The notes under the pieces: generated by a model
What the model was told of the DNA's origin: nothing
Database searches by the model: none
Seen by the model: the letters and a program-made list of their open reading frames with translations, nothing else
Assembly (NCBI GenBank): GCA_949294735.1
Contig: CASFII010000007.1
Location: 124,001 to 188,000, forward strand
Origin: an uncultured Coriobacteriaceae bacterium
Lineage (GTDB): Bacteria > Actinomycetota > Coriobacteriia > Coriobacteriales > Eggerthellaceae
Length of the DNA stretch: 64,000 nucleotides
Reading direction: 5' to 3'
Shown here: positions 1-64,000 of the stretch, piece after piece
Position numbering within the stretch: position 1 is the first letter of the stretch
Layout of the letters: each line of letters begins with the position of its first letter
Position numbers and translations under genes: made by a program

Positions 1-255
1 AGTCGTTTCTGGGTTCAGCTAGATGAAAACACATGGCGTGTGGATGGGCGCCTGCCCGTAAAAGACGCTATGGAACTGGGCTTCCCCGTAGAGGAATCAG
101 ACGACTACGAAACCATAGCTGGTTGGTTAATTGATAAAGCCGACGAAGTGCCGGCACCTGGAGACGAATTCAAAGTGCAAGAGTTCGTGTTCAAGGTAGA
201 AAAAATGCGTCGTAGCCGTATTTCCGGCATTAAGGTGGTTAAAACTCAGGAATAA
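1..255 (+). CDS. C-terminal end of a CorC/HlyC-type (hemolysin-like) membrane protein, truncated by window edge
   Basis: The frame is open from base 1 to the stop at 253-255, so only the last 84 residues are visible. They resemble the CorC_HlyC transporter-associated domain that ends CNNM/CorC/TlyC proteins: a strand-rich segment (WRVDGRLPVKDAMELG), a 'DDYETIAGWLIDK' helix and the closing 'FVFKVEKMRRSRISGIKV' strand typical of that domain. Family members carry an N-terminal DUF21 membrane domain and a CBS pair upstream, and are linked to divalent cation efflux or resistance; those parts lie outside the window. The next gene starts 15 bp downstream on the same strand, so the two may be co-transcribed. 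Family assignment is fairly secure; substrate is unknown. Confidence 0.75.
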   Translation, partial: SRFWVQLDENTWRVDGRLPVKDAMELGFPVEESDDYETIAGWLIDKADEVPAPGDEFKVQEFVFKVEKMRRSRISGIKVVKTQE

Positions 256-270
256 GGTAAGGCTTACGTC

Positions 271-1167
271 GTGGACCAAGGCAGGAAACTTTATAGGTCA
301 CGAGATGCGCTCGTTGGGGGCGTGTGTAATGGCGTAGCACAATACCTTGATACTGACACCATTGTTATTCGAATTCTGTGTGTGGCGCTTAGTCTGTTTA
401 CCTTTGGGCTAGGCGCCTTAGTGTATTTGCTTATGTGGGCAGTTTTGCCCCTAGAACCTGAAGAAAAAACGCTTGCAGCGCAGGTGGATAAAGCGCTTTC
501 TGCAACGTTTGGCGAATTCGACGTGGCTGACGCTTCTCTTACAAGCAAAAGTTTTTCTGAAGAAGAGCGAGCAGAGCTCTATGAGGCTGTTGGTAATCTG
601 CCACCACAACCTCCTGTGGGAATTCCTGCAGCAAAGACGGTTCCGCAACCGCCACAACCTTCTGTATGCCGAGCAGCACGAGACAGAAATGTAACGTGTG
701 CGCTTTGGATTGGTGCGCTACTTCTGTTCGCGGGAATTTCGTGGGCAATATACCATGCAGTGTCTGGCGTTGACTGGTGGCAGTTTTATCCGCTCGCTTT
801 CATTATTATCGGGCTATTGTGTATGGTGCTCCCGATGGAGTTGCTAAGGCAGCCAGCAGTGTTTTACGTAGGAATGTTGATTGTTTGCGTGGGATTTGCG
901 CTTTTGCCTATGAGTCTGGGTGTTTTAAGCTTTGAAACAATCCCGAATGCAGTTTGCAAACTCTGGTGGCTTTTGGCCGCAATGGTAGGTTTTTTCGTAG
1001 CTGCAGCAATTAAAAAGTCGAGGGCGTGCGCTTTTGCGGGCTGTCTTTGTTTTGCGGCGTTTTGTTTCTTTGCAGTTTTGTACTGCGGGGTGCCAGGAGA
1101 TACCGAAAATATCCTCATTAACTTACCGTTCACCCGTAGATTTGTGCTTGAATTCACAACTGGGTAA
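271..1167 (+). CDS. PspC-domain membrane protein
   Basis: A 298-residue protein with a GTG start. Residues 5-60 form a PspC domain: 'KLYRSRDALVGGVCNGVAQYL', then a hydrophobic helix ending in 'LVYLLMWAVLPLEP'. An acidic/Pro-rich linker follows (about 65-140), then several hydrophobic segments from about 145 to 285, giving roughly six further membrane spans. PspC proteins are inner-membrane sensors or effectors of envelope stress in proteobacteria; in Gram-positives the domain often heads multi-span proteins of unknown function, and that is all that can be said here. No LiaF-like or PspA gene is adjacent. The start follows the previous stop by 15 bp with a weak AAGG-like ribosome site. Confidence 0.8.
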   Translation: MDQGRKLYRSRDALVGGVCNGVAQYLDTDTIVIRILCVALSLFTFGLGALVYLLMWAVLPLEPEEKTLAAQVDKALSATFGEFDVADASLTSKSFSEEERAELYEAVGNLPPQPPVGIPAAKTVPQPPQPSVCRAARDRNVTCALWIGALLLFAGISWAIYHAVSGVDWWQFYPLAFIIIGLLCMVLPMELLRQPAVFYVGMLIVCVGFALLPMSLGVLSFETIPNAVCKLWWLLAAMVGFFVAAAIKKSRACAFAGCLCFAAFCFFAVLYCGVPGDTENILINLPFTRRFVLEFTTG

Positions 1168-1259
1168 GGGCGCTATTTTTTAGACAAGCGTTTCATCTGG
1201 CAATACGTAATTGTTCGTTTTGTCAAGCGAACAAAACATGGAGCAAAATTCACATTATT

Positions 1260-1288
1260 TTGCTTGTCGAGCGCTCCACTGGTAAAAT
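1260..1288 (+). promoter_or_regulatory. Probable vegetative promoter of the wall-hydrolase gene
   Basis: TTGCTT at 1260-1265 and TAAAAT at 1283-1288 are separated by exactly 17 bp. Transcription would start near 1295, giving a leader of about 105 nt before the TTG start at 1403. The -35 matches only partly, so this is a reasonable but unproven call. Confidence 0.5.
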
Positions 1289-1294
1289 AGTTCC

Positions 1295-1402
1295 ACTCGA
1301 AAACAGCATACTAATCTGTTCGGCAGCAATCCCCCCTTAAACACATCACGCTGTCACCGCCTAAGCGGTAGGTTCTCGTGCTGTCTTTAAGGAAGGGATG
1401 TT
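1295..1402 (+). promoter_or_regulatory. Structured 5' leader that can sequester the ribosome site (possible c-di-AMP/ydaO-like riboswitch)
   Basis: The leader folds into a long hairpin: CCTTAAA (1335-1341) pairs with TTTAAGG (1386-1392), CACG (1347-1350) with CGTG (1377-1380), and ACCGC (1356-1360) with GCGGT (1365-1369) around a CTAA loop. The outer strand overlaps the Shine-Dalgarno GGAAGGG (1391-1397) of the downstream gene. The segment GTCA..GCCTAA..GGTAGG resembles the 3' conserved part of the ydaO/c-di-AMP riboswitch, a class that in actinobacteria often precedes cell-wall hydrolase genes. I cannot find the conserved 5' half, so the class assignment is tentative; an RNA thermometer or an unrelated structured leader is equally possible. 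Confidence 0.45.
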
Positions 1403-2152
1403 TTGGTAGCAAAACGCAACAATACAAAGAAATCTTCTGTGGCTGTACGCGTATGCGGCGGCGCAGTTCTTTCTTGCGCATTAGTTGCATGCTTAGGCAT
1501 GGGCATTGCTTCGGCAGGTGCTGCTCCAGTAGCGGGCAACCTGTTTGGCATTAGCTCCATTAGTCAGCCTGCTACCGCTTCTGAAAGCTCGTCTTTCTCC
1601 GTGTCTGACACCGCTCTCGAAGATTCCGTTTTAACCACTGCAGCTTCACGCGATATTTCTCAGGGTATTGCTGATATCACTGCTGAAGAAAAGGCAAAGA
1701 AAGAAGCTGAAGAAGCTGCACGTCAGGCTAAGGCTCAGCAAAGTGCTGCACAGCAGGCCTTGCAAGGTCTTTCTGAAGTTGACTGGTCAGACAAAGACGC
1801 TTTCATCGCTGAGTGGACCGAACGCATTAATAACTATCTGGCTGGTTCTCCTTTGGCAGGGTATGGCGAAACTTTCGCAACTGCTGCATGGGAAAACCAG
1901 GTAGATCCGCGTTGGTCCCCTGCAATTTCTAACACTGAAAGCTCCAAGGGTGCGAACTGCTTCCTTCCGCATAATGCATGGGGTTGGGGTCAAAGCAGCT
2001 GGGGCAGCTGGGAACAGGCCATTAACGCTCACGTAGCCGGTCTTGCTCAGGGTTACGGTTACACCATTTCTTACGACAAAGCAAAGCGTTATTGCCCACC
2101 AAATTATGACAACTGGTATCACGATACGCTTTCTCAAATGAAATCAATCTAA
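1403..2152 (+). CDS. Secreted lysozyme-like cell-wall hydrolase
   Basis: A 249-residue exported protein with a TTG start at 1403, chosen because GGAAGGG lies 5 nt upstream. Residues 1-40 are a basic stretch plus a hydrophobic core ending near 'ASAGAAPVAG', consistent with a signal peptide or anchor. A Ser/Ala-rich stalk and a charged coiled-coil-like helix (about 90-120, EEKAKKEAEEAARQAKAQQ) follow. The C-terminal 100 residues carry 'DPRWSPAISNTESSKG', where the Glu is placed like the catalytic residue of lysozyme/SLT folds, then 'NAWGWGQSSWGSW' and 'KRYCPPNYDNWYHD', a tail typical of Gram-positive peptidoglycan hydrolases. Probable role: muralytic cleavage outside the membrane. Expression is probably controlled by the structured leader. 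Exact bond specificity is unknown. Confidence 0.7.
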   Translation: MVAKRNNTKKSSVAVRVCGGAVLSCALVACLGMGIASAGAAPVAGNLFGISSISQPATASESSSFSVSDTALEDSVLTTAASRDISQGIADITAEEKAKKEAEEAARQAKAQQSAAQQALQGLSEVDWSDKDAFIAEWTERINNYLAGSPLAGYGETFATAAWENQVDPRWSPAISNTESSKGANCFLPHNAWGWGQSSWGSWEQAINAHVAGLAQGYGYTISYDKAKRYCPPNYDNWYHDTLSQMKSI

Positions 2153-2156
2153 TCAA

Positions 2157-2186
2157 AATCGCCGGTTCGCCCGGCGATTTTTTTGC
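2157..2186 (+). terminator. Rho-independent terminator of the wall-hydrolase gene
   Basis: ATCGCCGG and CCGGCGAT form an 8-bp GC-rich stem around a 5-nt loop, followed by a run of T's, starting a few bases after the stop at 2152. Confidence 0.9.
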
Positions 2187-2203
2187 AGCCAGGTAGACAA
2201 AAA

Positions 2204-2233
2204 GAACCCAAAAGACACGTCCCCTTTGGGTTC
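2204..2233. repeat. Palindromic intergenic repeat (CCCAAAAGACACGTCCC family), copy 1
   Basis: A 30-bp unit with arms GAACCCAAA and TTTGGGTTC around the core GACACGTCCCC. It sits between two convergent genes just after a terminator. Same family as the copies near 6.2, 8.2, 15.2, 24.8, 36.6, 36.85, 42.1 and 49.1 kb. Confidence 0.9.
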
Positions 2234-2242
2234 TCTTATCGA

Positions 2243-5200
2243 CTAAATCGCGTCGGTGCGCAGGGCTTCTACGATGTTTGCTGCGTGTGATCTGCGGAGG
2301 GCATACAGCACGCTCAAGGCAAGTACCACAAGCACCATGGCGACTGCAATCCCAACAGACTCCCAAGGAATTTGTAGGTTCAGTCCGTAGAAAGTGTAAT
2401 TTGCTCCCCAGTACAAGCCCCAGACCACCAGCAATCCTAAAGCAAGTCCCAAGCTTAGTCCGCGCAGAGCATAAGAGCCACATTCGCAGAACAGCATGCG
2501 TGCGAATGCCTTATCTCCCATGCCAACCGATTTCAACATGGCAAACTCACGGGTTCGCAAAATGATGCTATTTGCCAGCGTGTTAAAAACGTTCGCCACG
2601 GCAATCAAAATAGTAATAATCGAAAAACTGAACAGGAAAATCCGAATAGCCTGGTTCAAAGACCGTCCCTCTTCGGCAGATTCAGCATGGTCGAAGGCGC
2701 TGATGCTTAGGTTTACGTATTCTTTTTGATTGTTCGTACCAGCTTCAGAATCTTCAAGCTTTAAGTCCAAAATATCCTGGGTTGTTTTAGTGTGGTCTTC
2801 CGTTACAAAGTTGTAACACGCAAACCAATACGTACCTAAATCGTCTAAGAAAACGTCGGTATTGTCTGCTTTCTCTGCGTGCTGCTGTACCTCTTGCGAA
2901 ACAATTTTTGTTACAGAATCAGGCAATAAAATTGCTGGGAACTCCATACCTACACCCGTTGAAGAAAGGCAAGCGGGAAGCTGGTCGTAAAGGGCGCCAA
3001 TTTCTAAATGTTTTACTCCGCCGCTGACTTCGTTTAAGGGGAATTCTTCAATAGGGGATGAATCGGTCTCATCAGAGTTATAAGCAGTGTTCGAATTAAT
3101 GTATCCAGCCACCAGACCTTTATCACTATGGAGAAGTCCTAATTGTGCCCAAGAAACGTCTTCGGCTTCGCCTACTATCGATTCAGGGGTCTCGTCTAAA
3201 ACATAGTAATCAATAACACCTGGCTGAGCGTAAGGCTTCGTGTTTACGTATTCGCCGTCAAGAGTTCCTTGAAGAGCGTTAAGTCCTATGGCAACAGGCT
3301 TTTCGGGATTATTGTATTTCTGATGGTCCAAACCCAGCTCAACAATGATCTCATCCCAAGTTTCTTGGTCAAGGTAATAAACCTGACATTGACCAGCATA
3401 AGACCCATCTGCCCCAAACCTGCTTGGTACCCATGGTTCACTATATTCTTGGTTATAGTGGTTCTGCACTTCTCTCCCTGTATTGCTAATCATTTCGGCA
3501 GGTAGGTAGGCCTGAATAACCCCTTGTTTGTAAGAAGCTGCCAGTTCGGCGTCCTCAAGATGGTCGATGTCGTTTTCAAAAGATTCGACCGCGCGGTTAT
3601 GCAGCTGAAGATTGCTGCCCGTAGGATTGTTGATTGTTGCTGTGACATCGCCCTCCAAGCCCGCATAATCTTTGTTGTTAGCCAGGTCAGAAAGAGGCTG
3701 AAAATAAAGGGCGATGGCGCCAGAAGTAATGATAAGCGTTACGCTGATAGCCAAGGAAAGAACAACGGTTCTGCCGCGCGCGCTGGAGCGACTTAAGTTT
3801 CGCTTTGCCAGCACGCCCGAAGTGCCAAACAGCTTACCCCAAATGCCTCCTCGCTTAAAAGCAGAACGCACAGCTTCACTAAAGCCGTTCTTTTGCGCAC
3901 GGACGGAGTTCTGTTCAATATCAGTTGGGGAAACCAAAGCGGACTGTGCAGCTTTTCGAAGCAGTTTTTCCTGCTGTTTCCGAGCGCGGCGATTCAGCTT
4001 AATGTCTTGTGTTTGGCGAATGGCATCTACGGCTGAAACATGCGAAGCACGCAGCGCAGGAATCCAGGCGCTAATCAACAAGGTAATCAGAGACAAAGCT
4101 ACGGTGGTACCCAAGGCCCAAGGGGACACCACAACACGAAGACCAGCGTCAGAGCTTAAGAGACTAGCAAACGCATCTCCCGTTAGGTTGAAGACCACCG
4201 AACAACCGGCATATCCCAAAAGAATGCCAAGTGGAATGCCTATGGCCCCTAAAACGAGCGCTTCAAAAAGCACCGATCGACGGATTTGCTTGCGCGATGC
4301 TCCGATGGAAGAAAGAAGACCAAATTGGCGCGTACGTTCGGCAACAGAAATGGCAAAAGAGTTGTAGATAAGAGAAACGCTTGCCACCACAATGACCGTT
4401 GCCAAGATAATAGCGAATGTCATGAGCGTATCCCATACAGGGCGGTCATCGCTGATTCCTTGATAGCGATAAAGATTATTGTGAAAAATATATCCGCCAG
4501 CATTGGTTCCTGCGTCGAAATCGGCCGGACTCTCAGGAGAAGAAAAATTCGGCGTTAATTCGTAGAATAGGTTGCTGATTTCTGCTGCAGTGGAAAGACC
4601 TGTGGTGTTTGCCCAAAAGGCCAAAGGCATAGGACGCGATCCGTCTTCAGATTGGTAAGCATCTTTGGAGGTAAAAGCAACGAAAGAGGTTGTTCCAGCC
4701 TCAATATCGTTTCCTTCAAAAGCCCCTTTAACCTCATAAAAGCCCACTACGGTGTACGTGTGCTTTTGCACATCGGTAAAGTGTTCAAGGGGTATTTCGT
4801 TTTCGTCTTCAAGCAAAGGAAACGAGGTGCTGTTCAACACTTCGTTCGTTTCGTTTAAACGTCGAACCCCTAGATTGATGGTTACTTTTGAGCCAACGTT
4901 TAAAGGGCCGTTTGCGGTGATGGATGTGCTCTGGGTATTTGCCGCGGTTTGATGAGCTGTCAGAGAGTTGCTATCCAGTTCGATGCCGAACGCGATATCT
5001 GGTAAAAGAATTTCTTCGGCAGTTTCAGGTAGGCGGCCCTGTTTTAATTCAGGCAGGGTGCTCAGCGAAACCCCGTCAGTTTCCCACGAACCTTTTACTT
5101 GTTCTGGAAGCGTGCGCACGGTTATCATGCTTCCAATTTGTTCAGCATCTTTTCGCGTGAAGAGAGCAGCACCCAAATCGCGCGAGGTAGCTATATTGGG

Positions 5201-5437
5201 AATGTGGTCGTTTTCCGCGAAACGTTCAATATCATCATCGCTGACCTGGGAATTAAAAGCGTGCCACGATCCTTCAGTTTTAAGGGTGCGATCCAAGAGC
5301 CCATCCTGGATGCTAGCAACGCTAGTGAACACGGCAGTGATAAGCGCACAAGAAAGTACAATGCCCGCTATGGACACCAGCGTGCGCACCTTATTCTTTT
5401 TTAGGGTGCGGAGCGTGAAAGAACTCATCGTGCTCAT
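2243..5437 (-). CDS. Large FtsX/MacB-type ABC transporter permease
   Basis: A 1064-residue permease with two FtsX domains. An N-terminal membrane span (about 18-40) is followed by a roughly 290-residue extracytoplasmic domain, then three spans (about 337-460) containing 'ERTRQFGLLSSIGASRKQIRR', the FtsX signature. After a charged linker a second half repeats this: a span near 563-585, a second large external domain, and three final spans (about 925-1050) with 'RTREFAMLKSVGMGDKAF'. Its start overlaps the stop of the upstream ATPase gene by 4 bp (ATGA), so the two form one transporter. With the kinase and regulator upstream it resembles peptide-sensing or peptide-export modules of Gram-positives (Bce/Vra/Ytr-like), although BceB-type permeases have a single FtsX domain. 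Substrate cannot be read from sequence; antimicrobial peptide or lipid-linked substrates are the usual ones. Confidence 0.85.
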   Translation of the reverse strand: MSTMSSFTLRTLKKNKVRTLVSIAGIVLSCALITAVFTSVASIQDGLLDRTLKTEGSWHAFNSQVSDDDIERFAENDHIPNIATSRDLGAALFTRKDAEQIGSMITVRTLPEQVKGSWETDGVSLSTLPELKQGRLPETAEEILLPDIAFGIELDSNSLTAHQTAANTQSTSITANGPLNVGSKVTINLGVRRLNETNEVLNSTSFPLLEDENEIPLEHFTDVQKHTYTVVGFYEVKGAFEGNDIEAGTTSFVAFTSKDAYQSEDGSRPMPLAFWANTTGLSTAAEISNLFYELTPNFSSPESPADFDAGTNAGGYIFHNNLYRYQGISDDRPVWDTLMTFAIILATVIVVASVSLIYNSFAISVAERTRQFGLLSSIGASRKQIRRSVLFEALVLGAIGIPLGILLGYAGCSVVFNLTGDAFASLLSSDAGLRVVVSPWALGTTVALSLITLLISAWIPALRASHVSAVDAIRQTQDIKLNRRARKQQEKLLRKAAQSALVSPTDIEQNSVRAQKNGFSEAVRSAFKRGGIWGKLFGTSGVLAKRNLSRSSARGRTVVLSLAISVTLIITSGAIALYFQPLSDLANNKDYAGLEGDVTATINNPTGSNLQLHNRAVESFENDIDHLEDAELAASYKQGVIQAYLPAEMISNTGREVQNHYNQEYSEPWVPSRFGADGSYAGQCQVYYLDQETWDEIIVELGLDHQKYNNPEKPVAIGLNALQGTLDGEYVNTKPYAQPGVIDYYVLDETPESIVGEAEDVSWAQLGLLHSDKGLVAGYINSNTAYNSDETDSSPIEEFPLNEVSGGVKHLEIGALYDQLPACLSSTGVGMEFPAILLPDSVTKIVSQEVQQHAEKADNTDVFLDDLGTYWFACYNFVTEDHTKTTQDILDLKLEDSEAGTNNQKEYVNLSISAFDHAESAEEGRSLNQAIRIFLFSFSIITILIAVANVFNTLANSIILRTREFAMLKSVGMGDKAFARMLFCECGSYALRGLSLGLALGLLVVWGLYWGANYTFYGLNLQIPWESVGIAVAMVLVVLALSVLYALRRSHAANIVEALRTDAI

Positions 5438-6117
5438 GAGCGAATCCTTTCGTCTCGTGCAACACGACCGTCTTCAATGGCAATAATGCGGTCGGCGGTG
5501 AGCGCAATGTCTTCATCATGGGTAATTACTACAAGGGTTTGCCCCAGTTCTTTGTTTGATCGACGAAGGATGCTCATGATTTCGCGGCTTGTTTGCGTAT
5601 CTAGGTTGCCCGTAGGTTCGTCTGCTAGTACTAGTGAAGGCGCGTTCATGAGGGCGCGGCCAATGGCTACGCGCTGTTGTTGACCACCAGAAAGCTGGTT
5701 GGGCAGGTGATATTCACGACCCATAAGGCTCAGCGTTTGGATAAGTGCTTTGAGGCGACTTTGGTTTATGGGACGTCCGTCCAACACCACAGGAAGCGTA
5801 ATGTTTTCTACTACGTTGAGTACAGGAATGAGGTTGTAGAACTGATACACAATGCCAACTTCGCGACGACGAAGAATGGCTAATTGTTCGTCAGAGCGGC
5901 TATATACGTCATTGCCATTAAGGAACACGTTTCCAGAGGTTGGTCGGTCGACACCACCCATTAGGTGAAGAAGAGTGGATTTCCCAGAACCGGAAGATCC
6001 CACAATGGCCACGAATTCACCTGCTTCAATTGATAAGGACACATCGTTTAAAGCATGCGTGGCGTTAGCACCTTCTCCGTATACCTTACACAGATGACTG
6101 ATATTCAAGATGTTCAT
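5434..6117 (-). CDS. ABC transporter ATP-binding protein (MacB/LolD type)
   Basis: A 227-residue ATPase of normal family length. Walker A is GSSGSGKST (about 39-47), followed by 'LLHLMGGVDRPTSGNVFLNG', the signature LSGGQQQR (about 142-149), Walker B 'SLVLADEPTGNLD' and the H-loop His in 'VVITHDEDIA'. These place it in the MacB/LolD/SalX subfamily that pairs with FtsX permeases. It is translationally coupled to the permease gene. Start ATG at 6117 has a GAAAAGGAGTAGCT ribosome site upstream. The 194-bp gap to the upstream kinase gene contains a strong repeat hairpin, so the transporter genes may be transcribed partly independently of the two-component genes. Confidence 0.92.
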   Translation of the reverse strand: MNILNISHLCKVYGEGANATHALNDVSLSIEAGEFVAIVGSSGSGKSTLLHLMGGVDRPTSGNVFLNGNDVYSRSDEQLAILRRREVGIVYQFYNLIPVLNVVENITLPVVLDGRPINQSRLKALIQTLSLMGREYHLPNQLSGGQQQRVAIGRALMNAPSLVLADEPTGNLDTQTSREIMSILRRSNKELGQTLVVITHDEDIALTADRIIAIEDGRVARDERIRS

Positions 6118-6238
6118 AGCTACTCCTTTTCACGTTAAGAAGTAGTATGAAGCCTGAAGCTTGCGTGCTCATGACGTCAGCATTACAGAAACGTAATATA
6201 TGGCTTGAACTCTCAGGGACCAATAGGGACGGGGAACC

Positions 6239-6293
6239 GAACCCACGTGTCTTTTGGGTTCAAAAAACCCAAAAGACACGTCCCCTTGGGTTC
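6239..6293. repeat. Paired inverted copies of the CCCAAAAGACACGTCCC repeat forming a 16-bp perfect hairpin, copy 2
   Basis: Two units face each other. ACGTGTCTTTTGGGTT at 6245-6260 is the exact reverse complement of 6266-6281, with a 5-nt loop. A partial unit with GGGACGGGGAACC lies just upstream (about 6226-6238). The element separates the kinase gene from the ABC genes on the minus strand, so read-through RNA would contain a stable stem. Confidence 0.9.
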
Positions 6294-6311
6294 TATGGGT
6301 TTCTCGAATCT

Positions 6312-7358
6312 CTATACCGTGAGCTTGGGAAAGGCGATGTCGAAAACAGCGCCCGTTGGATGTTCTGGTGAAGGCTTTACGTTCGAAGCTTTAAGACTGC
6401 CTCCCTGGGCGGTGATGAGCGACTGCGCCAGGGCTAGCCCAATTCCAAAGCCAGTTGGTATACGCCCCTGCTCTTGACCTTCGTTTTGTCCGCGATAGAA
6501 GCGTTCGAACACGCGAGGCAAGTCTTCGGGAGCAAATCCGCTGCCCGTATCAGTTATTTGAATGCGACGCGCCAACGCATCTTCAAAAATGCGAACAGAT
6601 ACGGTCCCTCCAGCGGGAGTGTGTTCCATGCAGTTCTTCAAGATATTTTCGACAGCTTCACCTAACCAAGCTGCATCTGCCTCAAACACTACGGAACTTT
6701 GCTCATCCGCCTCAACGTGGTAGGTTACATCGTGCAAATCAAACGAAATAGCTAAAGGCGCAAAAGCGTTCTTTACTACTTCTGCCGCGTTAACTTCTTC
6801 TTGCTGAACGCGGACGAAACCAGCATCAACCTTTGCAAGCTTCAAGAGTGTGGTTACCAGCCAGCCAACACGATCAATCATAGTTTCTAAATCGTGTAAA
6901 GTCGCTTGTTTTTCCTGGGGTGTTTTCGCCTTTTCAACCAGCGGAATCATAAGACTCATAGCGGTTAGGGGTGTGCGGATTTGGTGCGATACATCGGCCA
7001 GTGCATCGGCCAACGCATTGCGCTCTTTCTCTAGGTGTTCCTTGTTTAAGCGCAGCGCGTCCAGCATCTTTTGAAGTTCGTTACGCAGAATTGCCACATC
7101 ACCTTCCTGGTAGTCAGAAAAGTCAATCTGGCGGCCGTCGTGAAGCACTTCGTCTGCTTCCGATGCAAGGCGAATGAGTTCACGGTGGCGTTGATAAGAA
7201 AAGACAGTAAACAGCGCGCATGCCAGCAGGCTAGCACCCAATGTCCAGAGGGCAGTTTTTTGGTCGGCGGCGAATAGGGCGGCAACAATTACAGCTGCAA
7301 GCGAACCTGCGAGCGTGAAAAGCTGCCACAGAAACGATCTGTCGCGCAGGAGATTCAT
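6312..7358 (-). CDS. Intramembrane-sensing sensor histidine kinase
   Basis: A 348-residue kinase. Two membrane helices (about 10-30 and 36-53) are separated by only a few residues, the layout of intramembrane-sensing kinases that lack a periplasmic sensor domain and usually get their signal from a partner ABC transporter. The H-box is 'DVSHQIRTPL' (His near 127), the N-box 'ILKNCMEHTPAGG', then 'DTGSGFAPEDLPRVFERFYRG' split by the G1 glycines, and G2 'GFGIGLALAQ'. The gene follows its response regulator by 2 bp and precedes an ABC ATPase and FtsX permease, which supports transporter-coupled sensing. The ligand is not determinable. Confidence 0.9.
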   Translation of the reverse strand: MNLLRDRSFLWQLFTLAGSLAAVIVAALFAADQKTALWTLGASLLACALFTVFSYQRHRELIRLASEADEVLHDGRQIDFSDYQEGDVAILRNELQKMLDALRLNKEHLEKERNALADALADVSHQIRTPLTAMSLMIPLVEKAKTPQEKQATLHDLETMIDRVGWLVTTLLKLAKVDAGFVRVQQEEVNAAEVVKNAFAPLAISFDLHDVTYHVEADEQSSVVFEADAAWLGEAVENILKNCMEHTPAGGTVSVRIFEDALARRIQITDTGSGFAPEDLPRVFERFYRGQNEGQEQGRIPTGFGIGLALAQSLITAQGGSLKASNVKPSPEHPTGAVFDIAFPKLTV

Positions 7359-7360
7359 AG

Positions 7361-8047
7361 CTACTCCTTCGTCATGACAACTGTTTTATAACCCAGCCCT
7401 CGTATTGTTTGGATAAGCTTCGGTTCGGCGGGGTCGTCTTCAACTTTGTTGCGAAGTCTGTTGATGTACACATTAATAGTGTTGTCGCTTACGTATTCGC
7501 TAGCGCTTTCCCAAATTACATTGCGAAGTGCGTCGCGGGAAATTAGCTTTCCCTGGTTTTGAGCGAAAAGAAGCAACAATTTATATTCCAAAGCCGAAAG
7601 AGTGATGTCTACGTCTTCTTTGTGAACAAGTGCCGCAGTGGTATCTATCTCAAGGTTGCCAAGCCTGATGACAGCTTTGTGTTCATTTTTCCTGCGGAGC
7701 GCTACATGGATGCGAGAAAGAAGCTCACGTGCGCGGAAAGGTTTAGCAATATAGTCGTCTGCACCCATATCAAGTCCTGCAACAGTGCTGTATTCGTCGT
7801 CAGACGCAGTAAGGAAGATAACGGGCACTTCAGGGAAGCGTGCTTTAACGGCGGCGCAGACGGCAAAGCCATTCCCTTGTTTGAGCGTAATATCTAAGAG
7901 AGCCAAATCGAATGTCTGCTGGTTTAAGAGAGCAAGTGCTTCGTCTTGGGTGGGGGTAGAAGTTACTGTAAATCCGTCGCTTCGGAGAAGGTCGGTAAGC
8001 GTATTTACAATTGCTGGATCGTCTTCAACAAGCAGAATGTGTGCCAT
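7361..8047 (-). CDS. OmpR-family response regulator
   Basis: A 228-residue regulator. The receiver begins 'MAHILLVEDDPAIVNTL', with the acidic pair at 9-10, the phospho-acceptor in 'FDLALLDITLKQG' (Asp near 51), the 'FLTAS' Thr and the 'AKPF' Lys. The C-terminal winged helix includes 'LSALEYKLLLLFAQNQGKLISRDALRNVIW' and ends 'IQTIRGLGYK'. I chose the start at 8047 rather than a start 40 codons further upstream, because AAGGA lies before 8047 and the family begins at this point; the extra 5' codons overlap unrelated leader sequence. It forms a probable operon with the kinase 2 bp downstream and presumably activates the adjacent ABC transporter genes. Confidence 0.92.
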   Translation of the reverse strand: MAHILLVEDDPAIVNTLTDLLRSDGFTVTSTPTQDEALALLNQQTFDLALLDITLKQGNGFAVCAAVKARFPEVPVIFLTASDDEYSTVAGLDMGADDYIAKPFRARELLSRIHVALRRKNEHKAVIRLGNLEIDTTAALVHKEDVDITLSALEYKLLLLFAQNQGKLISRDALRNVIWESASEYVSDNTINVYINRLRNKVEDDPAEPKLIQTIRGLGYKTVVMTKE

Positions 8048-8151
8048 AACAGATTCCTTAAACCTGGGAGAATTAACTACAAATAAAGTAGCACATTTCT
8101 TAACCGCAAATAGTTGAGTGACAATTTCGTAAGCAATACACAACAAGCCAT

Positions 8152-8220
8152 GAACCCAAAAACCCAAAAAAATACGTCCCCTCTGGGTTCAAAGAGCACG
8201 TCCCTTGTGGCTTTTTGGCT
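8152..8220. repeat. Degenerate CCCAAAAGACACGTCCC-family repeat, copy 3
   Basis: GAACCCAAAAACCC...TACGTCCCCTCTGGGTTC spans 8152-8190, followed by a decayed half unit (GAGCACGTCCCTTGTGG) to about 8210. It lies between the divergent response-regulator and dnaK genes, upstream of the dnaK promoter. Confidence 0.75.
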
Positions 8221-8268
8221 TCTTCGCGTCTCTTCTTCACAAAATGTAAACAAAAGTTCGCATAAAAC

Positions 8269-8297
8269 TTGACATACAGACACTTAGATTTTATATT
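8269..8297 (+). promoter_or_regulatory. dnaK operon promoter, possibly with an HspR (HAIR) operator
   Basis: TTGACA (8269-8274), a 17-bp spacer and TATATT (8292-8297) make a near-consensus vegetative promoter 43 bp before dnaK. CTTGACA at 8268 with an ACTTAGA-like arm 7 bp further on resembles a decayed HAIR box (CTTGAGT-N7-ACTCAAG), the HspR target. No CIRCE element is visible. HspR is encoded in the operon, so repression here is expected; the operator itself is a weak match. Confidence 0.7.
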
Positions 8298-8339
8298 GGC
8301 ACCGTAACAAAGGGAACAACTCGAAAGAGAGGAACAATA

Positions 8340-10262
8340 ATGGCAAAGATTTTAGGCATCGACTTAGGTACCACCAATTCTGCAATGGCAGTAATGGAAG
8401 GTAATGAACCTGAGATTTTGGTAAACGCAGAAGGCGATCGCACAACGCCTTCAGTTGAAGGTTTCCGCAAAGACGGCGAACGCGTAGTTGGCAAGGCTGC
8501 CAAAAACCAGGCTGTTACCAACCCAGAAAATACTATTTCTTCCGTAAAGCGTTTCATCGGTCGTTCTTATGACGAAACCAGCGAAGAGCGCAAGACGGTT
8601 AGCTACAACGTTCAGAAGGGCAAGGATGGTCGTGCTGTTATTGACATTGACGGCAAGGACTACACCCCAGAAGAAATCTCCGCCATGGTTCTGCAGAAAC
8701 TGAAGAATGACGCAGAAAAGCAAGTTGGTAGCCCCATTACGCAGGCTGTTATTACGGTACCTGCTTACTTTAACGACGCTCAGCGTCAGGCAACCAAGGA
8801 CGCTGGCAAAATTGCTGGTCTGGAAGTTCTGCGTATCATCAACGAACCTACGGCAGCAGCTTTGGCATATGGTTTGGACAAGGCTAATAAAGACGAAAAG
8901 ATTCTCGTCTTCGACCTGGGCGGCGGTACGTTCGACGTATCTATCCTGGAACTAGGCGACGGCGTGTTTGAAGTAGCTTCTACCGCTGGTGACAATCACC
9001 TGGGTGGTGACGACTGGGATCAGCGCGTCATTGACTGGTTGGCAGACAAGTTCAAGGCTGATAATGGCATTGACCTGCGCACGGACAAGATGGCTCTGCA
9101 GCGCTTGAAGGAAGCTGCTGAAAAAGCAAAGATGGAACTTTCTTCTACTACGCAAGCAAACATCAACCTGCCGTTCATTACTGCTGACGCTACTGGCCCG
9201 AAGCATCTTGACTACACGCTGACTCGCGCAGAATTCGAACGCATTACACGCGACCTGCTTGACCGCTGCAAGAAGCCAGTAGAACAGGCACTGCATGACG
9301 CTGGCCTTTCCGCAGGTGGCATTGACGAAGTAATTCTGGTTGGTGGCTCAACCCGTATGCCTGCTGTTCAGGATCTGGTAAAGAACATTACCGGCAAAAT
9401 CCCGAACATGAGCGTTAACCCGGACGAAGTAGTAGCTATGGGCGCTGCAATTCAGGGCGGTGTTTTGGCCGGCGACGTTGAAGGCATTCTGCTTCTGGAC
9501 GTAACTCCGCTGTCCTTGGGTGTTGAAACCTTGGGTGGTGTTATGACCAAGATGATTGAACGCAATACCACCATCCCGACGCGTAAGACGGAAATTTATT
9601 CCACCGCCACGGACAACCAGACCTCTGTTGAGATTCATGTTCTGCAGGGCGAACGCGAAATGGCGGCTGCAAACAAGACGCTTGGTCGTTTCCAGCTGAC
9701 TGGTATTCCGGCTGCTCGACGTGGTGTACCGCAAATTGAGGTTACCTTTGACATTGACGCAAACGGTATCGTGAACGTTTCTGCTAAGGATTTGGGTACG
9801 GGCAAGCAGCAGCAGATTACTATTTCTGGTTCTACCGCTCTGTCTGACGACGAAGTAGACCGCATGGTCAAGGACGCCGAAGCTCATGCTGAGGAAGACA
9901 AGAAGCGCAAGGAAGAAGTTGAAATTCGCAACAACGCTGACTCCTTGGTAAACGCTACTGAGCAAACGCTGGCTGAACTGGGCGACAAGGTTCCTGCTGA
10001 AACCAAGACCCAGGCTGAAGAAGCCATTGCGGAAGCCAAGAAGGCTCTGGAGGGTACCGACACTGAAGCTATTAAGGCTGCTACCGAAAAACTGCAGCAG
10101 GCTGGTTATAAGTTGGCTGAAGTTGTGTACTCCACGCAGGGTGCTGACGGCGCAGCAGCTGGTGCAGCCGCTGGCGCAGGTGCCGCAGGCGCAACCGCAG
10201 CAAACGATGACACTATCGAAGCTGACTACGAAGTAGTTGACGACGAAAACGAAGGGAAGTAA
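8340..10262 (+). CDS. dnaK: Chaperone protein DnaK (Hsp70)
   Basis: A 640-residue Hsp70 of normal length. It opens '[19 protein letters not shown]' (phosphate-1 motif), with '[12 protein letters not shown]' near 198-209, '[14 protein letters not shown]' near 331-344, the linker '[11 protein letters not shown]' and the substrate-binding domain after about 390. The C-terminus has an Ala/Gly-rich flexible stretch and an acidic tail ([11 protein letters not shown]), as in other bacterial DnaKs. It refolds stress-damaged and nascent proteins with GrpE, DnaJ and ClpB, all encoded directly downstream. Start ATG at 8340 is preceded by GAGAGGAACA. It is the first gene of the HspR operon. Confidence 0.99.
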
Positions 10263-10267
10263 GAACC

Positions 10268-10984
10268 ATGACTGCTTCTGAAAAGGAACAAGTTGTGGAC
10301 GCTGCCTCCTCTGAAAACTCGGACGCTCATCGCATTGTGATTGAAGACGCAAACGAAGTAGCTGAAGAAACGCAAGCTGCCGAAACTTCTGGTGAAGAAG
10401 TTTCGGCAGAGCCTGAAGCCACTGCAACGGTTGAAGGCGCGGTGGTGGAGGAAGCTACAACGGACGCTGAAGCCGTTGAAGAAGCTGGATCTTCGCTTGA
10501 AGAAGAGCTGGCTGCGGCTAAGTCCGAAGTGGCTGACTGGCAAGGCAAATTCATGCGACTTCATGCTGAATGGGATACGTATCGTAGGCGCACCAACGAA
10601 CAGCGCGAACAGGAAAAGGCTCGCGCTGCTGAAAAGCTGGTAACTAACCTGCTTCCTGTGTTGGACGACTTTGAACGTACCATTGATTACGCCTCCAACA
10701 ATGGAGAAGTTGGTCTGCTTTCTGGTGTGGAAGCAGTTCACAACAAACTGATTGATGTCCTTGGTAAAGAAGGCGTGCAAATGCTAAATCCAAAAGGTGA
10801 AGCATTTGATGCCTTGGAAGCCCAGGCTGTAGCTACGGTAGAAGATGTATCGGTGCCTGATGAAACGGTTACCGAGGTCTACCAAAAAGGTTACAAGCTG
10901 GGGTCGAAAGTGCTTCGCCCTTCCATGGTGGTCGTTTCCACCGGCGGACCGAAGCGCGAAAAACCTGAAACCGAGGAAGCATAA
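10268..10984 (+). CDS. grpE: Nucleotide exchange factor GrpE
   Basis: A 238-residue protein starting 5 bp after dnaK. The first 75 residues are very acidic and Glu/Ala-rich, longer than in many GrpEs. A coiled-coil segment follows ('EEELAAAKSEVADWQGKFMRLHAEWDTYRRRT'), then the four-helix and beta-wing domain with the conserved 'LLPVLDDFERTI' and the C-terminal 'VTEVYQKGYKLGSKVLRPSMVVVS'. It releases ADP from DnaK in the cytoplasm. It is co-transcribed with dnaK; a terminator-like hairpin follows it. Confidence 0.98.
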   Translation: MTASEKEQVVDAASSENSDAHRIVIEDANEVAEETQAAETSGEEVSAEPEATATVEGAVVEEATTDAEAVEEAGSSLEEELAAAKSEVADWQGKFMRLHAEWDTYRRRTNEQREQEKARAAEKLVTNLLPVLDDFERTIDYASNNGEVGLLSGVEAVHNKLIDVLGKEGVQMLNPKGEAFDALEAQAVATVEDVSVPDETVTEVYQKGYKLGSKVLRPSMVVVSTGGPKREKPETEEA

Positions 10985-11005
10985 ATCGGACAAAGGGATG
11001 ACATG

Positions 11006-11036
11006 AAGGGCGGGCGTTTTGGTCCGCCCTTGTTTT
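11006..11036 (+). terminator. Intra-operon terminator-like hairpin between grpE and dnaJ
   Basis: AAGGGCGG (11006-11013) pairs with CCGCCCTT (11024-11031), followed by GTTTT. The hairpin lies in the 62-bp gap between grpE and the dnaJ ribosome site, so it probably lowers expression of dnaJ, hspR and clpB relative to dnaK-grpE, or ends part of the transcripts. Confidence 0.65.
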
Positions 11037-11058
11037 AGAAAGAAAGGTGGTGGGACGA

Positions 11059-12009
11059 ATGGCAGCAACTCCCGACTATTACAAAACGCTAGGCGTCTCA
11101 CGCAACGCTTCAGCAGATGAAATAAAGAAAGCATTTCGTAAGTTGGCTCGCAAGCATCATCCCGATGCAGGTGGCGACGAAACGAAGTTTAAGGAAATAA
11201 ACGAGGCTTATGAGGTTTTGTCTGACGACAAAAAACGCAAGCTCTATGACCAATACGGCACAGCCAGCGAAAACCAGATTCCACATGGATGGTCTGGCGT
11301 CAACATGGGTGACATCTTTGGTGGACAAGGCGGTAGCTTTAATAGCTGGGCTGACATCTTGGAAAGTATTCGTCGAGGCGAAGGAGCCTTCGGTACCGAC
11401 TGGGATTTTAATAACTTCGGTGGCTTTGGTGGAAACACGCGTGCCAACCGTGCGCGTAAAGGCCAGGACGTAAACGTCAACCTGGAAGTGTCTTTCGATG
11501 AAGCTTTCCGCGGCGTCGAAAAGCGCGTAACGTTGCGTATTCCTGGCAAGCAAGAACCGCAAAACCTTACGATCAAAGTTCCTGCGGGTGCTGTGGATGG
11601 CGGCAGGCTTCGTTTGAAGGGAATGGGTGCTCCTGGTGAAAACGGTGGTGCGGCAGGCGATTTGTTGGTAACTACCAAAATTGCATCGCATCCGTACTAT
11701 TCCCGCAAAGGGGCAGACGTTCACGTAAAGCTCCCCATCGACATTGCTGAAGCTGCGTTAGGTACAAGCGTGGTGGTACCTGCTCCAGACGGAACCAAGG
11801 TAAGGGTGAAAATTCCCGCTGGAACTCAGTCAGGCACGGTACTTACCATCAAGGGCAAAGGCGCACCTCAGGTAAAAAATAAAGGAGCGAACGGGAACCT
11901 TAGAATTGACGTTTCGGTAGAGGTTCCAAACTCCTTGAACGAACAGCAAAAGCAAGCACTTGAAAGTTATATGGCAGCAACGAAGAAAGACATACGACCA
12001 TGGGACTAA
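11059..12009 (+). CDS. dnaJ: DnaJ-type co-chaperone lacking the zinc-finger domain (CbpA/DnaJ2-like)
   Basis: A 316-residue J-protein. The J domain is at 5-70 ('[21 protein letters not shown]', HPD motif in 'KHHPDAGG'). A Gly/Phe-rich linker ('[13 protein letters not shown]', 'NNFGGFGG') leads straight into the two beta C-terminal domains; there are no CXXCXGXG zinc repeats. It is therefore a class B J-protein, as is common beside hspR. It stimulates DnaK ATPase and delivers clients. I chose the ATG at 11059, eight bases after AAAGGTGG, over the GTG codons at 11047 and 11050. Its end overlaps hspR by 10 bp. Confidence 0.95.
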
Positions 12010-12389
12010 ACGACAGAAATAAGCCTCTCTACATGATAAGCGTAGCAGCGGAGCTGGCGGGTGTTCATCCGCAGACGTTGCGTGTGTACGAACAAAAAGG
12101 TTTGGTAACTCCGCAGCGCACCAGCGGCAATACGCGCATGTACTCACAGGCTGATATTGAGCGTTTGGAATTGATTAACGAACTGACAGGTGAAGGAATT
12201 AATTTGGCAGGCGTTATTCGCATTCTGGATCTCCAAGGTCGTTTGGAAGAACGCGATCAAGAACTGGATGATTTGCATAAGCGCGTACGTCGCTTAGCAG
12301 ACCGTGTTCACGAATTGGAAACACGTGAAAGCGTTCATGCCTTGGTACGTACGTCTGATTTGCCGCAACTATTAGGTAAGTTGTCGTAG
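12000..12389 (+). CDS. hspR: Heat-shock repressor HspR (MerR family)
   Basis: A 129-residue MerR-type regulator. The winged helix covers about 10-75 ('[24 protein letters not shown]', '[17 protein letters not shown]'), followed by '[27 protein letters not shown]', the HspR-specific helix and coiled coil. HspR represses dnaK operons in actinobacteria by binding HAIR sites with DnaK as co-repressor. The gene overlaps dnaJ by 10 bp, so translation is coupled and there is no separate ribosome site. It probably regulates its own operon from the promoter before dnaK. Confidence 0.95.
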
Positions 12390-12479
12390 AAAAGTTTGAA
12401 TTGTTAACAATCTGCGTGGGGGGTGCCCTCGTCATGCAGCTTATGGAAGAAATAATCACCTCTGAAAGGGGGTTTTACT

Positions 12480-15194
12480 ATGAACATGGGAAGTTTAAAT
12501 AAATTAGCACTGACCGCACAGGAAGCGCTGCAAAACACGCTTTCAATTGCGTCAGATGTAGGAGCATCTCAGGCAGAACCAATTCACATGTTGAAGGCGC
12601 TGCTGGATTCGCAGGAAAATAATTTGTCCGCTATCATCAAGCGCATTGGTGCAGATGCGGGGCAGCTTTTGACAAATGTAAATGCAGAAATTGCAAAAAT
12701 GCCGAAAGTTTCCTCTAACAGTGCCATGCTCAGCGGAGTTCCCAGCATGGCTTTGATGAACGTGTTGGACAGGGCAGTTAAGGCTGCCGAAAAATTAGGT
12801 GACAGCTATGCCACCACTGAACATTTGTTGATTGCTTTGTCTGAAGACAAAAGCGAGGCAGGCAAGATTCTCACCGTGGCAGGGCTTACACGCAAAAACA
12901 TTGAAGCAGCCTATGAAGAGCTGCGTGGTGATACGCGGGTAACCAGCCAGCAGGAAAAAACGCAGTTTGAAGCGTTGGAACAATATGGTCAGAACCTGAC
13001 GCAAATGGCACGTGAAGGCAAGCTGGATCCTGTCATTGGCAGGAGTGAAGAAATTCGCCGTACCATTCAGGTTTTGTCGCGTCGTACCAAAAACAACCCC
13101 GTGCTTATTGGTGAACCAGGTACGGGCAAAACGGCCATCGTAGAAGGCTTAGCTCAGCGTATTGTGGCAGGTGACGTTCCTTCCAGCCTTAAAGACCGCG
13201 AAATTATTTCGTTGGATTTGGGCGCCATGATGGCAGGTGCAAAATACCGTGGTGAATTCGAAGACCGCTTAAAGGCCGTTCTTCGTGAGGTAAAGCAAAG
13301 CGAAGGTCAGATTATTCTGTTCATCGACGAGCTGCACACCATTGTTGGTGCTGGTTCGGCGGGGGATAGTTCGCTTGATGCGGGCAACATGCTAAAGCCT
13401 GCGCTTGCTAGAGGCGAACTGCACGCCATTGGTGCTACCACACTGGACGAATACCGTAAGTATGTGGAAAAGGACGCGGCGTTGGAGCGTCGTTTCCAGC
13501 CCGTATTGATTGGTGAACCTACCGTTGAAGACACCATTGCAATTCTTCGCGGTCTGAAGGAAAAGTACGAAATCCATCACGGCGTTCGTATTACCGACAG
13601 TGCCATTGTGGCCGCTGCGGAACTATCGGACCGCTACATCACCGATAGGTTCTTGCCCGACAAAGCTATTGACCTGATGGACGAAGCAGCCAGTCGTCTG
13701 CGCATTGAAATTGACAGTATGCCTGAAGAAGTGGATGCGGCAGAACGCAAGCTGACGCAGATGCAAATCGAAGAGCAGGCGCTTATGAAGGAAAGTGACG
13801 AAGCTAGCAAGGAGCGCCTGGAAACCCTTCGCCACGAAATTGCAACGGCGCGTGAGTCTTTAGATGCGCGTAAGGCGGAGTGGCAAAACGAAAAAGATCT
13901 GATTGAAAGTGTTCAGAACATCAAGGCTGAACTGGAAACGGCTCAGCAAGATGAAGAGCGTGCAACGCGCGAGGGTGACCTTTCGAAGGCGTCTGAAATT
14001 CGTTATGCCACCATTCCCGCACTTCAGCAACGCCTGGAGCAGGCTGAAGAGACGTTGAATGTTCGCCAGCAAGACGGTGCCATCCTGAAAGAGGAAGTTT
14101 CTGAAGAGGAAATTGCTGAAGTTGTAAGTGCGTGGACGGGTATTCCAGTTCACAAGATGATGCAAGGCGAAATGGAAAAGCTGATTGACCTGGAAGACAG
14201 GTTGCGCCAGCGCGTAGTTGGCCAAGACAAAGCTATTTCTGCAGTAGCAGGCGCTATTCGCCGTAGTCGTGCGGGGCTTTCAGATCCGAATCGTCCGCTG
14301 GGTAGCTTCTTGTTCTTAGGTCCTACGGGCGTAGGTAAGACCGAACTGGCTAAGGCGTTGGCCGAGTTCCTCTTCGACAGCGAAAAAGCCATGGTGCGCA
14401 TTGATATGTCGGAATACATGGAAAAGTTTTCCGTACAGCGCCTGATAGGTGCACCTCCGGGATATGTGGGCTATGACGAAGGTGGTCAGCTGACCGAAGC
14501 CGTTCGTCGTCGTCCGTATTCGGTAGTGTTGCTGGACGAAATTGAAAAAGCGCATCCTGATGTGTTCAACATCTTGTTGCAAGTGCTTGATGATGGACGC
14601 TTAACCGACGGTCAGGGACGCGTGGTGAGCTTCAAGAATGCCATCATCATTATGACGAGCAACATTGGTAGCCAAAGCATCCGCGAATACAGCAGCCAAA
14701 ACGCTCAGAATAATAGCATGGGCAAAATGATGGAAGACATGATGAGCGGCGACGTAACTCAGGCAGCCAAGAAGCTGGCTGAACTGCAAACGCAGATTGA
14801 GGACGCACTGCGTTCTACCTTCCGTCCAGAATTCTTGAACCGTATTGACGACGTTATTACGTTTAACGCGCTGTCCATTGAGGCTATGGAGCCCATTGTG
14901 GAAATCCAGCTTAAGGATGTGCGCAAGCGTCTGGAATCTCGCAGGGTTACGCTGGACGTTTCGCCTGCTGCTATGGAGCATCTGTCTATTGACGGCTTTG
15001 ACCCAGTATACGGCGCACGTCCGCTGAAACGTTTGATTCAGCGCGAAATCGTTGACCGTATCGCAGAGGCAGTGGTGCGCGGCGAACTGCGCGACCGTAG
15101 CCATGTGCTGATTGATATTGACAGCGAAGGTGAATATACCTGCAAGATTGAGCCGCCTTTAGACCTGGATGAGATAGCGAACGCTCTTTCGTAG
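12480..15194 (+). CDS. clpB: ATP-dependent disaggregase ClpB
   Basis: A 904-residue AAA+ protein, somewhat longer than the usual 860. The double Clp N-domain covers 1-150. The first AAA domain has Walker A GEPGTGKT (about 208-215) and '[15 protein letters not shown]'. The coiled-coil M-domain (about 410-530) is of full ClpB length, which separates it from ClpC/ClpA. The second AAA domain has GPTGVGKTE (about 616-624) and '[16 protein letters not shown]'. An extra stretch of about 25 residues, rich in Met and Asn, lies at about 735-770 between '[10 protein letters not shown]' and '[10 protein letters not shown]'. It dissolves aggregates with DnaK. It lies 90 bp after hspR with a GAAAGGGGG ribosome site. 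Confidence 0.97.
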
Positions 15195-15220
15195 CAACGT
15201 GCTAGGCTAGAGACCCTGAA

Positions 15221-15251
15221 AGAACCCAAAAGAACGTGTCTTTTGGGTTCT
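15221..15251. repeat. CCCAAAAGA-family repeat, copy 4; near-perfect palindrome acting as a likely clpB terminator
   Basis: AGAACCCAAAAGA (15221-15233) pairs with TCTTTTGGGTTCT (15239-15251) around a 5-nt loop. The 13-bp stem lies 26 bp after the clpB stop and is followed by TTGTTT, so it could terminate the heat-shock transcript. Confidence 0.85.
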
Positions 15252-15264
15252 TTGTTTAAACAGT

Positions 15265-15479
15265 GAATACCCTGAAGCCCGAAAACAAGTCTGAGCTTCA
15301 TACTTATCTAAATACTGTTGAAGTGTTAAATAAGCCAGTGGCTTATTTAAAAGAAATTATGCGCCCGAGCGGGCGCAGTCCTGCCCGCCTGTCGGGCAGG
15401 ACGATTTATACGCATAGTGGAGCAGCGTTAGCTGCGAAACGCTAGGAGCGCGTCGAAGTTGGAGGGCTTCAGGGTATTC
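15265..15479. repeat. 215-bp three-hairpin element with 16-bp terminal inverted repeats (MITE-like), copy A
   Basis: The ends are exact inverted copies: 15265-15280 is the reverse complement of GGGCTTCAGGGTATTC at 15464-15479. Inside lie three adjacent hairpins: 15326-15350 (11-bp stem TTAAATAAGCC), 15360-15377 (TGCGCCC) and 15378-15402 (10-bp stem GTCCTGCCCG). The core from about 15322 to 15416 recurs in opposite orientation near 36672-36766. There is no transposase, and I see no flanking target duplication. This accounts for most of the 324-bp gap between clpB and ppk1; a 60-codon open frame across it looks accidental. Confidence 0.8.
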
Positions 15480-15518
15480 GCGAAACCAGAAGGATTCCCT
15501 CTGGGTTTCCCTAAAGGC

Positions 15519-17882
15519 TTAGCGGCCAAAGAGAGTGCGGAAGAAACCTTTCTTCTTAGGAGCTTCCGCTTCTCCTACGGTCATAGTGTTGAGCGTTTTT
15601 GGCTTTGCCTGCATTACAAATTTCACCTCTGCCGCTTTCGGAGCGCGTTCAGCTGCAATATAAGCTTCTTTGATCAGATAGTCTTGTGCGTCAAAAGGCT
15701 TAGTGGGATTGCCTTCAGCGTCCTTAGCGAAGTGGCACAACTCGGTATAGGTGCCGTCAGCCTGTAATTCGCGCAGCTTGGCTGTGTCGGACAGCATGAT
15801 GTTCATGTAATCCAACACGCGGTTGCGCAAAGCAGGGTCTTCTACGTTCCATGCAATTTCAACGCGTTTATCCAAGTTGCGTGTCATGAGGTCAGCGCTC
15901 GATAGATAGACCTTGCAATCTTCGCCCGTGCCAAAGATGTAAATACGAGAATGTTCAAGCAGACGTCCCACTACGCTTACTACGCGCACATTTTCGGTAG
16001 CGCCTTTAATGCCGGGAACCAAGCAGCTAATGCCACGCACCAGCATGGTGACCTTAACGCCTGCGTTGCTTGCTTCGACAATTTTTTCAATGATGTCACG
16101 GTCGGTAACAGAATTGGTTTTCATCATGATTTCAGCAGGCTTGCCTTCGCGCGCTTTGGCAATTTCCGCGTCAATAGATTCACTGAGCTTCTGCTTAATC
16201 ATAAGCGGAGCTACCCAGAGCTTCTGATAGTCATCGCACACGGCTTCTAGCTGCATGCAGCGGAAGAACTGTGCTGCGTCTTCGCCGACCACGGGGTCGC
16301 AGGTGATCATGGAAAGGTCGGTATACAGTTTGGCAGTCTTTTCGTTGTAGTTGCCGGTACCCAACTGTGTGATGAATTGGAGACCCTCAGAAGTGCGGCG
16401 CGTAATGGCGCAAATCTTGCTGTGTACCTTAAAGTTGCGGAAACCGTAGATGATGTTGCAACCAGCTTCTTCGAAACGCTGAGACCATTCGATGTTGTTG
16501 TTTTCATCAAAACGTGCGCGTAGCTCGAACAGCGCCGTTACTTCCTTACCATTTTCTGCCGCAGCAATAAGGGCTTCAGCTAAGCGCGACTGTCGGGCTA
16601 GGCGATAGAGCGTAATCTTGATAGAGATAACGTCTGGGTCTGCCGCCGCTTCCTGCAACAAATGAACAAAGGGGTCCATGCTTTCGTACGGATAGGAAAG
16701 CAGCACGTCTTTCTTCTGAACCTGTTCAATAATGCTTTTACCGTGGAACAAGCCTTCAGGCCACTGAGGAGTAGCAGGTTCATCGGTAAGCTCCGCAGCA
16801 ACTTCAGGAGCAACCAGTGAAGGCAATTCATAGGCATAGTCCATGTCTAGCGGCATGCCAACGCAATACACTTGGTGCTTATGCAGGTTCAGACGATTCA
16901 GGAAGAACTTTTCGGTTACTTCAGATAAAGGTCGTTCGCTTTCCAGACGTACGGGCTGAAGGCGACTGCGCTTTTTCAAGATACGCTTCATGTGACTGCG
17001 GAAGTCTTCATCCTGTTCGTCGGCTTCTTCGTACATATCAAGGTCGGCGTTGCGGGTGACCTGAATCACGTTTGCGTGCTTTACGGGGTACATGTCAAAC
17101 ACGCGGTCAGCTGCCATTTCCAAAGCATGTTCTAGCAAAATAAAACTAAAGATACCTTCTGCCGAAGGAAGCGGAATGATGCGTGGGGTGTTCTTTGGCA
17201 AAGGAATAATGCCCATAATGACATTTTCTGCTGCCTTCGCTACCGCCAGCTTACGCTCAGCCTTGGTTTCTTTTTTCGTCCGCTTTTCCAGCTTTTCTTG
17301 CTTGGCGGCTTCGTCATCCAGGCGAACAGCAATGTAGAGTGCGCCATTTTCCAGGTGAGGGAAGGGATGCAAGGCATTAACAATCTGAGGAGAAAGCAGC
17401 GGCAAAACATTACGCTTCAAATAGGCATTTAACGCCTCCAGCTGTTCTTCCGTAAGTTCGTCGGGGTAGAGTTGATATACGCCCTTGTCTTCTAGAGCAT
17501 GGCGAACCTGCCGGAAATCTTCGGAAGCAATAGGCGTGAGTTCTGCCACCTTGGCATATACCGCATTCAGTTGTTCGTCGGGGGTCATGCCTGTTTTGCT
17601 GTCGTAGATTTCTTCTTTAGCTAGGCGAAGATCAAGCAGACTACCGACGCGCACCATAAAGAACTCTTGTAGGTTGGAACGCCAAATGGCAGCGAATTTC
17701 ATGCGCTCAAATAGCGGTACATTTGGATCCACCGCTTGGTCCAATACGCGCTTGTTGAAATCTAGCCAAGAAAGCTCTCTGTTTTGCATATATGGCTTAC
17801 GTTCAGGACGCTCATGCAAAACGAAAGGAAGTTTTTCTACAAGTTTGTCAGCCTTCGACTTGGTCTCTTTTGCGTCTGCCAC
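15519..17882 (-). CDS. ppk1: Polyphosphate kinase 1
   Basis: A 787-residue Ppk1. The N-domain contains 'PYMQNRELSWLDFNKRVLDQA' and 'LFERMKFAAIWRSNLQEFFMVRVG'. The PLD-like catalytic half has 'MDPFVHLLQEAAADPDV', 'ELRARFDENNNIEW' and the autophosphorylated His in 'FKVHSKICAI' (about 486); the second conserved His is in 'LLEHSRIYIFG' (about 644). It polymerises the gamma phosphate of ATP into polyphosphate at the membrane. A charged insert rich in Lys/Glu ('QEKLEKRTKKETKAERK', about 200-216) is unusual. The GTG start at 17882 is preceded by AAGGGGAATATC. It is divergent from a ppk2 gene, which suggests a shared polyphosphate module. Confidence 0.97.
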   Translation of the reverse strand: MADAKETKSKADKLVEKLPFVLHERPERKPYMQNRELSWLDFNKRVLDQAVDPNVPLFERMKFAAIWRSNLQEFFMVRVGSLLDLRLAKEEIYDSKTGMTPDEQLNAVYAKVAELTPIASEDFRQVRHALEDKGVYQLYPDELTEEQLEALNAYLKRNVLPLLSPQIVNALHPFPHLENGALYIAVRLDDEAAKQEKLEKRTKKETKAERKLAVAKAAENVIMGIIPLPKNTPRIIPLPSAEGIFSFILLEHALEMAADRVFDMYPVKHANVIQVTRNADLDMYEEADEQDEDFRSHMKRILKKRSRLQPVRLESERPLSEVTEKFFLNRLNLHKHQVYCVGMPLDMDYAYELPSLVAPEVAAELTDEPATPQWPEGLFHGKSIIEQVQKKDVLLSYPYESMDPFVHLLQEAAADPDVISIKITLYRLARQSRLAEALIAAAENGKEVTALFELRARFDENNNIEWSQRFEEAGCNIIYGFRNFKVHSKICAITRRTSEGLQFITQLGTGNYNEKTAKLYTDLSMITCDPVVGEDAAQFFRCMQLEAVCDDYQKLWVAPLMIKQKLSESIDAEIAKAREGKPAEIMMKTNSVTDRDIIEKIVEASNAGVKVTMLVRGISCLVPGIKGATENVRVVSVVGRLLEHSRIYIFGTGEDCKVYLSSADLMTRNLDKRVEIAWNVEDPALRNRVLDYMNIMLSDTAKLRELQADGTYTELCHFAKDAEGNPTKPFDAQDYLIKEAYIAAERAPKAAEVKFVMQAKPKTLNTMTVGEAEAPKKKGFFRTLFGR

Positions 17883-18129
17883 GATATTCCCCTTCTGCCA
17901 GATGCATTCCTTATTTTGTTGTTTCAGAACTGCCTGTATGAATAGCCAACAGGCGAATTCTTAGATGCTCTGACTATACTTGACCGCCAAAACATCAATT
18001 CTCACAGTTCGCAAAAGTTACTTGCTTGCAACCTATGAAATACGCGAATAACTTGTAAACTTAAATGTATCAGAGAAACTGGTCTGCGAATGTAAAATCT
18101 TATGCATGACAAGGCAAAAAGGAGGCCTC

Positions 18130-19779
18130 ATGCTAGAGCAATTGGACTTAACCAAAACCACTCCCAAAGAAGAATACAAACCTGCGCACGACGAATTGAT
18201 CTCTCGCCTTGTGCTACTTCAACAGCATGCCAACCAAAAAGGTATTGGCTTGGTAGTTCTGTTCGAGGGTTGGAACGGCGCGGGGAAGGGCAGTCGTATT
18301 GGGGATTTGCTTTACAACCTGGACGCTCGCATGACCAGCGTGCATACCCTTTCAACCTTCCATGAAAAAGAAGCACGTTTTTTTCGCGATATGGATAAAG
18401 GGGTTTCTGGCTTTTATCCCATGATGCAGGAATTTTGGAAGGCATTAGGGCCGCGTGGCAACATGACTATTTTTGAGCGTGGTTGGTACACCGCTGCTGC
18501 TAAGCGCATGGCCTACACTGACAAAAAAGACTACAGTGCTGCCTACTCTGCGGCTATGGGTAGCTTTGAACGCCAGTTGGCGGCAGATGGTTATTTGGTA
18601 GTGAAATTCTTCTTCCATATTTCTCAGGAAAAGCAAAAGGAACGTTTAACCAAGCTGCACGAGAACTCCGACACTGCCTGGCGCGTTACGCAAGATGAAC
18701 TTGACCAGCTTAAAGACTATGACAAGGTATATAGGAGCTACGACGAACTGCTATGTGCAACGGACTATGATTTTGCTCCGTGGGTTATGGTAAACGGCGA
18801 AGACAAGCGTACTGCCAATTTGACCATTGCGCGTACGTTGGTGGAAGTGCTTGATCGTGCGTTAGACAAAGAAGAAGACCCCTCTGCTGCAGCTGCAGCT
18901 GAAAAGGCAGCTATGAATTCAGCTGGTCTTTTGCAAGAAACCGACCCGCGTACCAGAAGCGAAGAAGAAACGGCGGCAGTAAACGAAGCGGCAAAGGCAG
19001 AAGCGGCAACGCAAGCTTTACATGCACCAAGGCACACGCGCTTTACTATGATTCCTAATCCGCCACGTCTTAATTTGATTGATTACAGCTTGACGCTTGA
19101 TAGGGAGACTTACAAAAAGGAACTCAAGCGCGAACAGAAGCGCTTGTACGAATTGGAAAACAAGATGTATCGTGCCCGAATTCCTATGCTTTTAGTATAT
19201 GAGGGCGACGACGCCTCTGGTAAGGGCGGCAACATCAAACGCGTCGCCCAGGCACTGGATGCGCGTTCGTACACCATTTTCCCCAGTGGAGCGCCTACTA
19301 AGCCAGAACTGATGCGTCCGCATCTGTGGCGCTACTGGACGCGCCTGCCGAAGGCTGGCCATGTGGGAATTTACGATCGCAGTTGGTACGGGCGTGTGCT
19401 GGTGGAACGTGTGGAAGGGTTTGCTTCCCCTGAAGAATGGGCGCGTGCTTATGACGAAATCAACGAATTCGAACGCGACCTGCAATACTGGGGTGCCATT
19501 CTGCTTAAGTTCTGGGTAGCGGTAGACAACGCTGAACAGCTCAGGCGCTTCCAAGAACGAGAAGCTAATCCCGAAAAGCAGTGGAAGATTACGGCTGAAG
19601 ACTGGCGCAATCGCGACAAGCACCCGCAATATGGTGCTGCAGTGAATGACATGTTCCGCCTGACCTCAACGCCGTATGCACCGTGGATTATTCTTGAGTC
19701 GAGCGACAAATACTATGCACGCGTCAAAGCCCTCAAGATTATCAACGAAACCCTGGAAAAACGCCTGGGAATAAAGTAG
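18130..19779 (+). CDS. Double-domain PPK2-family polyphosphate phosphotransferase (polyphosphate:AMP phosphotransferase-like)
   Basis: A 549-residue protein made of two PPK2 domains. Domain 1 has Walker A 'EGWNGAGKGSRI' (about 46-57) and 'IFERGWYTAA'. After an Ala/Glu-rich linker (about 255-300), domain 2 has 'EGDDASGKGGNIKR' (about 357-370), 'YDRSWYGRVLVERVEGF' (about 415) and 'VAVDNAEQLRRF'. In characterised two-domain members (class II, PAP) the C-terminal domain is catalytic and makes ADP from AMP and polyphosphate. Both Walker motifs look intact here, so activity of domain 1 is possible. I chose the ATG at 18130 because AAAAGGAGG sits 5 nt before it; another ATG lies in frame at 18106. 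It is divergent from ppk1. Confidence 0.92.
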   Translation: MLEQLDLTKTTPKEEYKPAHDELISRLVLLQQHANQKGIGLVVLFEGWNGAGKGSRIGDLLYNLDARMTSVHTLSTFHEKEARFFRDMDKGVSGFYPMMQEFWKALGPRGNMTIFERGWYTAAAKRMAYTDKKDYSAAYSAAMGSFERQLAADGYLVVKFFFHISQEKQKERLTKLHENSDTAWRVTQDELDQLKDYDKVYRSYDELLCATDYDFAPWVMVNGEDKRTANLTIARTLVEVLDRALDKEEDPSAAAAAEKAAMNSAGLLQETDPRTRSEEETAAVNEAAKAEAATQALHAPRHTRFTMIPNPPRLNLIDYSLTLDRETYKKELKREQKRLYELENKMYRARIPMLLVYEGDDASGKGGNIKRVAQALDARSYTIFPSGAPTKPELMRPHLWRYWTRLPKAGHVGIYDRSWYGRVLVERVEGFASPEEWARAYDEINEFERDLQYWGAILLKFWVAVDNAEQLRRFQEREANPEKQWKITAEDWRNRDKHPQYGAAVNDMFRLTSTPYAPWIILESSDKYYARVKALKIINETLEKRLGIK

Positions 19780-19802
19780 CACTTCAGGTTTAGCGGGCTT
19801 GG

Positions 19803-21353
19803 TTACGAAATAGGGCTCCAGACGCGCACAAGGCAGTACTTCTGTGTATCGCCATCAAGGGGCTGGTAGTCAATGTTGGAATAGGTGACAACGGTTTCAC
19901 CCATACCAGTGGATGCCAGATAGTCACCATAGGAATCAGTGCCGCTCTTTACCTCCAGGGCAAAGTATTGTTGCGTGTCGAAGTCGATACCGCACACAGC
20001 ACTGGTAGATTTCACCATCAGGTATTTACCGCACCATGCAGGTGCTGCTGAAGGCGTACGTGCAAAGCGGAACCAAGGAGCACCGCTGTATGCCTCATTG
20101 CCTGGTTTTCCCATTACCTCTTCGGTTTCACCACGTTCGTTAGTTATGGTTTGCATAAGAGGTTGCGGGGTGATTTCCGAGGCAGGAACATACGTCCCCA
20201 AGTTTGCGATGCCTTCGCCGTAGTTGTAAATGGCATCAAACGAAAACATAAAACCCGTATTTCCATAGCCAGCTTCCAGCGGCTTCATAGACGTGGGAAG
20301 CACCATGGTGTCGAGCACTTCGCCACTTTGGGCGTCAATATGAGTAAGCTGGTAGCGAACTCCACCAGTTTCAGTACGCGGAGTAATTACGACGCTGTCG
20401 TGCAGAGCATAAGGAGGCGTGCACATACGACCATGCGAGGTATATACCACTTCAGCTGCGTCCTGGGACGATCCAAAAGGAGCTCGTTTCAGTAGCGAAT
20501 CTTCCGTGCTTTTTGGTCCATCCGCCTGGGGAAGTACTTGCCAAAACGCATATGAGCCAACTGTTGCAATAGTGGGAGTTTCCCAATCGGAAGTGCCTTC
20601 GTCTAGAAGCGTTGGCTGACCGACTTCGTTGCCGTCGAAGGTGGCACTGTAAATGCGCCAAATACCGTCTAAAATGTCCACTTCGGTCCAGATCAAGCCT
20701 GAAGAATTGGCACGAACATCATAGATGTCAAACCCTTCATCTTGGCTTACGGCGGTTTCGCGCACAACAGGGTATTCGCCGCTTCCTAAAAACAAGAGCG
20801 CAATTTGGGTTAGCGGTTTTGCTGTGTCAGTGGGAAGCAAACACGCCGCCACGCTGTCATCGTTTGCCCAGACTAGCGTACCGTAGGGGAGTTCGAAGTT
20901 GCCGACTAAAACCATGTTGTTGGAACTGTCATCCAACATGGAAAAGTCATCAGAGGTTGCCACTGCTTCTTCGGGCACTTCTAAAACATTGAAGTCGCCG
21001 CTATCGTCTTTGTTGAGCTGGGTAACCACGGCAGCGCCGCCACCAGCCACCAGAAGCGCGCCAGCTCCAACCGCGCCGTAAAGAAGTTGACGGCGTGTAA
21101 GCAAAACCTTGTTACCGTTCGGTAAAGGAATCTGCACTTTTTCTTCTTCAAAGCCGCGCTTTGTAACTGTTGGTTGATTAAGGCTATGCGAAGCCCGCTT
21201 GGATCTTCGAGACGCGCGTGCAGAGCCCTGGGCAGAGTGTTTGCCCAGATGAGAAGCGTTTCCGCCTGTACCTTGACCTGGAGCTTTGCGCCTGTTGGCT
21301 GAACGGGCGGTGCTGGAAGAGATTTTGCTATGTGAATACTTTTTCGCTGTCAT
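19803..21353 (-). CDS. Membrane-anchored, propeller-like extracytoplasmic protein of unknown function
   Basis: A 516-residue protein. The first 100 residues are basic, Ser/Arg/Gly-rich and probably disordered. A 'TRRQLLYGAVGAGALLVAGGG' segment (about 90-110) follows, a twin-arginine-like motif plus hydrophobic core, unusually far from the N-terminus. The remaining 400 residues are soluble and contain repeated strand-like blocks ('GTLVWANDDSVAACLL', 'SGLIWTEVDILDGIWRIYSATFDG', 'SYAFWQVLP') with a WD/TolB-propeller feel. I recognise no enzyme motif. There is no clear Shine-Dalgarno before the ATG. It is convergent with ppk2 and divergent from a two-component operon. Function unknown; a surface sensor or scaffold is conceivable. 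Confidence 0.7.
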   Translation of the reverse strand: MTAKKYSHSKISSSTARSANRRKAPGQGTGGNASHLGKHSAQGSARASRRSKRASHSLNQPTVTKRGFEEEKVQIPLPNGNKVLLTRRQLLYGAVGAGALLVAGGGAAVVTQLNKDDSGDFNVLEVPEEAVATSDDFSMLDDSSNNMVLVGNFELPYGTLVWANDDSVAACLLPTDTAKPLTQIALLFLGSGEYPVVRETAVSQDEGFDIYDVRANSSGLIWTEVDILDGIWRIYSATFDGNEVGQPTLLDEGTSDWETPTIATVGSYAFWQVLPQADGPKSTEDSLLKRAPFGSSQDAAEVVYTSHGRMCTPPYALHDSVVITPRTETGGVRYQLTHIDAQSGEVLDTMVLPTSMKPLEAGYGNTGFMFSFDAIYNYGEGIANLGTYVPASEITPQPLMQTITNERGETEEVMGKPGNEAYSGAPWFRFARTPSAAPAWCGKYLMVKSTSAVCGIDFDTQQYFALEVKSGTDSYGDYLASTGMGETVVTYSNIDYQPLDGDTQKYCLVRVWSPIS

Positions 21354-21499
21354 AGTGTTTATTGTGACATTTCAACTACATATCGGGGGTGACTTGCTAG
21401 GAATGATACAATAAACTCAAATTACATGTTGTTTAGCAGGTAATTTGCTAATAACTCTGCCAGCGGCAGAATAAGCGGAACTGGAGCTTAGGAGTTTAT

Positions 21500-22210
21500 A
21501 TGAGCAACGAAACACGACGAATTCTCTTAGTTGAAGACGAAAAAGCTATCCGCGACGCTGTTACTGCGTATTTAGAGCGCGAAAATTATTGGGTTACCGC
21601 CGTTGGTGACGGCCAAGAAGCGCTTGAAGAATTTTCGAAGCATCATTTTGATCTAGTTATTCTTGACCTTATGTTGCCGCGTGTTCCTGGCGAACGTGTT
21701 TGCCGTGCAATCCGCGACAATTCCGATGTACCCATCATCATGTTGACGGCTAAGGGCGAAGTGGAAGACCGCATTATCGGTCTGGAACTGGGTGCGGATG
21801 ACTACCTGGTTAAGCCTTTTAGCCCGCGTGAGCTGGTTGCTCGCGTTCGTGCGCTGCTGCGTCGTGTTCACGCCGACAGTGAACCCCAGCGCGAAGTACT
21901 TGAATTTGGTGAACTAACCATCGATATTTCTGGTCACAAGGTCATGGTCAACGGCGAAGAAATTGATCTTACCGCCAGCGAATTTAAGCTGCTCACTACG
22001 CTTTCTCGTTATCCTGGACGCGTATATTCCCGCATGGAACTGGTTGAAAAAGTTCTGGGTTATGACTTCGAAGGCTATGAGCGCACCATCGACAGTCACG
22101 TAAAGAACTTGCGCGCAAAGATTGGTGACAATCCACGCAATCCGAAGTGGCTGCACACCGTGCATGGCGTTGGTTATCGTTTCGAAGATCCCACCAAGGC
22201 TGGTCAATAG
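21500..22210 (+). CDS. OmpR/PhoB-family response regulator
   Basis: A 236-residue regulator. The receiver domain starts 'RRILLVEDEKAIRDAV', has the phospho-Asp in 'DLVILDLMLPRVPG' (about 56), 'IIMLTAKGE' and 'LVKPFSPREL'. The winged-helix domain includes 'DLTASEFKLLTTLSRYPGRVYSRMELVEKVLG' and ends 'WLHTVHGVGYRFED'. It resembles RegX3/MtrA/PhoP-type regulators. The partner kinase lies 60 bp downstream. Nearby polyphosphate genes make phosphate control attractive, but nothing in the sequence proves it. TAGGAG lies before the ATG. Confidence 0.93.
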   Translation: MSNETRRILLVEDEKAIRDAVTAYLERENYWVTAVGDGQEALEEFSKHHFDLVILDLMLPRVPGERVCRAIRDNSDVPIIMLTAKGEVEDRIIGLELGADDYLVKPFSPRELVARVRALLRRVHADSEPQREVLEFGELTIDISGHKVMVNGEEIDLTASEFKLLTTLSRYPGRVYSRMELVEKVLGYDFEGYERTIDSHVKNLRAKIGDNPRNPKWLHTVHGVGYRFEDPTKAGQ

Positions 22211-22270
22211 GCTGTACGCGGTTTATCCGCGGCAGTTTATGACTGACCATTCGTTTCAGATTGTTACTTC

Positions 22271-23869
22271 ATGAACTTCCCTGAAACAACAAGCGAACCG
22301 CCCAAGAAGAAGCGTATTCGTATTCCCATCAGCTGGGATAACTTTTCATACACTACGCGTGTAACGCTTGCGTTCGGTTTTATTGCCATCATGACGGCGT
22401 TGGTTGCTATTGGTGTGGTTTCGTTCGTATGGGAACAGCATTTTCGTGTGTACACCACCGAAAATATGCAAACACTGGCGCAGGCAACGGCAGACGACAT
22501 TGCCGCATCCTATGAGCGCTCAGGCGATTTGCGTTTAGCTTCACACAATCCCTCAGAAGCAATTTTGAATTTGTATCCTGGCACGGGCATCAGGGTAATT
22601 GATAACGCAACGGGTGAAACAGTTTTTGATTCATCCAACAACATTGCTGCGGATGACAGCATCCGAAAACTAGGAGCCAATCTTGAACCGCCCGACCCCG
22701 ATCAATTGGCTATTGCAACCATTACGGTTGATGATACGGCAGTGGGGTCAGTTCGCATGTGGGTGTACGGTTCGGATACCCTTTTGCGTCAGACAGACCG
22801 CGAGTTTAGAAATAATTCGTATCAGGCAATGCTCTTTGCTACGGTGGTGGCAATTGCTCTGGCTTCCTGCATTGGCTTCTTCTTTGCACACAGCTTGGTG
22901 GCTCCTATAAATAGAGTTACAAAAACAGCCAAAGCCATCAAAGAAGGTGACCTTTCGGCGCGTACTAATTTGTATGGCGAAGACGAAATTTCGCGCTTGG
23001 GTATGACGTTTGACGAAATGGCAGAGTCCGTTGAAAAAGACCGCGAGCTAGAACGTCGCTTAACGACCGACGTTGCTCACGAACTGCGCACGCCGCTTAT
23101 GGCTATTCAGTCAACAGTTGAAGCTATGGTAGACGGTGTGTTCGAAGCTGATGCCGAACGCCTAGAAACAGTGAACTCCGAAGTGCAGCGATTGAGTCGT
23201 TTAGTAGACGCGCTGCTGAAGCTTTCTCGTCTGGAAAACCGCTCTACGCCCATGAAGGAAGAAATTGTGGACGTGGGAGAACTTATTTCGGGCATCATTG
23301 CAACGCACGAAGCGTTTGTAGCCGATTCGGGACTTTCCCTTTCTTACCAGGCACAAGACAAGGTACTTGTGAAAGGTGACCCCGACATGATTCGTCAGGC
23401 TACGGCAAACTTAATTTCGAACGCCGTGCGCTATACGCCCGAAGGCGGCAAAATTTCAGTTCGTGTCAGCAAGGGCGACTTGATGGCTGATATTGAAGTT
23501 AAAGACACTGGCATTGGGCTTTCCCCCGAAGAAGCGAAGATGGTGTTTTCTCGTTTCTGGCGTGCAGACGCTGGGCGAAACCGTGCAAGTGGTGGCTTGG
23601 GCGTTGGTCTGGCGGTTGTAAAAGAAATAGTTGATCGTCATGGCGGCTGGGTGCAAGTCCAGGGTGAAAAGGGCAGGGGTGCCTGCTTCACCATTCATAT
23701 TCCGCTGTATAATGAGCGCAAGGAAAAGGAAAAAGAAAAAGAGCGGTTGGCGAAAGAACGCAAAGAAGCTGCCGCAAAAAAGCGCGCGTCAAAAGAACGC
23801 GGTGAAGCAAAAAGACTTCATCAGACCTTAAAACGAAAAGAGGGGAAAAGTGAATCCAATCACCATTAA
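22271..23869 (+). CDS. Sensor histidine kinase with HAMP domain and charged C-terminal tail
   Basis: A 532-residue kinase. Membrane helices at about 33-57 and 187-210 enclose a 130-residue external sensor domain. HAMP covers about 210-262 ('RVTKTAKAIKEGDLSARTNLYGEDEISRL'). The H-box is 'DVAHELRTPLMAIQ' (His about 279), then 'LISNAVRYTPEGG', 'DTGIGLSPEEAKMVFSRFWRAD' and 'GLGVGLAVVK'. The last 50 residues are almost all Lys, Glu, Arg and Ala, an unusual tail after the catalytic domain. No Shine-Dalgarno is evident, so coupling to the regulator gene is uncertain. Its end overlaps purC by 20 bp. Confidence 0.92.
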   Translation: MNFPETTSEPPKKKRIRIPISWDNFSYTTRVTLAFGFIAIMTALVAIGVVSFVWEQHFRVYTTENMQTLAQATADDIAASYERSGDLRLASHNPSEAILNLYPGTGIRVIDNATGETVFDSSNNIAADDSIRKLGANLEPPDPDQLAIATITVDDTAVGSVRMWVYGSDTLLRQTDREFRNNSYQAMLFATVVAIALASCIGFFFAHSLVAPINRVTKTAKAIKEGDLSARTNLYGEDEISRLGMTFDEMAESVEKDRELERRLTTDVAHELRTPLMAIQSTVEAMVDGVFEADAERLETVNSEVQRLSRLVDALLKLSRLENRSTPMKEEIVDVGELISGIIATHEAFVADSGLSLSYQAQDKVLVKGDPDMIRQATANLISNAVRYTPEGGKISVRVSKGDLMADIEVKDTGIGLSPEEAKMVFSRFWRADAGRNRASGGLGVGLAVVKEIVDRHGGWVQVQGEKGRGACFTIHIPLYNERKEKEKEKERLAKERKEAAAKKRASKERGEAKRLHQTLKRKEGKSESNHH

Positions 23870-24722
23870 GCCCACGGCGCAGGGCAAAGTTCGCGACCTG
23901 TATGATCTTGGCGACAAGTTGTTGTTGGTTGCTTCCGACCGTATTTCTGCTTTCGACTATATCCTGCCTGACGAAATCCCTCACAAGGGTCAGGTGCTTA
24001 CGCAGATTTCTTGCTTCTGGTTTGAGCTTTTGGGTGACGTGGTGAAAAACCACCTTATCTCTGCCGATGTAGAGGATCTTCCCGAAGAATTTAAGCCCTG
24101 GTCAGATTATCTGCGCGGTCGTTTCATGCTGGTGAAAAAGGCTGAAATGTTCCCCGTTGAATGCATCGTACGCGGCTTTTTGGCTGGCAGTGGGCTTAAA
24201 GAATACCAAGCAAAGGGTACCGTCTGCGGTATTGAACTTCCTGCAGGTTTGGTTAATTCGTCCAAATTGCCTGAACCTATTTTCACGCCTTCCACCAAGG
24301 CTGAAATTGGTGACCATGACGAAAACATTAGCTTTGAACGCTGCGTAGAACTGATTGGCGAAAAAGACGCTACCAAATTGCGCGATCTTTCCGTTGGTGT
24401 ATACACGGCTGCCCGTGACCATGCAGCTGAACGCGGCATTTTAATTGCCGACACCAAGTTTGAGTTTGGTGTTGTTGATGGTGAAATCATTTTGGCCGAC
24501 GAAGTATTGACGCCTGACTCTTCTCGTTTCTGGTCACAAGAGTTGTATGTTGAAGGCGAAGAACAGCCAAGTTTTGACAAGCAGTTTGTGCGTAACTGGC
24601 TGAACGCCAACTGGGATAGACAGGGTAATCCGCCTCATCTGCCACAGGACGTTATCGAAAAAACGAGCGAAAAATACATCCAAGCCTACGAAATGATTAC
24701 AGGCAGGAAATTCAACTTCTAG
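23850..24722 (+). CDS. purC: SAICAR synthetase
   Basis: A 290-residue PurC. Motifs include 'GKVRDLYDLGDKLLLVASDRISAFD' (about 10-34), 'IECIVRGFLAGSGLKEY'-like residues near 98-114 and 'ILADEVLTPDSSRFW' near 213-227. It joins aspartate to CAIR in purine synthesis. The length suits the yeast-like longer form. The GTG start at 23850 follows AAAAGAGGGGAAAA and overlaps the kinase gene by 20 bp, so the purine gene is read with the two-component operon unless it has an internal promoter. purL lies about 1 kb downstream. Confidence 0.96.
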   Translation: MNPITIKPTAQGKVRDLYDLGDKLLLVASDRISAFDYILPDEIPHKGQVLTQISCFWFELLGDVVKNHLISADVEDLPEEFKPWSDYLRGRFMLVKKAEMFPVECIVRGFLAGSGLKEYQAKGTVCGIELPAGLVNSSKLPEPIFTPSTKAEIGDHDENISFERCVELIGEKDATKLRDLSVGVYTAARDHAAERGILIADTKFEFGVVDGEIILADEVLTPDSSRFWSQELYVEGEEQPSFDKQFVRNWLNANWDRQGNPPHLPQDVIEKTSEKYIQAYEMITGRKFNF

Positions 24723-24730
24723 AAGTTATT

Positions 24731-24760
24731 CAAAACGCCGGCTTGCGAGCCGGCGTTTTG
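24731..24760. terminator. Strong terminator after purC
   Basis: CAAAACGCCGGCT (24731-24743) and AGCCGGCGTTTTG (24748-24760) form a perfect 13-bp stem with a TGCG loop. The A and T tracts within the stem let it work in both directions. Confidence 0.9.
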
Positions 24761-24767
24761 TCCAAAG

Positions 24768-24797
24768 GAACACAAAAGACACGTCCCCTTTGGGTTC
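24768..24797. repeat. CCCAAAAGACACGTCCC-family repeat, copy 5
   Basis: GAACACAAAAGACACGTCCCCTTTGGGTTC with one arm mismatch, just after the purC terminator. Confidence 0.85.
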
Positions 24798-24820
24798 ATT
24801 GAGTTCTTCGCTGGCTCGGG

Positions 24821-24848
24821 TTGCGAAGTAAGCAGGACGCTTTATAAT
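24821..24848 (+). promoter_or_regulatory. Promoter for the small membrane-protein gene
   Basis: TTGCGA (24821-24826) and a perfect TATAAT (24843-24848) are 16 bp apart, about 58 bp before the ATG at 24906. Confidence 0.7.
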
Positions 24849-24905
24849 ACTGCTTTGCATTTACAGAGAAATAAAGAGCAAAACACAAAGCTAGATTGAG
24901 GAATT

Positions 24906-25520
24906 ATGTCGCAACGCAACCCTTTGAATGACCGCTACACCGTTGAAGACAAAAAGGCGAACGTAACGCGTAAGTCTGCAGCATCTGCCAAACCGAAAGC
25001 GGCTGCTGGCGCTACCGTACATGTTCAGCGCACGGAAAAGACAAGAAAAGAAAAGAAGCAGGCTCGCAGGCTTGAAGAGGCAAAGCAGGCAGAACGCGAT
25101 CGCAAGTATGCAACGCCGCCTACTGCCGAATTCAAGCGTCTGAAGAAGTTCTGGTGGTTCTGCCTAATCGTAGGTATCGTGTTGGTGGGTGTATACCTGC
25201 TGGTAGCATCAAATCCCGCATTTCCGGAAATGTTCAGCATGGGCGTTATGGCCGTTGCTTATGTATTTATTCTTGTGGCGCTGTACTTGGAATTCTTCAA
25301 AATGCGCAAAATTCGTTCTGCTTGGCAGGAAGAAGTGCGTAGTCTGAAGGGCAAGGAAATTCGCCGCATCGAACGCGAAGCAAAGGCTGCCGAAGAAAAG
25401 CGTCTCGCCGAAGAAGGCCCTAAGCCTGCAGAGCTTAAGGGCATTGGTAGACTGTTTGCAGCTGACAGCGCCAAGAAAAACAAGAAGGCCGAAAAGGAAG
25501 CTGAAGAAGCTTCAAAGTAA
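24906..25520 (+). CDS. Two-span membrane protein with charged termini, family not recognised
   Basis: A 204-residue protein. Residues 1-78 are highly charged (Lys, Arg, Glu, Ala), with 'TRKEKKQARRLEEAKQAERDRKYATPPTAEF'-like composition in the second half. Two membrane spans (about 82-101 and 107-128) form a hairpin. A charged Glu/Lys/Arg-rich helix follows to the end, with 'KPAELKGIGRLFA' as the only non-helical block. The pattern is reminiscent of actinobacterial DUF3043-like proteins, but I do not claim membership. Its own promoter and terminator frame it as a single-gene unit. Function unknown. Confidence 0.7.
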   Translation: MSQRNPLNDRYTVEDKKANVTRKSAASAKPKAAAGATVHVQRTEKTRKEKKQARRLEEAKQAERDRKYATPPTAEFKRLKKFWWFCLIVGIVLVGVYLLVASNPAFPEMFSMGVMAVAYVFILVALYLEFFKMRKIRSAWQEEVRSLKGKEIRRIEREAKAAEEKRLAEEGPKPAELKGIGRLFAADSAKKNKKAEKEAEEASK

Positions 25521-25550
25521 CGAATCGGTCTACCGCTCATTGTTTCCGCT

Positions 25551-25580
25551 AAAAGCGCCTCTTTAAGAGGCGCTTTTTTC
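25551..25580 (+). terminator. Terminator after the two-span membrane-protein gene
   Basis: AAAAGCGCCTCT (25551-25562) pairs with AGAGGCGCTTTT (25566-25577), followed by more T's. Confidence 0.92.
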
Positions 25581-25685
25581 TGTTTACTCATCTTTTCTTA
25601 CGCGCTTTGTTGCCCCAATACGAACCAAAATGGGTGATAATAGAAGATGTGCAATTTTATTGTTCAAGCACAGAAAGGTTGCCTC

Positions 25686-28600
25686 ATGGTTTCTCGCGTG
25701 TATGTTGAAAAAAAGACTGGTTTCGATGTGGAAGCCCAGCAGTTGGCGCACGAGCTGCGCGATATTGTTGGTATTGCAAATTTGCAGGGTCTCCGTCTTT
25801 TGAACCGCTATGACGTAGAGGGCATTAGTGACGAGCTCTTCGAACAGTGTGTTCCTACGGTGTTTAGCGAACCTCAGTCAGATATTGCCACTTTTACGCT
25901 GCCTGAAACTACTGAAAACGAAACCATGTTCGCCGTGGAATATCTTCCCGGCCAATTTGATCAGCGCGCAAATAGCGCAAGCGAATGTATTCAGCTTATT
26001 TCTCAAGGGGAACGTCCTGATGTTTTGAGTGCAAAAGTCTATATTTTGCAAGGCAACCTTACTGAATCAGATATCGCAACCATTAAGCACTACGTTATCA
26101 ATCCCGTCGAAGCCCGCGAGGCATCTTTAGATGAGCGCGAAACGCTGGCTATGGAAATGGCAATTCCCGAAAACGTAGAAGTCCTGGACGGATTTATTGA
26201 CCTTGACGAAGAGGGGCTTAAAGAATTCTTGGCTTCGCGTGGTTTGGCTATGGATCTTGCTGACATCACGTTCTTCCAAAAGTATTTCCGTGAAACCGAA
26301 AAGCGCAACCCCACAATCACCGAAGTAAAGGTTGTTGACACGTATTGGTCTGACCACTGCCGTCATACCACCTTCGGAACGGTTTTAACCGATGTGGAAA
26401 TACGTGACAAAGCAGTTCGCGAAGCCTTTGAGCGTTATCTGGAAATGCGTCACGAATTAGGGCGCGATGAGAAACCTGTGTGCCTGATGGATATGGGCAC
26501 CATCGGTGCGCGTTATCTTAAAGCAAAGGGTATTTTAAAGAACCTTGATGAATCCGAAGAGATTAATGCTTGCACAGTGAAGTGCAAAGTGGACGTGAAC
26601 GGGGAAGAGCAAGACTGGCTATATCTGTTTAAGAACGAAACACATAATCATCCGACCGAAATTGAACCATTTGGTGGTGCAGCAACCTGTGTTGGCGGAG
26701 CCATTCGCGACCCCCTTTCTGGCCGCAGCTACGTGTATCAAGCCATGCGTGTTACGGGTGCTGCTGACCCCACCGTTCCTGTGTCTGAAACACTGGAAGG
26801 CAAGCTTCCTCAGCGCAAGTTGGTAACTACGGCTGCTGCAGGTTATTCCTCTTACGGCAACCAAATTGGCTTGGCAACAGGGCAAGTGCATGAACTGTAT
26901 CATCCTGGTTATGCCGCTAAACGCATGGAAATTGGTGCAGTGGTGGGCGCTACGCCAGCAGATCACGTTCGTCGCGAAACGCCAGCGCCTGGTGATGTAG
27001 TTGTTCTTTTGGGCGGACGCACTGGCCGCGACGGTATTGGTGGTGCAACGGGTTCTTCGAAAGCCCACAGCACTGAATCTTTGGAAAGTTGCGGTGCTGA
27101 AGTTCAGAAAGGTAATGCGCCTGTTGAACGCAAGATTCAGCGTTTGTTCCGTCGTGGCGATGCTTGCCGCATGATTAAACGTTGTAACGACTTTGGTGCA
27201 GGCGGTGTTTCGGTAGCTGTAGGCGAATTGGCCGACGGGCTTGCCATCAACCTGAATGCGGTTCCTAAAAAGTATGAAGGTTTAGACGGCACAGAGCTGG
27301 CTATTTCGGAAAGTCAGGAACGCATGGCTGTGGCTTTGGCGCCCGAAGATGTAGATGCTTTTATTGCTCTTTCGCATGAAGAAAATCTGGAAGCGACGCC
27401 CATTGCTCAGGTTACTGCCGAAGCCCGTGTCCGTATGCAATGGAACAATCAAACCATTGTGGACATTAGCCGTGAATTCTTAGCAAGTAATGGCGCCCCG
27501 AAATATCAAACGGTTGAAGTTACTGATGTTTCTGCGGATGCTCAGATGCCCGAAATTCCAGGTGCTTCTGAAAACACGCTTGCAGAAGCCTTGCATACTC
27601 TGTTGACCGATATCAATGTTTGCTCCAACAAAGGCTTGTCGGAACGTTTCGACAGCACTATTGGTGCCGCGACGGTACTCATGCCGTTTGGTGGGAAAAA
27701 CCAACTAACGCCTTCCATGGCTATGGTGGCCAAGATGCCAGTTGATGGGGAAACTACCACATGCAGCGGTATGAGCTGGGGCTTTAATCCGTACTTAACG
27801 GAAGCAAACCCCTTTACGGGCTCATACATTGCAGTAATTGAAAGCGTAGCCAAACTTTTGGCTGCTGGATTCGAGCGCCAGAATATGTACCTGACCTTCC
27901 AGGAATATTTTGAGCGCTTGCGGAACGAAGCTACCCGCTGGGGTAAACCCGTTGCAGCAGTTTTAGGTGCGCTTATGGCGCAACTTGATTTGGGCGTTGG
28001 ATCTATTGGCGGTAAAGACTCCATGAGTGGTTCGTTCGAAAACCTCGACGTTCCGCCAACGCTGGTAAGTTTTGCCACGGCTGTAGGTTCAACGGCTCGA
28101 GTTTGCTCGCCAGAGTTTAAGCAGGCAGAAAGCAAAGTTATTCATATTGTTCCGCAGTATGCAGCTGATGGTTTGACGCCGGAAAAAGAAAGCCTGTTGG
28201 ATGCGTTTAACATGGTGCAGGCATTAATTGGTGAAGGCGCCGCTTTGGCCGTATCTACGCCTGGCTTTGGGGGCGTTGCTGAAGCCTTGTTCAAGATGTG
28301 TGTCGGCAATGGCATTGGCATTTCCCTGGCAGAGGATATTTCTCAATCAGACTTGATGCAGCATGCGTATGGCAGTTTCTTGGTGGAACTTGCTCCAGAC
28401 GTGGAAATTCCGCAAACTAAAACTGCCCAGGTACGTGAACTTGGCACTACCACAGAAGCATATGTTTTGGAAGTTCAGGGAGAATCCCTTGACTTGGCGA
28501 AGCTTCAAGAAGCTTGGGAAGGCGGCATCGAAAGCGTATTCCCGTATCGCAGCAAAGAAGCAGCTGCAAAAGAACCAGTGCCAGCACTCAGTTTCACTGA

Positions 28601-29432
28601 GGCACTGCCCCTTACCTATAATGGATCTCTTGCTCGTCCGCGAGTAATCATTCCAGTTTTCCCAGGTACCAATTGCGAGTATGACACAGCACGCGCTTTT
28701 GAGCGCGCAGGTGCAGTTGTAGAAACGTTGGTTATCAACAACCTGAGTCCTGCTCATGTTGCTGAAAGCACCGAAGCGTTGGTTAAGGCAATTCAAAACA
28801 GTCAAATCATTATGATTCCTGGCGGTTTTTCTGGTGGTGACGAACCGGACGGTTCTGCGAAATTTATCACGGCATTCTTCCGCGCTCCGCAGGTTACTGA
28901 AGCGGTTCGCGATTTATTGCAAAACCGCGACGGCCTTATGTTGGGCATTTGTAACGGTTTCCAGGCGCTCGTAAAACTTGGCTTGGTTCCGTATGGCGAT
29001 ATTCGTCCTATGGATGAAACGTGCCCCACCCTTACCTTTAACAACATCGGTCGTCATCAAAGCCGACTGGTACGCACGCGGGTAGCTTCTAGTCTTTCTC
29101 CGTGGCTTTCCCGTGCAGAAGTAGGGGATATCCATACGGTTGCTATCAGCCATGGTGAAGGCCGCTTCGTTGCTTCTCCTGAACTGCTGGCTGACATGCA
29201 AGCGAAGGGTCAAATTGCCACACAGTATGTAGACGAACATGGGGTGCCATCCTTAGATTTGGACGTAAATCCGAATGGCAGCGTACTAGCTATCGAAGGT
29301 ATTACCAGCCCCGACGGCAGGATTTTTGGCAAGATGGGTCATTCCGAACGTGCTGGGGACGCACTCTACAAGAACGTTCCTGGCTATCTGTATGAGCTGT
29401 TCGAAGCGGGCGTAGGTTACTTCACCGACTAA
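25686..29432 (+). CDS. purL: Phosphoribosylformylglycinamidine synthase, single-chain PurL-PurQ form
   Basis: A 1248-residue enzyme converting FGAR to FGAM with glutamine and ATP. The short N-terminal PurS-like part is followed by the synthetase core with 'DTYWSDHCRHTTFG' (about 220), 'FKNETHNHPTEIEPFGGAATCVGGAIRD' split over 318-345, and 'GVGSIGGKDSMSG' near 770. The C-terminal class I glutaminase (about 985-1240) has 'IMIPGGFSGGDEPDG' and the nucleophile Cys in 'LGICNGFQALVKLG'. This is the roughly 1250-residue variant seen in Clostridia and Coriobacteria rather than separate purS/purL/purQ. I chose the ATG at 25686, preceded by AGAAAGGTTGCCTC, over an upstream in-frame ATG at 25647. Confidence 0.96.
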   Translation: MVSRVYVEKKTGFDVEAQQLAHELRDIVGIANLQGLRLLNRYDVEGISDELFEQCVPTVFSEPQSDIATFTLPETTENETMFAVEYLPGQFDQRANSASECIQLISQGERPDVLSAKVYILQGNLTESDIATIKHYVINPVEAREASLDERETLAMEMAIPENVEVLDGFIDLDEEGLKEFLASRGLAMDLADITFFQKYFRETEKRNPTITEVKVVDTYWSDHCRHTTFGTVLTDVEIRDKAVREAFERYLEMRHELGRDEKPVCLMDMGTIGARYLKAKGILKNLDESEEINACTVKCKVDVNGEEQDWLYLFKNETHNHPTEIEPFGGAATCVGGAIRDPLSGRSYVYQAMRVTGAADPTVPVSETLEGKLPQRKLVTTAAAGYSSYGNQIGLATGQVHELYHPGYAAKRMEIGAVVGATPADHVRRETPAPGDVVVLLGGRTGRDGIGGATGSSKAHSTESLESCGAEVQKGNAPVERKIQRLFRRGDACRMIKRCNDFGAGGVSVAVGELADGLAINLNAVPKKYEGLDGTELAISESQERMAVALAPEDVDAFIALSHEENLEATPIAQVTAEARVRMQWNNQTIVDISREFLASNGAPKYQTVEVTDVSADAQMPEIPGASENTLAEALHTLLTDINVCSNKGLSERFDSTIGAATVLMPFGGKNQLTPSMAMVAKMPVDGETTTCSGMSWGFNPYLTEANPFTGSYIAVIESVAKLLAAGFERQNMYLTFQEYFERLRNEATRWGKPVAAVLGALMAQLDLGVGSIGGKDSMSGSFENLDVPPTLVSFATAVGSTARVCSPEFKQAESKVIHIVPQYAADGLTPEKESLLDAFNMVQALIGEGAALAVSTPGFGGVAEALFKMCVGNGIGISLAEDISQSDLMQHAYGSFLVELAPDVEIPQTKTAQVRELGTTTEAYVLEVQGESLDLAKLQEAWEGGIESVFPYRSKEAAAKEPVPALSFTEALPLTYNGSLARPRVIIPVFPGTNCEYDTARAFERAGAVVETLVINNLSPAHVAESTEALVKAIQNSQIIMIPGGFSGGDEPDGSAKFITAFFRAPQVTEAVRDLLQNRDGLMLGICNGFQALVKLGLVPYGDIRPMDETCPTLTFNNIGRHQSRLVRTRVASSLSPWLSRAEVGDIHTVAISHGEGRFVASPELLADMQAKGQIATQYVDEHGVPSLDLDVNPNGSVLAIEGITSPDGRIFGKMGHSERAGDALYKNVPGYLYELFEAGVGYFTD

Positions 29433-29466
29433 CGAAAAGCTGAAAAATTGCTACCAAGATTTTGTG

Positions 29467-29497
29467 CGGGCGCCCTGTTATAGGCGCCCGTTTCTTT
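29467..29497 (+). terminator. Terminator after purL
   Basis: CGGGCGCC (29467-29474) and GGCGCCCG (29483-29490) pair, followed by TTTCTTT. Confidence 0.9.
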
Positions 29498-29695
29498 AAG
29501 TATTGCTAGAATGGGCAGTTGCAAGCGTAGTTTTATGCAAAAGAGTGCTTGCAGATACAAACTCTTTTCCGTGCAAGAAGAAAGTGACATCAGGGAATTA
29601 TGGAAAAAAGTTATCCTAGGCAAAAAAAATTAGACAAGGCTTCCATTTCAGAAAAGTTTGCTGTAACATACTCTTCGTTAACGGAGGCTAACTCT

Positions 29696-30001
29696 ATGGA
29701 GGAAAACATGCAAGACGCAATGGCTGCAGATATGGGTAACGTACAGGCTGCTTCTGCTTCACGTGTTTCAGCTGTTTCGCATCACCAGATGCCCCTTTCG
29801 TTTTTGCAGAATGGCGAAACTGGTCTAGTGGTAAAGGTGCGTGCCTCCAAAGACTTACACCATCATTTAGAGAACCTGGGTTTTGTAGAAGGAACCAAGG
29901 TTAAGGTCGTTTGTACGCAGGCTGGGAACCTTATTGTGGAAGTAAAAGGTGCGCAGGTTGCTATTAATCGCCAAGTGGCATCTCAGATTATCGTTAAGTA
30001 A
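29696..30001 (+). CDS. feoA: FeoA ferrous-iron transport accessory protein
   Basis: About 101 residues from the ATG at 29696, chosen because GGAGG (29683-29687) sits 8 nt upstream; an in-frame ATG at 29600 would add 32 residues without family similarity. The last 80 residues form the SH3-like FeoA domain: 'MPLSFLQNGETGLVVKVRA', 'HHLENLGFVEGTKVKVVCTQAGNLIVEVKG', 'VAINRQVASQIIV'. FeoA is a small cytosolic protein that supports FeoB. The 5' region 29498-29695 is A/T-rich, with TTATCCTAGGC at 29618 vaguely like a DtxR-type box. A terminator separates it from feoB. Confidence 0.88.
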   Translation: MEENMQDAMAADMGNVQAASASRVSAVSHHQMPLSFLQNGETGLVVKVRASKDLHHHLENLGFVEGTKVKVVCTQAGNLIVEVKGAQVAINRQVASQIIVK

Positions 30002-30030
30002 TATATAATCACAGAGCGAACTAAGTAAGA

Positions 30031-30057
30031 AAACGCCTCGCAAGAGGCGTTTTTTTC
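30031..30057 (+). terminator. Terminator hairpin between feoA and feoB
   Basis: AAACGCCTC (30031-30039), loop GCAA, GAGGCGTTT (30044-30052) and a T-run to 30056. It ends 27 bp before feoB. A TATAAT at 30003-30008 sits just upstream. Confidence 0.88.
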
Positions 30058-30083
30058 AGAATAAGTATTCCGAAAGGCACAGG

Positions 30084-32417
30084 ATGGGAATTCGTATCGC
30101 GCTTGCCGGCAACCCGAACTGCGGCAAGACTACTTTGTTTAACGAACTGACGGGCGCGAACCAATACGTTGGAAACTGGCCTGGTGTTACGGTAGAAAAA
30201 AAGGAAGGCAAGTACACGCGCAATAAAGACATTGCCGTTATTGACTTGCCCGGTATTTACTCGCTATCTCCTTATACTCCTGAAGAAATAGTTGCTCGGG
30301 ACTATTTGCTTAGCAATGAAGCTGATGTAGTTATCAATGTGGTTGATGCTACCAATTTAGAGCGCAACCTATATCTCACTACGCAAATATTAGAGCTGGG
30401 GCTGCCTGTTGTTCTGGCGCTCAACATGATGGATTTGGTCGAGAAAAATGGCGACCAGATTGATCTTGAGCAACTTTCGCAAAAACTGGGTTGCCCGGTG
30501 GTTACCATTTCGGCTCTTAAAGCAAAAGGAACGCAAGATTTGGTGCAAACGGCTGTTCAGGCTGTGGAATCAGGTCATCTTCCAAAACCTGATCTTCCTT
30601 TTGCCCCCGAAATTGAAGAGCTGCTTTCTCAGGTTGAAACACTTTTGGGGAACAGGGCGCCTGCTCAAGCTAAGCGCTGGTATGCCATTAAGTTCTTCGA
30701 AAACGAACAGCGCACTATGGTAAGCGTGGACGTTCCTGAAGAAACCCTGCAAAAAATTACGGCTCTGCGTGATGCGATGCAAGCGGAGCGAGAAGACAGT
30801 GCAGAAAGCATCATCACCATTGCGCGCTACGAAACCATTAGTGCCGCCGTTGAGGGCATTGTGCACCAGTCGCGCGAATCTCTGAACTTTACGCAGAAGG
30901 TGGACCGCGTTATCACCAGCCGAATTCTGGGACTTCCTATCTTTGTTGCCGTCATGTTCTTTGTGTATTGGCTGGCCATCAGCGTAGGAACTGGCATTGT
31001 AACTGACTGGGCAAACGACGGACTCATGGGCGACGGATTTTTGTATACCGGTCGTGGTGCCTATGAACAGGCGGTTGCTGACTACGAAAGCCAAATGGCT
31101 GCAGCCGAAGCGACAGGGGATATGGCTTTGGTCGAAAGCCTGAGCGCTCAAGAACCTGACCCTTCGGACGGTTCGTACGGTTTGTGGATACCTGGTTTGG
31201 GAGCCGTCATAGGCAACGCGCTCACTGCTGCTGGCGTGGCTCCGTGGTTGTATAGCCTTGTTATGGACGGTGTACTGGCGGGCGTAGGTGCAGTTATTGG
31301 CTTTATTCCGCAAATGATTATCCTCTTTTTGCTTTTGGGTATCCTGGAGCTTTGCGGTTACATGGCACGCGTGGCGTTTATTATGGACGGGATTTTCAGA
31401 CGTTTTGGTCTTTCGGGAAAAAGCTTCATTCCCATGCTGGTAGCTTCTGGCTGCGGGGTGCCTGCGGTTATGGCCACCAAAACCATTGAAAGCGAACGCG
31501 ATCGTCGTATGACCATAATGACTACCACCATGATTCCTTGTGGTGCAAAATTCCCCCTGATTGCGTTAGTCTTCGGAGCACTTGCGGGTGGTAACTCTGC
31601 TGACATTTGGTGGGTTGCTCCGCTCTTTTACTTCATGGGTGTGTTAGCGGTTATTGTTTCTGCCATCATTTTGAAGAAGACAAAGGCATTTGTAGGAAGC
31701 GAATCACCTTTTGTCATGGAGCTTCCGCAATATCGCATACCCGCAGCTAAAAGTGTTCTTTTGGCTACGTGGGAACGCGTGAAAGACTATGTTGTACGAG
31801 CCGGCACGGTTATCTTCCTTTCCACTATCGTTCTGTGGATGTTGATGAATTTCGGGTTTTATCAGGGGCAATTCGGCATGCTCGATCCAGATGCCATAGG
31901 ACCTGATTATTTAAGCTACAGTCTTTTGGCATCCCTGGGCAATTTGGTTAGCTGGATTTTTGCTCCTCTTGGGTTTGGCAGCTGGGAAGCAACTGCAGCA
32001 AGCGTTGCTGGCTTGGTCGGTAAAGAAAACATTGTAGCGAGCGTAAGCATTTTGACGCAGCTGGGTCAGGCAGGCGAAACAGACCCTGTTCTGTGGCAAG
32101 GCTTTTTGGCTATGCTGGGTAATAGCACGGCGGCAACGCTTTCGTTCTGCGCGTTTAACTTACTCTGTGCTCCGTGCGTAGCGGCTATGGGCGCTATCGC
32201 TTCGCAAATGAAGAGTGCGAAATGGACGGCCGCTACCATTGCTTACCTGTGCGGTTTTGCGTGGTGCGTAGGTTTGCTGCTGTACCAATTCGTTGGTTTA
32301 GCTATAGGCGAAGTACAATTTGGGGCTGGTACGGTATTGGCTTTGGTGGTAACAGGATTGCTGCTTTTCCAAATTGTAAGACCAACACCCCGCTATGAAG
32401 CAAAGACGATTGCGTAA
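30084..32417 (+). CDS. feoB: Ferrous iron transporter FeoB
   Basis: A 777-residue membrane GTPase. The N-terminal G domain has 'GNPNCGKTTLFNELTGA' (G1, about 9-25), 'GNWPGVTVEKKEG' (switch I), 'DLPGIYSLSPY' (G3) and 'LNMMDLVEK' (G4). Gate motifs are visible in the membrane part: 'VASGCGVPAVMATKTI' and 'LCAPCVAAMGAI'. A soluble, Ala/Glu-rich insertion of about 60 residues (about 315-375) lies between the first and second membrane spans. It imports Fe(II) across the cytoplasmic membrane. The ATG at 30084 is preceded by GAAAGGCACAGG. Downstream genes for a Cys-rich protein and a metalloregulator complete a feo cluster. Confidence 0.97.
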   Translation: MGIRIALAGNPNCGKTTLFNELTGANQYVGNWPGVTVEKKEGKYTRNKDIAVIDLPGIYSLSPYTPEEIVARDYLLSNEADVVINVVDATNLERNLYLTTQILELGLPVVLALNMMDLVEKNGDQIDLEQLSQKLGCPVVTISALKAKGTQDLVQTAVQAVESGHLPKPDLPFAPEIEELLSQVETLLGNRAPAQAKRWYAIKFFENEQRTMVSVDVPEETLQKITALRDAMQAEREDSAESIITIARYETISAAVEGIVHQSRESLNFTQKVDRVITSRILGLPIFVAVMFFVYWLAISVGTGIVTDWANDGLMGDGFLYTGRGAYEQAVADYESQMAAAEATGDMALVESLSAQEPDPSDGSYGLWIPGLGAVIGNALTAAGVAPWLYSLVMDGVLAGVGAVIGFIPQMIILFLLLGILELCGYMARVAFIMDGIFRRFGLSGKSFIPMLVASGCGVPAVMATKTIESERDRRMTIMTTTMIPCGAKFPLIALVFGALAGGNSADIWWVAPLFYFMGVLAVIVSAIILKKTKAFVGSESPFVMELPQYRIPAAKSVLLATWERVKDYVVRAGTVIFLSTIVLWMLMNFGFYQGQFGMLDPDAIGPDYLSYSLLASLGNLVSWIFAPLGFGSWEATAASVAGLVGKENIVASVSILTQLGQAGETDPVLWQGFLAMLGNSTAATLSFCAFNLLCAPCVAAMGAIASQMKSAKWTAATIAYLCGFAWCVGLLLYQFVGLAIGEVQFGAGTVLALVVTGLLLFQIVRPTPRYEAKTIA

Positions 32418-32426
32418 GGATTACAG

Positions 32427-32651
32427 ATGCAACCGTTGGAATTAAATCTCCCTACCATCATAGTGGCACTTCTGCTAATTGCCCTTTGTGTTTTTGCCGT
32501 GCGCAGGCTTCGTAAGTATGGCGCTTGTGGATGTTCAGATTCAAAAGAGTGCGCCGACTATAAAAATTGCTCCGCCGCAGGTGGCTGCGCTGCTTGTCCG
32601 CTGAATAGTCGCGAACAGTGCTATCATAAGCAGCGACAAAGGAGGTCGTGA
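32427..32651 (+). CDS. FeoB-associated Cys-rich membrane protein
   Basis: A 74-residue protein. One membrane helix (about 9-26) is followed by a basic turn and a Cys-rich tail: 'GACGCSDSKECADYKNC' and 'GGCAACPLNSREQC', eight cysteines in 40 residues. Such small proteins follow feoB in many Firmicutes and Coriobacteria and may bind iron on the cytoplasmic side (a FeoC-like role is proposed, not shown). It starts 9 bp after feoB and overlaps the next start codon by one base (TGATG). Confidence 0.85.
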   Translation: MQPLELNLPTIIVALLLIALCVFAVRRLRKYGACGCSDSKECADYKNCSAAGGCAACPLNSREQCYHKQRQRRS

Positions 32652-33034
32652 TGGAAAAACTTTCCATGTCACATGAAGACTACTTGGAAGCTATCGTGAT
32701 GTTGGGTGGCACCGATAAAGTTTCGGTGCGCTCTGTAGATATTGCTCGTCAGTTAGACGTTTCTAAGGCTTCGGTAAGCAAGGCAATCAACGCCCTGAAA
32801 GAAAAGGGTTTGGTTGTGCAGCCTTATTACAGCGACATTACGCTAACTGAAGAAGGCTACCAGTATGCGCATTCTGTACTCGACCGTCATCATATGCTTA
32901 AGAAGTTCTTGGTTTCTGCTATTGGCATAGACGAAGAAACCGCAGAACATGAAGCGTGCCTTATGGAGCACGCTATTAGCGAAGATAGTTTTGCCAAGTG
33001 GCGCAAGTTCATTAAAGGACTCAACCTGAAGTAG
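32651..33034 (+). CDS. DtxR/MntR-family metal-dependent regulator
   Basis: A 127-residue repressor. The winged helix covers 1-70 ('SHEDYLEAIVMLGG', 'VRSVDIARQLDVSKASVSKAINALKEKGLV', 'ITLTEEGYQYA'). The dimerisation and metal-binding domain carries 'RHHMLKKFLVSAIGIDEETAEHEACLMEHAISED', with the His/Glu/Cys ligands typical of MntR/IdeR. It lacks the C-terminal SH3-like domain, as MntR does. It presumably senses Fe(II) or Mn(II) and controls the feo genes. I use the ATG at 32651, 5 nt after AAAGGAGG, rather than the GTG one codon before. Confidence 0.9.
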   Translation: MEKLSMSHEDYLEAIVMLGGTDKVSVRSVDIARQLDVSKASVSKAINALKEKGLVVQPYYSDITLTEEGYQYAHSVLDRHHMLKKFLVSAIGIDEETAEHEACLMEHAISEDSFAKWRKFIKGLNLK

Positions 33035-33141
33035 TTCTTGTGGAGCCTATATAGCGTTTGTCTTGCGGCTGTGTTATTCTTATTGGTGCTCAAGCAGTAA
33101 ACGAACTTTAAACACACCAGATTGCTAAGGGGCGAATTTCC

Positions 33142-34335
33142 TTGACGCGGCAAGCGAATATTCTTTCGTTTGAACGGGCCAAGCGCACTTCAAGCGCTCG
33201 GTCTTCTTTTGGTGCGTCCAAAACCTCCCAGAAACGTTCTGTTCGTAGCGAAGGTGTTCGGTCTACAGGAAGTTCTTCTGAACGTCCGGCCGCTACCACC
33301 TTTGGATGGGAAGCCATTTCTAGGCAGCGCAGAACTTCCTTTGCGCCCAATAGGATTTCTCAGCGGGCTAGCTCTTCTCAGCAGCCTAGCTCTTCGCAGC
33401 AGTCTAGCTTCTCCCGCGCTTCCACTGCTTCGCAGAGATTTAACTCATATCAAGCAGAAGAGCTGGTGGGGAGTGGGTTTGCTTCTGGTGGTCGAGGAAG
33501 TGGTTTGCGCGGCAGTTCGCGCAGGCAAGATTCAGCTTTTGTGACACATTCGGGAAGAACTACCTTTGACGCCCGCGGTGTCGACGATTTTTCCCGCGGT
33601 CGTTCTAGGCGCACAGGTGCGCTCGATGACTTTGCTGATGAAATTACGCAGGCAGAGGAACCCGAGGTAAGAAATTCGCGCTCGGACAAGGCAAAAGGTA
33701 AAAAGGGCGAATCCAAATTTGCTCAGATAAAGAAAAAGTTTTCAAAGCGCATGGCGGGGCGTGCCTTCACGAAGCAGTATGGAGATGCGGGTAATTCCAG
33801 TGCAGATCCTGCTGAAGGAGGTTCTCGCGCAGCGCTTTACAAAGGCGAAATGGGCGGCATTCAAAAGCGCGCAACGCGTATGCAAGCACAAGCTTCTCCT
33901 TCTTCTACGGGAAAAATGATGAATGCTTCAAAGGGAAGCTTCTTCCGTTCCCGCAGATTTATTACGTTTGGAGCAGCTGCTGCATGCTTGCTGGCTCTTG
34001 GTTTGTTCTTATATCCGCCAGCTCAGCAGTACTACCAGACGGTGCGGGAATGCGACCGTCTGCAAGCTGAGTACGAAGCTATTAACGCGCGTAACGACGC
34101 CGTAGAAACAAAGGTCAATTCGCTTTCCACTGATGAGGGCGTAGAAAACCAGGCGCGTGATGAATTTGGCTGGGTCACTAAAGATGAGGTTGTGGTGAAT
34201 GTGACGGGTGTTACCGCCGACAGCGCAAACGAGTCTACGTTCCAAGCAAACATTATGCCTGGCAGTGTTCCGGCACCGGAAACCTGGTATTCGAAATTCT
34301 TAGATCCTTTCTTTGGAGTAGATAATGGAGCATAG
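33142..34335 (+). CDS. FtsB/DivIC-like septum protein with a long disordered N-terminal extension
   Basis: A 397-residue protein with a TTG start (AAGGGG 9 nt upstream). Residues 1-265 are Ser/Arg/Gln-rich and low in complexity, including a 'SSSQQPSSSQQSSF' block. One membrane helix (about 272-292) follows, then a short coiled coil ('ECDRLQAEYEAINARNDAVETKVNSL') and 'QARDEFGWVTKDEVVVNVTG', the DivIC-family ending. FtsB/DivIC proteins join the FtsL-FtsQ divisome subcomplex outside the membrane. The cytosolic extension is far longer than in E. coli FtsB and is probably a phosphorylation or protein-docking region. The gene overlaps ppx by 11 bp. Confidence 0.8.
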   Translation: MTRQANILSFERAKRTSSARSSFGASKTSQKRSVRSEGVRSTGSSSERPAATTFGWEAISRQRRTSFAPNRISQRASSSQQPSSSQQSSFSRASTASQRFNSYQAEELVGSGFASGGRGSGLRGSSRRQDSAFVTHSGRTTFDARGVDDFSRGRSRRTGALDDFADEITQAEEPEVRNSRSDKAKGKKGESKFAQIKKKFSKRMAGRAFTKQYGDAGNSSADPAEGGSRAALYKGEMGGIQKRATRMQAQASPSSTGKMMNASKGSFFRSRRFITFGAAAACLLALGLFLYPPAQQYYQTVRECDRLQAEYEAINARNDAVETKVNSLSTDEGVENQARDEFGWVTKDEVVVNVTGVTADSANESTFQANIMPGSVPAPETWYSKFLDPFFGVDNGA

Positions 34336-35299
34336 CGCTTGGCAATTTCAGCCTGGGCGCTATGCCGCTATCGATATTGGCACGGTGACGTGCCGTCTTT
34401 TTGTTGCTGACGTTGACAAAGCAGGCCACTTCACAGAAGTAGTTCGAGAGCGCGCTATCACCAACCTGGGTGAAGGAGTGGATGCCACAGGCTTGCTTAA
34501 ACCTGAAGCCATGCAGCGCGTGGCACAAGCAGTTCGTGGTTTTATGCAGACGGTCCACTCTTTAGGCAAGGTGAAAGTAACCGCGACAGCAACGTCTGCG
34601 GCGCGTGACGCTGCGAATGGAGAGGACTTTATAGCGCTTCTAAAAAACGAAGGCGTTGCGCTTCATATTATTCCTGGTGAACGCGAAGCCGCACTTTCGT
34701 TCGCTGGTGCTTCGTGTGACTTTTCAGGCGAAGATCTAATGGTGGTTGATGTAGGCGGCGGCTCCACGGAGGTTGTGTTCGGCACTGCTGGGGAAGGCCC
34801 TGTTAAATTCCATTCATTTAATGTGGGCTGCAGGCGCGTCACGGAAAAGTTTTTGCACTCTGACCCCTATACCGAAGAAGGGCTTGAAGAAGCACGCGCA
34901 TGGATTCGTCATGAATTTGAAGCATTCTTTGCTAAGGCGCAGCAGGAAGGTTTGCGACCTCAGCGCATGGTGGCGGTTGCAGGTACGGCCACAACGGTAG
35001 TGAGCATGCATGAAGCGATGGAGGCGTACGACCCAAAGCGTGTGCACGGATACGTCGTTTCTCGTAAGGTGCTGGATAATACCTTTGACACCTTGTCCAA
35101 ACTGCCGCTTGCCGAACGTAAACGCCTTATCGGACTTGATCCTGGACGAGCTCCTGTTATTACGGCGGGCATGATAATTTTGCAAGAAATTATGAATCTA
35201 TCAGGCAAAACAGAGTTTACGGTCAGTGAAACTGACATTCTTCATGGTATAATTTTTGCAGCGGCGCGCAAAGGAAGCGAAAATATTTCTGGTACCTAG
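34325..35299 (+). CDS. Ppx/GppA-family exopolyphosphatase or pppGpp phosphatase
   Basis: A 324-residue protein of the short, actinobacterial Ppx type without the C-terminal HD domain. ASKHA motifs are visible: 'YAAIDIGTVTCRLFVADV' (about 13-30), 'PGEREAALSFAGA', 'DLMVVDVGGGSTEVVFG' (about 137-153) and 'VAVAGTATTVVSM'. It removes terminal phosphate from polyphosphate or pppGpp; which one cannot be told. It directly follows and overlaps the FtsB-like gene, an arrangement common in actinobacteria. With ppk1 and the PPK2-type gene the window encodes synthesis, use and breakdown of polyphosphate. Confidence 0.93.
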   Translation: MEHSAWQFQPGRYAAIDIGTVTCRLFVADVDKAGHFTEVVRERAITNLGEGVDATGLLKPEAMQRVAQAVRGFMQTVHSLGKVKVTATATSAARDAANGEDFIALLKNEGVALHIIPGEREAALSFAGASCDFSGEDLMVVDVGGGSTEVVFGTAGEGPVKFHSFNVGCRRVTEKFLHSDPYTEEGLEEARAWIRHEFEAFFAKAQQEGLRPQRMVAVAGTATTVVSMHEAMEAYDPKRVHGYVVSRKVLDNTFDTLSKLPLAERKRLIGLDPGRAPVITAGMIILQEIMNLSGKTEFTVSETDILHGIIFAAARKGSENISGT

Positions 35300-35339
35300 G
35301 GCTATTTTTGCTACCATATGCAAGTGCTTGTTTTGGCGC

Positions 35340-35424
35340 GGGGACGTGGCGGAATTGGCAGACGCAGCGGACTTAAAATCCGCCGACTTCGGTTATGAGG
35401 GTTCGAGTCCCTCCGTCCCTACCA
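35340..35424 (+). tRNA. tRNA-Leu (TAA anticodon)
   Basis: The acceptor GGGGACG (35340-35346) pairs with CGTCCCT (35414-35420) with one G-T pair, and CCA is encoded at 35422-35424. The D-arm GGCGGAATTGGCAGACGC, the anticodon loop CTTAAAA within GCGGA/TCCGC, a long variable arm (class II) and GGTTCGAGTCC in the T-arm are all present. Confidence 0.97.
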
Positions 35425-35475
35425 CCTTTTACATTAGGCAGAATAATCAGCGCGTATTCGGAAAGTCGAAGTGGT

Positions 35476-36534
35476 ATGACCCGAAATATCAACGAAATTG
35501 TTGCCGCAGTTGAAAAACCCCCTACAAGTTTTGAAGAATATCTTGACTGTTACGCCACTCAGGTAGGCGAACTGGTTAATACGTTTATTCCTCATGGCAG
35601 CCATCCCGACATGGACAAATACCTGTATGGGCCTCTGGCAAAATACAGCGAAAATGGTGGCAAACGTCATCGTCCGCTTATTTGCTTTGCTGCTTGTTTG
35701 GCTGTTGGCGGAGATATGGTGAAGGCAACCAGTGCTGCTGCCGCCATTGAACATTTCCACACTGCTGCGCTTATCCATGATGATATTGCTGACGAAGCCG
35801 AACTGCGCCGTGGTGAGCCTTGCCTCCATTTAACGGAAGGCTTAGGTCTTGCAATCAACATGGGTGACCTGGCGCTTTCGTTGGTAAACGGCACGGTGGT
35901 AAATGACCCAAGCTTGGATGACCATATTAAAGTTCGTGTTGTTACTGAACTTATTGAAATGACGCGCCGTACAGTTGAAGGTCAGGCTCTTGACCTAGGT
36001 TGGGCACGTGATGGTCGTTACGACATTACGCCCGAAGACTATCTCATTATGGCAACGCATAAAACTGCTCATTATTCTGGCGCTGTTCCTTTGGCGGTAG
36101 GTGCCATTATTGGTGGCGGTTCAGAAATGGAAATTGAAGCGCTTCGCAACTATGGTCTGGATACAGGTTTAGCATTCCAGATTCAAGATGACCTGCTGAA
36201 CTTAGTTGGCGCCGAGGAAAGTACTAAGAAAGACTTCCGTAGTGACATCACCGAAGGTAAGCGCACGCTTATGGTAGTGCACGCTCTTCAGCACTTGGAA
36301 GGTAGCAAACGCGATCGCCTGGTTGAAATCTTATCTTCCCGTGAAAAAGACCAGGAAGTATTGGCTGAAGCGGTTGCTATCATGGAAGAAAGTGGCTCCA
36401 TTGAATACGCCCGCAACTATGCGGAAAATTTGACGAGCATTGCAAAGAATCGTTTAGTAGACATGATTACACCTTCCGATGCGCGCAATTTGCTTATTTC
36501 CATGGCAGACTACTTCGTAAACCGCCTGCGCTAA
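35476..36534 (+). CDS. Polyprenyl diphosphate synthase (trans-isoprenyl transferase)
   Basis: A 352-residue all-alpha synthase. Conserved parts are 'GGKRHRPLICFAACLAVGG' (about 61-79), the first Asp-rich motif in 'LIHDDIADEAELRRGEP' (about 97) and the second in 'FQIQDDLLNLVGAEE' (about 236), where the usual DDxxD reads DDLLN. It condenses IPP units into a C40-C50-type chain for menaquinone or wall carriers; chain length cannot be predicted safely. I chose the ATG at 35476 because the longer frame runs through the tRNA. The ribosome site (GGAAAG) is weak. The gene may be expressed from the tRNA transcript 51 bp upstream. Confidence 0.9.
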   Translation: MTRNINEIVAAVEKPPTSFEEYLDCYATQVGELVNTFIPHGSHPDMDKYLYGPLAKYSENGGKRHRPLICFAACLAVGGDMVKATSAAAAIEHFHTAALIHDDIADEAELRRGEPCLHLTEGLGLAINMGDLALSLVNGTVVNDPSLDDHIKVRVVTELIEMTRRTVEGQALDLGWARDGRYDITPEDYLIMATHKTAHYSGAVPLAVGAIIGGGSEMEIEALRNYGLDTGLAFQIQDDLLNLVGAEESTKKDFRSDITEGKRTLMVVHALQHLEGSKRDRLVEILSSREKDQEVLAEAVAIMEESGSIEYARNYAENLTSIAKNRLVDMITPSDARNLLISMADYFVNRLR

Positions 36535-36553
36535 ATCCTAAAGGAAATCAAAG

Positions 36554-36599
36554 GGAACCCAAGGGACGGGAAACCAAGGGGACGTGTCTTTTGGGTTTC
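36554..36599. repeat. Compound CCCAAAAGACACGTCCC-family repeat, copy 6
   Basis: GGAACCCAAGGGACGGGAAACC followed by the unit AAGGGGACGTGTCTTTTGGG, 20 bp after the polyprenyl synthase stop. Confidence 0.8.
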
Positions 36600-36615
36600 G
36601 TAGAGCTTTAGTGTG

Positions 36616-36910
36616 AGTGTAGACAGCTGGGTTTCCGAACACCCGCAAAGCTACCGTTCGCTTACGCTCACCTATGCGCTTAAATCGTCCTGCCCGACAA
36701 GCGGGCAGGACTGCGCCCGCTCGGGCGCATAGTTTCTTTTAAATAAGCCACTGGCTTATTTAACACTTAACTATATAAACAATTAAGTTTCTAGCTCAGA
36801 GTGTCCTTCAACCCAGCTGCCTGCACTCGCAATAATGTAAGAGCCCAAAAGACACGTCCCCTTTGGGTTCCGGGCTTCAGGGTGTTCGATAAGTGTAGGC
36901 AGCTAGGTTT
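36616..36910. repeat. Second copy (B) of the three-hairpin element, nested among 19-bp flanking repeats
   Basis: Reading on the minus strand, the core (36672-36766) matches copy A at 15.3 kb almost base for base. Its hairpins are 36687-36711 (GTCCTGCCCG stem), 36712-36729 (TGCGCCC stem) and 36739-36763 (TTAAATAAGCC stem). AGTGTAGACAGCTGGGTTT (36616-36634) recurs with two changes as a direct copy at 36892-36910, and inverted at 36810-36827. CGAACACCC (36637-36645) and GGGTGTTCG (36881-36889) form an outer inverted repeat. Together with copies 6 and 7 of the short repeat this fills the 471-bp gap between genes. Confidence 0.75.
36841..36870. repeat. CCCAAAAGACACGTCCC-family repeat, copy 7
   Basis: GAGCCCAAAAGACACGTCCC plus CTTTGGGTTC, one base different from copy 1, nested inside the larger repeat region. 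Confidence 0.88.
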
Positions 36911-36986
36911 CAATCTTTCAATTTGTCACCAGACAGGTTACAAATTTGCAATCTAGCCTGAAGGCTGCATTTTGAGCCTTTTTGAG

Positions 36987-36995
36987 TGCTATAAT
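36987..36995 (+). promoter_or_regulatory. Extended -10 promoter giving a probable leaderless mRNA
   Basis: TGCTATAAT (36987-36995) is a perfect extended -10 element. The ATG at 37006 is only 10 nt further on and has no Shine-Dalgarno, so the transcript should begin at, or within about 5 nt of, the start codon. No good -35 is seen. Confidence 0.65.
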
Positions 36996-37005
36996 GACGG
37001 CACTT

Positions 37006-37929
37006 ATGGAGACTATTACATTACAGAGCACCGGTGCAGCAGTTGAGGACGTCCAACAAAGGTTGGCGGTTCTTGGCTTGCTCTCCGAAAACGACATTGA
37101 CGGCAATTTCGGCGATATTACTGCTCGCGCCGTTCGTGCTTTTTGCCGTCAAAATGGATTAGAAGAAACCGACGAAGTTGACGAACGTGTTTGGTCTGCG
37201 CTGGTGGACGCAACCTTCCGCCTGGGTGACCGTACGCTGTATCTTCGTATGCCGTATTTCCACGGGCAAGATGTCAAGGAATTGCAACAAGCATTAGGTG
37301 CACTGGGGTTTGCTTGCGGGCCGATTGATGGCATCTTTGGAGCGTACACTGAGCTTGCACTTCGTAAATTCCAAATGAACCTAGGTCTTCCTAGCGACGG
37401 CATTGCAGGCGCCTACACCTATTCTGCAATTCGCAACTTGCATCATTCATGGGAAGGTAAAGTGGTCACCCACGAAACCATCCACCTAGGGTTTGCGCGT
37501 GCTGCTAGCGTTTTGGAGCGAAATGCTCTGTGCTTATTTGGCACCAATGACTTCACGCGAAGCGTAGCTTCTCGTATGTCTAACTTGGCTTTAGCAACGA
37601 ATCCTGCTTCTAAAATCCTGAGCGCTGATTCGCTTCTCGTAAAGCCTGATGAATCCATGCTTTTGGTGCATATCGTTGTTCCTGAAGACACAACACAAAG
37701 CAACATTCCTCGCGTGAGCTTTGACAGCGAAAACTCGTTGGCTTTACGTCTGCTTACCGCCATAGAAGCGGTAGAGCAAAACCACCCTCAGCGAATTGGG
37801 CTCGAGCTCCCTGGAACCGTTTGGGAAGATGCTGGCGCAGGACGTTCGGCGCAGCACTATGCTATTACGTTGTTAGATGCGCTATGTACCGCACTGGCGC
37901 GTCGTGAAATGAAAAACGAAGGAAGGTAG
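37006..37929 (+). CDS. CwlM-like protein: two peptidoglycan-binding domains and a degenerate amidase-like domain
   Basis: A 307-residue protein from the ATG at 37006; an in-frame TTG at 36982 would lie inside the -10 box. Two PG_binding_1 domains (about 7-68 and 78-143) contain 'VQQRLAVLGLLSENDIDGNFG' split around residue 20, and 'LRKFQMNLGLPSDG'. The junction 'ATFRLGDRTLYLRMPYFHG' closely resembles the same junction in actinobacterial CwlM. CwlM then has an Amidase_3 domain, but here the C-terminal 160 residues lack the DPGHGG-type His and the catalytic Glu region. No signal peptide is present, so it is cytosolic. In mycobacteria CwlM regulates MurA rather than cutting peptidoglycan; a similar regulatory role is my inference. 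The next gene follows after 3 bp. Confidence 0.75.
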   Translation: METITLQSTGAAVEDVQQRLAVLGLLSENDIDGNFGDITARAVRAFCRQNGLEETDEVDERVWSALVDATFRLGDRTLYLRMPYFHGQDVKELQQALGALGFACGPIDGIFGAYTELALRKFQMNLGLPSDGIAGAYTYSAIRNLHHSWEGKVVTHETIHLGFARAASVLERNALCLFGTNDFTRSVASRMSNLALATNPASKILSADSLLVKPDESMLLVHIVVPEDTTQSNIPRVSFDSENSLALRLLTAIEAVEQNHPQRIGLELPGTVWEDAGAGRSAQHYAITLLDALCTALARREMKNEGR

Positions 37930-37932
37930 ACC

Positions 37933-38397
37933 ATGGCTGAAGACATGAACAACCAGGTATCCAACAATCAACAACCGCAGGCACCTCAGATGCCCGCTAA
38001 TCAGCCTCCAATGGGAGCTCCGAATGCTCCTGCTGGCTACTATGCACAGAATCCTTATGGAGCGCCGCAAGGCCAACCGCAGGGTCAGCCTCAACCTCAG
38101 CCGCAGCCTCAACCGATGCCGGGTGTACAGTTTGTTCCCGCACCAGCACCTCTTATGCAGCTGACGGGTGGCATGAAGTTTGGCTGGGCTTTAGTAGGAA
38201 TTGGCTTTGGTCTGTGGGGTATTTTGCTTGCTTGGCTTGTAAACGTCGACAAAATGCCACAGGTTAAAAGTGATGCCATCAAGTTCACGGTTATAGGCTT
38301 TGTGGTAAACATCGGTCTTATTTTCTTGGCAACGCTTGCTATTGGTGGACTTCTTGCTGCTTCCGTTGCCGCTGTGGGTAATTACGCCACTTTCTAG
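37933..38397 (+). CDS. Pro/Gln-rich small two-span membrane protein
   Basis: A 154-residue protein. Residues 1-72 are Pro, Gln, Asn and Met-rich with a 'QPQGQPQPQPQPQP' run, then two membrane helices (about 82-104 and 117-143) joined by 'VDKMPQVKSDAIK'. The layout resembles DUF4190-like or TM2-like small membrane proteins with proline-rich cytosolic tails. Function unknown. It is co-transcribed with the CwlM-like gene (3-bp gap; the ribosome site GAAGGTAGA overlaps that gene's stop), which hints at a wall-related task. Confidence 0.75.
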   Translation: MAEDMNNQVSNNQQPQAPQMPANQPPMGAPNAPAGYYAQNPYGAPQGQPQGQPQPQPQPQPMPGVQFVPAPAPLMQLTGGMKFGWALVGIGFGLWGILLAWLVNVDKMPQVKSDAIKFTVIGFVVNIGLIFLATLAIGGLLAASVAAVGNYATF

Positions 38398-38430
38398 TGC
38401 GCGCGTCTATTTGAAAGGAAGAGTAGGAAC

Positions 38431-38808
38431 ATGAGCGAAAGTCTTAAACTGGCAGTGCCCACCATGGGTGAGCCTGGCTTGGAAAGCGAACGCTCTGGCC
38501 ACTTTGGCCATTGCGATTGCTTCACCCTTTGCGAAATCAAAGATGGTGAAATTACCAGCCTGGCTTATGTGGAAAACCCACCGCACGTTGAAGGCGGTTG
38601 CATGCGTCCAGTGCAGTTGCTGGCAGATGCAGGCATTAACGCTATCGTCTGTGCAGGTATGGGCATGGGTCCGCTGACTGGTTTCCACAATGCTGGTATC
38701 ACCGTGTATTTTGAGAACCAGACGCCGAACGTAGGCGAAGTTATTAAGAAGGTTGCAGCAGGCGAAGTTCCTGTTATGTCTGTTGATCAAACCTGCAGCC
38801 ATCACTAA
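38431..38808 (+). CDS. NifX/NifB-associated (dinitrogenase iron-molybdenum cofactor family) protein
   Basis: A 125-residue single-domain protein. It shows the ribonuclease-H-like fold motifs of this family: 'KLAVPTMGEPGLESERSGHFGHCDCFTL' split near 8-35, 'GGCMRPVQLLADAGINAIVCAGMGMGPL' near 56-83 and 'VYFENQTPNVGEVI'. The His and Cys residues (GHFGHC, GGC, terminal CSHH) could bind a metal or Fe-S cluster. No nitrogenase genes are near, and stand-alone members are common in anaerobes with unknown roles. It has a GAAAGGAAGAG ribosome site and ends at a terminator. Confidence 0.85.
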   Translation: MSESLKLAVPTMGEPGLESERSGHFGHCDCFTLCEIKDGEITSLAYVENPPHVEGGCMRPVQLLADAGINAIVCAGMGMGPLTGFHNAGITVYFENQTPNVGEVIKKVAAGEVPVMSVDQTCSHH

Positions 38809-38835
38809 GCCGCTTTTGTGACAATAGCATGTGTG

Positions 38836-38860
38836 CCGCCCGCCTTGTTGCGGGCGGTTT
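38836..38860 (+). terminator. Terminator after the NifX-like gene
   Basis: CCGCCCGC (38836-38843) and GCGGGCGG (38850-38857) with loop CTTGTT and TTT. TTGTTG inside the loop and TATAGT at 38867-38872 could form an overlapping hisS promoter. Confidence 0.82.
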
Positions 38861-38924
38861 CCTGTGTATAGTACTATTTTCAGGTTGAGTAATTTTCGCG
38901 TTCACCGTCGGGAAAGGGTGTGTT

Positions 38925-40298
38925 ATGGCGTTGCAGGCTCCAGTAGGAACCAGCGATCTTTTGCCTGAGGAATCGCTTTTCTGGGATAAGTTCAAAAAGA
39001 CTGCCTTTGAGGTGTTTGGTCGGTATGGTTATCTGCCTATTGAAACACCTTTAATTGAGCGTACCGATTTATTTGTCCGCGGCATTGGCGAAGCAACAGA
39101 TGTTGTTTCAAAAGAGATGTATACGGCTATTTCGGGCGAAAACTTGAAGACACTTATCGGTGGTGGACATATCAAATCTTCGAGTCGCCTTTCTTTGCGC
39201 CCTGAAGGAACTGCAGGCGTTGTTCGCGCGGCGGTTCAGCATGATCTAGTTCCGCAAGGAGCAGCACCCGCTAAGTTGGTCTATGCTGGTCCTATGTTCC
39301 GTGCTGAACGTCCTCAGCAAGGCAGAAAGCGTCAGTTTAACCAGGTAGGCATTGAATGCCTAGGAGCAGAAGCGCCAAGCGTGGATGCTGAAGGTATCAT
39401 TATGCTGATGCGTTTCTTCGAAACCATTGGTATTCCGTATCAAAGTATGCACTTGCTTATTAATTCCATGGGTTGTGAACATTGTCGTCCTGTATTCCGT
39501 GAAGCAGTACACGATTTTCTGGCTGCTCACGTTGATGAACTATGTGATGACTGCAAGCACCGCATGGAAACCAATCCGCTTCGTGCATTTGACTGCAAGA
39601 ACGAACATTGTTTGGCTCTTATGGCCAGCGCTCCACGCATTACAGATTATCTGTGTGAAGAGTGCAAGGAACACTACGAAACGGTGAAATCGTATTTGAA
39701 CGCCGCAGATATTACCTACATTGAAGACACTACGCTTGTGCGCGGGCTGGATTACTACACGCGCACCGTTTTTGAAGTACAGGTTCCTGAAGGTACGGGA
39801 GCGCAAACGGCTATCGGCGGTGGCGGAAGATACGACAAACTGGTGGAAGAAGTGGGTGGTCGCCCCACACCTGGTTTTGGCTTTGCTTTGGGCTACGAAC
39901 GCTGTGTGCTGGCCTTGCAGGCAGCTGGTCTAGAGTTTCTGAAACCTCAGCGCTGCGAGATTTTCATTGCTTGCGTTGATGACTCAACTCGTGCTGCCGC
40001 TTTTAAGATGGTGCAAGGATTGCGCGATGTGGGCTTAAAAGCTGAGCTTGATCATCAGGGTAGAAGCCTGAAAAGTCAGTTTAAATTGGCTGACAAGCTG
40101 GGAGCCCGCTTGGTAGCCACGCTGGGTCCTGAAGAGGTCGAAAGCGGCATAATTACCGTACGTAATATGGTGAACCATCGTGAACGTAAGGTTGACTGGG
40201 CAAAAATGAAAGCGCTTCTTTTGCACTTCGGGGGTAAACCTTTCGAAGGCACTGTTGCAACAGCGGCAGAGATTTTCGGAACGTTTGACGAAGAGTAA
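38925..40298 (+). CDS. hisS: Histidine-tRNA ligase
   Basis: A 457-residue class II synthetase. Motif 1 surrounds 'TPLIERTDLFVRGIGEATDVV', motif 2 is 'GPMFRAERPQQGRKRQFNQ' and the histidine signature is 'LVRGLDYYTRTVFEV' (about 268-282). A 60-residue insert holds four CxxC-like pairs ('CEHC', 'CDDC', 'CKNEHC', 'CEEC'), as in Firmicute-type HisRS, probably zinc-binding. The C-terminal anticodon domain ends near 430. ATG at 38925 follows GGGAAAGGG. It is followed 36 bp later by aspS, a common pair. Confidence 0.97.
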   Translation: MALQAPVGTSDLLPEESLFWDKFKKTAFEVFGRYGYLPIETPLIERTDLFVRGIGEATDVVSKEMYTAISGENLKTLIGGGHIKSSSRLSLRPEGTAGVVRAAVQHDLVPQGAAPAKLVYAGPMFRAERPQQGRKRQFNQVGIECLGAEAPSVDAEGIIMLMRFFETIGIPYQSMHLLINSMGCEHCRPVFREAVHDFLAAHVDELCDDCKHRMETNPLRAFDCKNEHCLALMASAPRITDYLCEECKEHYETVKSYLNAADITYIEDTTLVRGLDYYTRTVFEVQVPEGTGAQTAIGGGGRYDKLVEEVGGRPTPGFGFALGYERCVLALQAAGLEFLKPQRCEIFIACVDDSTRAAAFKMVQGLRDVGLKAELDHQGRSLKSQFKLADKLGARLVATLGPEEVESGIITVRNMVNHRERKVDWAKMKALLLHFGGKPFEGTVATAAEIFGTFDEE

Positions 40299-40334
40299 CG
40301 CGAAAAGATAAAGGTAAGGGACAAGGATTTCGGG

Positions 40335-42119
40335 ATGACGGACTATTTGAACGAACATTGTATGCATACCGCAACGTGCGGAGAACTGCGTAAAGAAGAC
40401 ATTGGCAGGGAAGTGGTGCTCACTGGTTGGGTGTGGCACAACCGTGACTTAGGTAGTTTTATTTTCGTGACCCTGCGTGACCGTGAAGGTTATACGCAGG
40501 TGCTTATTGACCCTGATTGCGTGTCTGCAGAAGAATTTGCCTTGGCTGAAAGCCTGGGGCGCGAATTCGTGCTCAAAGTTACGGGTGAGGTTCGTCACCG
40601 TGGTGAAGGGCTTGAAAACCCGAACATGGCAACGGGCGACATTGAAGTGCTCGCGCGTAAGATTGAAGTGCTGAATGCTTCGGTTACACCGCCCTTCCCG
40701 ATTGAAGATGATTTGGATACCGACGAAACGCTGCGCATGAAGTGGCGCTACATTGACCTTCGTCGTCCTACTATGTACAACACGCTAAAACTGCGTCATA
40801 CCGTGGCGCAGGCTATGCGCGCCGCGCTGAACAAGCGCGGTTTCTTGGAGGTGGAAACGCCTATTCTGGCAAACTCTACGCCCGAGGGCGCGCGCGACTA
40901 CATTGTTCCCAGTCGTCCAAACCCAGGTAAGTTCTACGCACTTCCGCAAAGCCCGCAGCAGTTTAAGCAGATGCTTATGTGTGCTGGCGTGGAACGTTAT
41001 TACCAAATTGCCCGTTGTTTCCGCGATGAAGACTTACGCGCAGATCGTCAGCCTGAATTTACGCAGGTTGACATTGAGATGAGCTTTGTGCAGGGCGACG
41101 ATGTCATCGATTTGATGGAAGACGTCATGAAAGAAGTGCTGGAGGCAGCAGGCGTTGAAGCAAGTTTCCCACTGCCTCGTATGCCTTACGCTGAAGCTAT
41201 GGAGCGCTATGGGTGCGACCGCCCTGATACGCGTTTCGGTATGGAATTGGTAAACGTGACCGATTTGGTGCGCGATTGCAACTTCAAGGTGTTCTCCGGT
41301 GCCGTTGCTAATGGCGGGGTAGTAAAAGCTATCAACGCTAAAGGTGCTGGTAATTGGAGTCGTGGCGAAATTGACAAGCTGGGAGCTATTGCAACTGCAA
41401 ATGGTGCGAAGGGCTTGGCTTGGATGGCTATTACTGCCGAAGGTGCTAACAAGGGCAGTATTCTGAAGTTCTTTAGCGAAGAAGAGTTGGCTGCTTTGCA
41501 GGCTGCTCTTGGTATGGAACCAGGTGACCTTGTTCTGTTTGCGGCCGATGCTGCTGAAGTTGCCAACGCAGTTTTGAGTGCTTTGCGTTTGCACATGGCA
41601 GATGCGCTGAATATCCCACGTGAAGGTCACAACCTTTTATGGGTAGTGAACTTCCCCATGTTTAAGTATGACGAAGAAGAAGGGAAGTATGCAGCTGAGC
41701 ATCACCCCTTCACGATGATTCGCGAAGAAGACTTAGACAAAATAGAAACCGCTCCGCTTGAGTGCGGAAGCTATAGTTATGACTTAGTTATGGACGGTTT
41801 TGAAGCTGGTGGCGGCACTATTCGTATTCACAACGCCGAACTGCAGCGTCGAGTTCTACGTCGTTGTGGACTGACGGATGAAGAGATTGATGTGAAGTTC
41901 GGGCATCTTATTCATGCACTCGAACTGGGTGCTCCGCCACATGGCGGTATTGCACTTGGTCTTGACCGTTTGGTTATGCTTTTGGCTGGCAAAAGCTCAA
42001 TCCGTGACGTCATCGCCTTCCCGAAGACAACGAGCGCATCCGACCTGATGACCGGTGCTCCCAGTGTGGTAGACGAACGTCAGCTTAAAGATGTAAGCCT
42101 GGCACTTTTGGAAAAATAG
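40335..42119 (+). CDS. aspS: Aspartate-tRNA ligase
   Basis: A 594-residue bacterial-type AspRS. The OB-fold anticodon domain is N-terminal ('[19 protein letters not shown]'), motif 2 is '[23 protein letters not shown]' (split across 218-240), the GAD insertion covers about 280-420, and motif 3 is '[18 protein letters not shown]' (about 537). It charges tRNA-Asp; whether it also mischarges tRNA-Asn cannot be judged here. The start uses AAGGACAAGGATTTC-like upstream sequence. Probably one transcript with hisS. Confidence 0.97.
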
Positions 42120-42132
42120 TTATTAGTCTTCT

Positions 42133-42176
42133 GAACCCAAGGGGACGTGAACCCAAAGGGACGTGTCTTTTGGGTT
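42133..42176. repeat. Compound CCCAAAAGACACGTCCC-family repeat, copy 8
   Basis: GAACCCAAGGGGACGT followed directly by GAACCCAAAGGGACGTGTC and TTTTGGGTT, 14 bp after aspS. A weaker GGCGGCC/GGTCGCC hairpin lies at about 42204-42220. The gap separates convergent genes. Confidence 0.82.
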
Positions 42177-42330
42177 AGTAAACTAATCTGTGAAGTTACT
42201 TGGGGCGGCCACTGGTCGCCTCAATTGTTTAATTGAAATACTCTTTTTCATTCTTGAAAATGGAGAACCTAGAATACTCGTTTCCTTGGGTTAAATTCGT
42301 TACTTAGGGTTAATCAAAGGAGAGGAACGG

Positions 42331-43383
42331 TTATTTCAATTCGCTGCGGGCAGCGAAAAGATTGCGAATGAGTTCTTCGTAAACGTATTCGTCTTCACCT
42401 TCGTAAGGAAGGTCGGTCATAAGGGTAAGCAGGTATGCTTCCTTACCTTTGGTGATAATACCAGCTTCGCACCAGCCACTATCATCCGAATCATATTTGG
42501 CGCCGTTGTACCAACCAGCTTTGTTCATAACTTTGACTCCTTCGCCTTGCAAGGCGTGGCGCATGAACGAAACTTCGGTATCGGAAATAAGCGACTTCAT
42601 CCAGCTAGCATGTTCAGCATCACTATTGATGTAGCGATACATTTCCAGCCACATAAGGGCACTTTCCCGTGCAGTGTAGAAGGGGGTACGTTGTTCGCGG
42701 TTGAAGCCGCTTCCTATGCCAAGCTTGGTCAGCCATTCATCCCAGCCGCTGTATCCAAAGGCGTTGTGAAGAGCAGTATTCGCATCGTTATCAGATTTAA
42801 TTACGGCGGCTTCTGCAAGCTTTTGTACGGTAGATCCGCCCACTTTAGCATCGAGTGTGGTTTCGCCTTTGTCTAAGAGTTCTTCGCAGATAAACAGAAC
42901 AAAAGGAGCTTTGATAGCGCTAGCGCCAAAAACACGTTCGTCAATGTTGGAGGCAATACCGCGTCCCGTTTTTAGATTGACAAGCAGGTAACCAACGTTG
43001 CAACCCTTGTCGGTCAAAGTTTTGGTGCTAGCTTTTAATGTGCTAAGGGTGTCTTTTGATAGCTCGGGTGCTTTGTCTCCTGATCGGGTGGCAAACGCAT
43101 AAGGGTCAGCCTGGTTGGAAAGCTTGGACAAATCTTTCGAGGTGGGGGTATAGTTCGTCTCTTTTTTCTTTTTGGGCTGAGGGGGTGTGTATTCCTTTTC
43201 GGTAACTGTGAAGGCTTGCGAAGGAATAAAAACTTCCTCTGTTTCTGCGGCTTCTGTAGAACAGCCAGAAAGTGTTCCTAGTACGAACAGACCAACCACC
43301 AGTGCCACAGCAAGTCCAGCCGCAGACACAACAAAACGGCCAAAGCTGCCTTTCTCAGAAACTATGTGTTGTGAGAGATTCAA
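42331..43383 (-). CDS. Lipoprotein serine hydrolase of the class A beta-lactamase fold
   Basis: A 350-residue protein. A membrane segment ends in the lipobox LSGC (Cys about 41), so it is predicted to be an exported lipoprotein. A Lys/Pro-rich linker with 'NYTPTSKDLSKLS' follows. The hydrolase domain has SxxK in 'GASAIKAPFV', SDN in 'IKSDNDANTALHNAFG', and 'VMNKAGWYNGAKYDSD', with KAG where beta-lactamases have KTG. Such proteins are seen across Gram-positives, some as lactamases, some as peptidases or wall-binding relatives. It is a paralogue of the next gene upstream on the minus strand (23 bp apart). Confidence 0.85.
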   Translation of the reverse strand: MNLSQHIVSEKGSFGRFVVSAAGLAVALVVGLFVLGTLSGCSTEAAETEEVFIPSQAFTVTEKEYTPPQPKKKKETNYTPTSKDLSKLSNQADPYAFATRSGDKAPELSKDTLSTLKASTKTLTDKGCNVGYLLVNLKTGRGIASNIDERVFGASAIKAPFVLFICEELLDKGETTLDAKVGGSTVQKLAEAAVIKSDNDANTALHNAFGYSGWDEWLTKLGIGSGFNREQRTPFYTARESALMWLEMYRYINSDAEHASWMKSLISDTEVSFMRHALQGEGVKVMNKAGWYNGAKYDSDDSGWCEAGIITKGKEAYLLTLMTDLPYEGEDEYVYEELIRNLFAARSELK

Positions 43384-43406
43384 CTAAGTACTCGTACAAT
43401 CTTTCG

Positions 43407-44738
43407 CTAACTCATTAAGTCGCTGCGCGCTTCCCATAGTTGCTTAATCAATTCAATTTCAGCATCTTCCGATACGCTACTATCAGGGGCAGAGCTCATG
43501 ACGCTCAAAATCCAGCGGTGACCATCTTTTTCTACAATGCCAGCATCGCAGGTGCCGTTGAAGTATCCGGTACCAGCAATCCAGCCTGCTTTATTGTAAA
43601 CCTTGGTGGTGTCCGAACCGATAGCTTCACGAATAAACGATTTATTGGTGCTGCCCAAAAGACCTTTGAGCCATTCGGCGCACGAAGCATCGCTTTCCAA
43701 ATAGTTAGCCATTCGCAGCCACAGCGTGGCGCTTTCGCGGGCGCTGTAACGAGGATACCAAGCATCGTCTGCCAAAGCGCTATCAACGCCGCAATCTGTA
43801 AGCCAGTTTCTGAAGGCGCTGCCGTCAAAATTTGCCCGCAGAATACGAAACGCGTTATTGTCGGAATAGAGGATGCTGCTTTCTATAAGTGAAGCAATGC
43901 TTCCGCTGCGGGTGCTCGATTCACTATCCAGATAGGAAGAAGCAACTCCTGCAGAACGTTGCGAACTACCACTTACCTTTCCTGTGTCAATTTGTGTTTC
44001 GCATACATACAAGGAATAGAGTGCTTTAATGCTGCTGGCGCCATAGACGCGCTGGTCAAGATTCGAGGCTATGCCGCGACCTGTGTTGAGATCAATTAGC
44101 ATAAACCCTACGTTCCAACCTCGGTTCGAATAGGTTTCAAGTGCCTTATTAAGTGCTTTTGTGCTTGCTTCGGAGAGTTGAGGCTTGGGGTCAGCACTGT
44201 TCGAATTGAGGGTGAAGGCGAAAGGTTCTTTCGAAGATTTTAGGTTCTTGAGGTCCTTTGAGGTGGGAGTGTATGGTTCGCATTCGTCGAGGCGATATTC
44301 AGGTTCTAAACTTTGGCGCCAACTGGTTTCAATAAATGCGAACGTGTTTTGCAGTGAATCTTCCGCGTATTCTGCGGTAGCTATGCCAAGTGTTTTATGT
44401 GATTCAAGAGAAGCAATCTTTTTGTCGAACATAATGATGTCTAATTTAAACAGGGTAACAGTAGTAGCCACCACAACAACTACCGCAATAAATACGCATA
44501 CGCTAATGACTTTAATGTATTTGCGCAGGTGTTTTGCTTGAGACGGCTCTGGGGCTTGCTCTTGATTGCCCTCAGACTTCTGTTCCTGGCTGTAATTAGG
44601 TTTTTGTTCTTGGTGGTTTTCAGGTTCTTCCCGAGGCTGTTCTTCAAGCTCTTCCTGGGACTGGTTTTCAGGCTCCCGTTTTTGCGGGAGTTCTTGTTCC
44701 AGTTCTTCGTTCTGACGTATTTTGGCGTGTTTAGCCAC
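43407..44738 (-). CDS. Membrane-anchored serine hydrolase of the beta-lactamase fold, paralogue of its neighbour
   Basis: About 443 residues from the GTG at 44738, chosen because GAAAGGAA sits 5 nt upstream; an ATG eight codons earlier lacks this. The first 70 residues are extremely Glu/Gln/Pro-rich and cytosolic. One membrane span (about 77-100, 'VISVCVFIAVVVVVATTVTLF') follows. The outer domain shares with its neighbour the 'YTPTSKDLKNL' linker, 'GASSIKALYSLYV' (SxxK), 'YSDNNAFRILRANF' (SDN) and 'KVYNKAGWIAGTG' (KAG). It carries a Ser-rich insertion near 'SGSSQRSAGVASSYLD'. It is a type II membrane protein rather than a lipoprotein. Confidence 0.83.
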   Translation of the reverse strand: MAKHAKIRQNEELEQELPQKREPENQSQEELEEQPREEPENHQEQKPNYSQEQKSEGNQEQAPEPSQAKHLRKYIKVISVCVFIAVVVVVATTVTLFKLDIIMFDKKIASLESHKTLGIATAEYAEDSLQNTFAFIETSWRQSLEPEYRLDECEPYTPTSKDLKNLKSSKEPFAFTLNSNSADPKPQLSEASTKALNKALETYSNRGWNVGFMLIDLNTGRGIASNLDQRVYGASSIKALYSLYVCETQIDTGKVSGSSQRSAGVASSYLDSESSTRSGSIASLIESSILYSDNNAFRILRANFDGSAFRNWLTDCGVDSALADDAWYPRYSARESATLWLRMANYLESDASCAEWLKGLLGSTNKSFIREAIGSDTTKVYNKAGWIAGTGYFNGTCDAGIVEKDGHRWILSVMSSAPDSSVSEDAEIELIKQLWEARSDLMS

Positions 44739-44971
44739 GTGATTCCTTTCGTATGCGAACAAAATTGTAGCAGACAGACCCGACGGTGCTTCAGTAATGC
44801 TTTAGTAATGCTTTGGTAATGTTGCAGCAGTTCCGCACTAATGCTTCGGTTAGTCTGCTTTTGTAAAGTTCTTCTGCCTGGTCTGTGTGTATTTGGTTAC
44901 ATTCAAGCTTGTGGCTGTGTATTTCTGAGCGCTTCGCTATACTATGCACCGTTCCAAACTGAAGCATTTCA

Positions 44972-45060
44972 GCTGGGCTGGGGCGGCGACATGTTCCGAA
45001 CCTGGTCAGGTCCGGGAGGAAGCAGCCATAAGGGACCGCTGACGAGCGCCCCCGTCCACC
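44972..45060 (+). ncRNA. ffs: Signal recognition particle RNA, small bacterial type
   Basis: The conserved domain IV is unmistakable: GTTCCGAACCTGGTCAGG then TCCGGGAGGAAGCAGCC at about 44993-45027. GGGGCG (44980-44985) pairs with CGCCCC (45047-45052) to close the helix. A -10-like TATACT at 44938-44943 suggests the precursor starts near 44950. It pairs with Ffh to target nascent membrane proteins. It lies just before the DedA gene. The exact ends are uncertain by about 10-20 nt. Confidence 0.93.
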
Positions 45061-45088
45061 TGGAATGCTTTTTTGTGAAAGGTCACAC

Positions 45089-45742
45089 GTGGAAATCATC
45101 CAATTTTTTATAGATTTGTTGCAAGATCCGCGCGGATTTATTGCTGAGTGGATTGTTGCCTTTGGTGTAGGCGCCTACATTCCTATTTTCCTCATTATTT
45201 TTGTAGAAACTGGCCTGGTAGTTATGCCCTTTTTACCGGGCGACTCGTTGCTGTTTACGGCGGGTTTCTTTGCGGCCGATGGTGGCGGTTTAAACATTTT
45301 TGTATTGCTTCCTGTAGTCTGGGTTGCAGGTATTTTGGGCGACTCTTGCAATTATTGGATCGGTCGCGGTTTCGGCAAAGGTATTTTGGAATCGGGCAAG
45401 GTAAAAGCTATGACGCCTGAGCGCATCGAAAAAACCGAAGCCATGATCAACAAGTGGGGCCCTGTAGCGGTATTCTTGGGTCATTTCTTCCCGTTTATTC
45501 GCACGTTCGTGCCATTCTTTTCGGGCTTAGGGCATATGCATTATCGCCGGTTTCTGATTTTTAACATTTCTGGCGTTATAACCTGGTCAAGCATCTTTAT
45601 TCTGCTGGGTTATTTCTTTGGCGGTATCCCCATTGTGCAGCAGCACTTTGAATTGGTTATCGTTGCTATTTTGGTGATTTCTTTGATTCCAGCAATTAGC
45701 GGTGCCATTAAAGCAAAGCTTTCAATGAACAATTCCAAATAG
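45089..45742 (+). CDS. DedA-family membrane protein
   Basis: A 217-residue protein from the GTG at 45089, which has GAAAGGT 5 nt upstream; an in-frame ATG at 45065 lies close to the SRP RNA end. DedA (VTT/SNARE-assoc) motifs are clear: 'IIFVETGLVVMPFLPGDSLLFTAGF' (split near 36-60), 'GDSCNYWIGRGFGKGI', 'KTEAMINKWGPVAVFLGHFFPFIRTFVPFFSGLG' with the conserved Arg, and 'NISGVITWSSIFILLGYFFGG'. Members recycle undecaprenyl phosphate or move phospholipids and support pH and envelope balance. It lies 29 bp after the SRP RNA. Confidence 0.93.
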   Translation: MEIIQFFIDLLQDPRGFIAEWIVAFGVGAYIPIFLIIFVETGLVVMPFLPGDSLLFTAGFFAADGGGLNIFVLLPVVWVAGILGDSCNYWIGRGFGKGILESGKVKAMTPERIEKTEAMINKWGPVAVFLGHFFPFIRTFVPFFSGLGHMHYRRFLIFNISGVITWSSIFILLGYFFGGIPIVQQHFELVIVAILVISLIPAISGAIKAKLSMNNSK

Positions 45743-45749
45743 TTATAAT
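45721..45749 (+). promoter_or_regulatory. Possible dnaX promoter
   Basis: A perfect TATAAT at 45744-45749 lies 17 bp after TTCAAT (45721-45726), a poor -35. It overlaps the end of the DedA gene and is 87 bp before dnaX. Confidence 0.35.
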
Positions 45750-45836
45750 TTAACGCGACACTAATCGTTGATTTTTGCTGAAACGGAACATGCGACAGAC
45801 TGCATGTTCGGCGCGCACACAAGGACGGGCAGAGCA

Positions 45837-48080
45837 ATGTCAGAAGCTTTATACAGAAAGTATAGACCGCAGATTTTCGAAGATGTGGTTGGTCAGGAAC
45901 ACATTGAGCGCACCATCAAAAACGCTATTTCCCAAGATAAAGTAAGCCATGCTTATTTGTTTACGGGGCCTCGTGGTACTGGTAAAACCACTACGGCGCG
46001 CCTGTTAGCAAAAGCGCTTCTGTGCGAAAAGGGTCCTACGGCTGAACCTGATGGTACCTGCGAAGACTGCGTAGCTATTGCAAACGGTGAACACCCTGAC
46101 GTCTATGAACTGGACGCCGCTTCCAGAACGGGTGTAGACAATGTACGCGAAGAAATAATTGGGCGCGTGCAATTTGCTCCGACGCGCGGGCGCTATAAGG
46201 TTTACATCATCGACGAAGTTCATATGCTTTCCACGGCGGCCTTCAACGCCTTGTTAAAGACGCTAGAAGAACCTCCAAGTCATGTGATTTTTATTTTGTG
46301 TACGACCGACCCCCAGAAGGTTCCCGAAACTATTCATTCGCGCTGCCAACGTTTCGATTTTCGTCGCATTTCGCCTGAAGCTATGGTAGCCCGCCTGGGA
46401 GCCGTGTGTGTAGCTGAAGGCGTGGAATTTGAAGGTGAAGCACTGGATTTAATTGCGCACCGAGCTGAAGGCGGTATGCGTAATGCGTTAACGTCACTTG
46501 AGCAGCTGATTGCTTTTGGCGAAGGAAAAGTGACCCTTGAAGTTGCCGAACGCCTGCTGGGTTCTTTAGACTCCAGTGACTTGGCAGAAATTGTGCAAGC
46601 TATTGGCAAGCGCGACGTTGCCCATTGTTTCCGCTGGACTGCCGAATATGTAGAAACAGGTGCTGACCTTGCTCAATTCGCGCGTGACTTGGCGGAGCAT
46701 ATTCGCAATATGTACATTATGACCATGGCCGGGGAAGACGTTCCTCTGGAAGTGAGTGAAACTACTCGTCGGGAACTTGCCGAAGAAATGAAGTTGTACG
46801 GCGAAGATCGCCTGTCGCGCATGTTGTGTGTGTTGGGTGATTTGATTTCTGAATTGAAGACTTCGTCAAACCCGCGTCTGAGTTTTGAAATTGCTTTGAC
46901 GCGTATGGTGCGTCCCGATTCCGATTTAACGCTCGAAGCCTTAGCTGAGCGCGTTTCAGCGCTGGAGTCTGGTTGTTCTGCGGTTGCACATGTGATTTCA
47001 GATGGTGGAACTTCTAGCGTGCGACCTTCGGCCACTTCGGTTGATGTGAATCCGGCAGCTCCGGCTTCGCAAAAACCTACGCCTGTTTCTTTTCAGGAGC
47101 CCGCGGTTTCAGCTGCAGCTTTCGCTTCGGTTTCTGCTTCTCAGGCACCACAAAAGCATGATGAAGTTGCAACACCTGCGTCCGTGAACCAAGTGACCGC
47201 ACCTACCGGTTTTGTGAATCGACAGACTGCACCAACAACTGCTCAACAACCCATCCAGCAAGTTTCTGGACAGCCGAAGACTCAGGGAGCTGTTACCAGT
47301 TCGGCGGGTGCGCCCACTTCGCCAGGTGCGACCGTTTCGCCAGGTGCACCAGAATCAGCAGGGACGGGAGCAAAGCTTTCTGAGCAAATGTTGAACAGCT
47401 TGCAAAATCCTGCAACTTTGCAGCGTATTTGGCAGGCTGCACTTACTACTTTAAAGAAAGAAAAAGCAGCTCATGGCGTATTGTTCTTAAATACGCGGGC
47501 TGTATTAGACCGCGATAATGCGGTTGTTCGCATTGAATTTCCTGCGGAGAATTCGTTTGCTTACAAAACGGCGCAAAAGGCAGAAATCCAGGATGCCCTT
47601 GCGGCAGCTTTAACGCAAGCGAGCGGAACACCGCTGCCGTTTGTGCTTGCGCAGGCAGGGTCTACTGTTGCGGCCCCTGTTCGTGCAGCAAACGTAGCGG
47701 CTGCTCCTGTCCTACCCACGGCAGCTCCAGTTCAGGCCAATCCAGTTCAATCGGCTCCTGCACAAATGGCATCAGCCCAGCCTGCTCCTTCGGCAGCATC
47801 AGCTCCTACGGTAGCGCCAATTCCTACGTATGAAGCGCCCGCTCCTTCGGTAACACCCGCTCCTGCAGCAGCGCCAGCGTACGAGCCAATGCCAGTGGAT
47901 GCTTACGGCGATATGCCGCCCTATGACGACGAACCTTATCCTGAGTCGCAGTCCGATGTTTCCACGCCTACCATTTCGCCTTCAACCAAAAAAGCTCCCG
48001 TTGAAGACGAAACTGCCTGGGAGGCGCTTTTAACGCAAAACTTTGGCGAAAACATTGTGTTCGAAGAGCTAGATGACTAA
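45837..48080 (+). CDS. dnaX: DNA polymerase III gamma/tau subunit
   Basis: A 747-residue clamp-loader ATPase. It starts 'MSEALYRKYRPQIFEDVVGQEHI', with Walker A GPRGTGKTT (about 44-52), the zinc site 'CEKGPTAEPDGTCEDC' (one of the usual four Cys is Asp, about residue 72), 'VYIIDEVHMLSTAAFNALLKTLEEPP' near 121-146 and 'TIHSRCQRFDFRRI'. After domain III (about 370) comes a 300-residue Ala/Pro/Thr/Gln-rich linker, with a conserved tau-like block ('QRIWQAALTTLKKEKAAHGVLF') in the middle. I chose the ATG at 45837 (AAGGACGG upstream); the track to 45768 adds unrelated residues. It heads the dnaX-ybaB-recR cluster. Confidence 0.96.
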   Translation: MSEALYRKYRPQIFEDVVGQEHIERTIKNAISQDKVSHAYLFTGPRGTGKTTTARLLAKALLCEKGPTAEPDGTCEDCVAIANGEHPDVYELDAASRTGVDNVREEIIGRVQFAPTRGRYKVYIIDEVHMLSTAAFNALLKTLEEPPSHVIFILCTTDPQKVPETIHSRCQRFDFRRISPEAMVARLGAVCVAEGVEFEGEALDLIAHRAEGGMRNALTSLEQLIAFGEGKVTLEVAERLLGSLDSSDLAEIVQAIGKRDVAHCFRWTAEYVETGADLAQFARDLAEHIRNMYIMTMAGEDVPLEVSETTRRELAEEMKLYGEDRLSRMLCVLGDLISELKTSSNPRLSFEIALTRMVRPDSDLTLEALAERVSALESGCSAVAHVISDGGTSSVRPSATSVDVNPAAPASQKPTPVSFQEPAVSAAAFASVSASQAPQKHDEVATPASVNQVTAPTGFVNRQTAPTTAQQPIQQVSGQPKTQGAVTSSAGAPTSPGATVSPGAPESAGTGAKLSEQMLNSLQNPATLQRIWQAALTTLKKEKAAHGVLFLNTRAVLDRDNAVVRIEFPAENSFAYKTAQKAEIQDALAAALTQASGTPLPFVLAQAGSTVAAPVRAANVAAAPVLPTAAPVQANPVQSAPAQMASAQPAPSAASAPTVAPIPTYEAPAPSVTPAPAAAPAYEPMPVDAYGDMPPYDDEPYPESQSDVSTPTISPSTKKAPVEDETAWEALLTQNFGENIVFEELDD

Positions 48081-48168
48081 GGCGAACAGGTCACTTATTC
48101 GGTACAATACGTAATCGCGTCTGACGGATGCTTGGCGAAGAAAAAGACGCTCAATAAAGGAGAGCCTT

Positions 48169-48477
48169 ATGGATATGAAGAAAATGATGAAGCAAGCTCA
48201 GCGTATGCAGCTTGAGTTGGCTCGCGCTCAGGAAGAACTCAAAGAAATGACTTTTGAAGCCACCGCTGGTGGTGGCATGGTGAAGGCTGTTGCCAAAGGC
48301 GACGGTTCCGTGGAAAAAGTAACTATTGATCCTGAGGCCGTGGATCCCGAAGACGTTGAAATGCTGGAAGACATGGTGTGCGCAGCGGTCAACGAAGCAT
48401 TGCGTGGTGTTGCTGAACTGGGCAATCAGCGCATGAGCGCCATTACAGGTGGCATGAAAATTCCTGGCATGATGTAG
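48169..48477 (+). CDS. YbaB/EbfC-family nucleoid-associated protein
   Basis: A 102-residue protein: 'MDMKKMMKQAQRMQLELARAQEELKEM' helix, the beta core 'FEATAGGGMVKAVAKGDGSVEKVTIDPE' and the helix 'LEDMVCAAVNEALRGVAEL', ending in the Gly/Met-rich 'ITGGMKIPGMM' tail. It binds DNA as a dimer, and is almost always between dnaX and recR, as here. AAAGGAGAGCC precedes the ATG. Confidence 0.95.
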   Translation: MDMKKMMKQAQRMQLELARAQEELKEMTFEATAGGGMVKAVAKGDGSVEKVTIDPEAVDPEDVEMLEDMVCAAVNEALRGVAELGNQRMSAITGGMKIPGMM

Positions 48478-48487
48478 GCGAAGTACG

Positions 48488-49084
48488 GTGTATTCAGCCC
48501 CATCTATTCAAAAACTTTTAGATGAACTTGAGCGACTTCCGGGCATTGGCCCGAAGTCTGCTCAGCGTATGGCATATTGGATTCTCAACGCTGACCGTGC
48601 CACGGCAATGCGTTTGTCTGAAGCGATTGCTGAAGTGAAGGACACGGTTCATTTTTGTTCAAGGTGTTTCAACTATGCCGAAGATGATTTATGCGAAATC
48701 TGTGCTTCTTCAAAGCGAGATGCCTCGATTCTTTGTGTGGTGAGCGAACCGCGCGATATTCCGCCCATTGAGCGAACCGCTGTTTTTTCAGGTGTATATC
48801 ACGTGTTGGGTGGTGCGCTTTCTCCTATGGAGGGCATTGGTCCAGATGATTTACACATAGCTGACCTCATGAAACGTTTGGCGGCTGAGCCTATTGAAGA
48901 AGTAGTCTTGGCAACAAACCCCAATGTTGAAGGCGAAACAACCGCTGCCTATCTGGCACGTTTGATTAAGCCACTGGGAATAAAGGTCACGCGTTTGGCG
49001 AGTGGTCTGCCAGTTGGGGGAGACTTAGAGTTTGCTGACGAAGTAACCCTGGGTCGTTCTTTAGAAAATCGCCAGGTCCTTTAA
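48488..49084 (+). CDS. recR: Recombination mediator RecR
   Basis: A 198-residue protein. The helix-hairpin-helix is 'LLDELERLPGIGPKSAQRMAYWIL', the zinc site 'CSRCFNYAEDDLCEIC' (about 57-72), and the Toprim core 'LCVVSEPRDIPPIERT' and 'VLATNPNVEGETTAAYLARL'. RecR works with RecO/RecF to load RecA at gaps. The GTG start lies 10 bp after ybaB. Length is standard. Confidence 0.97.
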   Translation: MYSAPSIQKLLDELERLPGIGPKSAQRMAYWILNADRATAMRLSEAIAEVKDTVHFCSRCFNYAEDDLCEICASSKRDASILCVVSEPRDIPPIERTAVFSGVYHVLGGALSPMEGIGPDDLHIADLMKRLAAEPIEEVVLATNPNVEGETTAAYLARLIKPLGIKVTRLASGLPVGGDLEFADEVTLGRSLENRQVL

Positions 49085-49114
49085 ACCAAAAACCAGAAAA
49101 CCAGAAAACTCAGA

Positions 49115-49160
49115 GGGACGTGTCTTTTGGCACGCGACCGCATGCCAAAAGACACGTCCC
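49115..49160. terminator. 17-bp perfect hairpin made of two inverted repeat units (copy 9), between convergent recR and thrC
   Basis: GGGACGTGTCTTTTGGC (49115-49131) is the exact reverse complement of 49144-49160, with a 12-nt loop. CTTTTCTG follows on the plus strand. It sits in the 94-bp gap between two convergent genes and probably serves as a two-way terminator. Confidence 0.8.
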
Positions 49161-49178
49161 CTTTTCTGATTTCCGGCT

Positions 49179-50786
49179 TTACTTCAAGAAATCCATTACG
49201 GCTTTTTCTATGCTTTCGGTGTCGCTTTCAATAGTTGTGTTGAAGCGTAGCGGCATGCTATCCAAAGAAGCCAACCCTGCAGGAATGTTGTGCTGGTTGG
49301 TTTCTTTGGCAATCAAATCGTTTAACTGGCAGCCAGTAAGTGCCGCAACTTCTGCGGGAAGTTCTTCGTTCGGCGCAAGTTTATGCAATGCGCGATACAC
49401 ATTGTTTCCAAATTTTGCCCAATGAGCAGTGCTAACTACCAGCACTGGGTTTTCGCCACGCAGGTTTTCGGCGGTAGCATAGGCTACGGCAGTGTGCGGG
49501 TCTAAGAGGTAGTTGTGTTGCTGGAACACTTCGCGGATGGTTTCTAAGCAGCTTGCGTTGTCTATAGAATCGGCGGCAAACGTATTACGCACCGCTGCAA
49601 ATGTTTCTTGGTCAATGCGGAAGTTGCCTTTAGTGTTTAAGCTGTCCATCCAGTCGCGAATTTTCTCCGCATTGCGCCCCGTCAGCTCAAACAGCTGACG
49701 TTCCAAATTGGAAGACACCAGAATGTCCATGGATGGCGATGGCGTAAGCACAAATTCGCGGTCAACAATGTGATAGCTCCCCGTGTTGATGAAATCCGTA
49801 AGCACACGGTTCTCATTGCTTGCGCAGAAAAGCATATCGATGGGTGCGCCCATTTGCTTAGCGTACCAGGCAGCTAAAATGTTGCCAAAATTTCCCGTCG
49901 GAACACACACATCAAGCAAGTCGCCAGCAGCTAGCTTTCCTTGGTGTACTAGTTCCGCATAGGCAGACAGGTAATACACTACCTGGGGCAATAGGCGTCC
50001 CCAATTGATGGAATTAGCGCTGGAAAGAGAAACGCGGTGTTCGCCGAGCAGTTGTTCGGCGAATTTTTCGTCGCCAAACACCTTCTTTACGCCCGTCTGG
50101 CAATCGTCAAAGTTGCCCGCGACCCCCCAAACAAAAACATTCTCACCTGTTTGCGTGAGCATCTGTTTGCGCTGAATGTCGCTGACACCGTCGGCGGGGT
50201 ACAGCACACCAATGTGCACACCTTCGGCATCTTTAAAACCTTCCAGTGCCGCTTTGCCTGTGTCGCCCGAAGTGGCAACCAAGATTAAAAAGTTGTGATC
50301 AAGTTGACCGCGCTTTTGCAAAGCTTGCGCGCTGGCAGAGAAGAATTTCGGCAAACACTGTAGAGCCATGTCCTTAAAAGCACTGGTAGGACCATGCCAT
50401 AGTTCCAGAACATGGGTGTTTGCATTGAGGCTGGTGATGGGGCAAATTTCTTCGGTGTCAAAGTTTGAGCCATATGCTTGCGACATAAGTGCATCAACTT
50501 GATCGGCAGGTAAGTCGACCCCAAAAGCTTTATACACGGTGGCAGCACGCTGGGCGTAGGACATTTCTGCCAACTGCAGGATTTCGTCCAAAGAAAGCGA
50601 AGGAATGTTATCTGGAACATATAAGCCGCCACCAGGAGCAATGCCATTGATAACGGCCTCAGTAAAGGGTACGCCTTGCGTGTTCAAACCACGCGTATCG
50701 CGGTACAGATTAGTTTTCTTGTTGGCTGGCGTAGCAGTAGCCTGGGTGTTCTGGGGTGTGGGTGTGTTCTGGGGCGTGTCTTTCAT
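49179..50786 (-). CDS. thrC: Threonine synthase
   Basis: A 535-residue PLP enzyme of the longer (fold type II, subgroup with yeast/E. coli ThrC) type. Motifs: 'LYRDTRGLNTQGVPFTEAVINGIAPGGGLYVPD', with the break at residue 45, the PLP Lys in 'ELWHGPTSAFKDMALQ' (Lys about 141), 'ATSGDTGKAALEGF', 'VPTGNFGNILAAWYAKQMG' and the late 'DPHTAVAYA'. It makes threonine from O-phosphohomoserine. The first 25 residues are a Thr/Pro/Gln/Asn-rich tail with 'TPQNTPTPQNTQ', absent from most homologues. GAAGGGAGC precedes the ATG. Confidence 0.96.
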   Translation of the reverse strand: MKDTPQNTPTPQNTQATATPANKKTNLYRDTRGLNTQGVPFTEAVINGIAPGGGLYVPDNIPSLSLDEILQLAEMSYAQRAATVYKAFGVDLPADQVDALMSQAYGSNFDTEEICPITSLNANTHVLELWHGPTSAFKDMALQCLPKFFSASAQALQKRGQLDHNFLILVATSGDTGKAALEGFKDAEGVHIGVLYPADGVSDIQRKQMLTQTGENVFVWGVAGNFDDCQTGVKKVFGDEKFAEQLLGEHRVSLSSANSINWGRLLPQVVYYLSAYAELVHQGKLAAGDLLDVCVPTGNFGNILAAWYAKQMGAPIDMLFCASNENRVLTDFINTGSYHIVDREFVLTPSPSMDILVSSNLERQLFELTGRNAEKIRDWMDSLNTKGNFRIDQETFAAVRNTFAADSIDNASCLETIREVFQQHNYLLDPHTAVAYATAENLRGENPVLVVSTAHWAKFGNNVYRALHKLAPNEELPAEVAALTGCQLNDLIAKETNQHNIPAGLASLDSMPLRFNTTIESDTESIEKAVMDFLK

Positions 50787-50952
50787 GATGCTCCCTTCGC
50801 TTTGCGTAACCAGCTTATATTACCATCGTGCGCTCATAACTTTTTGCGCATATATAAGTTTTGCGGTCATTTGTAATCGCTGGGTTCCATTTACTCAAGC
50901 AACAATGGGTATAGTTGAAGCACTTGAGGATATTGCTAGAAAGGGTACATCA

Positions 50953-51942
50953 ATGAGTTGTCCTATCAATGTTCGGATTATTTCGAAATCCGAAGTAGAG
51001 TCTTTGTTGACGCCCGAAGATGTAATTCATGCGGTTCAGGAAACGTTTAAAGCTTTGGGCGAAGGTCAAATTAATCACCCCGTGAAAGAGCCCATGTGGA
51101 TGGGTGAACACAACGACAACATGCTGCTTGCTATGCCTGCGCATGTGAAGAACAAAAAGGTCGTAGGCGTGAAATGGGTGAACATGTTTGCTCATCAGCA
51201 AGAGGGAATTCCTTCCTCCTACGGCAATATTTTGATTTTGAATCACGAAGAAAACGGTCAACCCTATGCACTCATGGAAGCCAGCCCCATTACCTATATG
51301 CGAACTGCTGGTGGTCATGCTGTTGTTGCAGCTCAGTATTTGGCACGCAAGGATTCCAAGGTGTTGGCGATTATCGGCTGCGGCGAAGAGGGTAAAGCGG
51401 GAGCTCGCGGTTTTCTGGCGGCTTTCCCAGGGCTGAAAGAGTTGCGCTTGTGCGATACGAACCCAGCAGCATTGGAACGTATGAAGGAAGAATTTGGTAA
51501 CTGCGTACAGGTGACGTTCTGCGCGAATGCGCAAGAAGCTGTAGAAACTGCAGATATGGTACTTATTGTGACCACGGCGCGTGTTCCCTTGGTGAAATAT
51601 GCTTGGTTGAAGCAGGGAAGCTTTGTTGCAGGGTTGCATGCGTTTTACGATATGGATCCTGATATTTCCCAAAAAGCAGACAAGTGGTTTTTCGGATCGA
51701 AGGAAACAGACTTCCATCAAATTATTGAAGCGCCGTTCTTTAAAGATTTCGGGCTTTCTATGGAAAGAGTGACGGGTGACTTGGGTGAAGTTGCCACGGG
51801 GCAAATTTCAGGACGCGAAAACGACGACGAGATTATTCTATATACCCACATGGGCATGGGTGCGTTAGACATCATGGTAGGCAACATGGTGTATCAGCGC
51901 GCTATTGAACAGGGAATAGGGAAGGTGATTGACCTTTCGTAG
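50953..51942 (+). CDS. Ornithine cyclodeaminase/mu-crystallin family protein
   Basis: A 329-residue NAD(P)-binding protein. It starts 'MSCPINVRIISKSEVESLLTPEDVIHAVQETF' at the ATG at 50953, with AAAGGG 7 nt upstream; the frame is open further 5' but that part overlaps thrC. Features: 'VGVKWVNMFAHQQEGIPSSYG', 'RTAGGHAVVAAQYLAR', the Rossmann motif 'VLAIIGCGEEGKAGARGFLAAFP' (about 136-158) and 'DLGEVATGQISGRENDDEI'. Family members include ornithine cyclodeaminase, alanine dehydrogenase (archaeal) and ketimine reductases, so the substrate is uncertain. It is divergent from thrC. Confidence 0.88.
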   Translation: MSCPINVRIISKSEVESLLTPEDVIHAVQETFKALGEGQINHPVKEPMWMGEHNDNMLLAMPAHVKNKKVVGVKWVNMFAHQQEGIPSSYGNILILNHEENGQPYALMEASPITYMRTAGGHAVVAAQYLARKDSKVLAIIGCGEEGKAGARGFLAAFPGLKELRLCDTNPAALERMKEEFGNCVQVTFCANAQEAVETADMVLIVTTARVPLVKYAWLKQGSFVAGLHAFYDMDPDISQKADKWFFGSKETDFHQIIEAPFFKDFGLSMERVTGDLGEVATGQISGRENDDEIILYTHMGMGALDIMVGNMVYQRAIEQGIGKVIDLS

Positions 51943-52016
51943 TTTGCATTTCCGCAACCTTCTATTCACAACTTCCTAACTAGATAAGAGCACTTCAAGA
52001 GGAAAGGAGGAAGCGC

Positions 52017-52397
52017 ATGCGCGCTTGCAAACCGTACGTTTTGTCATTTCTGATGGGTGGGGTGTACTGCCTTATTGGTCAGATATTCTTTACTTTATGG
52101 TCGCCTATTATGGGGCCTTCTTACACGATGCCAGCTACGTTGCTTTCCATGGGCGTTGTGGGCGTGATTCTTTTTATTGCAGGAATTCACCAAAAACTGG
52201 CTGAACACACTGGCTGGGGATCCATCCTGGTGTTCAACGGCTTTGCCTGCGCTCTAGCTTCAGAATTCGAAGAGGGTGCCAAAGAGGGCGGCACAAAAGA
52301 GGGCGCAATGCGTTTGCTGGATTTGTTCCTTTGGGTAGTAGGAACAGGTGCGCTGCTGGCAATTATTGTTGCAGTTGCAGCGTATTTCATGGTGTAA
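52017..52397 (+). CDS. SpoVAC-like small membrane protein
   Basis: A 126-residue protein with four membrane spans. 'YVLSFLMGGVYCLIGQIFF' at the N-terminus, 'SMGVVGVILFIAGIHQKLAEHTGWGSILVFNGFA' in the middle and 'SEFEEGAKEGGTKEGAMRL' match the pattern of SpoVAC: a Gly-rich, ordered fold with an acidic loop. In Bacillus and Clostridium SpoVAC is a mechanosensitive channel for dipicolinic acid in spores. Coriobacteria are not known to sporulate, so the role here is open. AAAGGAGGAAGC precedes the ATG, and the next spoVA-like gene follows in 10 bp. Confidence 0.8.
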   Translation: MRACKPYVLSFLMGGVYCLIGQIFFTLWSPIMGPSYTMPATLLSMGVVGVILFIAGIHQKLAEHTGWGSILVFNGFACALASEFEEGAKEGGTKEGAMRLLDLFLWVVGTGALLAIIVAVAAYFMV

Positions 52398-52407
52398 GGA
52401 GTATCTG

Positions 52408-52773
52408 ATGGAAGCTTTGATTCCTTTTGTTGCAGCGTTTTTCATTGGCGGGGCAATTTGCGCACTGTTCCAGGTTATTCAAGATTGTACGCATTCCATT
52501 CCGCCGAAGATTTTATTGGTTGGTATTGGTGCAGGCGCTTTGGCGGCTGCTTTGGGCATCATGGGTGCTTTGGGCAGCGTTGCTGGCGCGGGTACGGGCA
52601 TTTTGGTCATTGGTTTTGGCGAAGCGGTATATATGGCCATTCAGCAGCTATGTGGCGGTGACTGGAGTGGCATTGTGACCAATTTGATAGTCCTTATTCT
52701 GTTCTGTTTGATGGGTGCCGTTGCTGGTGCGGGGCATCTGGCGCGCGTACGCAAACAAGAAGAACAAGACTAA
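52408..52773 (+). CDS. SpoVAE-like small membrane protein
   Basis: A 121-residue protein from the ATG at 52408 (AAGGAG upstream). Four membrane spans, with 'IPFVAAFFIGGAICALFQVIQDCT', 'GAGALAAALGIMGALGSVAGAGTGILVIGFGEAVYMA' (broken by glycines) and 'VTNLIVLILFCLMGAVAGA'. The Gly-rich second block is typical of SpoVAE/SpoVAEb. Together with the preceding gene it forms a two-gene SpoVAC-AE pair without SpoVAD. Co-transcribed, probably a small channel for an anion or small metabolite; inference only. Confidence 0.8.
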   Translation: MEALIPFVAAFFIGGAICALFQVIQDCTHSIPPKILLVGIGAGALAAALGIMGALGSVAGAGTGILVIGFGEAVYMAIQQLCGGDWSGIVTNLIVLILFCLMGAVAGAGHLARVRKQEEQD

Positions 52774-52904
52774 GAGAATAAAAACTGCGTGGAGAAGAAG
52801 TTTAGCCTTTGTAAAATTTCCTTTACGTTCATGAATTCCCCTGGAAATTCTAAGGTAGCGCGCTATATTGAGCGCGTAACCGAGGTAGTTAGAAAGGAGG
52901 AACC

Positions 52905-53369
52905 ATGAAAAAGACTATGGACGCACAAAAGCGAATTGCCCTGATTGCTCACGACAACAAAAAGCGTGAACTGGTGGATTGGTGCGTAAAGCACAGGGAT
53001 GTGCTGAGTAGGCACTTCTTGTGCGGTACGGGAACCACGGCTCGCCTGGTGGCTGATGCGGCAAACTTGCCTGTTAAGGCCTATAAGTCTGGTCCATTAG
53101 GCGGCGACCAACAGGTTGGTGCACAAATTGCCAACGGCGAAATTGATGTGCTGATTTTCTTTTCCGATCCGCTGGAAGCCCAGCCGCATGATCCAGACAT
53201 CAAGGCATTGGTGCGTATTTCTACGGTGTATGACATTCCTATGGCAAACAATCGCGCCACGGCTGATTTTCTTATCACCAGCGGTTTCATGTCTTCGCCG
53301 TACGAACACGAAGTTATTGACAGCGAAGGCAACGCTGACGAACGTGCCGAACGCATGAAGGAACACTAA
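52905..53369 (+). CDS. mgsA: Methylglyoxal synthase
   Basis: A 154-residue enzyme of the MGS-like fold. 'RIALIAHDNKKRELVDWCVKH', 'LCGTGTTARLVADAANLPV', 'YKSGPLGGDQQVGAQIANGEIDVLIFFSDPLEAQPHD', whose parts flank residue 72, and 'MANNRATADFLITSG' carry the catalytic Asp and His residues of the family. It turns dihydroxyacetone phosphate into methylglyoxal and phosphate, a bypass when phosphate is scarce. AAAGGAGGAACC precedes the ATG. A short tandem repeat begins directly after the stop. Confidence 0.96.
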   Translation: MKKTMDAQKRIALIAHDNKKRELVDWCVKHRDVLSRHFLCGTGTTARLVADAANLPVKAYKSGPLGGDQQVGAQIANGEIDVLIFFSDPLEAQPHDPDIKALVRISTVYDIPMANNRATADFLITSGFMSSPYEHEVIDSEGNADERAERMKEH

Positions 53370-53432
53370 GTTCGGCATGTTCGGTACGATTGGTTCGTTC
53401 GGTACATTCGGGAAGTTCAGTACGTTCGACAC
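53370..53432. repeat. Seven degenerate 9-bp tandem repeats (consensus GTTCGGTAC)
   Basis: Starting one base after the mgsA stop, the units are GTTCGGCAT, GTTCGGTAC, GATTGGTTC, GTTCGGTAC, ATTCGGGAA, GTTCAGTAC and GTTCGACAC. They can also be read as 18-bp repeats. No gene overlaps them on either strand with convincing coding features. Confidence 0.8.
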
Positions 53433-53468
53433 ATAAAACAATCTAAAAATTCACCCTTCCTTTTGAGG

Positions 53469-53500
53469 CCTGTTGCAGAAGTAACAGGTTTTTCTTTTTG
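53469..53500 (+). terminator. Terminator downstream of mgsA
   Basis: CCTGTTGC (53469-53476) pairs with GTAACAGG (53481-53488) with one G-T pair, then TTTTTCTTTTTG. The rest of the 312-bp gap to the MerR gene is A/T-rich without visible genes. Confidence 0.85.
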
Positions 53501-53640
53501 TGCCTCAAACCGTTTTTTTGGGGTTGATTCCCTTATAAACAACGCAGCTATCTAGATTCGACACTTGTTCAACACATGCGTTCATTTGTTGCATTCATTC
53601 GCTGAACAAATTTCGCGAAATTTTCAACGCCTCTTTTGAC

Positions 53641-53661
53641 GAGCTCGGAAAGGCCGAGCTC
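53641..53661 (+). promoter_or_regulatory. 8-bp hairpin immediately upstream of the MerR gene ribosome site
   Basis: GAGCTCGG (53641-53648) pairs with CCGAGCTC (53654-53661), loop AAAGG, 20 bp before the ATG and just before the GAAAGGGG ribosome site. It may affect translation or RNA stability, or be an operator palindrome. Confidence 0.5.
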
Positions 53662-53681
53662 CCGTTCGAAAGGGGTTCTTT

Positions 53682-54497
53682 ATGAAAGAGACCAAAAAAG
53701 CTGACTTTACCAAACAAGTCACAACCTACTGCCATTTGCTTCAATCCGTCCCGTTAGCTCTTGCTGTTCAAGCCTTGAACAGGTTTGCTAAGAACCGCAA
53801 GGAGGTGTCGATGTCGGGGTATGGCTCTCAGCGGGGTTGGAAAATATCGCAGGTGGAACGCCTGATCGGTTTGCCACGCCGCGATATCCAACGTGCATGC
53901 TATGCCGGTAAGGGCGGCGTCGACATTGTGGCACCTGCAGATACTACGTGGGGTCGTCGCCTTTACAGCAAAGAAGACTTGGCGTGGCTGTTTTTGGTGA
54001 AGCTCTACAAGGATGAAGGCTATAGCTTGCCTGAGATTTCAAAGATGCTCAGCGGTGAGAATCTAAATGATCTACGAAGCGAACTCAAAACACAGCTGCA
54101 TCGTTTAATGGAACGGTTGGAAGAGGCAAAGCTGCAGTACTTCCGTGCACGTTCGCTGCTGAGTGCGTTGGATGAAAAGCGCGAGGCAGCAACCGACGGG
54201 CCACTTGCAGAATGCGTGCAAGAGCAGGCTTTGAACGGTTTTCTTACTTATTTCAGGGAAGCACGCCGCTGCAAGGATAACGAAAGAAAGTGTGACGAAG
54301 GCCCTGATCATGCTTCTTCGGAAAACGCTGATGCAAAAGTGGAGGCTGACAGCATCGCTTCATTGGAAAGCATGCTGAATGAGCCAGGTATCGACCTTGC
54401 AATTGAGCTTTGGGCAGGACCGGGCGCATTTGACGCGCTCGTGGAAGCACTTTGGGATGAAGAAGACCCAGTAAGTCCAAACATTAAGGAGGAGTAA
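53682..54497 (+). CDS. MerR-family transcriptional regulator with an extended N-terminus
   Basis: A 271-residue protein. The MerR-like winged helix lies at about 50-115 ('WKISQVERLIGLPRRDIQRACY', 'TTWGRRLYSKEDLAWLFLVKLYKDEGYSLPEISKML'), then a long coiled-coil ('LRSELKTQLHRLMERLEEAKLQYFRARSLLSAL'). The acidic C-terminal third ('IELWAGPGAFDALVEALWDEED') is presumably an effector or protein-binding part. Two starts are credible: ATG 53682 with GAAAGGGG, and ATG 53811 with AAGGAGGTG, the latter removing 43 residues that are not part of the MerR fold. It is directly followed by three small envelope genes and likely regulates them. Confidence 0.82.
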   Translation: MKETKKADFTKQVTTYCHLLQSVPLALAVQALNRFAKNRKEVSMSGYGSQRGWKISQVERLIGLPRRDIQRACYAGKGGVDIVAPADTTWGRRLYSKEDLAWLFLVKLYKDEGYSLPEISKMLSGENLNDLRSELKTQLHRLMERLEEAKLQYFRARSLLSALDEKREAATDGPLAECVQEQALNGFLTYFREARRCKDNERKCDEGPDHASSENADAKVEADSIASLESMLNEPGIDLAIELWAGPGAFDALVEALWDEEDPVSPNIKEE

Positions 54498-54635
54498 ATG
54501 GAAGAAATGGCAAAGAAAAATGAGGTAGGAGGGAACTCTTTGCAGTTAATTGCACGCATTGTGATGATTGTTGCAGCTATTTGGCTTTTAGTGTTGAAGC
54601 ATAAGGCAAAAGACGGGGCAAAAATGAAACTTTAG
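54498..54635 (+). CDS. 45-residue single-span membrane peptide
   Basis: A short frame starting at the base after the MerR stop, with AAGGAGG (54486-54492) ideally placed. The product is a charged N-terminus (MEEMAKKNEVGGNS), one hydrophobic helix 'LQLIARIVMIVAAIWLLVL' and a basic tail (KHKAKDGAKMKL). The strong ribosome site and immediate coupling argue that it is real. Function unknown; it lies between the regulator and a lipoprotein gene. Confidence 0.75.
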   Translation: MEEMAKKNEVGGNSLQLIARIVMIVAAIWLLVLKHKAKDGAKMKL

Positions 54636-54688
54636 CAAATCCTGAGATTCAACAGTAAAGCGTTAGATGATACTTGATAGGAGGAAGA

Positions 54689-55279
54689 ATGAAAAAACTT
54701 GTTTTAGCTGTTGTTGCTTGCATGATTACCGTAACACTTGCGGGTTGTGGCAGTGCGCAGCAAGGCGCGGGTGGAAGTGAGTCTACTCCAGCGCCTGCAA
54801 ATGAGATGGAAGCAATTATCGCTGAGACACAAGTAGATTTTTTTGCAACATCACAGAAGCTTCTTGATGAGCAAGAAAAACTCTTTTCCCAGGTGGGGGA
54901 CACCTACGAAGGTTGCTTGCAAAACATAGAATCTATTCAAGCTTGGTATGACTTGGTGGTCAGTGAAACGGAAAGCTTGGCCGACAGAGCTGTCGAGCAA
55001 GGAAGAAAGTACTACCAGGCAGTTGTTGATAATGTAGATGTAACAGATGAACGTGAACTCGAGAAAGCTACGGAGGGCTTCTACGATGAAATCTACGAAG
55101 ACGCTTGGGATGACTATCATGATGCCATCTACGAAGATGCCTTCGACGAAATGTATGACGCATATTACGACGGAATCTTAGATGAGGCGTTTGACGTAAT
55201 TCCGTACAAAGAAGCTTATGATGTTAGCAGTGATGCTTTAATTGGAGGGTTGGCATGGCTGAAGAAACGAAGCGTTTAG
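54689..55279 (+). CDS. Lipoprotein with acidic, aromatic 12-residue repeats
   Basis: A 196-residue protein from the ATG at 54689, with AGGAGG 6 nt upstream. The signal peptide ends in the lipobox LAGC (Cys about 20). A Ser/Pro/Gly stretch and a helical region (about 35-115) follow. Three 12-residue repeats lie at about 135-170, beginning 'IYEDAWDDYHDA', 'IYEDAFDEMYDA' and 'YYDGILDEAFDV'; they are rich in Asp, Glu, Tyr and Phe and could bind cations or stack with a partner. I recognise no family. It overlaps the next gene by 25 bp, so the pair is coupled. Confidence 0.75.
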   Translation: MKKLVLAVVACMITVTLAGCGSAQQGAGGSESTPAPANEMEAIIAETQVDFFATSQKLLDEQEKLFSQVGDTYEGCLQNIESIQAWYDLVVSETESLADRAVEQGRKYYQAVVDNVDVTDERELEKATEGFYDEIYEDAWDDYHDAIYEDAFDEMYDAYYDGILDEAFDVIPYKEAYDVSSDALIGGLAWLKKRSV

Positions 55280-55977
55280 ATGAGGTTACAGCTGGGAAAA
55301 TATTGGACGCCATCTATGAAAAGGCGATAGAGGGAGTTCCGAAAGTGAGTCGTTCTGTTGAAGAAATGGCGCAAGACTACCTTTCTAAGTGTGACACTGC
55401 TGAGCGTGCAGCAAAAGCTCTCGCAAAAAATCAGGTATTGAAATGTGGAACCTCAGGATTCATTACTGGTTTAGGAGGTCTCATTACCTTACCTGTCGCC
55501 GTGCCAGCAAACATCGGCAGTGTTTTGTATGTTCAAATGAGAATGATTGCTGCAATAGCAAAAATAGGTGGATATGACATCAACAGTGATCAGGTTCAAA
55601 CAATGATATACATTTGCCTAACTGGACAATCTTTGGCTGATGTTGCTAAAGGGGTTGGTATTCAGATTGGAGGCAAGACTTTTCAGGCTGCAGTAAAGAA
55701 GATACCAGGCGCTGCCCTGGTAAAAATTAATCAAAAGATTGGCTTTCGTTTGCTTACGAAATTTGGAGAAAAAGGTCTAATTAACATTGGGAAGCTTGTT
55801 CCGATCGTAAGTGGCGTTATTGGGGGCGCGTTTGATGTAGCTTCTACCTCAGTAATTGCAAAAAACGCAATCAATATGTTTATCTACGATACGAACCCCG
55901 ACGGATCGTCTGTGACTAGCGAAGAGTATCTCGAAGCAGAAGAGTATGACGTGGAAGATAACAGTCTTTTGGTTTGA
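55255..55977 (+). CDS. EcsC-family protein
   Basis: A 240-residue protein. Residues about 60-160 contain the EcsC-type hydrophobic core: 'GFITGLGGLITLPVAVP', 'IGSVLYVQMRMIAAIAKIGGYD' and 'GVGIQIGGKTFQAAV', with later glycine-rich helices ('VSGVIGGAFDVASTSVIAKNA'). EcsC is named after the third gene of the Bacillus ecsABC operon; its biochemical function is unknown. The ribosome site GGAGGGTT lies within the lipoprotein gene. A/T content appears higher than in neighbouring housekeeping genes, in line with a later arrival. A 223-bp gap without visible genes follows. Confidence 0.85.
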   Translation: MAEETKRLDEVTAGKILDAIYEKAIEGVPKVSRSVEEMAQDYLSKCDTAERAAKALAKNQVLKCGTSGFITGLGGLITLPVAVPANIGSVLYVQMRMIAAIAKIGGYDINSDQVQTMIYICLTGQSLADVAKGVGIQIGGKTFQAAVKKIPGAALVKINQKIGFRLLTKFGEKGLINIGKLVPIVSGVIGGAFDVASTSVIAKNAINMFIYDTNPDGSSVTSEEYLEAEEYDVEDNSLLV

Positions 55978-56182
55978 AAAGCTACCTACTTTCATACTAG
56001 GTCACCTAATTACAGAAATAACTACATGTTTGCAGCACAATATTAATTAAGAAAGCGGCAAATCAAACTTTTATTCAGAAGTTTATAAATCATAGGCTTA
56101 AAGCCTAAAAACGAATAGAGTGGAGTTAAAGTATGCCACGGAATTTAACTCTATCTTTAAATGCGCGACGTTCTATTCAAAT

Positions 56183-56191
56183 TGATAGAAT
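56183..56191 (+). promoter_or_regulatory. Extended -10 promoter, probable leaderless start of the GNAT gene
   Basis: TGATAGAAT (56183-56191) is an extended -10 element, and the ATG at 56201 lies 9 nt later with no Shine-Dalgarno. Confidence 0.5.
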
Positions 56192-56200
56192 AGTTTTAAC

Positions 56201-56749
56201 ATGAGATTCGTTTCGCAAAACATCATCCTACAAACCGACCGCCTCATCCTTCGTCCATGGAAGGTGGAGGACGCGCCTGCGCTTTATGAACTAGCAAAAG
56301 ATCCAGAAATTGGAACGAAAGCGGGTTGGTCGCCGCATCGAAGTGTTAATGAGAGCGCGCAGGTTATCAAAGAAGTCTTTTCTGCACCACATACTTTCGC
56401 AATAGTTGAGCGCGATACCAACAAGCTTATGGGAGCTGTGGGGCTGAATGCACCAGAATTATCCCAGGTAGCTGGGGAACACGAAATGGAGTTGGGGTAC
56501 TGGGTGGGCACTCCGTATCAGGGTAAAGGGTACGCAACCGAAGCTTCCCAGGAAGTCATTCGCTATGGATTTGAGAATCTCAAGTTGTCGGCCATATGGG
56601 CAACGTACTTTTCTGATAACGAAGCTTCGCACCGCGTACAAGAGAAGCTTGGCTTTGTGTTCCATCACACGTTTGAAATGTATGACGAAATTACCCAGAA
56701 GACGCGCACAGTTGTGGCTCAGAAGATTCAAAACCCACAACGAGATTAA
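56201..56749 (+). CDS. GNAT-family N-acetyltransferase (RimJ/RimL type)
   Basis: A 182-residue acetyltransferase_3-type protein: 'LQTDRLILRPWKVEDAPALYELAKDPEIG' at the start, 'IVERDTNKLMGAVGLN', 'EMELGYWVGTPYQGKGYATEASQEVIRYGFENL', which contains the acetyl-CoA loop QGKGYA, and 'NEASHRVQEKLGF'. It transfers acetyl from acetyl-CoA to an amine; the substrate could be a ribosomal protein or a small molecule. It stands alone with its own promoter and terminator. Confidence 0.9.
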   Translation: MRFVSQNIILQTDRLILRPWKVEDAPALYELAKDPEIGTKAGWSPHRSVNESAQVIKEVFSAPHTFAIVERDTNKLMGAVGLNAPELSQVAGEHEMELGYWVGTPYQGKGYATEASQEVIRYGFENLKLSAIWATYFSDNEASHRVQEKLGFVFHHTFEMYDEITQKTRTVVAQKIQNPQRD

Positions 56750-56794
56750 CTTTTCGTATCAAAAGTGTTGCGTGATACAGCGCTTCATACTATA

Positions 56795-56826
56795 AAAGTC
56801 CGTCGGAAGTTTTGACGGACTTTTTG
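56795..56826 (+). terminator. Terminator after the GNAT gene
   Basis: AAAGTCCGTC (56795-56804) pairs with GACGGACTTT (56814-56823), followed by TTTTG. Confidence 0.9.
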
Positions 56827-56886
56827 TTTTGTTTGCGACAGGCGTTGCGCATTGGGGCAATGCTTGTGATGCCCAGGAGGGGAATA

Positions 56887-57177
56887 ATGGCGGAATTATT
56901 GGAAGCATTGATGCTGGTTTGCTTCGGTTTGTCGTGGCCAATGAATGCTCTGACGGCTTGGCGGGCACGGACTGCAGTGGGCACGAGCTGGCAATTTTTG
57001 CTGTTAATCACGATGGGCTACGTAGCTGGTATCGCAGCCAAGTTTGTAAGTGGACATATCAATTGGGTGCTCATTGTTTACTTCATCAATATCGCAACGC
57101 TGTTAGTGAACTGGGCTATCTATGCGCGAAACCTGCGCCTGGATGCACACACCAGCGGTAGCGACCGTTCGTTATGA
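56887..57177 (+). CDS. SemiSWEET/PQ-loop-like three-span membrane protein
   Basis: A 96-residue protein from the ATG at 56887 (AGGAGGGG upstream); the longer frame to 56812 overlaps the terminator. Three membrane helices with 'CFGLSWPMNALTAWRARTAVGTS' (the PQ-loop-like Pro in the first helix), 'LLITMGYVAGIAAKFVSGHINWVLIVYFIN' and 'LVNWAIYARN'. This matches small bacterial relatives of MtN3/SemiSWEET, which work as dimers to move sugars or other solutes. Substrate unknown. Its 3' end overlaps the convergent MFS gene by 6 bp. Confidence 0.8.
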   Translation: MAELLEALMLVCFGLSWPMNALTAWRARTAVGTSWQFLLLITMGYVAGIAAKFVSGHINWVLIVYFINIATLLVNWAIYARNLRLDAHTSGSDRSL

Positions 57178-58473
57178 CTGTTCGATATGGCGAATGCTGG
57201 GAATCAGCCACGTCAAAAGAGCTAAAAGCAACATTATTGTTCCAGCTCCTGTAAACCATGCGGGAGCTCCTATTGAGTCGGCAAACAATGCAGATACTAC
57301 TAGTCCAAGCGGCATAGCCCACGAAGAGATAGCGCCGTACAAACCAAATACACGCCCCAGATATTCAGGAGGAATCTTTTCTTGCATAAGTGCAACCTGA
57401 GGACCTGAATATAGAGGAGAGCTTAGCCCCATGAGAAAATTCATGGCTAGAAACGCGATGAAGCCTTGTGTATCAAGCAAGCCAGAAGCAAGGGTCGCTA
57501 CTCCGTACAAGCCCGTTGCTGCAACCAGCATAAGAGCTCTGTTTTTAATACCGCCCGTGCTAGCCAGAAGCACTGAACCTGCAATCATTCCTACCGAAAA
57601 AATGATTTCGGCTAAAGCTGCATCGCTTGTCGCTCCTCCAAAGTGGTCAAGCGTCATGATGGGGAACAGCGCTGAAATAGGCGCGAAAGCTAAGGTGAAG
57701 GCGAAACCACACCATAAAAGAGCAAACAAACCCTTGTAGTTACGTAAGACCTTGTATCCGTCTGCTGTTTCTTTGAGAAGAGCTGCCCATTGTGTCTTGA
57801 GGCTTCCCAAAGCCGGCTTTTTAGCGCTTTGGTTGTTGAGAGCCTGGAGACCAGGGTCATATGAATCATTGTCAGCTGGTGTGTTCGAAGAAAAACCGCC
57901 TACATTTACTTTCGCAACAAGCACTGCCACCGAAGCAAACAGCGCACCAATCACATCCAGAAAAATCATTGCCGTGAGCCCCCAAAGGGGATAAATCACC
58001 GCAGCAACGGCGGTACCTAAAATGTAACCACCAGATTGAACCATCTGCGTTATCCCAGCTAGACGTGTTAAATGTTCAGGTGGGGCAACCAAAGGAGTAA
58101 GTGCCTGAAAGGCAGGGGTATAAAAAGCGGTACCTATGGCTCGGAAAAAGAGGGCTACCATAATAACCCAGAGGGGCAATTCACCCATGAATGACGCTAC
58201 CGCAACAACCGCACTAACTGCTGCTATAAACAGGTCTGATCCAATGAGAGAAACTTTCAGTGGTAGTCGGTCTACGATAGTTCCTGTAAACATTCCAAAT
58301 AAAGCAAAAGGAAGAAAGGCAATCAGGGAAGCTAAGGAAAGCATGCTAGGCGAATTGGTAGTGAGCGTGATGTGCCAGATGAAGCCCATTTGCATAATGG
58401 AGCTTGTGAGAACAGAAATCAGTTCACCGCCCCACACAAGACCAAGTTTGAATTTCCAGGAATTGCTGTACAT
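57172..58473 (-). CDS. MFS exporter (MFS_3/macrolide-efflux type)
   Basis: A 433-residue transporter with about 12 spans. 'FGMFTGTIVDRLPLKVSLIGSDL' carries the MFS loop 2-3 motif (GxxxDRxxxK), and 'FRAIGTAFYTPAFQALTPLVAPPEHLTRLAGI' is typical of the MFS_3/Mef-like group. A soluble loop of about 45 residues (about 195-240) sits in the middle between the two halves. It probably exports drugs or a siderophore-like compound; the substrate is unknown. AAAGGAGCTACC-like sequence precedes the ATG at 58473. The gene lies downstream of a tRNA on the same strand, beyond a terminator. Confidence 0.9.
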   Translation of the reverse strand: MYSNSWKFKLGLVWGGELISVLTSSIMQMGFIWHITLTTNSPSMLSLASLIAFLPFALFGMFTGTIVDRLPLKVSLIGSDLFIAAVSAVVAVASFMGELPLWVIMVALFFRAIGTAFYTPAFQALTPLVAPPEHLTRLAGITQMVQSGGYILGTAVAAVIYPLWGLTAMIFLDVIGALFASVAVLVAKVNVGGFSSNTPADNDSYDPGLQALNNQSAKKPALGSLKTQWAALLKETADGYKVLRNYKGLFALLWCGFAFTLAFAPISALFPIMTLDHFGGATSDAALAEIIFSVGMIAGSVLLASTGGIKNRALMLVAATGLYGVATLASGLLDTQGFIAFLAMNFLMGLSSPLYSGPQVALMQEKIPPEYLGRVFGLYGAISSWAMPLGLVVSALFADSIGAPAWFTGAGTIMLLLALLTWLIPSIRHIEQS

Positions 58474-58512
58474 GGTAGCTCTTTCGAAAGGCGCCTAGCA
58501 GAGTTGTCAAGG

Positions 58513-58543
58513 AGAGAATAAAAGCGCCCCAGGTGGGGCGCTT
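58513..58543 (-). terminator. Terminator of the tRNA-Val transcript
   Basis: AAGCGCCCC (58522-58530) and GGGGCGCTT (58535-58543) form a 9-bp stem; on the minus strand it is followed by TTATT. Confidence 0.88.
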
Positions 58544-58551
58544 AGGATTTA

Positions 58552-58626
58552 TGGTGGTCGGCGAGGGATTTGAACCCCCGACCTTGTGCTTGTAAGGCAC
58601 CTGCGCTCCCGCTGCGCCAGCCGACC
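58552..58626 (-). tRNA. tRNA-Val (TAC anticodon)
   Basis: On the minus strand, GGTCGGC pairs with GCCGACC at the ends, CCA is encoded (58552-58554), the anticodon loop is CTTACAA within GTGC/GCAC, and the T-arm has GGTTCAAATCC. It is 75 nt long. Confidence 0.97.
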
Positions 58627-58656
58627 AAATACGCACGCTTGAACATGCGAATACGC

Positions 58657-58685
58657 ATTCTCTCACAGATTCACCTCCGCTGCAA
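58657..58685 (-). promoter_or_regulatory. tRNA-Val promoter
   Basis: On the minus strand TTGCAG (58680-58685) and GAGAAT (58657-58662) are 17 bp apart, 31 bp upstream of the tRNA. The stretch 58686-58919, up to the Tad genes, holds nothing else I can recognise. Confidence 0.6.
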
Positions 58686-58919
58686 GTCTCTTTTTCTCTG
58701 AATCATTTTGAGTTGTTTTAAACCTTTTGATAGAAGGCGTTGGGTTTCTGCAAGGTTTTTGCTGGACGGCTGTGGGAATGCCGTTTGATTAAGAAGAAAT
58801 GCCTGTTTGTTTTTGCGCAAAACGCCGTCTGTTTTCAACAAGATTTTGCAGTCGTCTTGTCAACCTCCTGCTGAATGACGTTATCACAATGGACCTCGTC
58901 CAACGAAGAGGGAGAACAA

Positions 58920-59738
58920 GTGGTAACGAAGCGAAGAAAAACTCTAATCCTCGGCATACTTTCAGGAATCCTCTGTGCAATTTGCGTGCTCTTGTACACG
59001 TACGGGTTGGAAAGCCAGGCCGAAGCCGAACGAGCCGAAGCGTTGGCTCGTTATGGCGGAGAACAGCTAGAAGTCTGCGTAGCAACCAGAGACATTGCAG
59101 CAGGCGAAACGCTTGAACCATCTGCTGTAGAAACAAAAATGTGGCTCGTAGACCTTTTGCCGCAAGGTGCTGTTAGTTCAAGCGCTGAAGTGGTGGGAAA
59201 AGAAGTCGGTTCTCCTATTTATGCCGGCGAAGTGATTACTTCCAAACGTTTTGAAGCACAAAGCGCAGCGCTGGACATTCCTGCGGGGCTTGCTGCGGTA
59301 AGCGTTCCTGCGAAAGATGTTCAGGCGGTAGGCGGAAGTGTTTCGCCTGGTATGAAGGTGGATGTATACGCAACAGGCAGTACTTCCACCAGTCTTATTG
59401 TGTCAAGTGCTTTGGTTATTGCTACAAGCGCTGAAACCGAGGGACTCTCGGGGAACTCTTCTTCGTGGGTTACGTTAGCGGTTGAACCCGAAAAGATCCA
59501 GGAACTAGTAACCGCAGCTCAAACCACAGAACTGTATTTCGTAATTCCGGGTGCAGATATAAGCACAAATTCACAAGCGGCAACGGAAGAGTTCCCTAAA
59601 GACAATGCTTCTGAAGAAAGCGATGCACCATCTATCGAAGAATCAACTGAAAACGAAGCATTAGATTCTCAGTCGAACAAAGCAGCTGAACAAAACTTCA
59701 CCGAAGCTTTAGATGGCCTTAAAGATGAGGAGGCATGA
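58920..59738 (+). CDS. cpaB: Flp pilus assembly protein CpaB/RcpC
   Basis: A 272-residue protein from the GTG at 58920 (GAGGGAG upstream). One N-terminal membrane anchor (about 8-28), then an SAF domain ('VCVATRDIAAGETLEPSAVETKMW', about 47-70) and 'EVITSKRF', followed by 'IPAGLAAVSVPAKDVQAVGGSVSPGMKVDVYA', the RcpC/CpaB domain. The last 60 residues are acidic and Ser-rich. CpaB proteins sit at the outer face and help stabilise the pilus system; in Gram-positives they may bind the wall. It heads the tad cluster, with the stop overlapping the next start. Confidence 0.88.
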   Translation: MVTKRRKTLILGILSGILCAICVLLYTYGLESQAEAERAEALARYGGEQLEVCVATRDIAAGETLEPSAVETKMWLVDLLPQGAVSSSAEVVGKEVGSPIYAGEVITSKRFEAQSAALDIPAGLAAVSVPAKDVQAVGGSVSPGMKVDVYATGSTSTSLIVSSALVIATSAETEGLSGNSSSWVTLAVEPEKIQELVTAAQTTELYFVIPGADISTNSQAATEEFPKDNASEESDAPSIEESTENEALDSQSNKAAEQNFTEALDGLKDEEA

Positions 59739-61042
59739 TGAGCAAAATTGCATTATGCGTAGATGCTGAAAGCCTAAAACACCCAGATCTTATTGGTCTT
59801 GAGGGCGAAGCGCTGTTATCCCAAAACTGGCTGCTGCCCTTTTCTTCCGCTGATGAAGCGCGGCGAAGCCTTAAAAACAACTCTGAGGTGGGGGAGGTTT
59901 GGGTTGCATCTTGTGACGACATGGATAGCGTTAATCTGGCGGCAGCTCTCAAACAAGACAATCCTTTAGCTCCTGTTCGCTTAGTGGCGTTTCAAGGGTC
60001 GGGTTCTTTGTATAGTAGGGCGCAGGCTGCTCATATTGACGAAGTTCTTACGAAACAAACTTTCCCTGAGCATTACGCAAAAGAAAAAAGACGCAGATCA
60101 GTACCGTCTGCTGCACCAGCATGCAGCTCAAAATCTTCTCCGGTTTCTGCTTCTGAACAGCCTGTCAAGGCAAACACTACAGCTGTCACCACGCAAGTGA
60201 TTGAAAAACCGTCTGAAAAGACAGCGTTTCTTCAGGAAAAAGGCAAGAGAACCTTCTTGTTTCCCGTGGTAAGCGGAAGCGGAGGCGCAGGTAAAAGTAC
60301 CGTTTCGGTTCTATTGGCAATTCTTGCGCAGCGCAAAGGGTATAAAACGCTGCTACTAGACTTTGATCTGCAATTTGGCGATGCGAAATACATGCTTGGT
60401 GTTGGTGAGACACTTACTTCTGAAGAAGCGCTTAGAAACCCTGCGCGCATACATGATTTAAAGCCAACATCAGACAAGCCAGCTTTATTGGCGGCTCCTG
60501 CTCATCTTGAGCAAGCTGAATACGTCATTCGCCATGCTGGGAAACTGCTGGATCTTCTTGCAGACAAGTTCGAAGTCATCATTGTGAACACCGGTGCCTT
60601 CTGGAACGATGAGCACGCCATTCTTCTTGAGCGAAGTTCCAGAACGCTCTTTTTAATAGATCAACGGGCTTCGTCTTTGCGTGCATGTAAACGCGCCATA
60701 GAACTGTGCACGCGATGCGGTATCGCTACAACGCCATTTCTCTTTGTGGCAAACCGGGTTGCTCGCGGGTCTTTGTTTACCTCAATCGACATAAGCTGCG
60801 CATTGGGAGGCGCTTCTGCAGCGGAGATTGCCGAAGGTGGGCCAGAAGTAGAAGAACTGTTGGGGGTTGGATTACCTCAGGATTTGATAAGTGAAAACAA
60901 CAACTTAGTAGTCAGCTTAGAAAAGCTATTGAGCGAAATTATTCCTCAAACGCAGCTTGGAGGCAGTTCCTTCGAACTACAAAGTCAGCCAAAGGGCTTG
61001 TTTGGAAAGTATCGTTCGCGCAGAAGACGAGGCGAATTATGA
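59735..61042 (+). CDS. tadZ: TadZ/CpaE-type ATPase
   Basis: A 435-residue protein. The N-terminal 130 residues are an atypical receiver-like domain without the usual phosphorylation motif. The ParA/MinD-type ATPase domain has the deviant Walker A 'SGSGGAGKSTVSVLLA' (about 183-198) and 'LLLDFDLQFGDAKYMLG'. Later motifs include 'FEVIIVNTGAFWNDEH' and 'LFVANRVARG'. It localises the Tad machine at the pole. ATGATG allows a start at 59735 or 59738; AGGAGG fits both. It overlaps cpaB and tadA by 4 bp each. Confidence 0.87.
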   Translation: MMSKIALCVDAESLKHPDLIGLEGEALLSQNWLLPFSSADEARRSLKNNSEVGEVWVASCDDMDSVNLAAALKQDNPLAPVRLVAFQGSGSLYSRAQAAHIDEVLTKQTFPEHYAKEKRRRSVPSAAPACSSKSSPVSASEQPVKANTTAVTTQVIEKPSEKTAFLQEKGKRTFLFPVVSGSGGAGKSTVSVLLAILAQRKGYKTLLLDFDLQFGDAKYMLGVGETLTSEEALRNPARIHDLKPTSDKPALLAAPAHLEQAEYVIRHAGKLLDLLADKFEVIIVNTGAFWNDEHAILLERSSRTLFLIDQRASSLRACKRAIELCTRCGIATTPFLFVANRVARGSLFTSIDISCALGGASAAEIAEGGPEVEELLGVGLPQDLISENNNLVVSLEKLLSEIIPQTQLGGSSFELQSQPKGLFGKYRSRRRRGEL

Positions 61043-62310
61043 GCTTGCTCGAACGCGTACAAGCAGCTGGTAACGTTGCCCCTACATCATTGCGTGAAGT
61101 GGATTTGCTCGACACGCTCAAAGGCTGGATCAGCAGAACCATTTCCCTGGATACTCTTGCCGCAATGGTAAAAAGTAACCCCGAACAAGCACGTAGTGAA
61201 ATCAAAAGCATTTGTAGGGAAGCTTTTCAAACAGTGACGTTTTCCCAGCTCTCCTTAAGCGAACAAGAACGCTTGATGGAAAATCTGATTGACTCCATCT
61301 TTGGGCTTGGGCCTTTGGAAGGCTTGCTTGCGGATGAGTCGGTTACTGAAATCATGGTTAATGGTACGCGTAGTATTTACTACGAAAAGGCAGGAGTGCT
61401 TTTTCGAAGTGGCTTAAAGTTCGAATCCGATGAACAGGTTCGAGCGCTTATTGACAGAATTCTGAGCCCCTTGGGCAGGCGGATTGACGAAGCTTCTCCT
61501 ATGGTGAGCGCTCGGTTGTCGCAGGGTCATAGAGTTCACGCAATTATTCCGCCTTTGGCACTTGATGGACCAGTGCTTACTATTCGAACGTTTAGTTCTC
61601 ACGTTATAACGCTCCAGGATATGGTGGAGTCCAAGTCTATTGATACTAAGTTGCGTGTCTTTTTGATTCAAGCAGTTCAGAAGCGCAAAAATATCGCAGT
61701 CACCGGCGGCACAGGCAGCGGAAAGACAACACTTCTTAATGCGCTATCGTGCCATATTTCGTCCAGCGAAAGAATCATCACTATTGAAGATTCTGCCGAA
61801 CTGCGCTTTTTGGAACATCCTCATGTGGTTCGTCTTGAGGCTCGGCCCCGTAGCGCAGAAGGCACCGGAGAAGTTTCTATTAGAGACTTGGTTATAACCT
61901 CTCTTCGCATGAGACCAGATCGTATCATCGTGGGTGAATGTAGGGGCGGCGAAGCGTTGGATATGCTTACTGCCATGAATACGGGTCATAGTGGCTCTTT
62001 AACAACGCTTCATGCAAATTCGCCTGCTGAGGCAATTTCGCGACTAGTAACCCTGGTTCGTTATGCGGCTGAGTTGCCTGTTGACGTTATTGAATCCCAC
62101 ATAGCGAGCGCCTTGGACTTGATTGTACAAACTGCGCGTTCAAGTGACGGTTCTCGATTTGTTTCCGAGGTAGCATCTATCTCTTTTGATCAGGAAGAAC
62201 GTTGTTGCAAGGTTGAAAAGATATACACGCGTAGCGTTACGCAGGCCGAGGGTATCTGGCATTTGGACTATTGTCCTGAAAGCCGAAGGGGAGCTTGCTA
62301 TGACACTTGA
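61039..62310 (+). CDS. tadA: Tad/Flp pilus secretion ATPase TadA/CpaF
   Basis: A 423-residue type II/IV secretion ATPase. 'SIFGLGPLEGLLADESVTEIMVNG' (about 88-111), 'IDEASPMVSARLSQGHRVHAI', Walker A 'GGTGSGKTTLLNAL' (about 222-235), Asp box 'IITIEDSAELRF', and Walker B 'DRIIVGECRGGEALDMLTAMNTGHSGSLTTLHAN' (broken at residue 305) identify the CpaF clade. It drives pilin assembly from the cytoplasmic face. It is overlapped by tadB by 11 bp. Confidence 0.95.
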   Translation: MSLLERVQAAGNVAPTSLREVDLLDTLKGWISRTISLDTLAAMVKSNPEQARSEIKSICREAFQTVTFSQLSLSEQERLMENLIDSIFGLGPLEGLLADESVTEIMVNGTRSIYYEKAGVLFRSGLKFESDEQVRALIDRILSPLGRRIDEASPMVSARLSQGHRVHAIIPPLALDGPVLTIRTFSSHVITLQDMVESKSIDTKLRVFLIQAVQKRKNIAVTGGTGSGKTTLLNALSCHISSSERIITIEDSAELRFLEHPHVVRLEARPRSAEGTGEVSIRDLVITSLRMRPDRIIVGECRGGEALDMLTAMNTGHSGSLTTLHANSPAEAISRLVTLVRYAAELPVDVIESHIASALDLIVQTARSSDGSRFVSEVASISFDQEERCCKVEKIYTRSVTQAEGIWHLDYCPESRRGACYDT

Positions 62311-63316
62311 AATCATAACAACACCCCTAGGTGCTCTAGCGGCACTCTTTGCTTTTGTTAGTGCGTTTGCTCTCTCTGGGGTTGTGGCAGAAAAGGTAAA
62401 GCAAGTTAAGGCTACTAAGGCCTCAAGTGATTTGGCTTTGACTGCTGCGCAATCAGATCAAAGGGGCATACTTCAAAACGCATTCGTAGCAAAGGTCTTG
62501 CGAAGGGGTTTTGCCCTTTTGAAAGGTGTTGCTCGGAAGTTACTTCGTATGTCTAAGGTTTCCAGAATCGTTCGTGATGCTGAAGAACTTTTGGTTGTCC
62601 GTGGATCTTTTACCACTCCTGAAGCTCTTCTTTCGGTGATTTTAGCGGTGCTTTTTTGTGTAGCGCTAGTGGGCAGTTTTCTTGGTCAAACACCTATCTT
62701 TGGGTTTGCGGCAGCATTTTGTGTAGGTGGTTCCTTTTGTGCGCTGGTCAATACTGCAAAAGAACGCCGGCGCAATGCATTACGCGAAGCTGTTCCCGAA
62801 GTCTTGCGCAGCATGGAAGTTTGCTTTCGAAGCGGCTTTTCCCTTCACCAAACGTTTCAGCAGATAGCGCAAGAATCATCAGGGCCTATGGAAAGGCTCT
62901 TTAGTAGAGCCACGAACGCACTTGAAACAGGGCAAACCACCAGTGAAGCACTTAGACTTCTTCAGCGTGAAGCCGCCGTTCCCGAACTTTCGTTTATCGC
63001 TATGGCTCTTGATGTACAGCATCAAACAGGGGGCAGTATGGGCAAGGTTCTTGAATCGGTGCGCGAGTCAGTAGAAAGCGAGCTCGAACTTATGCGTTCT
63101 TTGAAAGTTCAAACGGCTCAGGCAAAGCTCTCTGCGCGAATAGTAAGCATTATGCCCTTTGCGCTTGTAGGCCTATTTTCCCTGGTTAGCGAGGATTTTC
63201 TAGCGCCCTTCTTTAGTTCAGTGCTGGGATTTGCCCTTATGACAGTGGCGCTCTTAATGCTTGCTGCGGGTGTTTTCATGGTGCGACGCTTGCTGAAAGT
63301 AGAGGTAGATTTATGA
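62300..63316 (+). CDS. tadB: Tad pilus inner-membrane platform protein TadB
   Basis: A 338-residue protein from the ATG at 62300, which has AAGGGGAGC upstream. Hydrophobic helices at about 10-30, 112-150 and 285-330 flank a T2SF domain ('EAVPEVLRSMEVCFRSGFSLHQTFQQIAQES', with 'ETGQTTSEALRLLQREAAVPELSFIAMALDVQHQTGG' further on). It pairs with TadC to form the platform of the pilus motor. Start codon inside tadA and stop overlapping tadC (ATGA) indicate tight operon coupling. Confidence 0.9.
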   Translation: MTLEIITTPLGALAALFAFVSAFALSGVVAEKVKQVKATKASSDLALTAAQSDQRGILQNAFVAKVLRRGFALLKGVARKLLRMSKVSRIVRDAEELLVVRGSFTTPEALLSVILAVLFCVALVGSFLGQTPIFGFAAAFCVGGSFCALVNTAKERRRNALREAVPEVLRSMEVCFRSGFSLHQTFQQIAQESSGPMERLFSRATNALETGQTTSEALRLLQREAAVPELSFIAMALDVQHQTGGSMGKVLESVRESVESELELMRSLKVQTAQAKLSARIVSIMPFALVGLFSLVSEDFLAPFFSSVLGFALMTVALLMLAAGVFMVRRLLKVEVDL

Positions 63317-64000
63317 ACGGTTTGGTCTTACATACGCCAGTGATTCTTTTGACAGGAGCCTATACAAGCGCTCTTCTTGCTGGTGGGTTCTTAGGCACCT
63401 ACTTCTTCAAGCGTAGAGAGCAGGGATACTCTCGTAAGCGTTTACGTAGTGCGGTACTGTATGAGGCTTCTTCAGGGTCGTCTAAGAAGCATGATTTAGT
63501 TGAAACAATCATTCAACAATTAATAAGGGTGAGTCAGGAACAGGCTTTTAGCAAAAACGGCATGCCAAGAAGGTCTCTCAAGGTGTCACAGGAAAAGAAA
63601 CAGTGGCTTTCTCTTCACACCAAAAGAGCTGGAATTGGTAATCAGGTTTCACCTGCCGGTTTTGCTCTTGCACGCGTGCAGAACCTCTTCTTAGCTGGCG
63701 GTTTGGGTTTTCTAGGAGGTTTTCTTTTCTCGGGGGAGCTTGCCTATCTTCTGTGCTTTGTGGGTGCATGCATAGGCTGGCATCTTCCAACTTGGGCAAT
63801 AAAAACAAGAGAAAAAGAGCGGAGTGAAGAGCTTGAGCGCCATTTGCCAGAAATGCTGGAAGTTGTGGCTCTGGGCTTAAGAAGCGGACTTTCTTTTGAT
63901 CGAAGCCTCGACTTATACATTCAGCACTTCAATTCGTTACTGGCGCAAACCGCAGGGACGGTAAGAAGGCGTTGGCTAGTAGGGCTCAGCACACGTGAGG
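63313..64000 (+). CDS. tadC: Tad pilus platform protein TadC, truncated by the window end
   Basis: The frame opens with ATG at 63313, overlaps the tadB stop by 4 bp, and stays open to base 64000, giving 229 visible residues without a stop. An N-terminal helix (about 8-30) is followed by a basic region, a double hydrophobic helix (about 117-160) and the T2SF start 'ELERHLPEMLEVVALGLRSGLSFDRSLDLYIQHF'. This is the second platform protein of the Tad system. Pilin, prepilin peptidase and further tad genes should follow beyond the window. Confidence 0.85.
   Translation, partial: MNGLVLHTPVILLTGAYTSALLAGGFLGTYFFKRREQGYSRKRLRSAVLYEASSGSSKKHDLVETIIQQLIRVSQEQAFSKNGMPRRSLKVSQEKKQWLSLHTKRAGIGNQVSPAGFALARVQNLFLAGGLGFLGGFLFSGELAYLLCFVGACIGWHLPTWAIKTREKERSEELERHLPEMLEVVALGLRSGLSFDRSLDLYIQHFNSLLAQTAGTVRRRWLVGLSTRE

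Follow-up and report, generated by a model that had tools for sequence, protein, structure and literature searches.

A CwlM-type protein of the Coriobacteriia without an amidase active site, and the probable descent of its C-terminal domain from Amidase_3

In Mycobacterium tuberculosis, CwlM (Rv3915) is a cytoplasmic regulator of MurA (PMC4946905, PMC6180346, PMC12723410). The window, the whole stretch of 64,000 nucleotides from an uncultured Coriobacteriaceae bacterium analyzed here, encodes a protein with features by which CwlM has been defined, namely, two N-terminal peptidoglycan-binding domains and the lack of a secretion signal, but without a profile-detectable amidase domain after the binding domains, which belongs to the same definition (PMC4946905). 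The locus thus raises the question of what the C-terminal half of this protein is and what the protein could do without an active site.

The start residue of the protein is common to its relatives, and PG_binding_1 was matched in two stretches (1e-30, Pfam). In the structure model, the first binding domain superposed on the N-terminal domain of SleB with a Z score of 14.7 (0.8 Å over 70 residues). Linker residues G74, D75, R76, L78, and Y79 were invariant in 33 Coriobacteriia sequences. Farther along the Coriobacteriia alignment, L145, H147, and W149 of the LHHSWEGK motif were invariant, while K152 of that motif, R190 in the VASRMSNLAL helix, and Q283, A286, D291, and C294 in the last helix were nearly so. 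Because a binding domain begins in the first ten residues and no strongly hydrophobic stretch occurs in the first 40 (the best 12-residue stretch averages 1.2 in a crude hydropathy test), we concluded that there is no signal peptide, and the protein is probably located in the cytoplasm. The features of the gene and its product are collected in Table 1. A promoter scan around the start of the gene gave nothing above chance. Directly downstream, at positions 37933-38397, lies a gene for a 154-aa protein, Pro/Gln-rich and then hydrophobic, which has no confident Pfam match and adjoins the CwlM-type gene only in close relatives.

Table 1. Features of the CwlM-type gene, its product, and its upstream neighbor (positions in the window)
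Feature	Position	Strand	Evidence or remark
CwlM-type gene, 307 aa plus stop	37006..37929	+	ATG at 37006; found in 136/138 genomes of the family
First peptidoglycan-binding domain, about residues 7-66	37024..37203	+	Pfam PG_binding_1/PG_binding_2; match to SleB N-terminal domain
RLGDRTLY linker between the binding domains, residues 72-79	37219..37242	+	Coriobacteriia alignment
Second peptidoglycan-binding domain, residues 87-141	37264..37428	+	Pfam PG_binding_1, best stretch
LHHSWEGK motif, residues 145-152	37438..37461	+	Replaces the linker of amidase-bearing homologues
C-terminal alpha/beta domain, residues 162-305, probably a decayed Amidase_3 lacking the zinc ligands	37489..37920	+	hhalign, element order, VIA-align
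VASRMSNLAL helix	37564..37593	+	Putative equivalent of 'DLGxRxxNLLELLGA' in amidase-bearing homologues (hhalign)
Last helix, SAQHYAITLLDALC	37846..37887	+	Putative equivalent of 'RQKIAVAVFDGI' in amidase-bearing homologues (hhalign)
Polyprenyl synthetase, upstream neighbor (context only)	35470..36534	+	Pfam 5.6e-65

The 163 C-terminal residues (145-307), searched alone, gave no hits, either in Pfam (E<=1) or in NCBIfam (E<=10), and a Pfam search with the CwlM-type protein gave no match to PF01520 (Amidase_3) at E<=1. None of the three zinc ligands (H, E, H) or the catalytic E of Amidase_3 (motif DxGH, E, SxH, E) was found in the Coriobacteriia alignment. The original prediction, of a CwlM-type protein with two binding domains joined by RLGDRTLY, a C-terminal half stripped of its active-site motifs, and no signal peptide, was therefore borne out in its description of the protein. 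As a separate observation, the whole assembly (G000, 86% complete) contained no Amidase_3 match at E<=1.

The source genome (1.34 Mb, 86% complete) has a single CwlM-type copy. Its closest relatives with names are Slackia and Eggerthellaceae, so that the window very probably comes from this family. Such a protein was found in 136 of the 138 genomes of the window's family (92/92 among the good ones), where it is kept across 48 genera, and in 244 of the 248 genomes of the class Coriobacteriia (219/220 among the good ones). The loss of the active site spans the whole class and is neither a local oddity nor the decay of one copy. Mean identity inside the family was 75% for the N half and 73% for the C half; between families of the class, it was 60% and 28%, respectively. 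Values of dN/dS from close pairs were 0.116 for the N half and 0.110 for the C half. The C-terminal domain is under purifying selection and, since both halves are similarly conserved inside the family with a dN/dS of about 0.11, must be in use, though drifting.

Parts of the protein have nevertheless been dispensed with in individual lineages. In two genomes of one family (f14), it stops directly behind the binding pair, at 167-168 residues, and in one of these an NlpC/P60 gene starts about 35 bases 3' of the shortened CwlM-type gene, so that the C-terminal domain is gone rather than frame-shifted. In one genus (g41), the first binding domain is absent (12 genomes, five of them read, L224-L228). 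The only parts never lost in the f14 and g41 examples were the linker and the second binding domain. We also noted that the CwlM-type proteins without any C-terminal domain at L215 and L216 (genomes G200 and G193) are flanked by GGDEF, chemotaxis, NlpC/P60, and PilT genes and that the g41 protein has its start immediately ahead of the linker motif, with polyprenyl synthetase directly preceding its gene (L224-L228).

What the C-terminal domain descends from was addressed by profile-profile alignment. Set against all amidase-type domains with hhalign, the Coriobacteriia domain aligned over 135 columns with a score of 27.5, where 100 column shuffles gave no more than 14.5; with the partly decayed domains as the target, the score was 32.5 over 142 columns and the shuffle maximum 16.0. 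Among 22 unrelated families from the same loci, one scored 22.1 (over 80 columns) and all others less than 15. Against intact amidases alone, the score was 16.6 to 19, near the shuffle level, so that the bridge to Amidase_3 consists of the partly decayed intermediates, together with the broad alignment. The alignment was colinear from the first strand through the last helix, with 'ASRMSNLALAT' set against 'GLRFGNLLELLGA' and 'AQHYAITLLDALC' against 'RQKIAVAVFDGIK'.

Structure models, built with four sequences only, were supportive of the Amidase_3 fold but not decisive. The AlphaFold2 model had a pLDDT of 68 (mostly 60-85 for the blocks of the C-terminal domain), and its predicted order of elements in that domain (strand, helix, strand, strand, strand, helix, strand, helix) would be that of Amidase_3 minus the second helix and would otherwise agree with the enzymes Rv3717, CwlV, AmiC2, and AmiB. 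VIA-align placed 4m6h (Rv3717) first, with a Z score of 7.5 (4.3 Å over 109 residues), followed by 5emi (AmiC2) at 7.0 and 1jwq (CwlV) and 8c0j (AmiB) at 6.8; lumazine synthase came next at 6.7, tied with the amidases. With a domain-only model (pLDDT 58), no amidase was found by Foldseek or VIA-align, and there was no Amidase_3 among the matches that Foldseek listed for the full and domain-only models. A SIS-type sugar isomerase fold, present in weak Foldseek rows, was rejected, with an rmsd of around 9-19 Å and no class-wide glycine motif. Unlike the Amidase_3 enzymes, the CwlM-type protein lacks the zinc ligands, the catalytic Glu, the signal peptide, and, as modeled, the second helix.

Intermediate states were found outside the class. 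With a search profile made from 33 Coriobacteriia proteins, homologues were detected in 260 of 296 genomes of the phylum, the match covering mostly the first 150 residues of open reading frames of about 330-400 residues. Six of ten such homologues that were scanned contained Amidase_3, at 62 to 162 bits: it was at full strength in L112 and L113 (158 and 162 bits) and L120 (129) and weaker in L108 (102), L106 (83), and L110 (62). In the other four (L105, L117, L173, and L181), it was below detection in the profile scan, as it is in the Coriobacteriia. The homologues L112, L113, and L120, from other actinobacterial classes, have the N-terminal half and the linker motif in common with the Coriobacteriia protein but differ from it in keeping Amidase_3 (129-162 bits) with the zinc-site residues. 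Among 65 non-Coriobacteriia sequences, all four zinc-site residues were present in 28 and not in the remaining 37. In a tree of the N-terminal half, built on few columns and weak in its deep forks, the Coriobacteriia formed one clade (support 100/99), and the state of the zinc ligands required 10-11 changes, at least 7 of these being forced by well-supported branches. The zinc ligands have been lost repeatedly across the phylum, in agreement with the report that only some CwlM homologues conserve the canonical ligands (PMC4946905). The class-wide loss and its parallels elsewhere in the phylum go beyond what had been described for the single protein.

An NlpC/P60 peptidase gene follows the CwlM-type gene in 15 of 20 Coriobacteriia loci, in many of them followed in turn by PilT. 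Some CwlM homologues of other actinobacterial classes share these neighbors: among amidase-bearing homologues, intact or partly decayed, NlpC/P60 was found next to L110, L111, L112, L114, L122, and L124, and PilT also lay near L110, L114, and L122. Given this shared synteny, the genes are likely to be positional orthologues. In the window's own family, the neighbor is a polyprenyl synthetase in place of NlpC/P60; a polyprenyl synthetase also lies near the gene in the Coriobacteriia loci L031, L033, L199, L201, L202, L212, L217, and L218.

We compared the protein with its mycobacterial counterpart on the basis of the published CwlM architecture and the phylum homologues. Like M. tuberculosis CwlM, it starts with two peptidoglycan-binding domains, lacks a signal peptide, and has an apparently amidase-derived domain without full zinc ligands, and PknB, FhaA, and MurA are encoded in the source genome. 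Unlike that of M. tuberculosis, however, the amidase-derived domain is shorter and not recognizable by profile. A phospho-Thr tail and a REEEL helix are both needed for the stimulation of MurA by M. tuberculosis CwlM in vitro (PMC12723410; see also PMC4946905); the helix contacts MurA (PMC12723410), and the phosphorylated tail is bound by FhaA (PMC6180346). A PTG/TGT tail was found in the last 40 residues of 1 of 99 Coriobacteriia proteins, and the window's protein, which ends with the last helix, has none. Likewise, a test on sequence only detected a REEEL-like linker motif in 1 of the 99, the window's protein having LHHSWEGK in its place. The source genome has one clear copy of MurA (543 bits) and an operon for FhaA, FhaB, PstP, a fusion of RodA with a penicillin-binding protein, and a four-PASTA kinase; FhaA_N was present in 114 of 119 genomes of the class. 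Its MurJ-like protein falls slightly under the curated cutoff and, unlike its counterpart in the M. tuberculosis setting, lacks the C-terminal cytoplasmic linker and pseudokinase region.

Taken together, these results favor, with a probability of roughly 0.7, a Coriobacteriia version of the cytoplasmic CwlM family in which a decayed Amidase_3 has been kept as a noncatalytic part of a regulator or scaffold. The conserved core would be the tandem binding domains and the RLGDRTLY linker, and the C-terminal Amidase_3 would have been retained after loss of its zinc site and second helix. Such a protein may act without catalysis, in docking or sensing in the cytoplasm: through its pair of binding domains, it would contact either a protein of the precursor pathway or a peptidoglycan precursor and in this way tune precursor supply; any phosphorylation would have to use sites other than the mycobacterial tail. 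Since the set of partners is present but the tail and the REEEL-like motif are absent, a noncatalytic regulator or scaffold in precursor synthesis is the most likely role, in keeping with the stripped-down regulatory form that the original prediction had considered. Activation of MurA in the mycobacterial manner, in which phosphorylation by a PASTA kinase would enable the protein to activate MurA and to dock on FhaA or MurJ, appears less likely: MurA, FhaA, PstP, and the four-PASTA kinase are all encoded, and FhaA_N is widespread in the class, but the two elements needed in M. tuberculosis (PMC4946905, PMC12723410) are almost entirely missing from the Coriobacteriia proteins, and the MurJ-like protein lacks the linker and pseudokinase region.

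The other proposal of the original prediction, a new domain swap, would make the C-terminal domain an acquisition unrelated to Amidase_3. Although no Pfam or NCBIfam profile matched the domain and the top Foldseek rows held no Amidase_3, we consider this reading unlikely because the colinear profile alignment is well above the shuffles, the modeled element order and the best structure matches lean toward Amidase_3, the synteny is common to amidase-bearing homologues, and graded intermediates such as L173, L105, and L117 exist. We infer that the Coriobacteriia domain descends from Amidase_3. When residues 145-307 were checked against Amidase_3, as had been proposed, Pfam was negative, hhalign with the decayed intermediates was positive, and the fold match, at a Z score of about 7, was tied with lumazine synthase. 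Strong purifying selection might suggest that the domain has remained catalytic through an active site that is hidden or of another kind. This is very improbable, given that C-half identity between families is 28% (N half, 60%), that the alignment contains no conserved polar cluster resembling a metal site, and that the domain has been lost in two f14 genomes. The fast evolution of the C-terminal half between families could also be taken for a functionless gene in decay, but near-universal presence and a dN/dS of about 0.11 make this scarcely credible.

In a gut-associated class, a CwlM-type protein that has no amidase active site, phospho-tail, or MurA contact helix is kept almost universally, and the Coriobacteriia can be regarded as a natural experiment on which part of CwlM does the ancestral job. 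Our tentative and rather speculative suggestion is that the binding pair and RLGDRTLY linker are the ancestral working part of the CwlM of the phylum, an intracellular sensor or scaffold needing neither an amidase fold nor a phospho-tail, that the amidase domain was dismantled many times in parallel, and that the Coriobacteriia core uses another partner. In the papers searched, CwlM and the Coriobacteriia were never mentioned together. An earlier survey of CwlM required a detectable amidase domain and could therefore not have seen the Coriobacteriia proteins (PMC4946905).

Further genes were noted in the source assembly (G000:C6). The fusion of RodA/FtsW to a penicillin-binding transpeptidase in the pknB operon is a 917-aa open reading frame (L221:4681-7431). 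At L222:2504-3871, adjacent to recO and the gene for a KH-domain GTPase, lies a gene for a protein that combines a zinc ribbon with three PASTA domains and lacks a kinase domain. The MurJ-like open reading frame (L223:742-3069; 775 aa, start uncertain) carries a long polar stretch N-terminal to its transporter part and is followed by an ATP-grasp-like open reading frame, named by eye.
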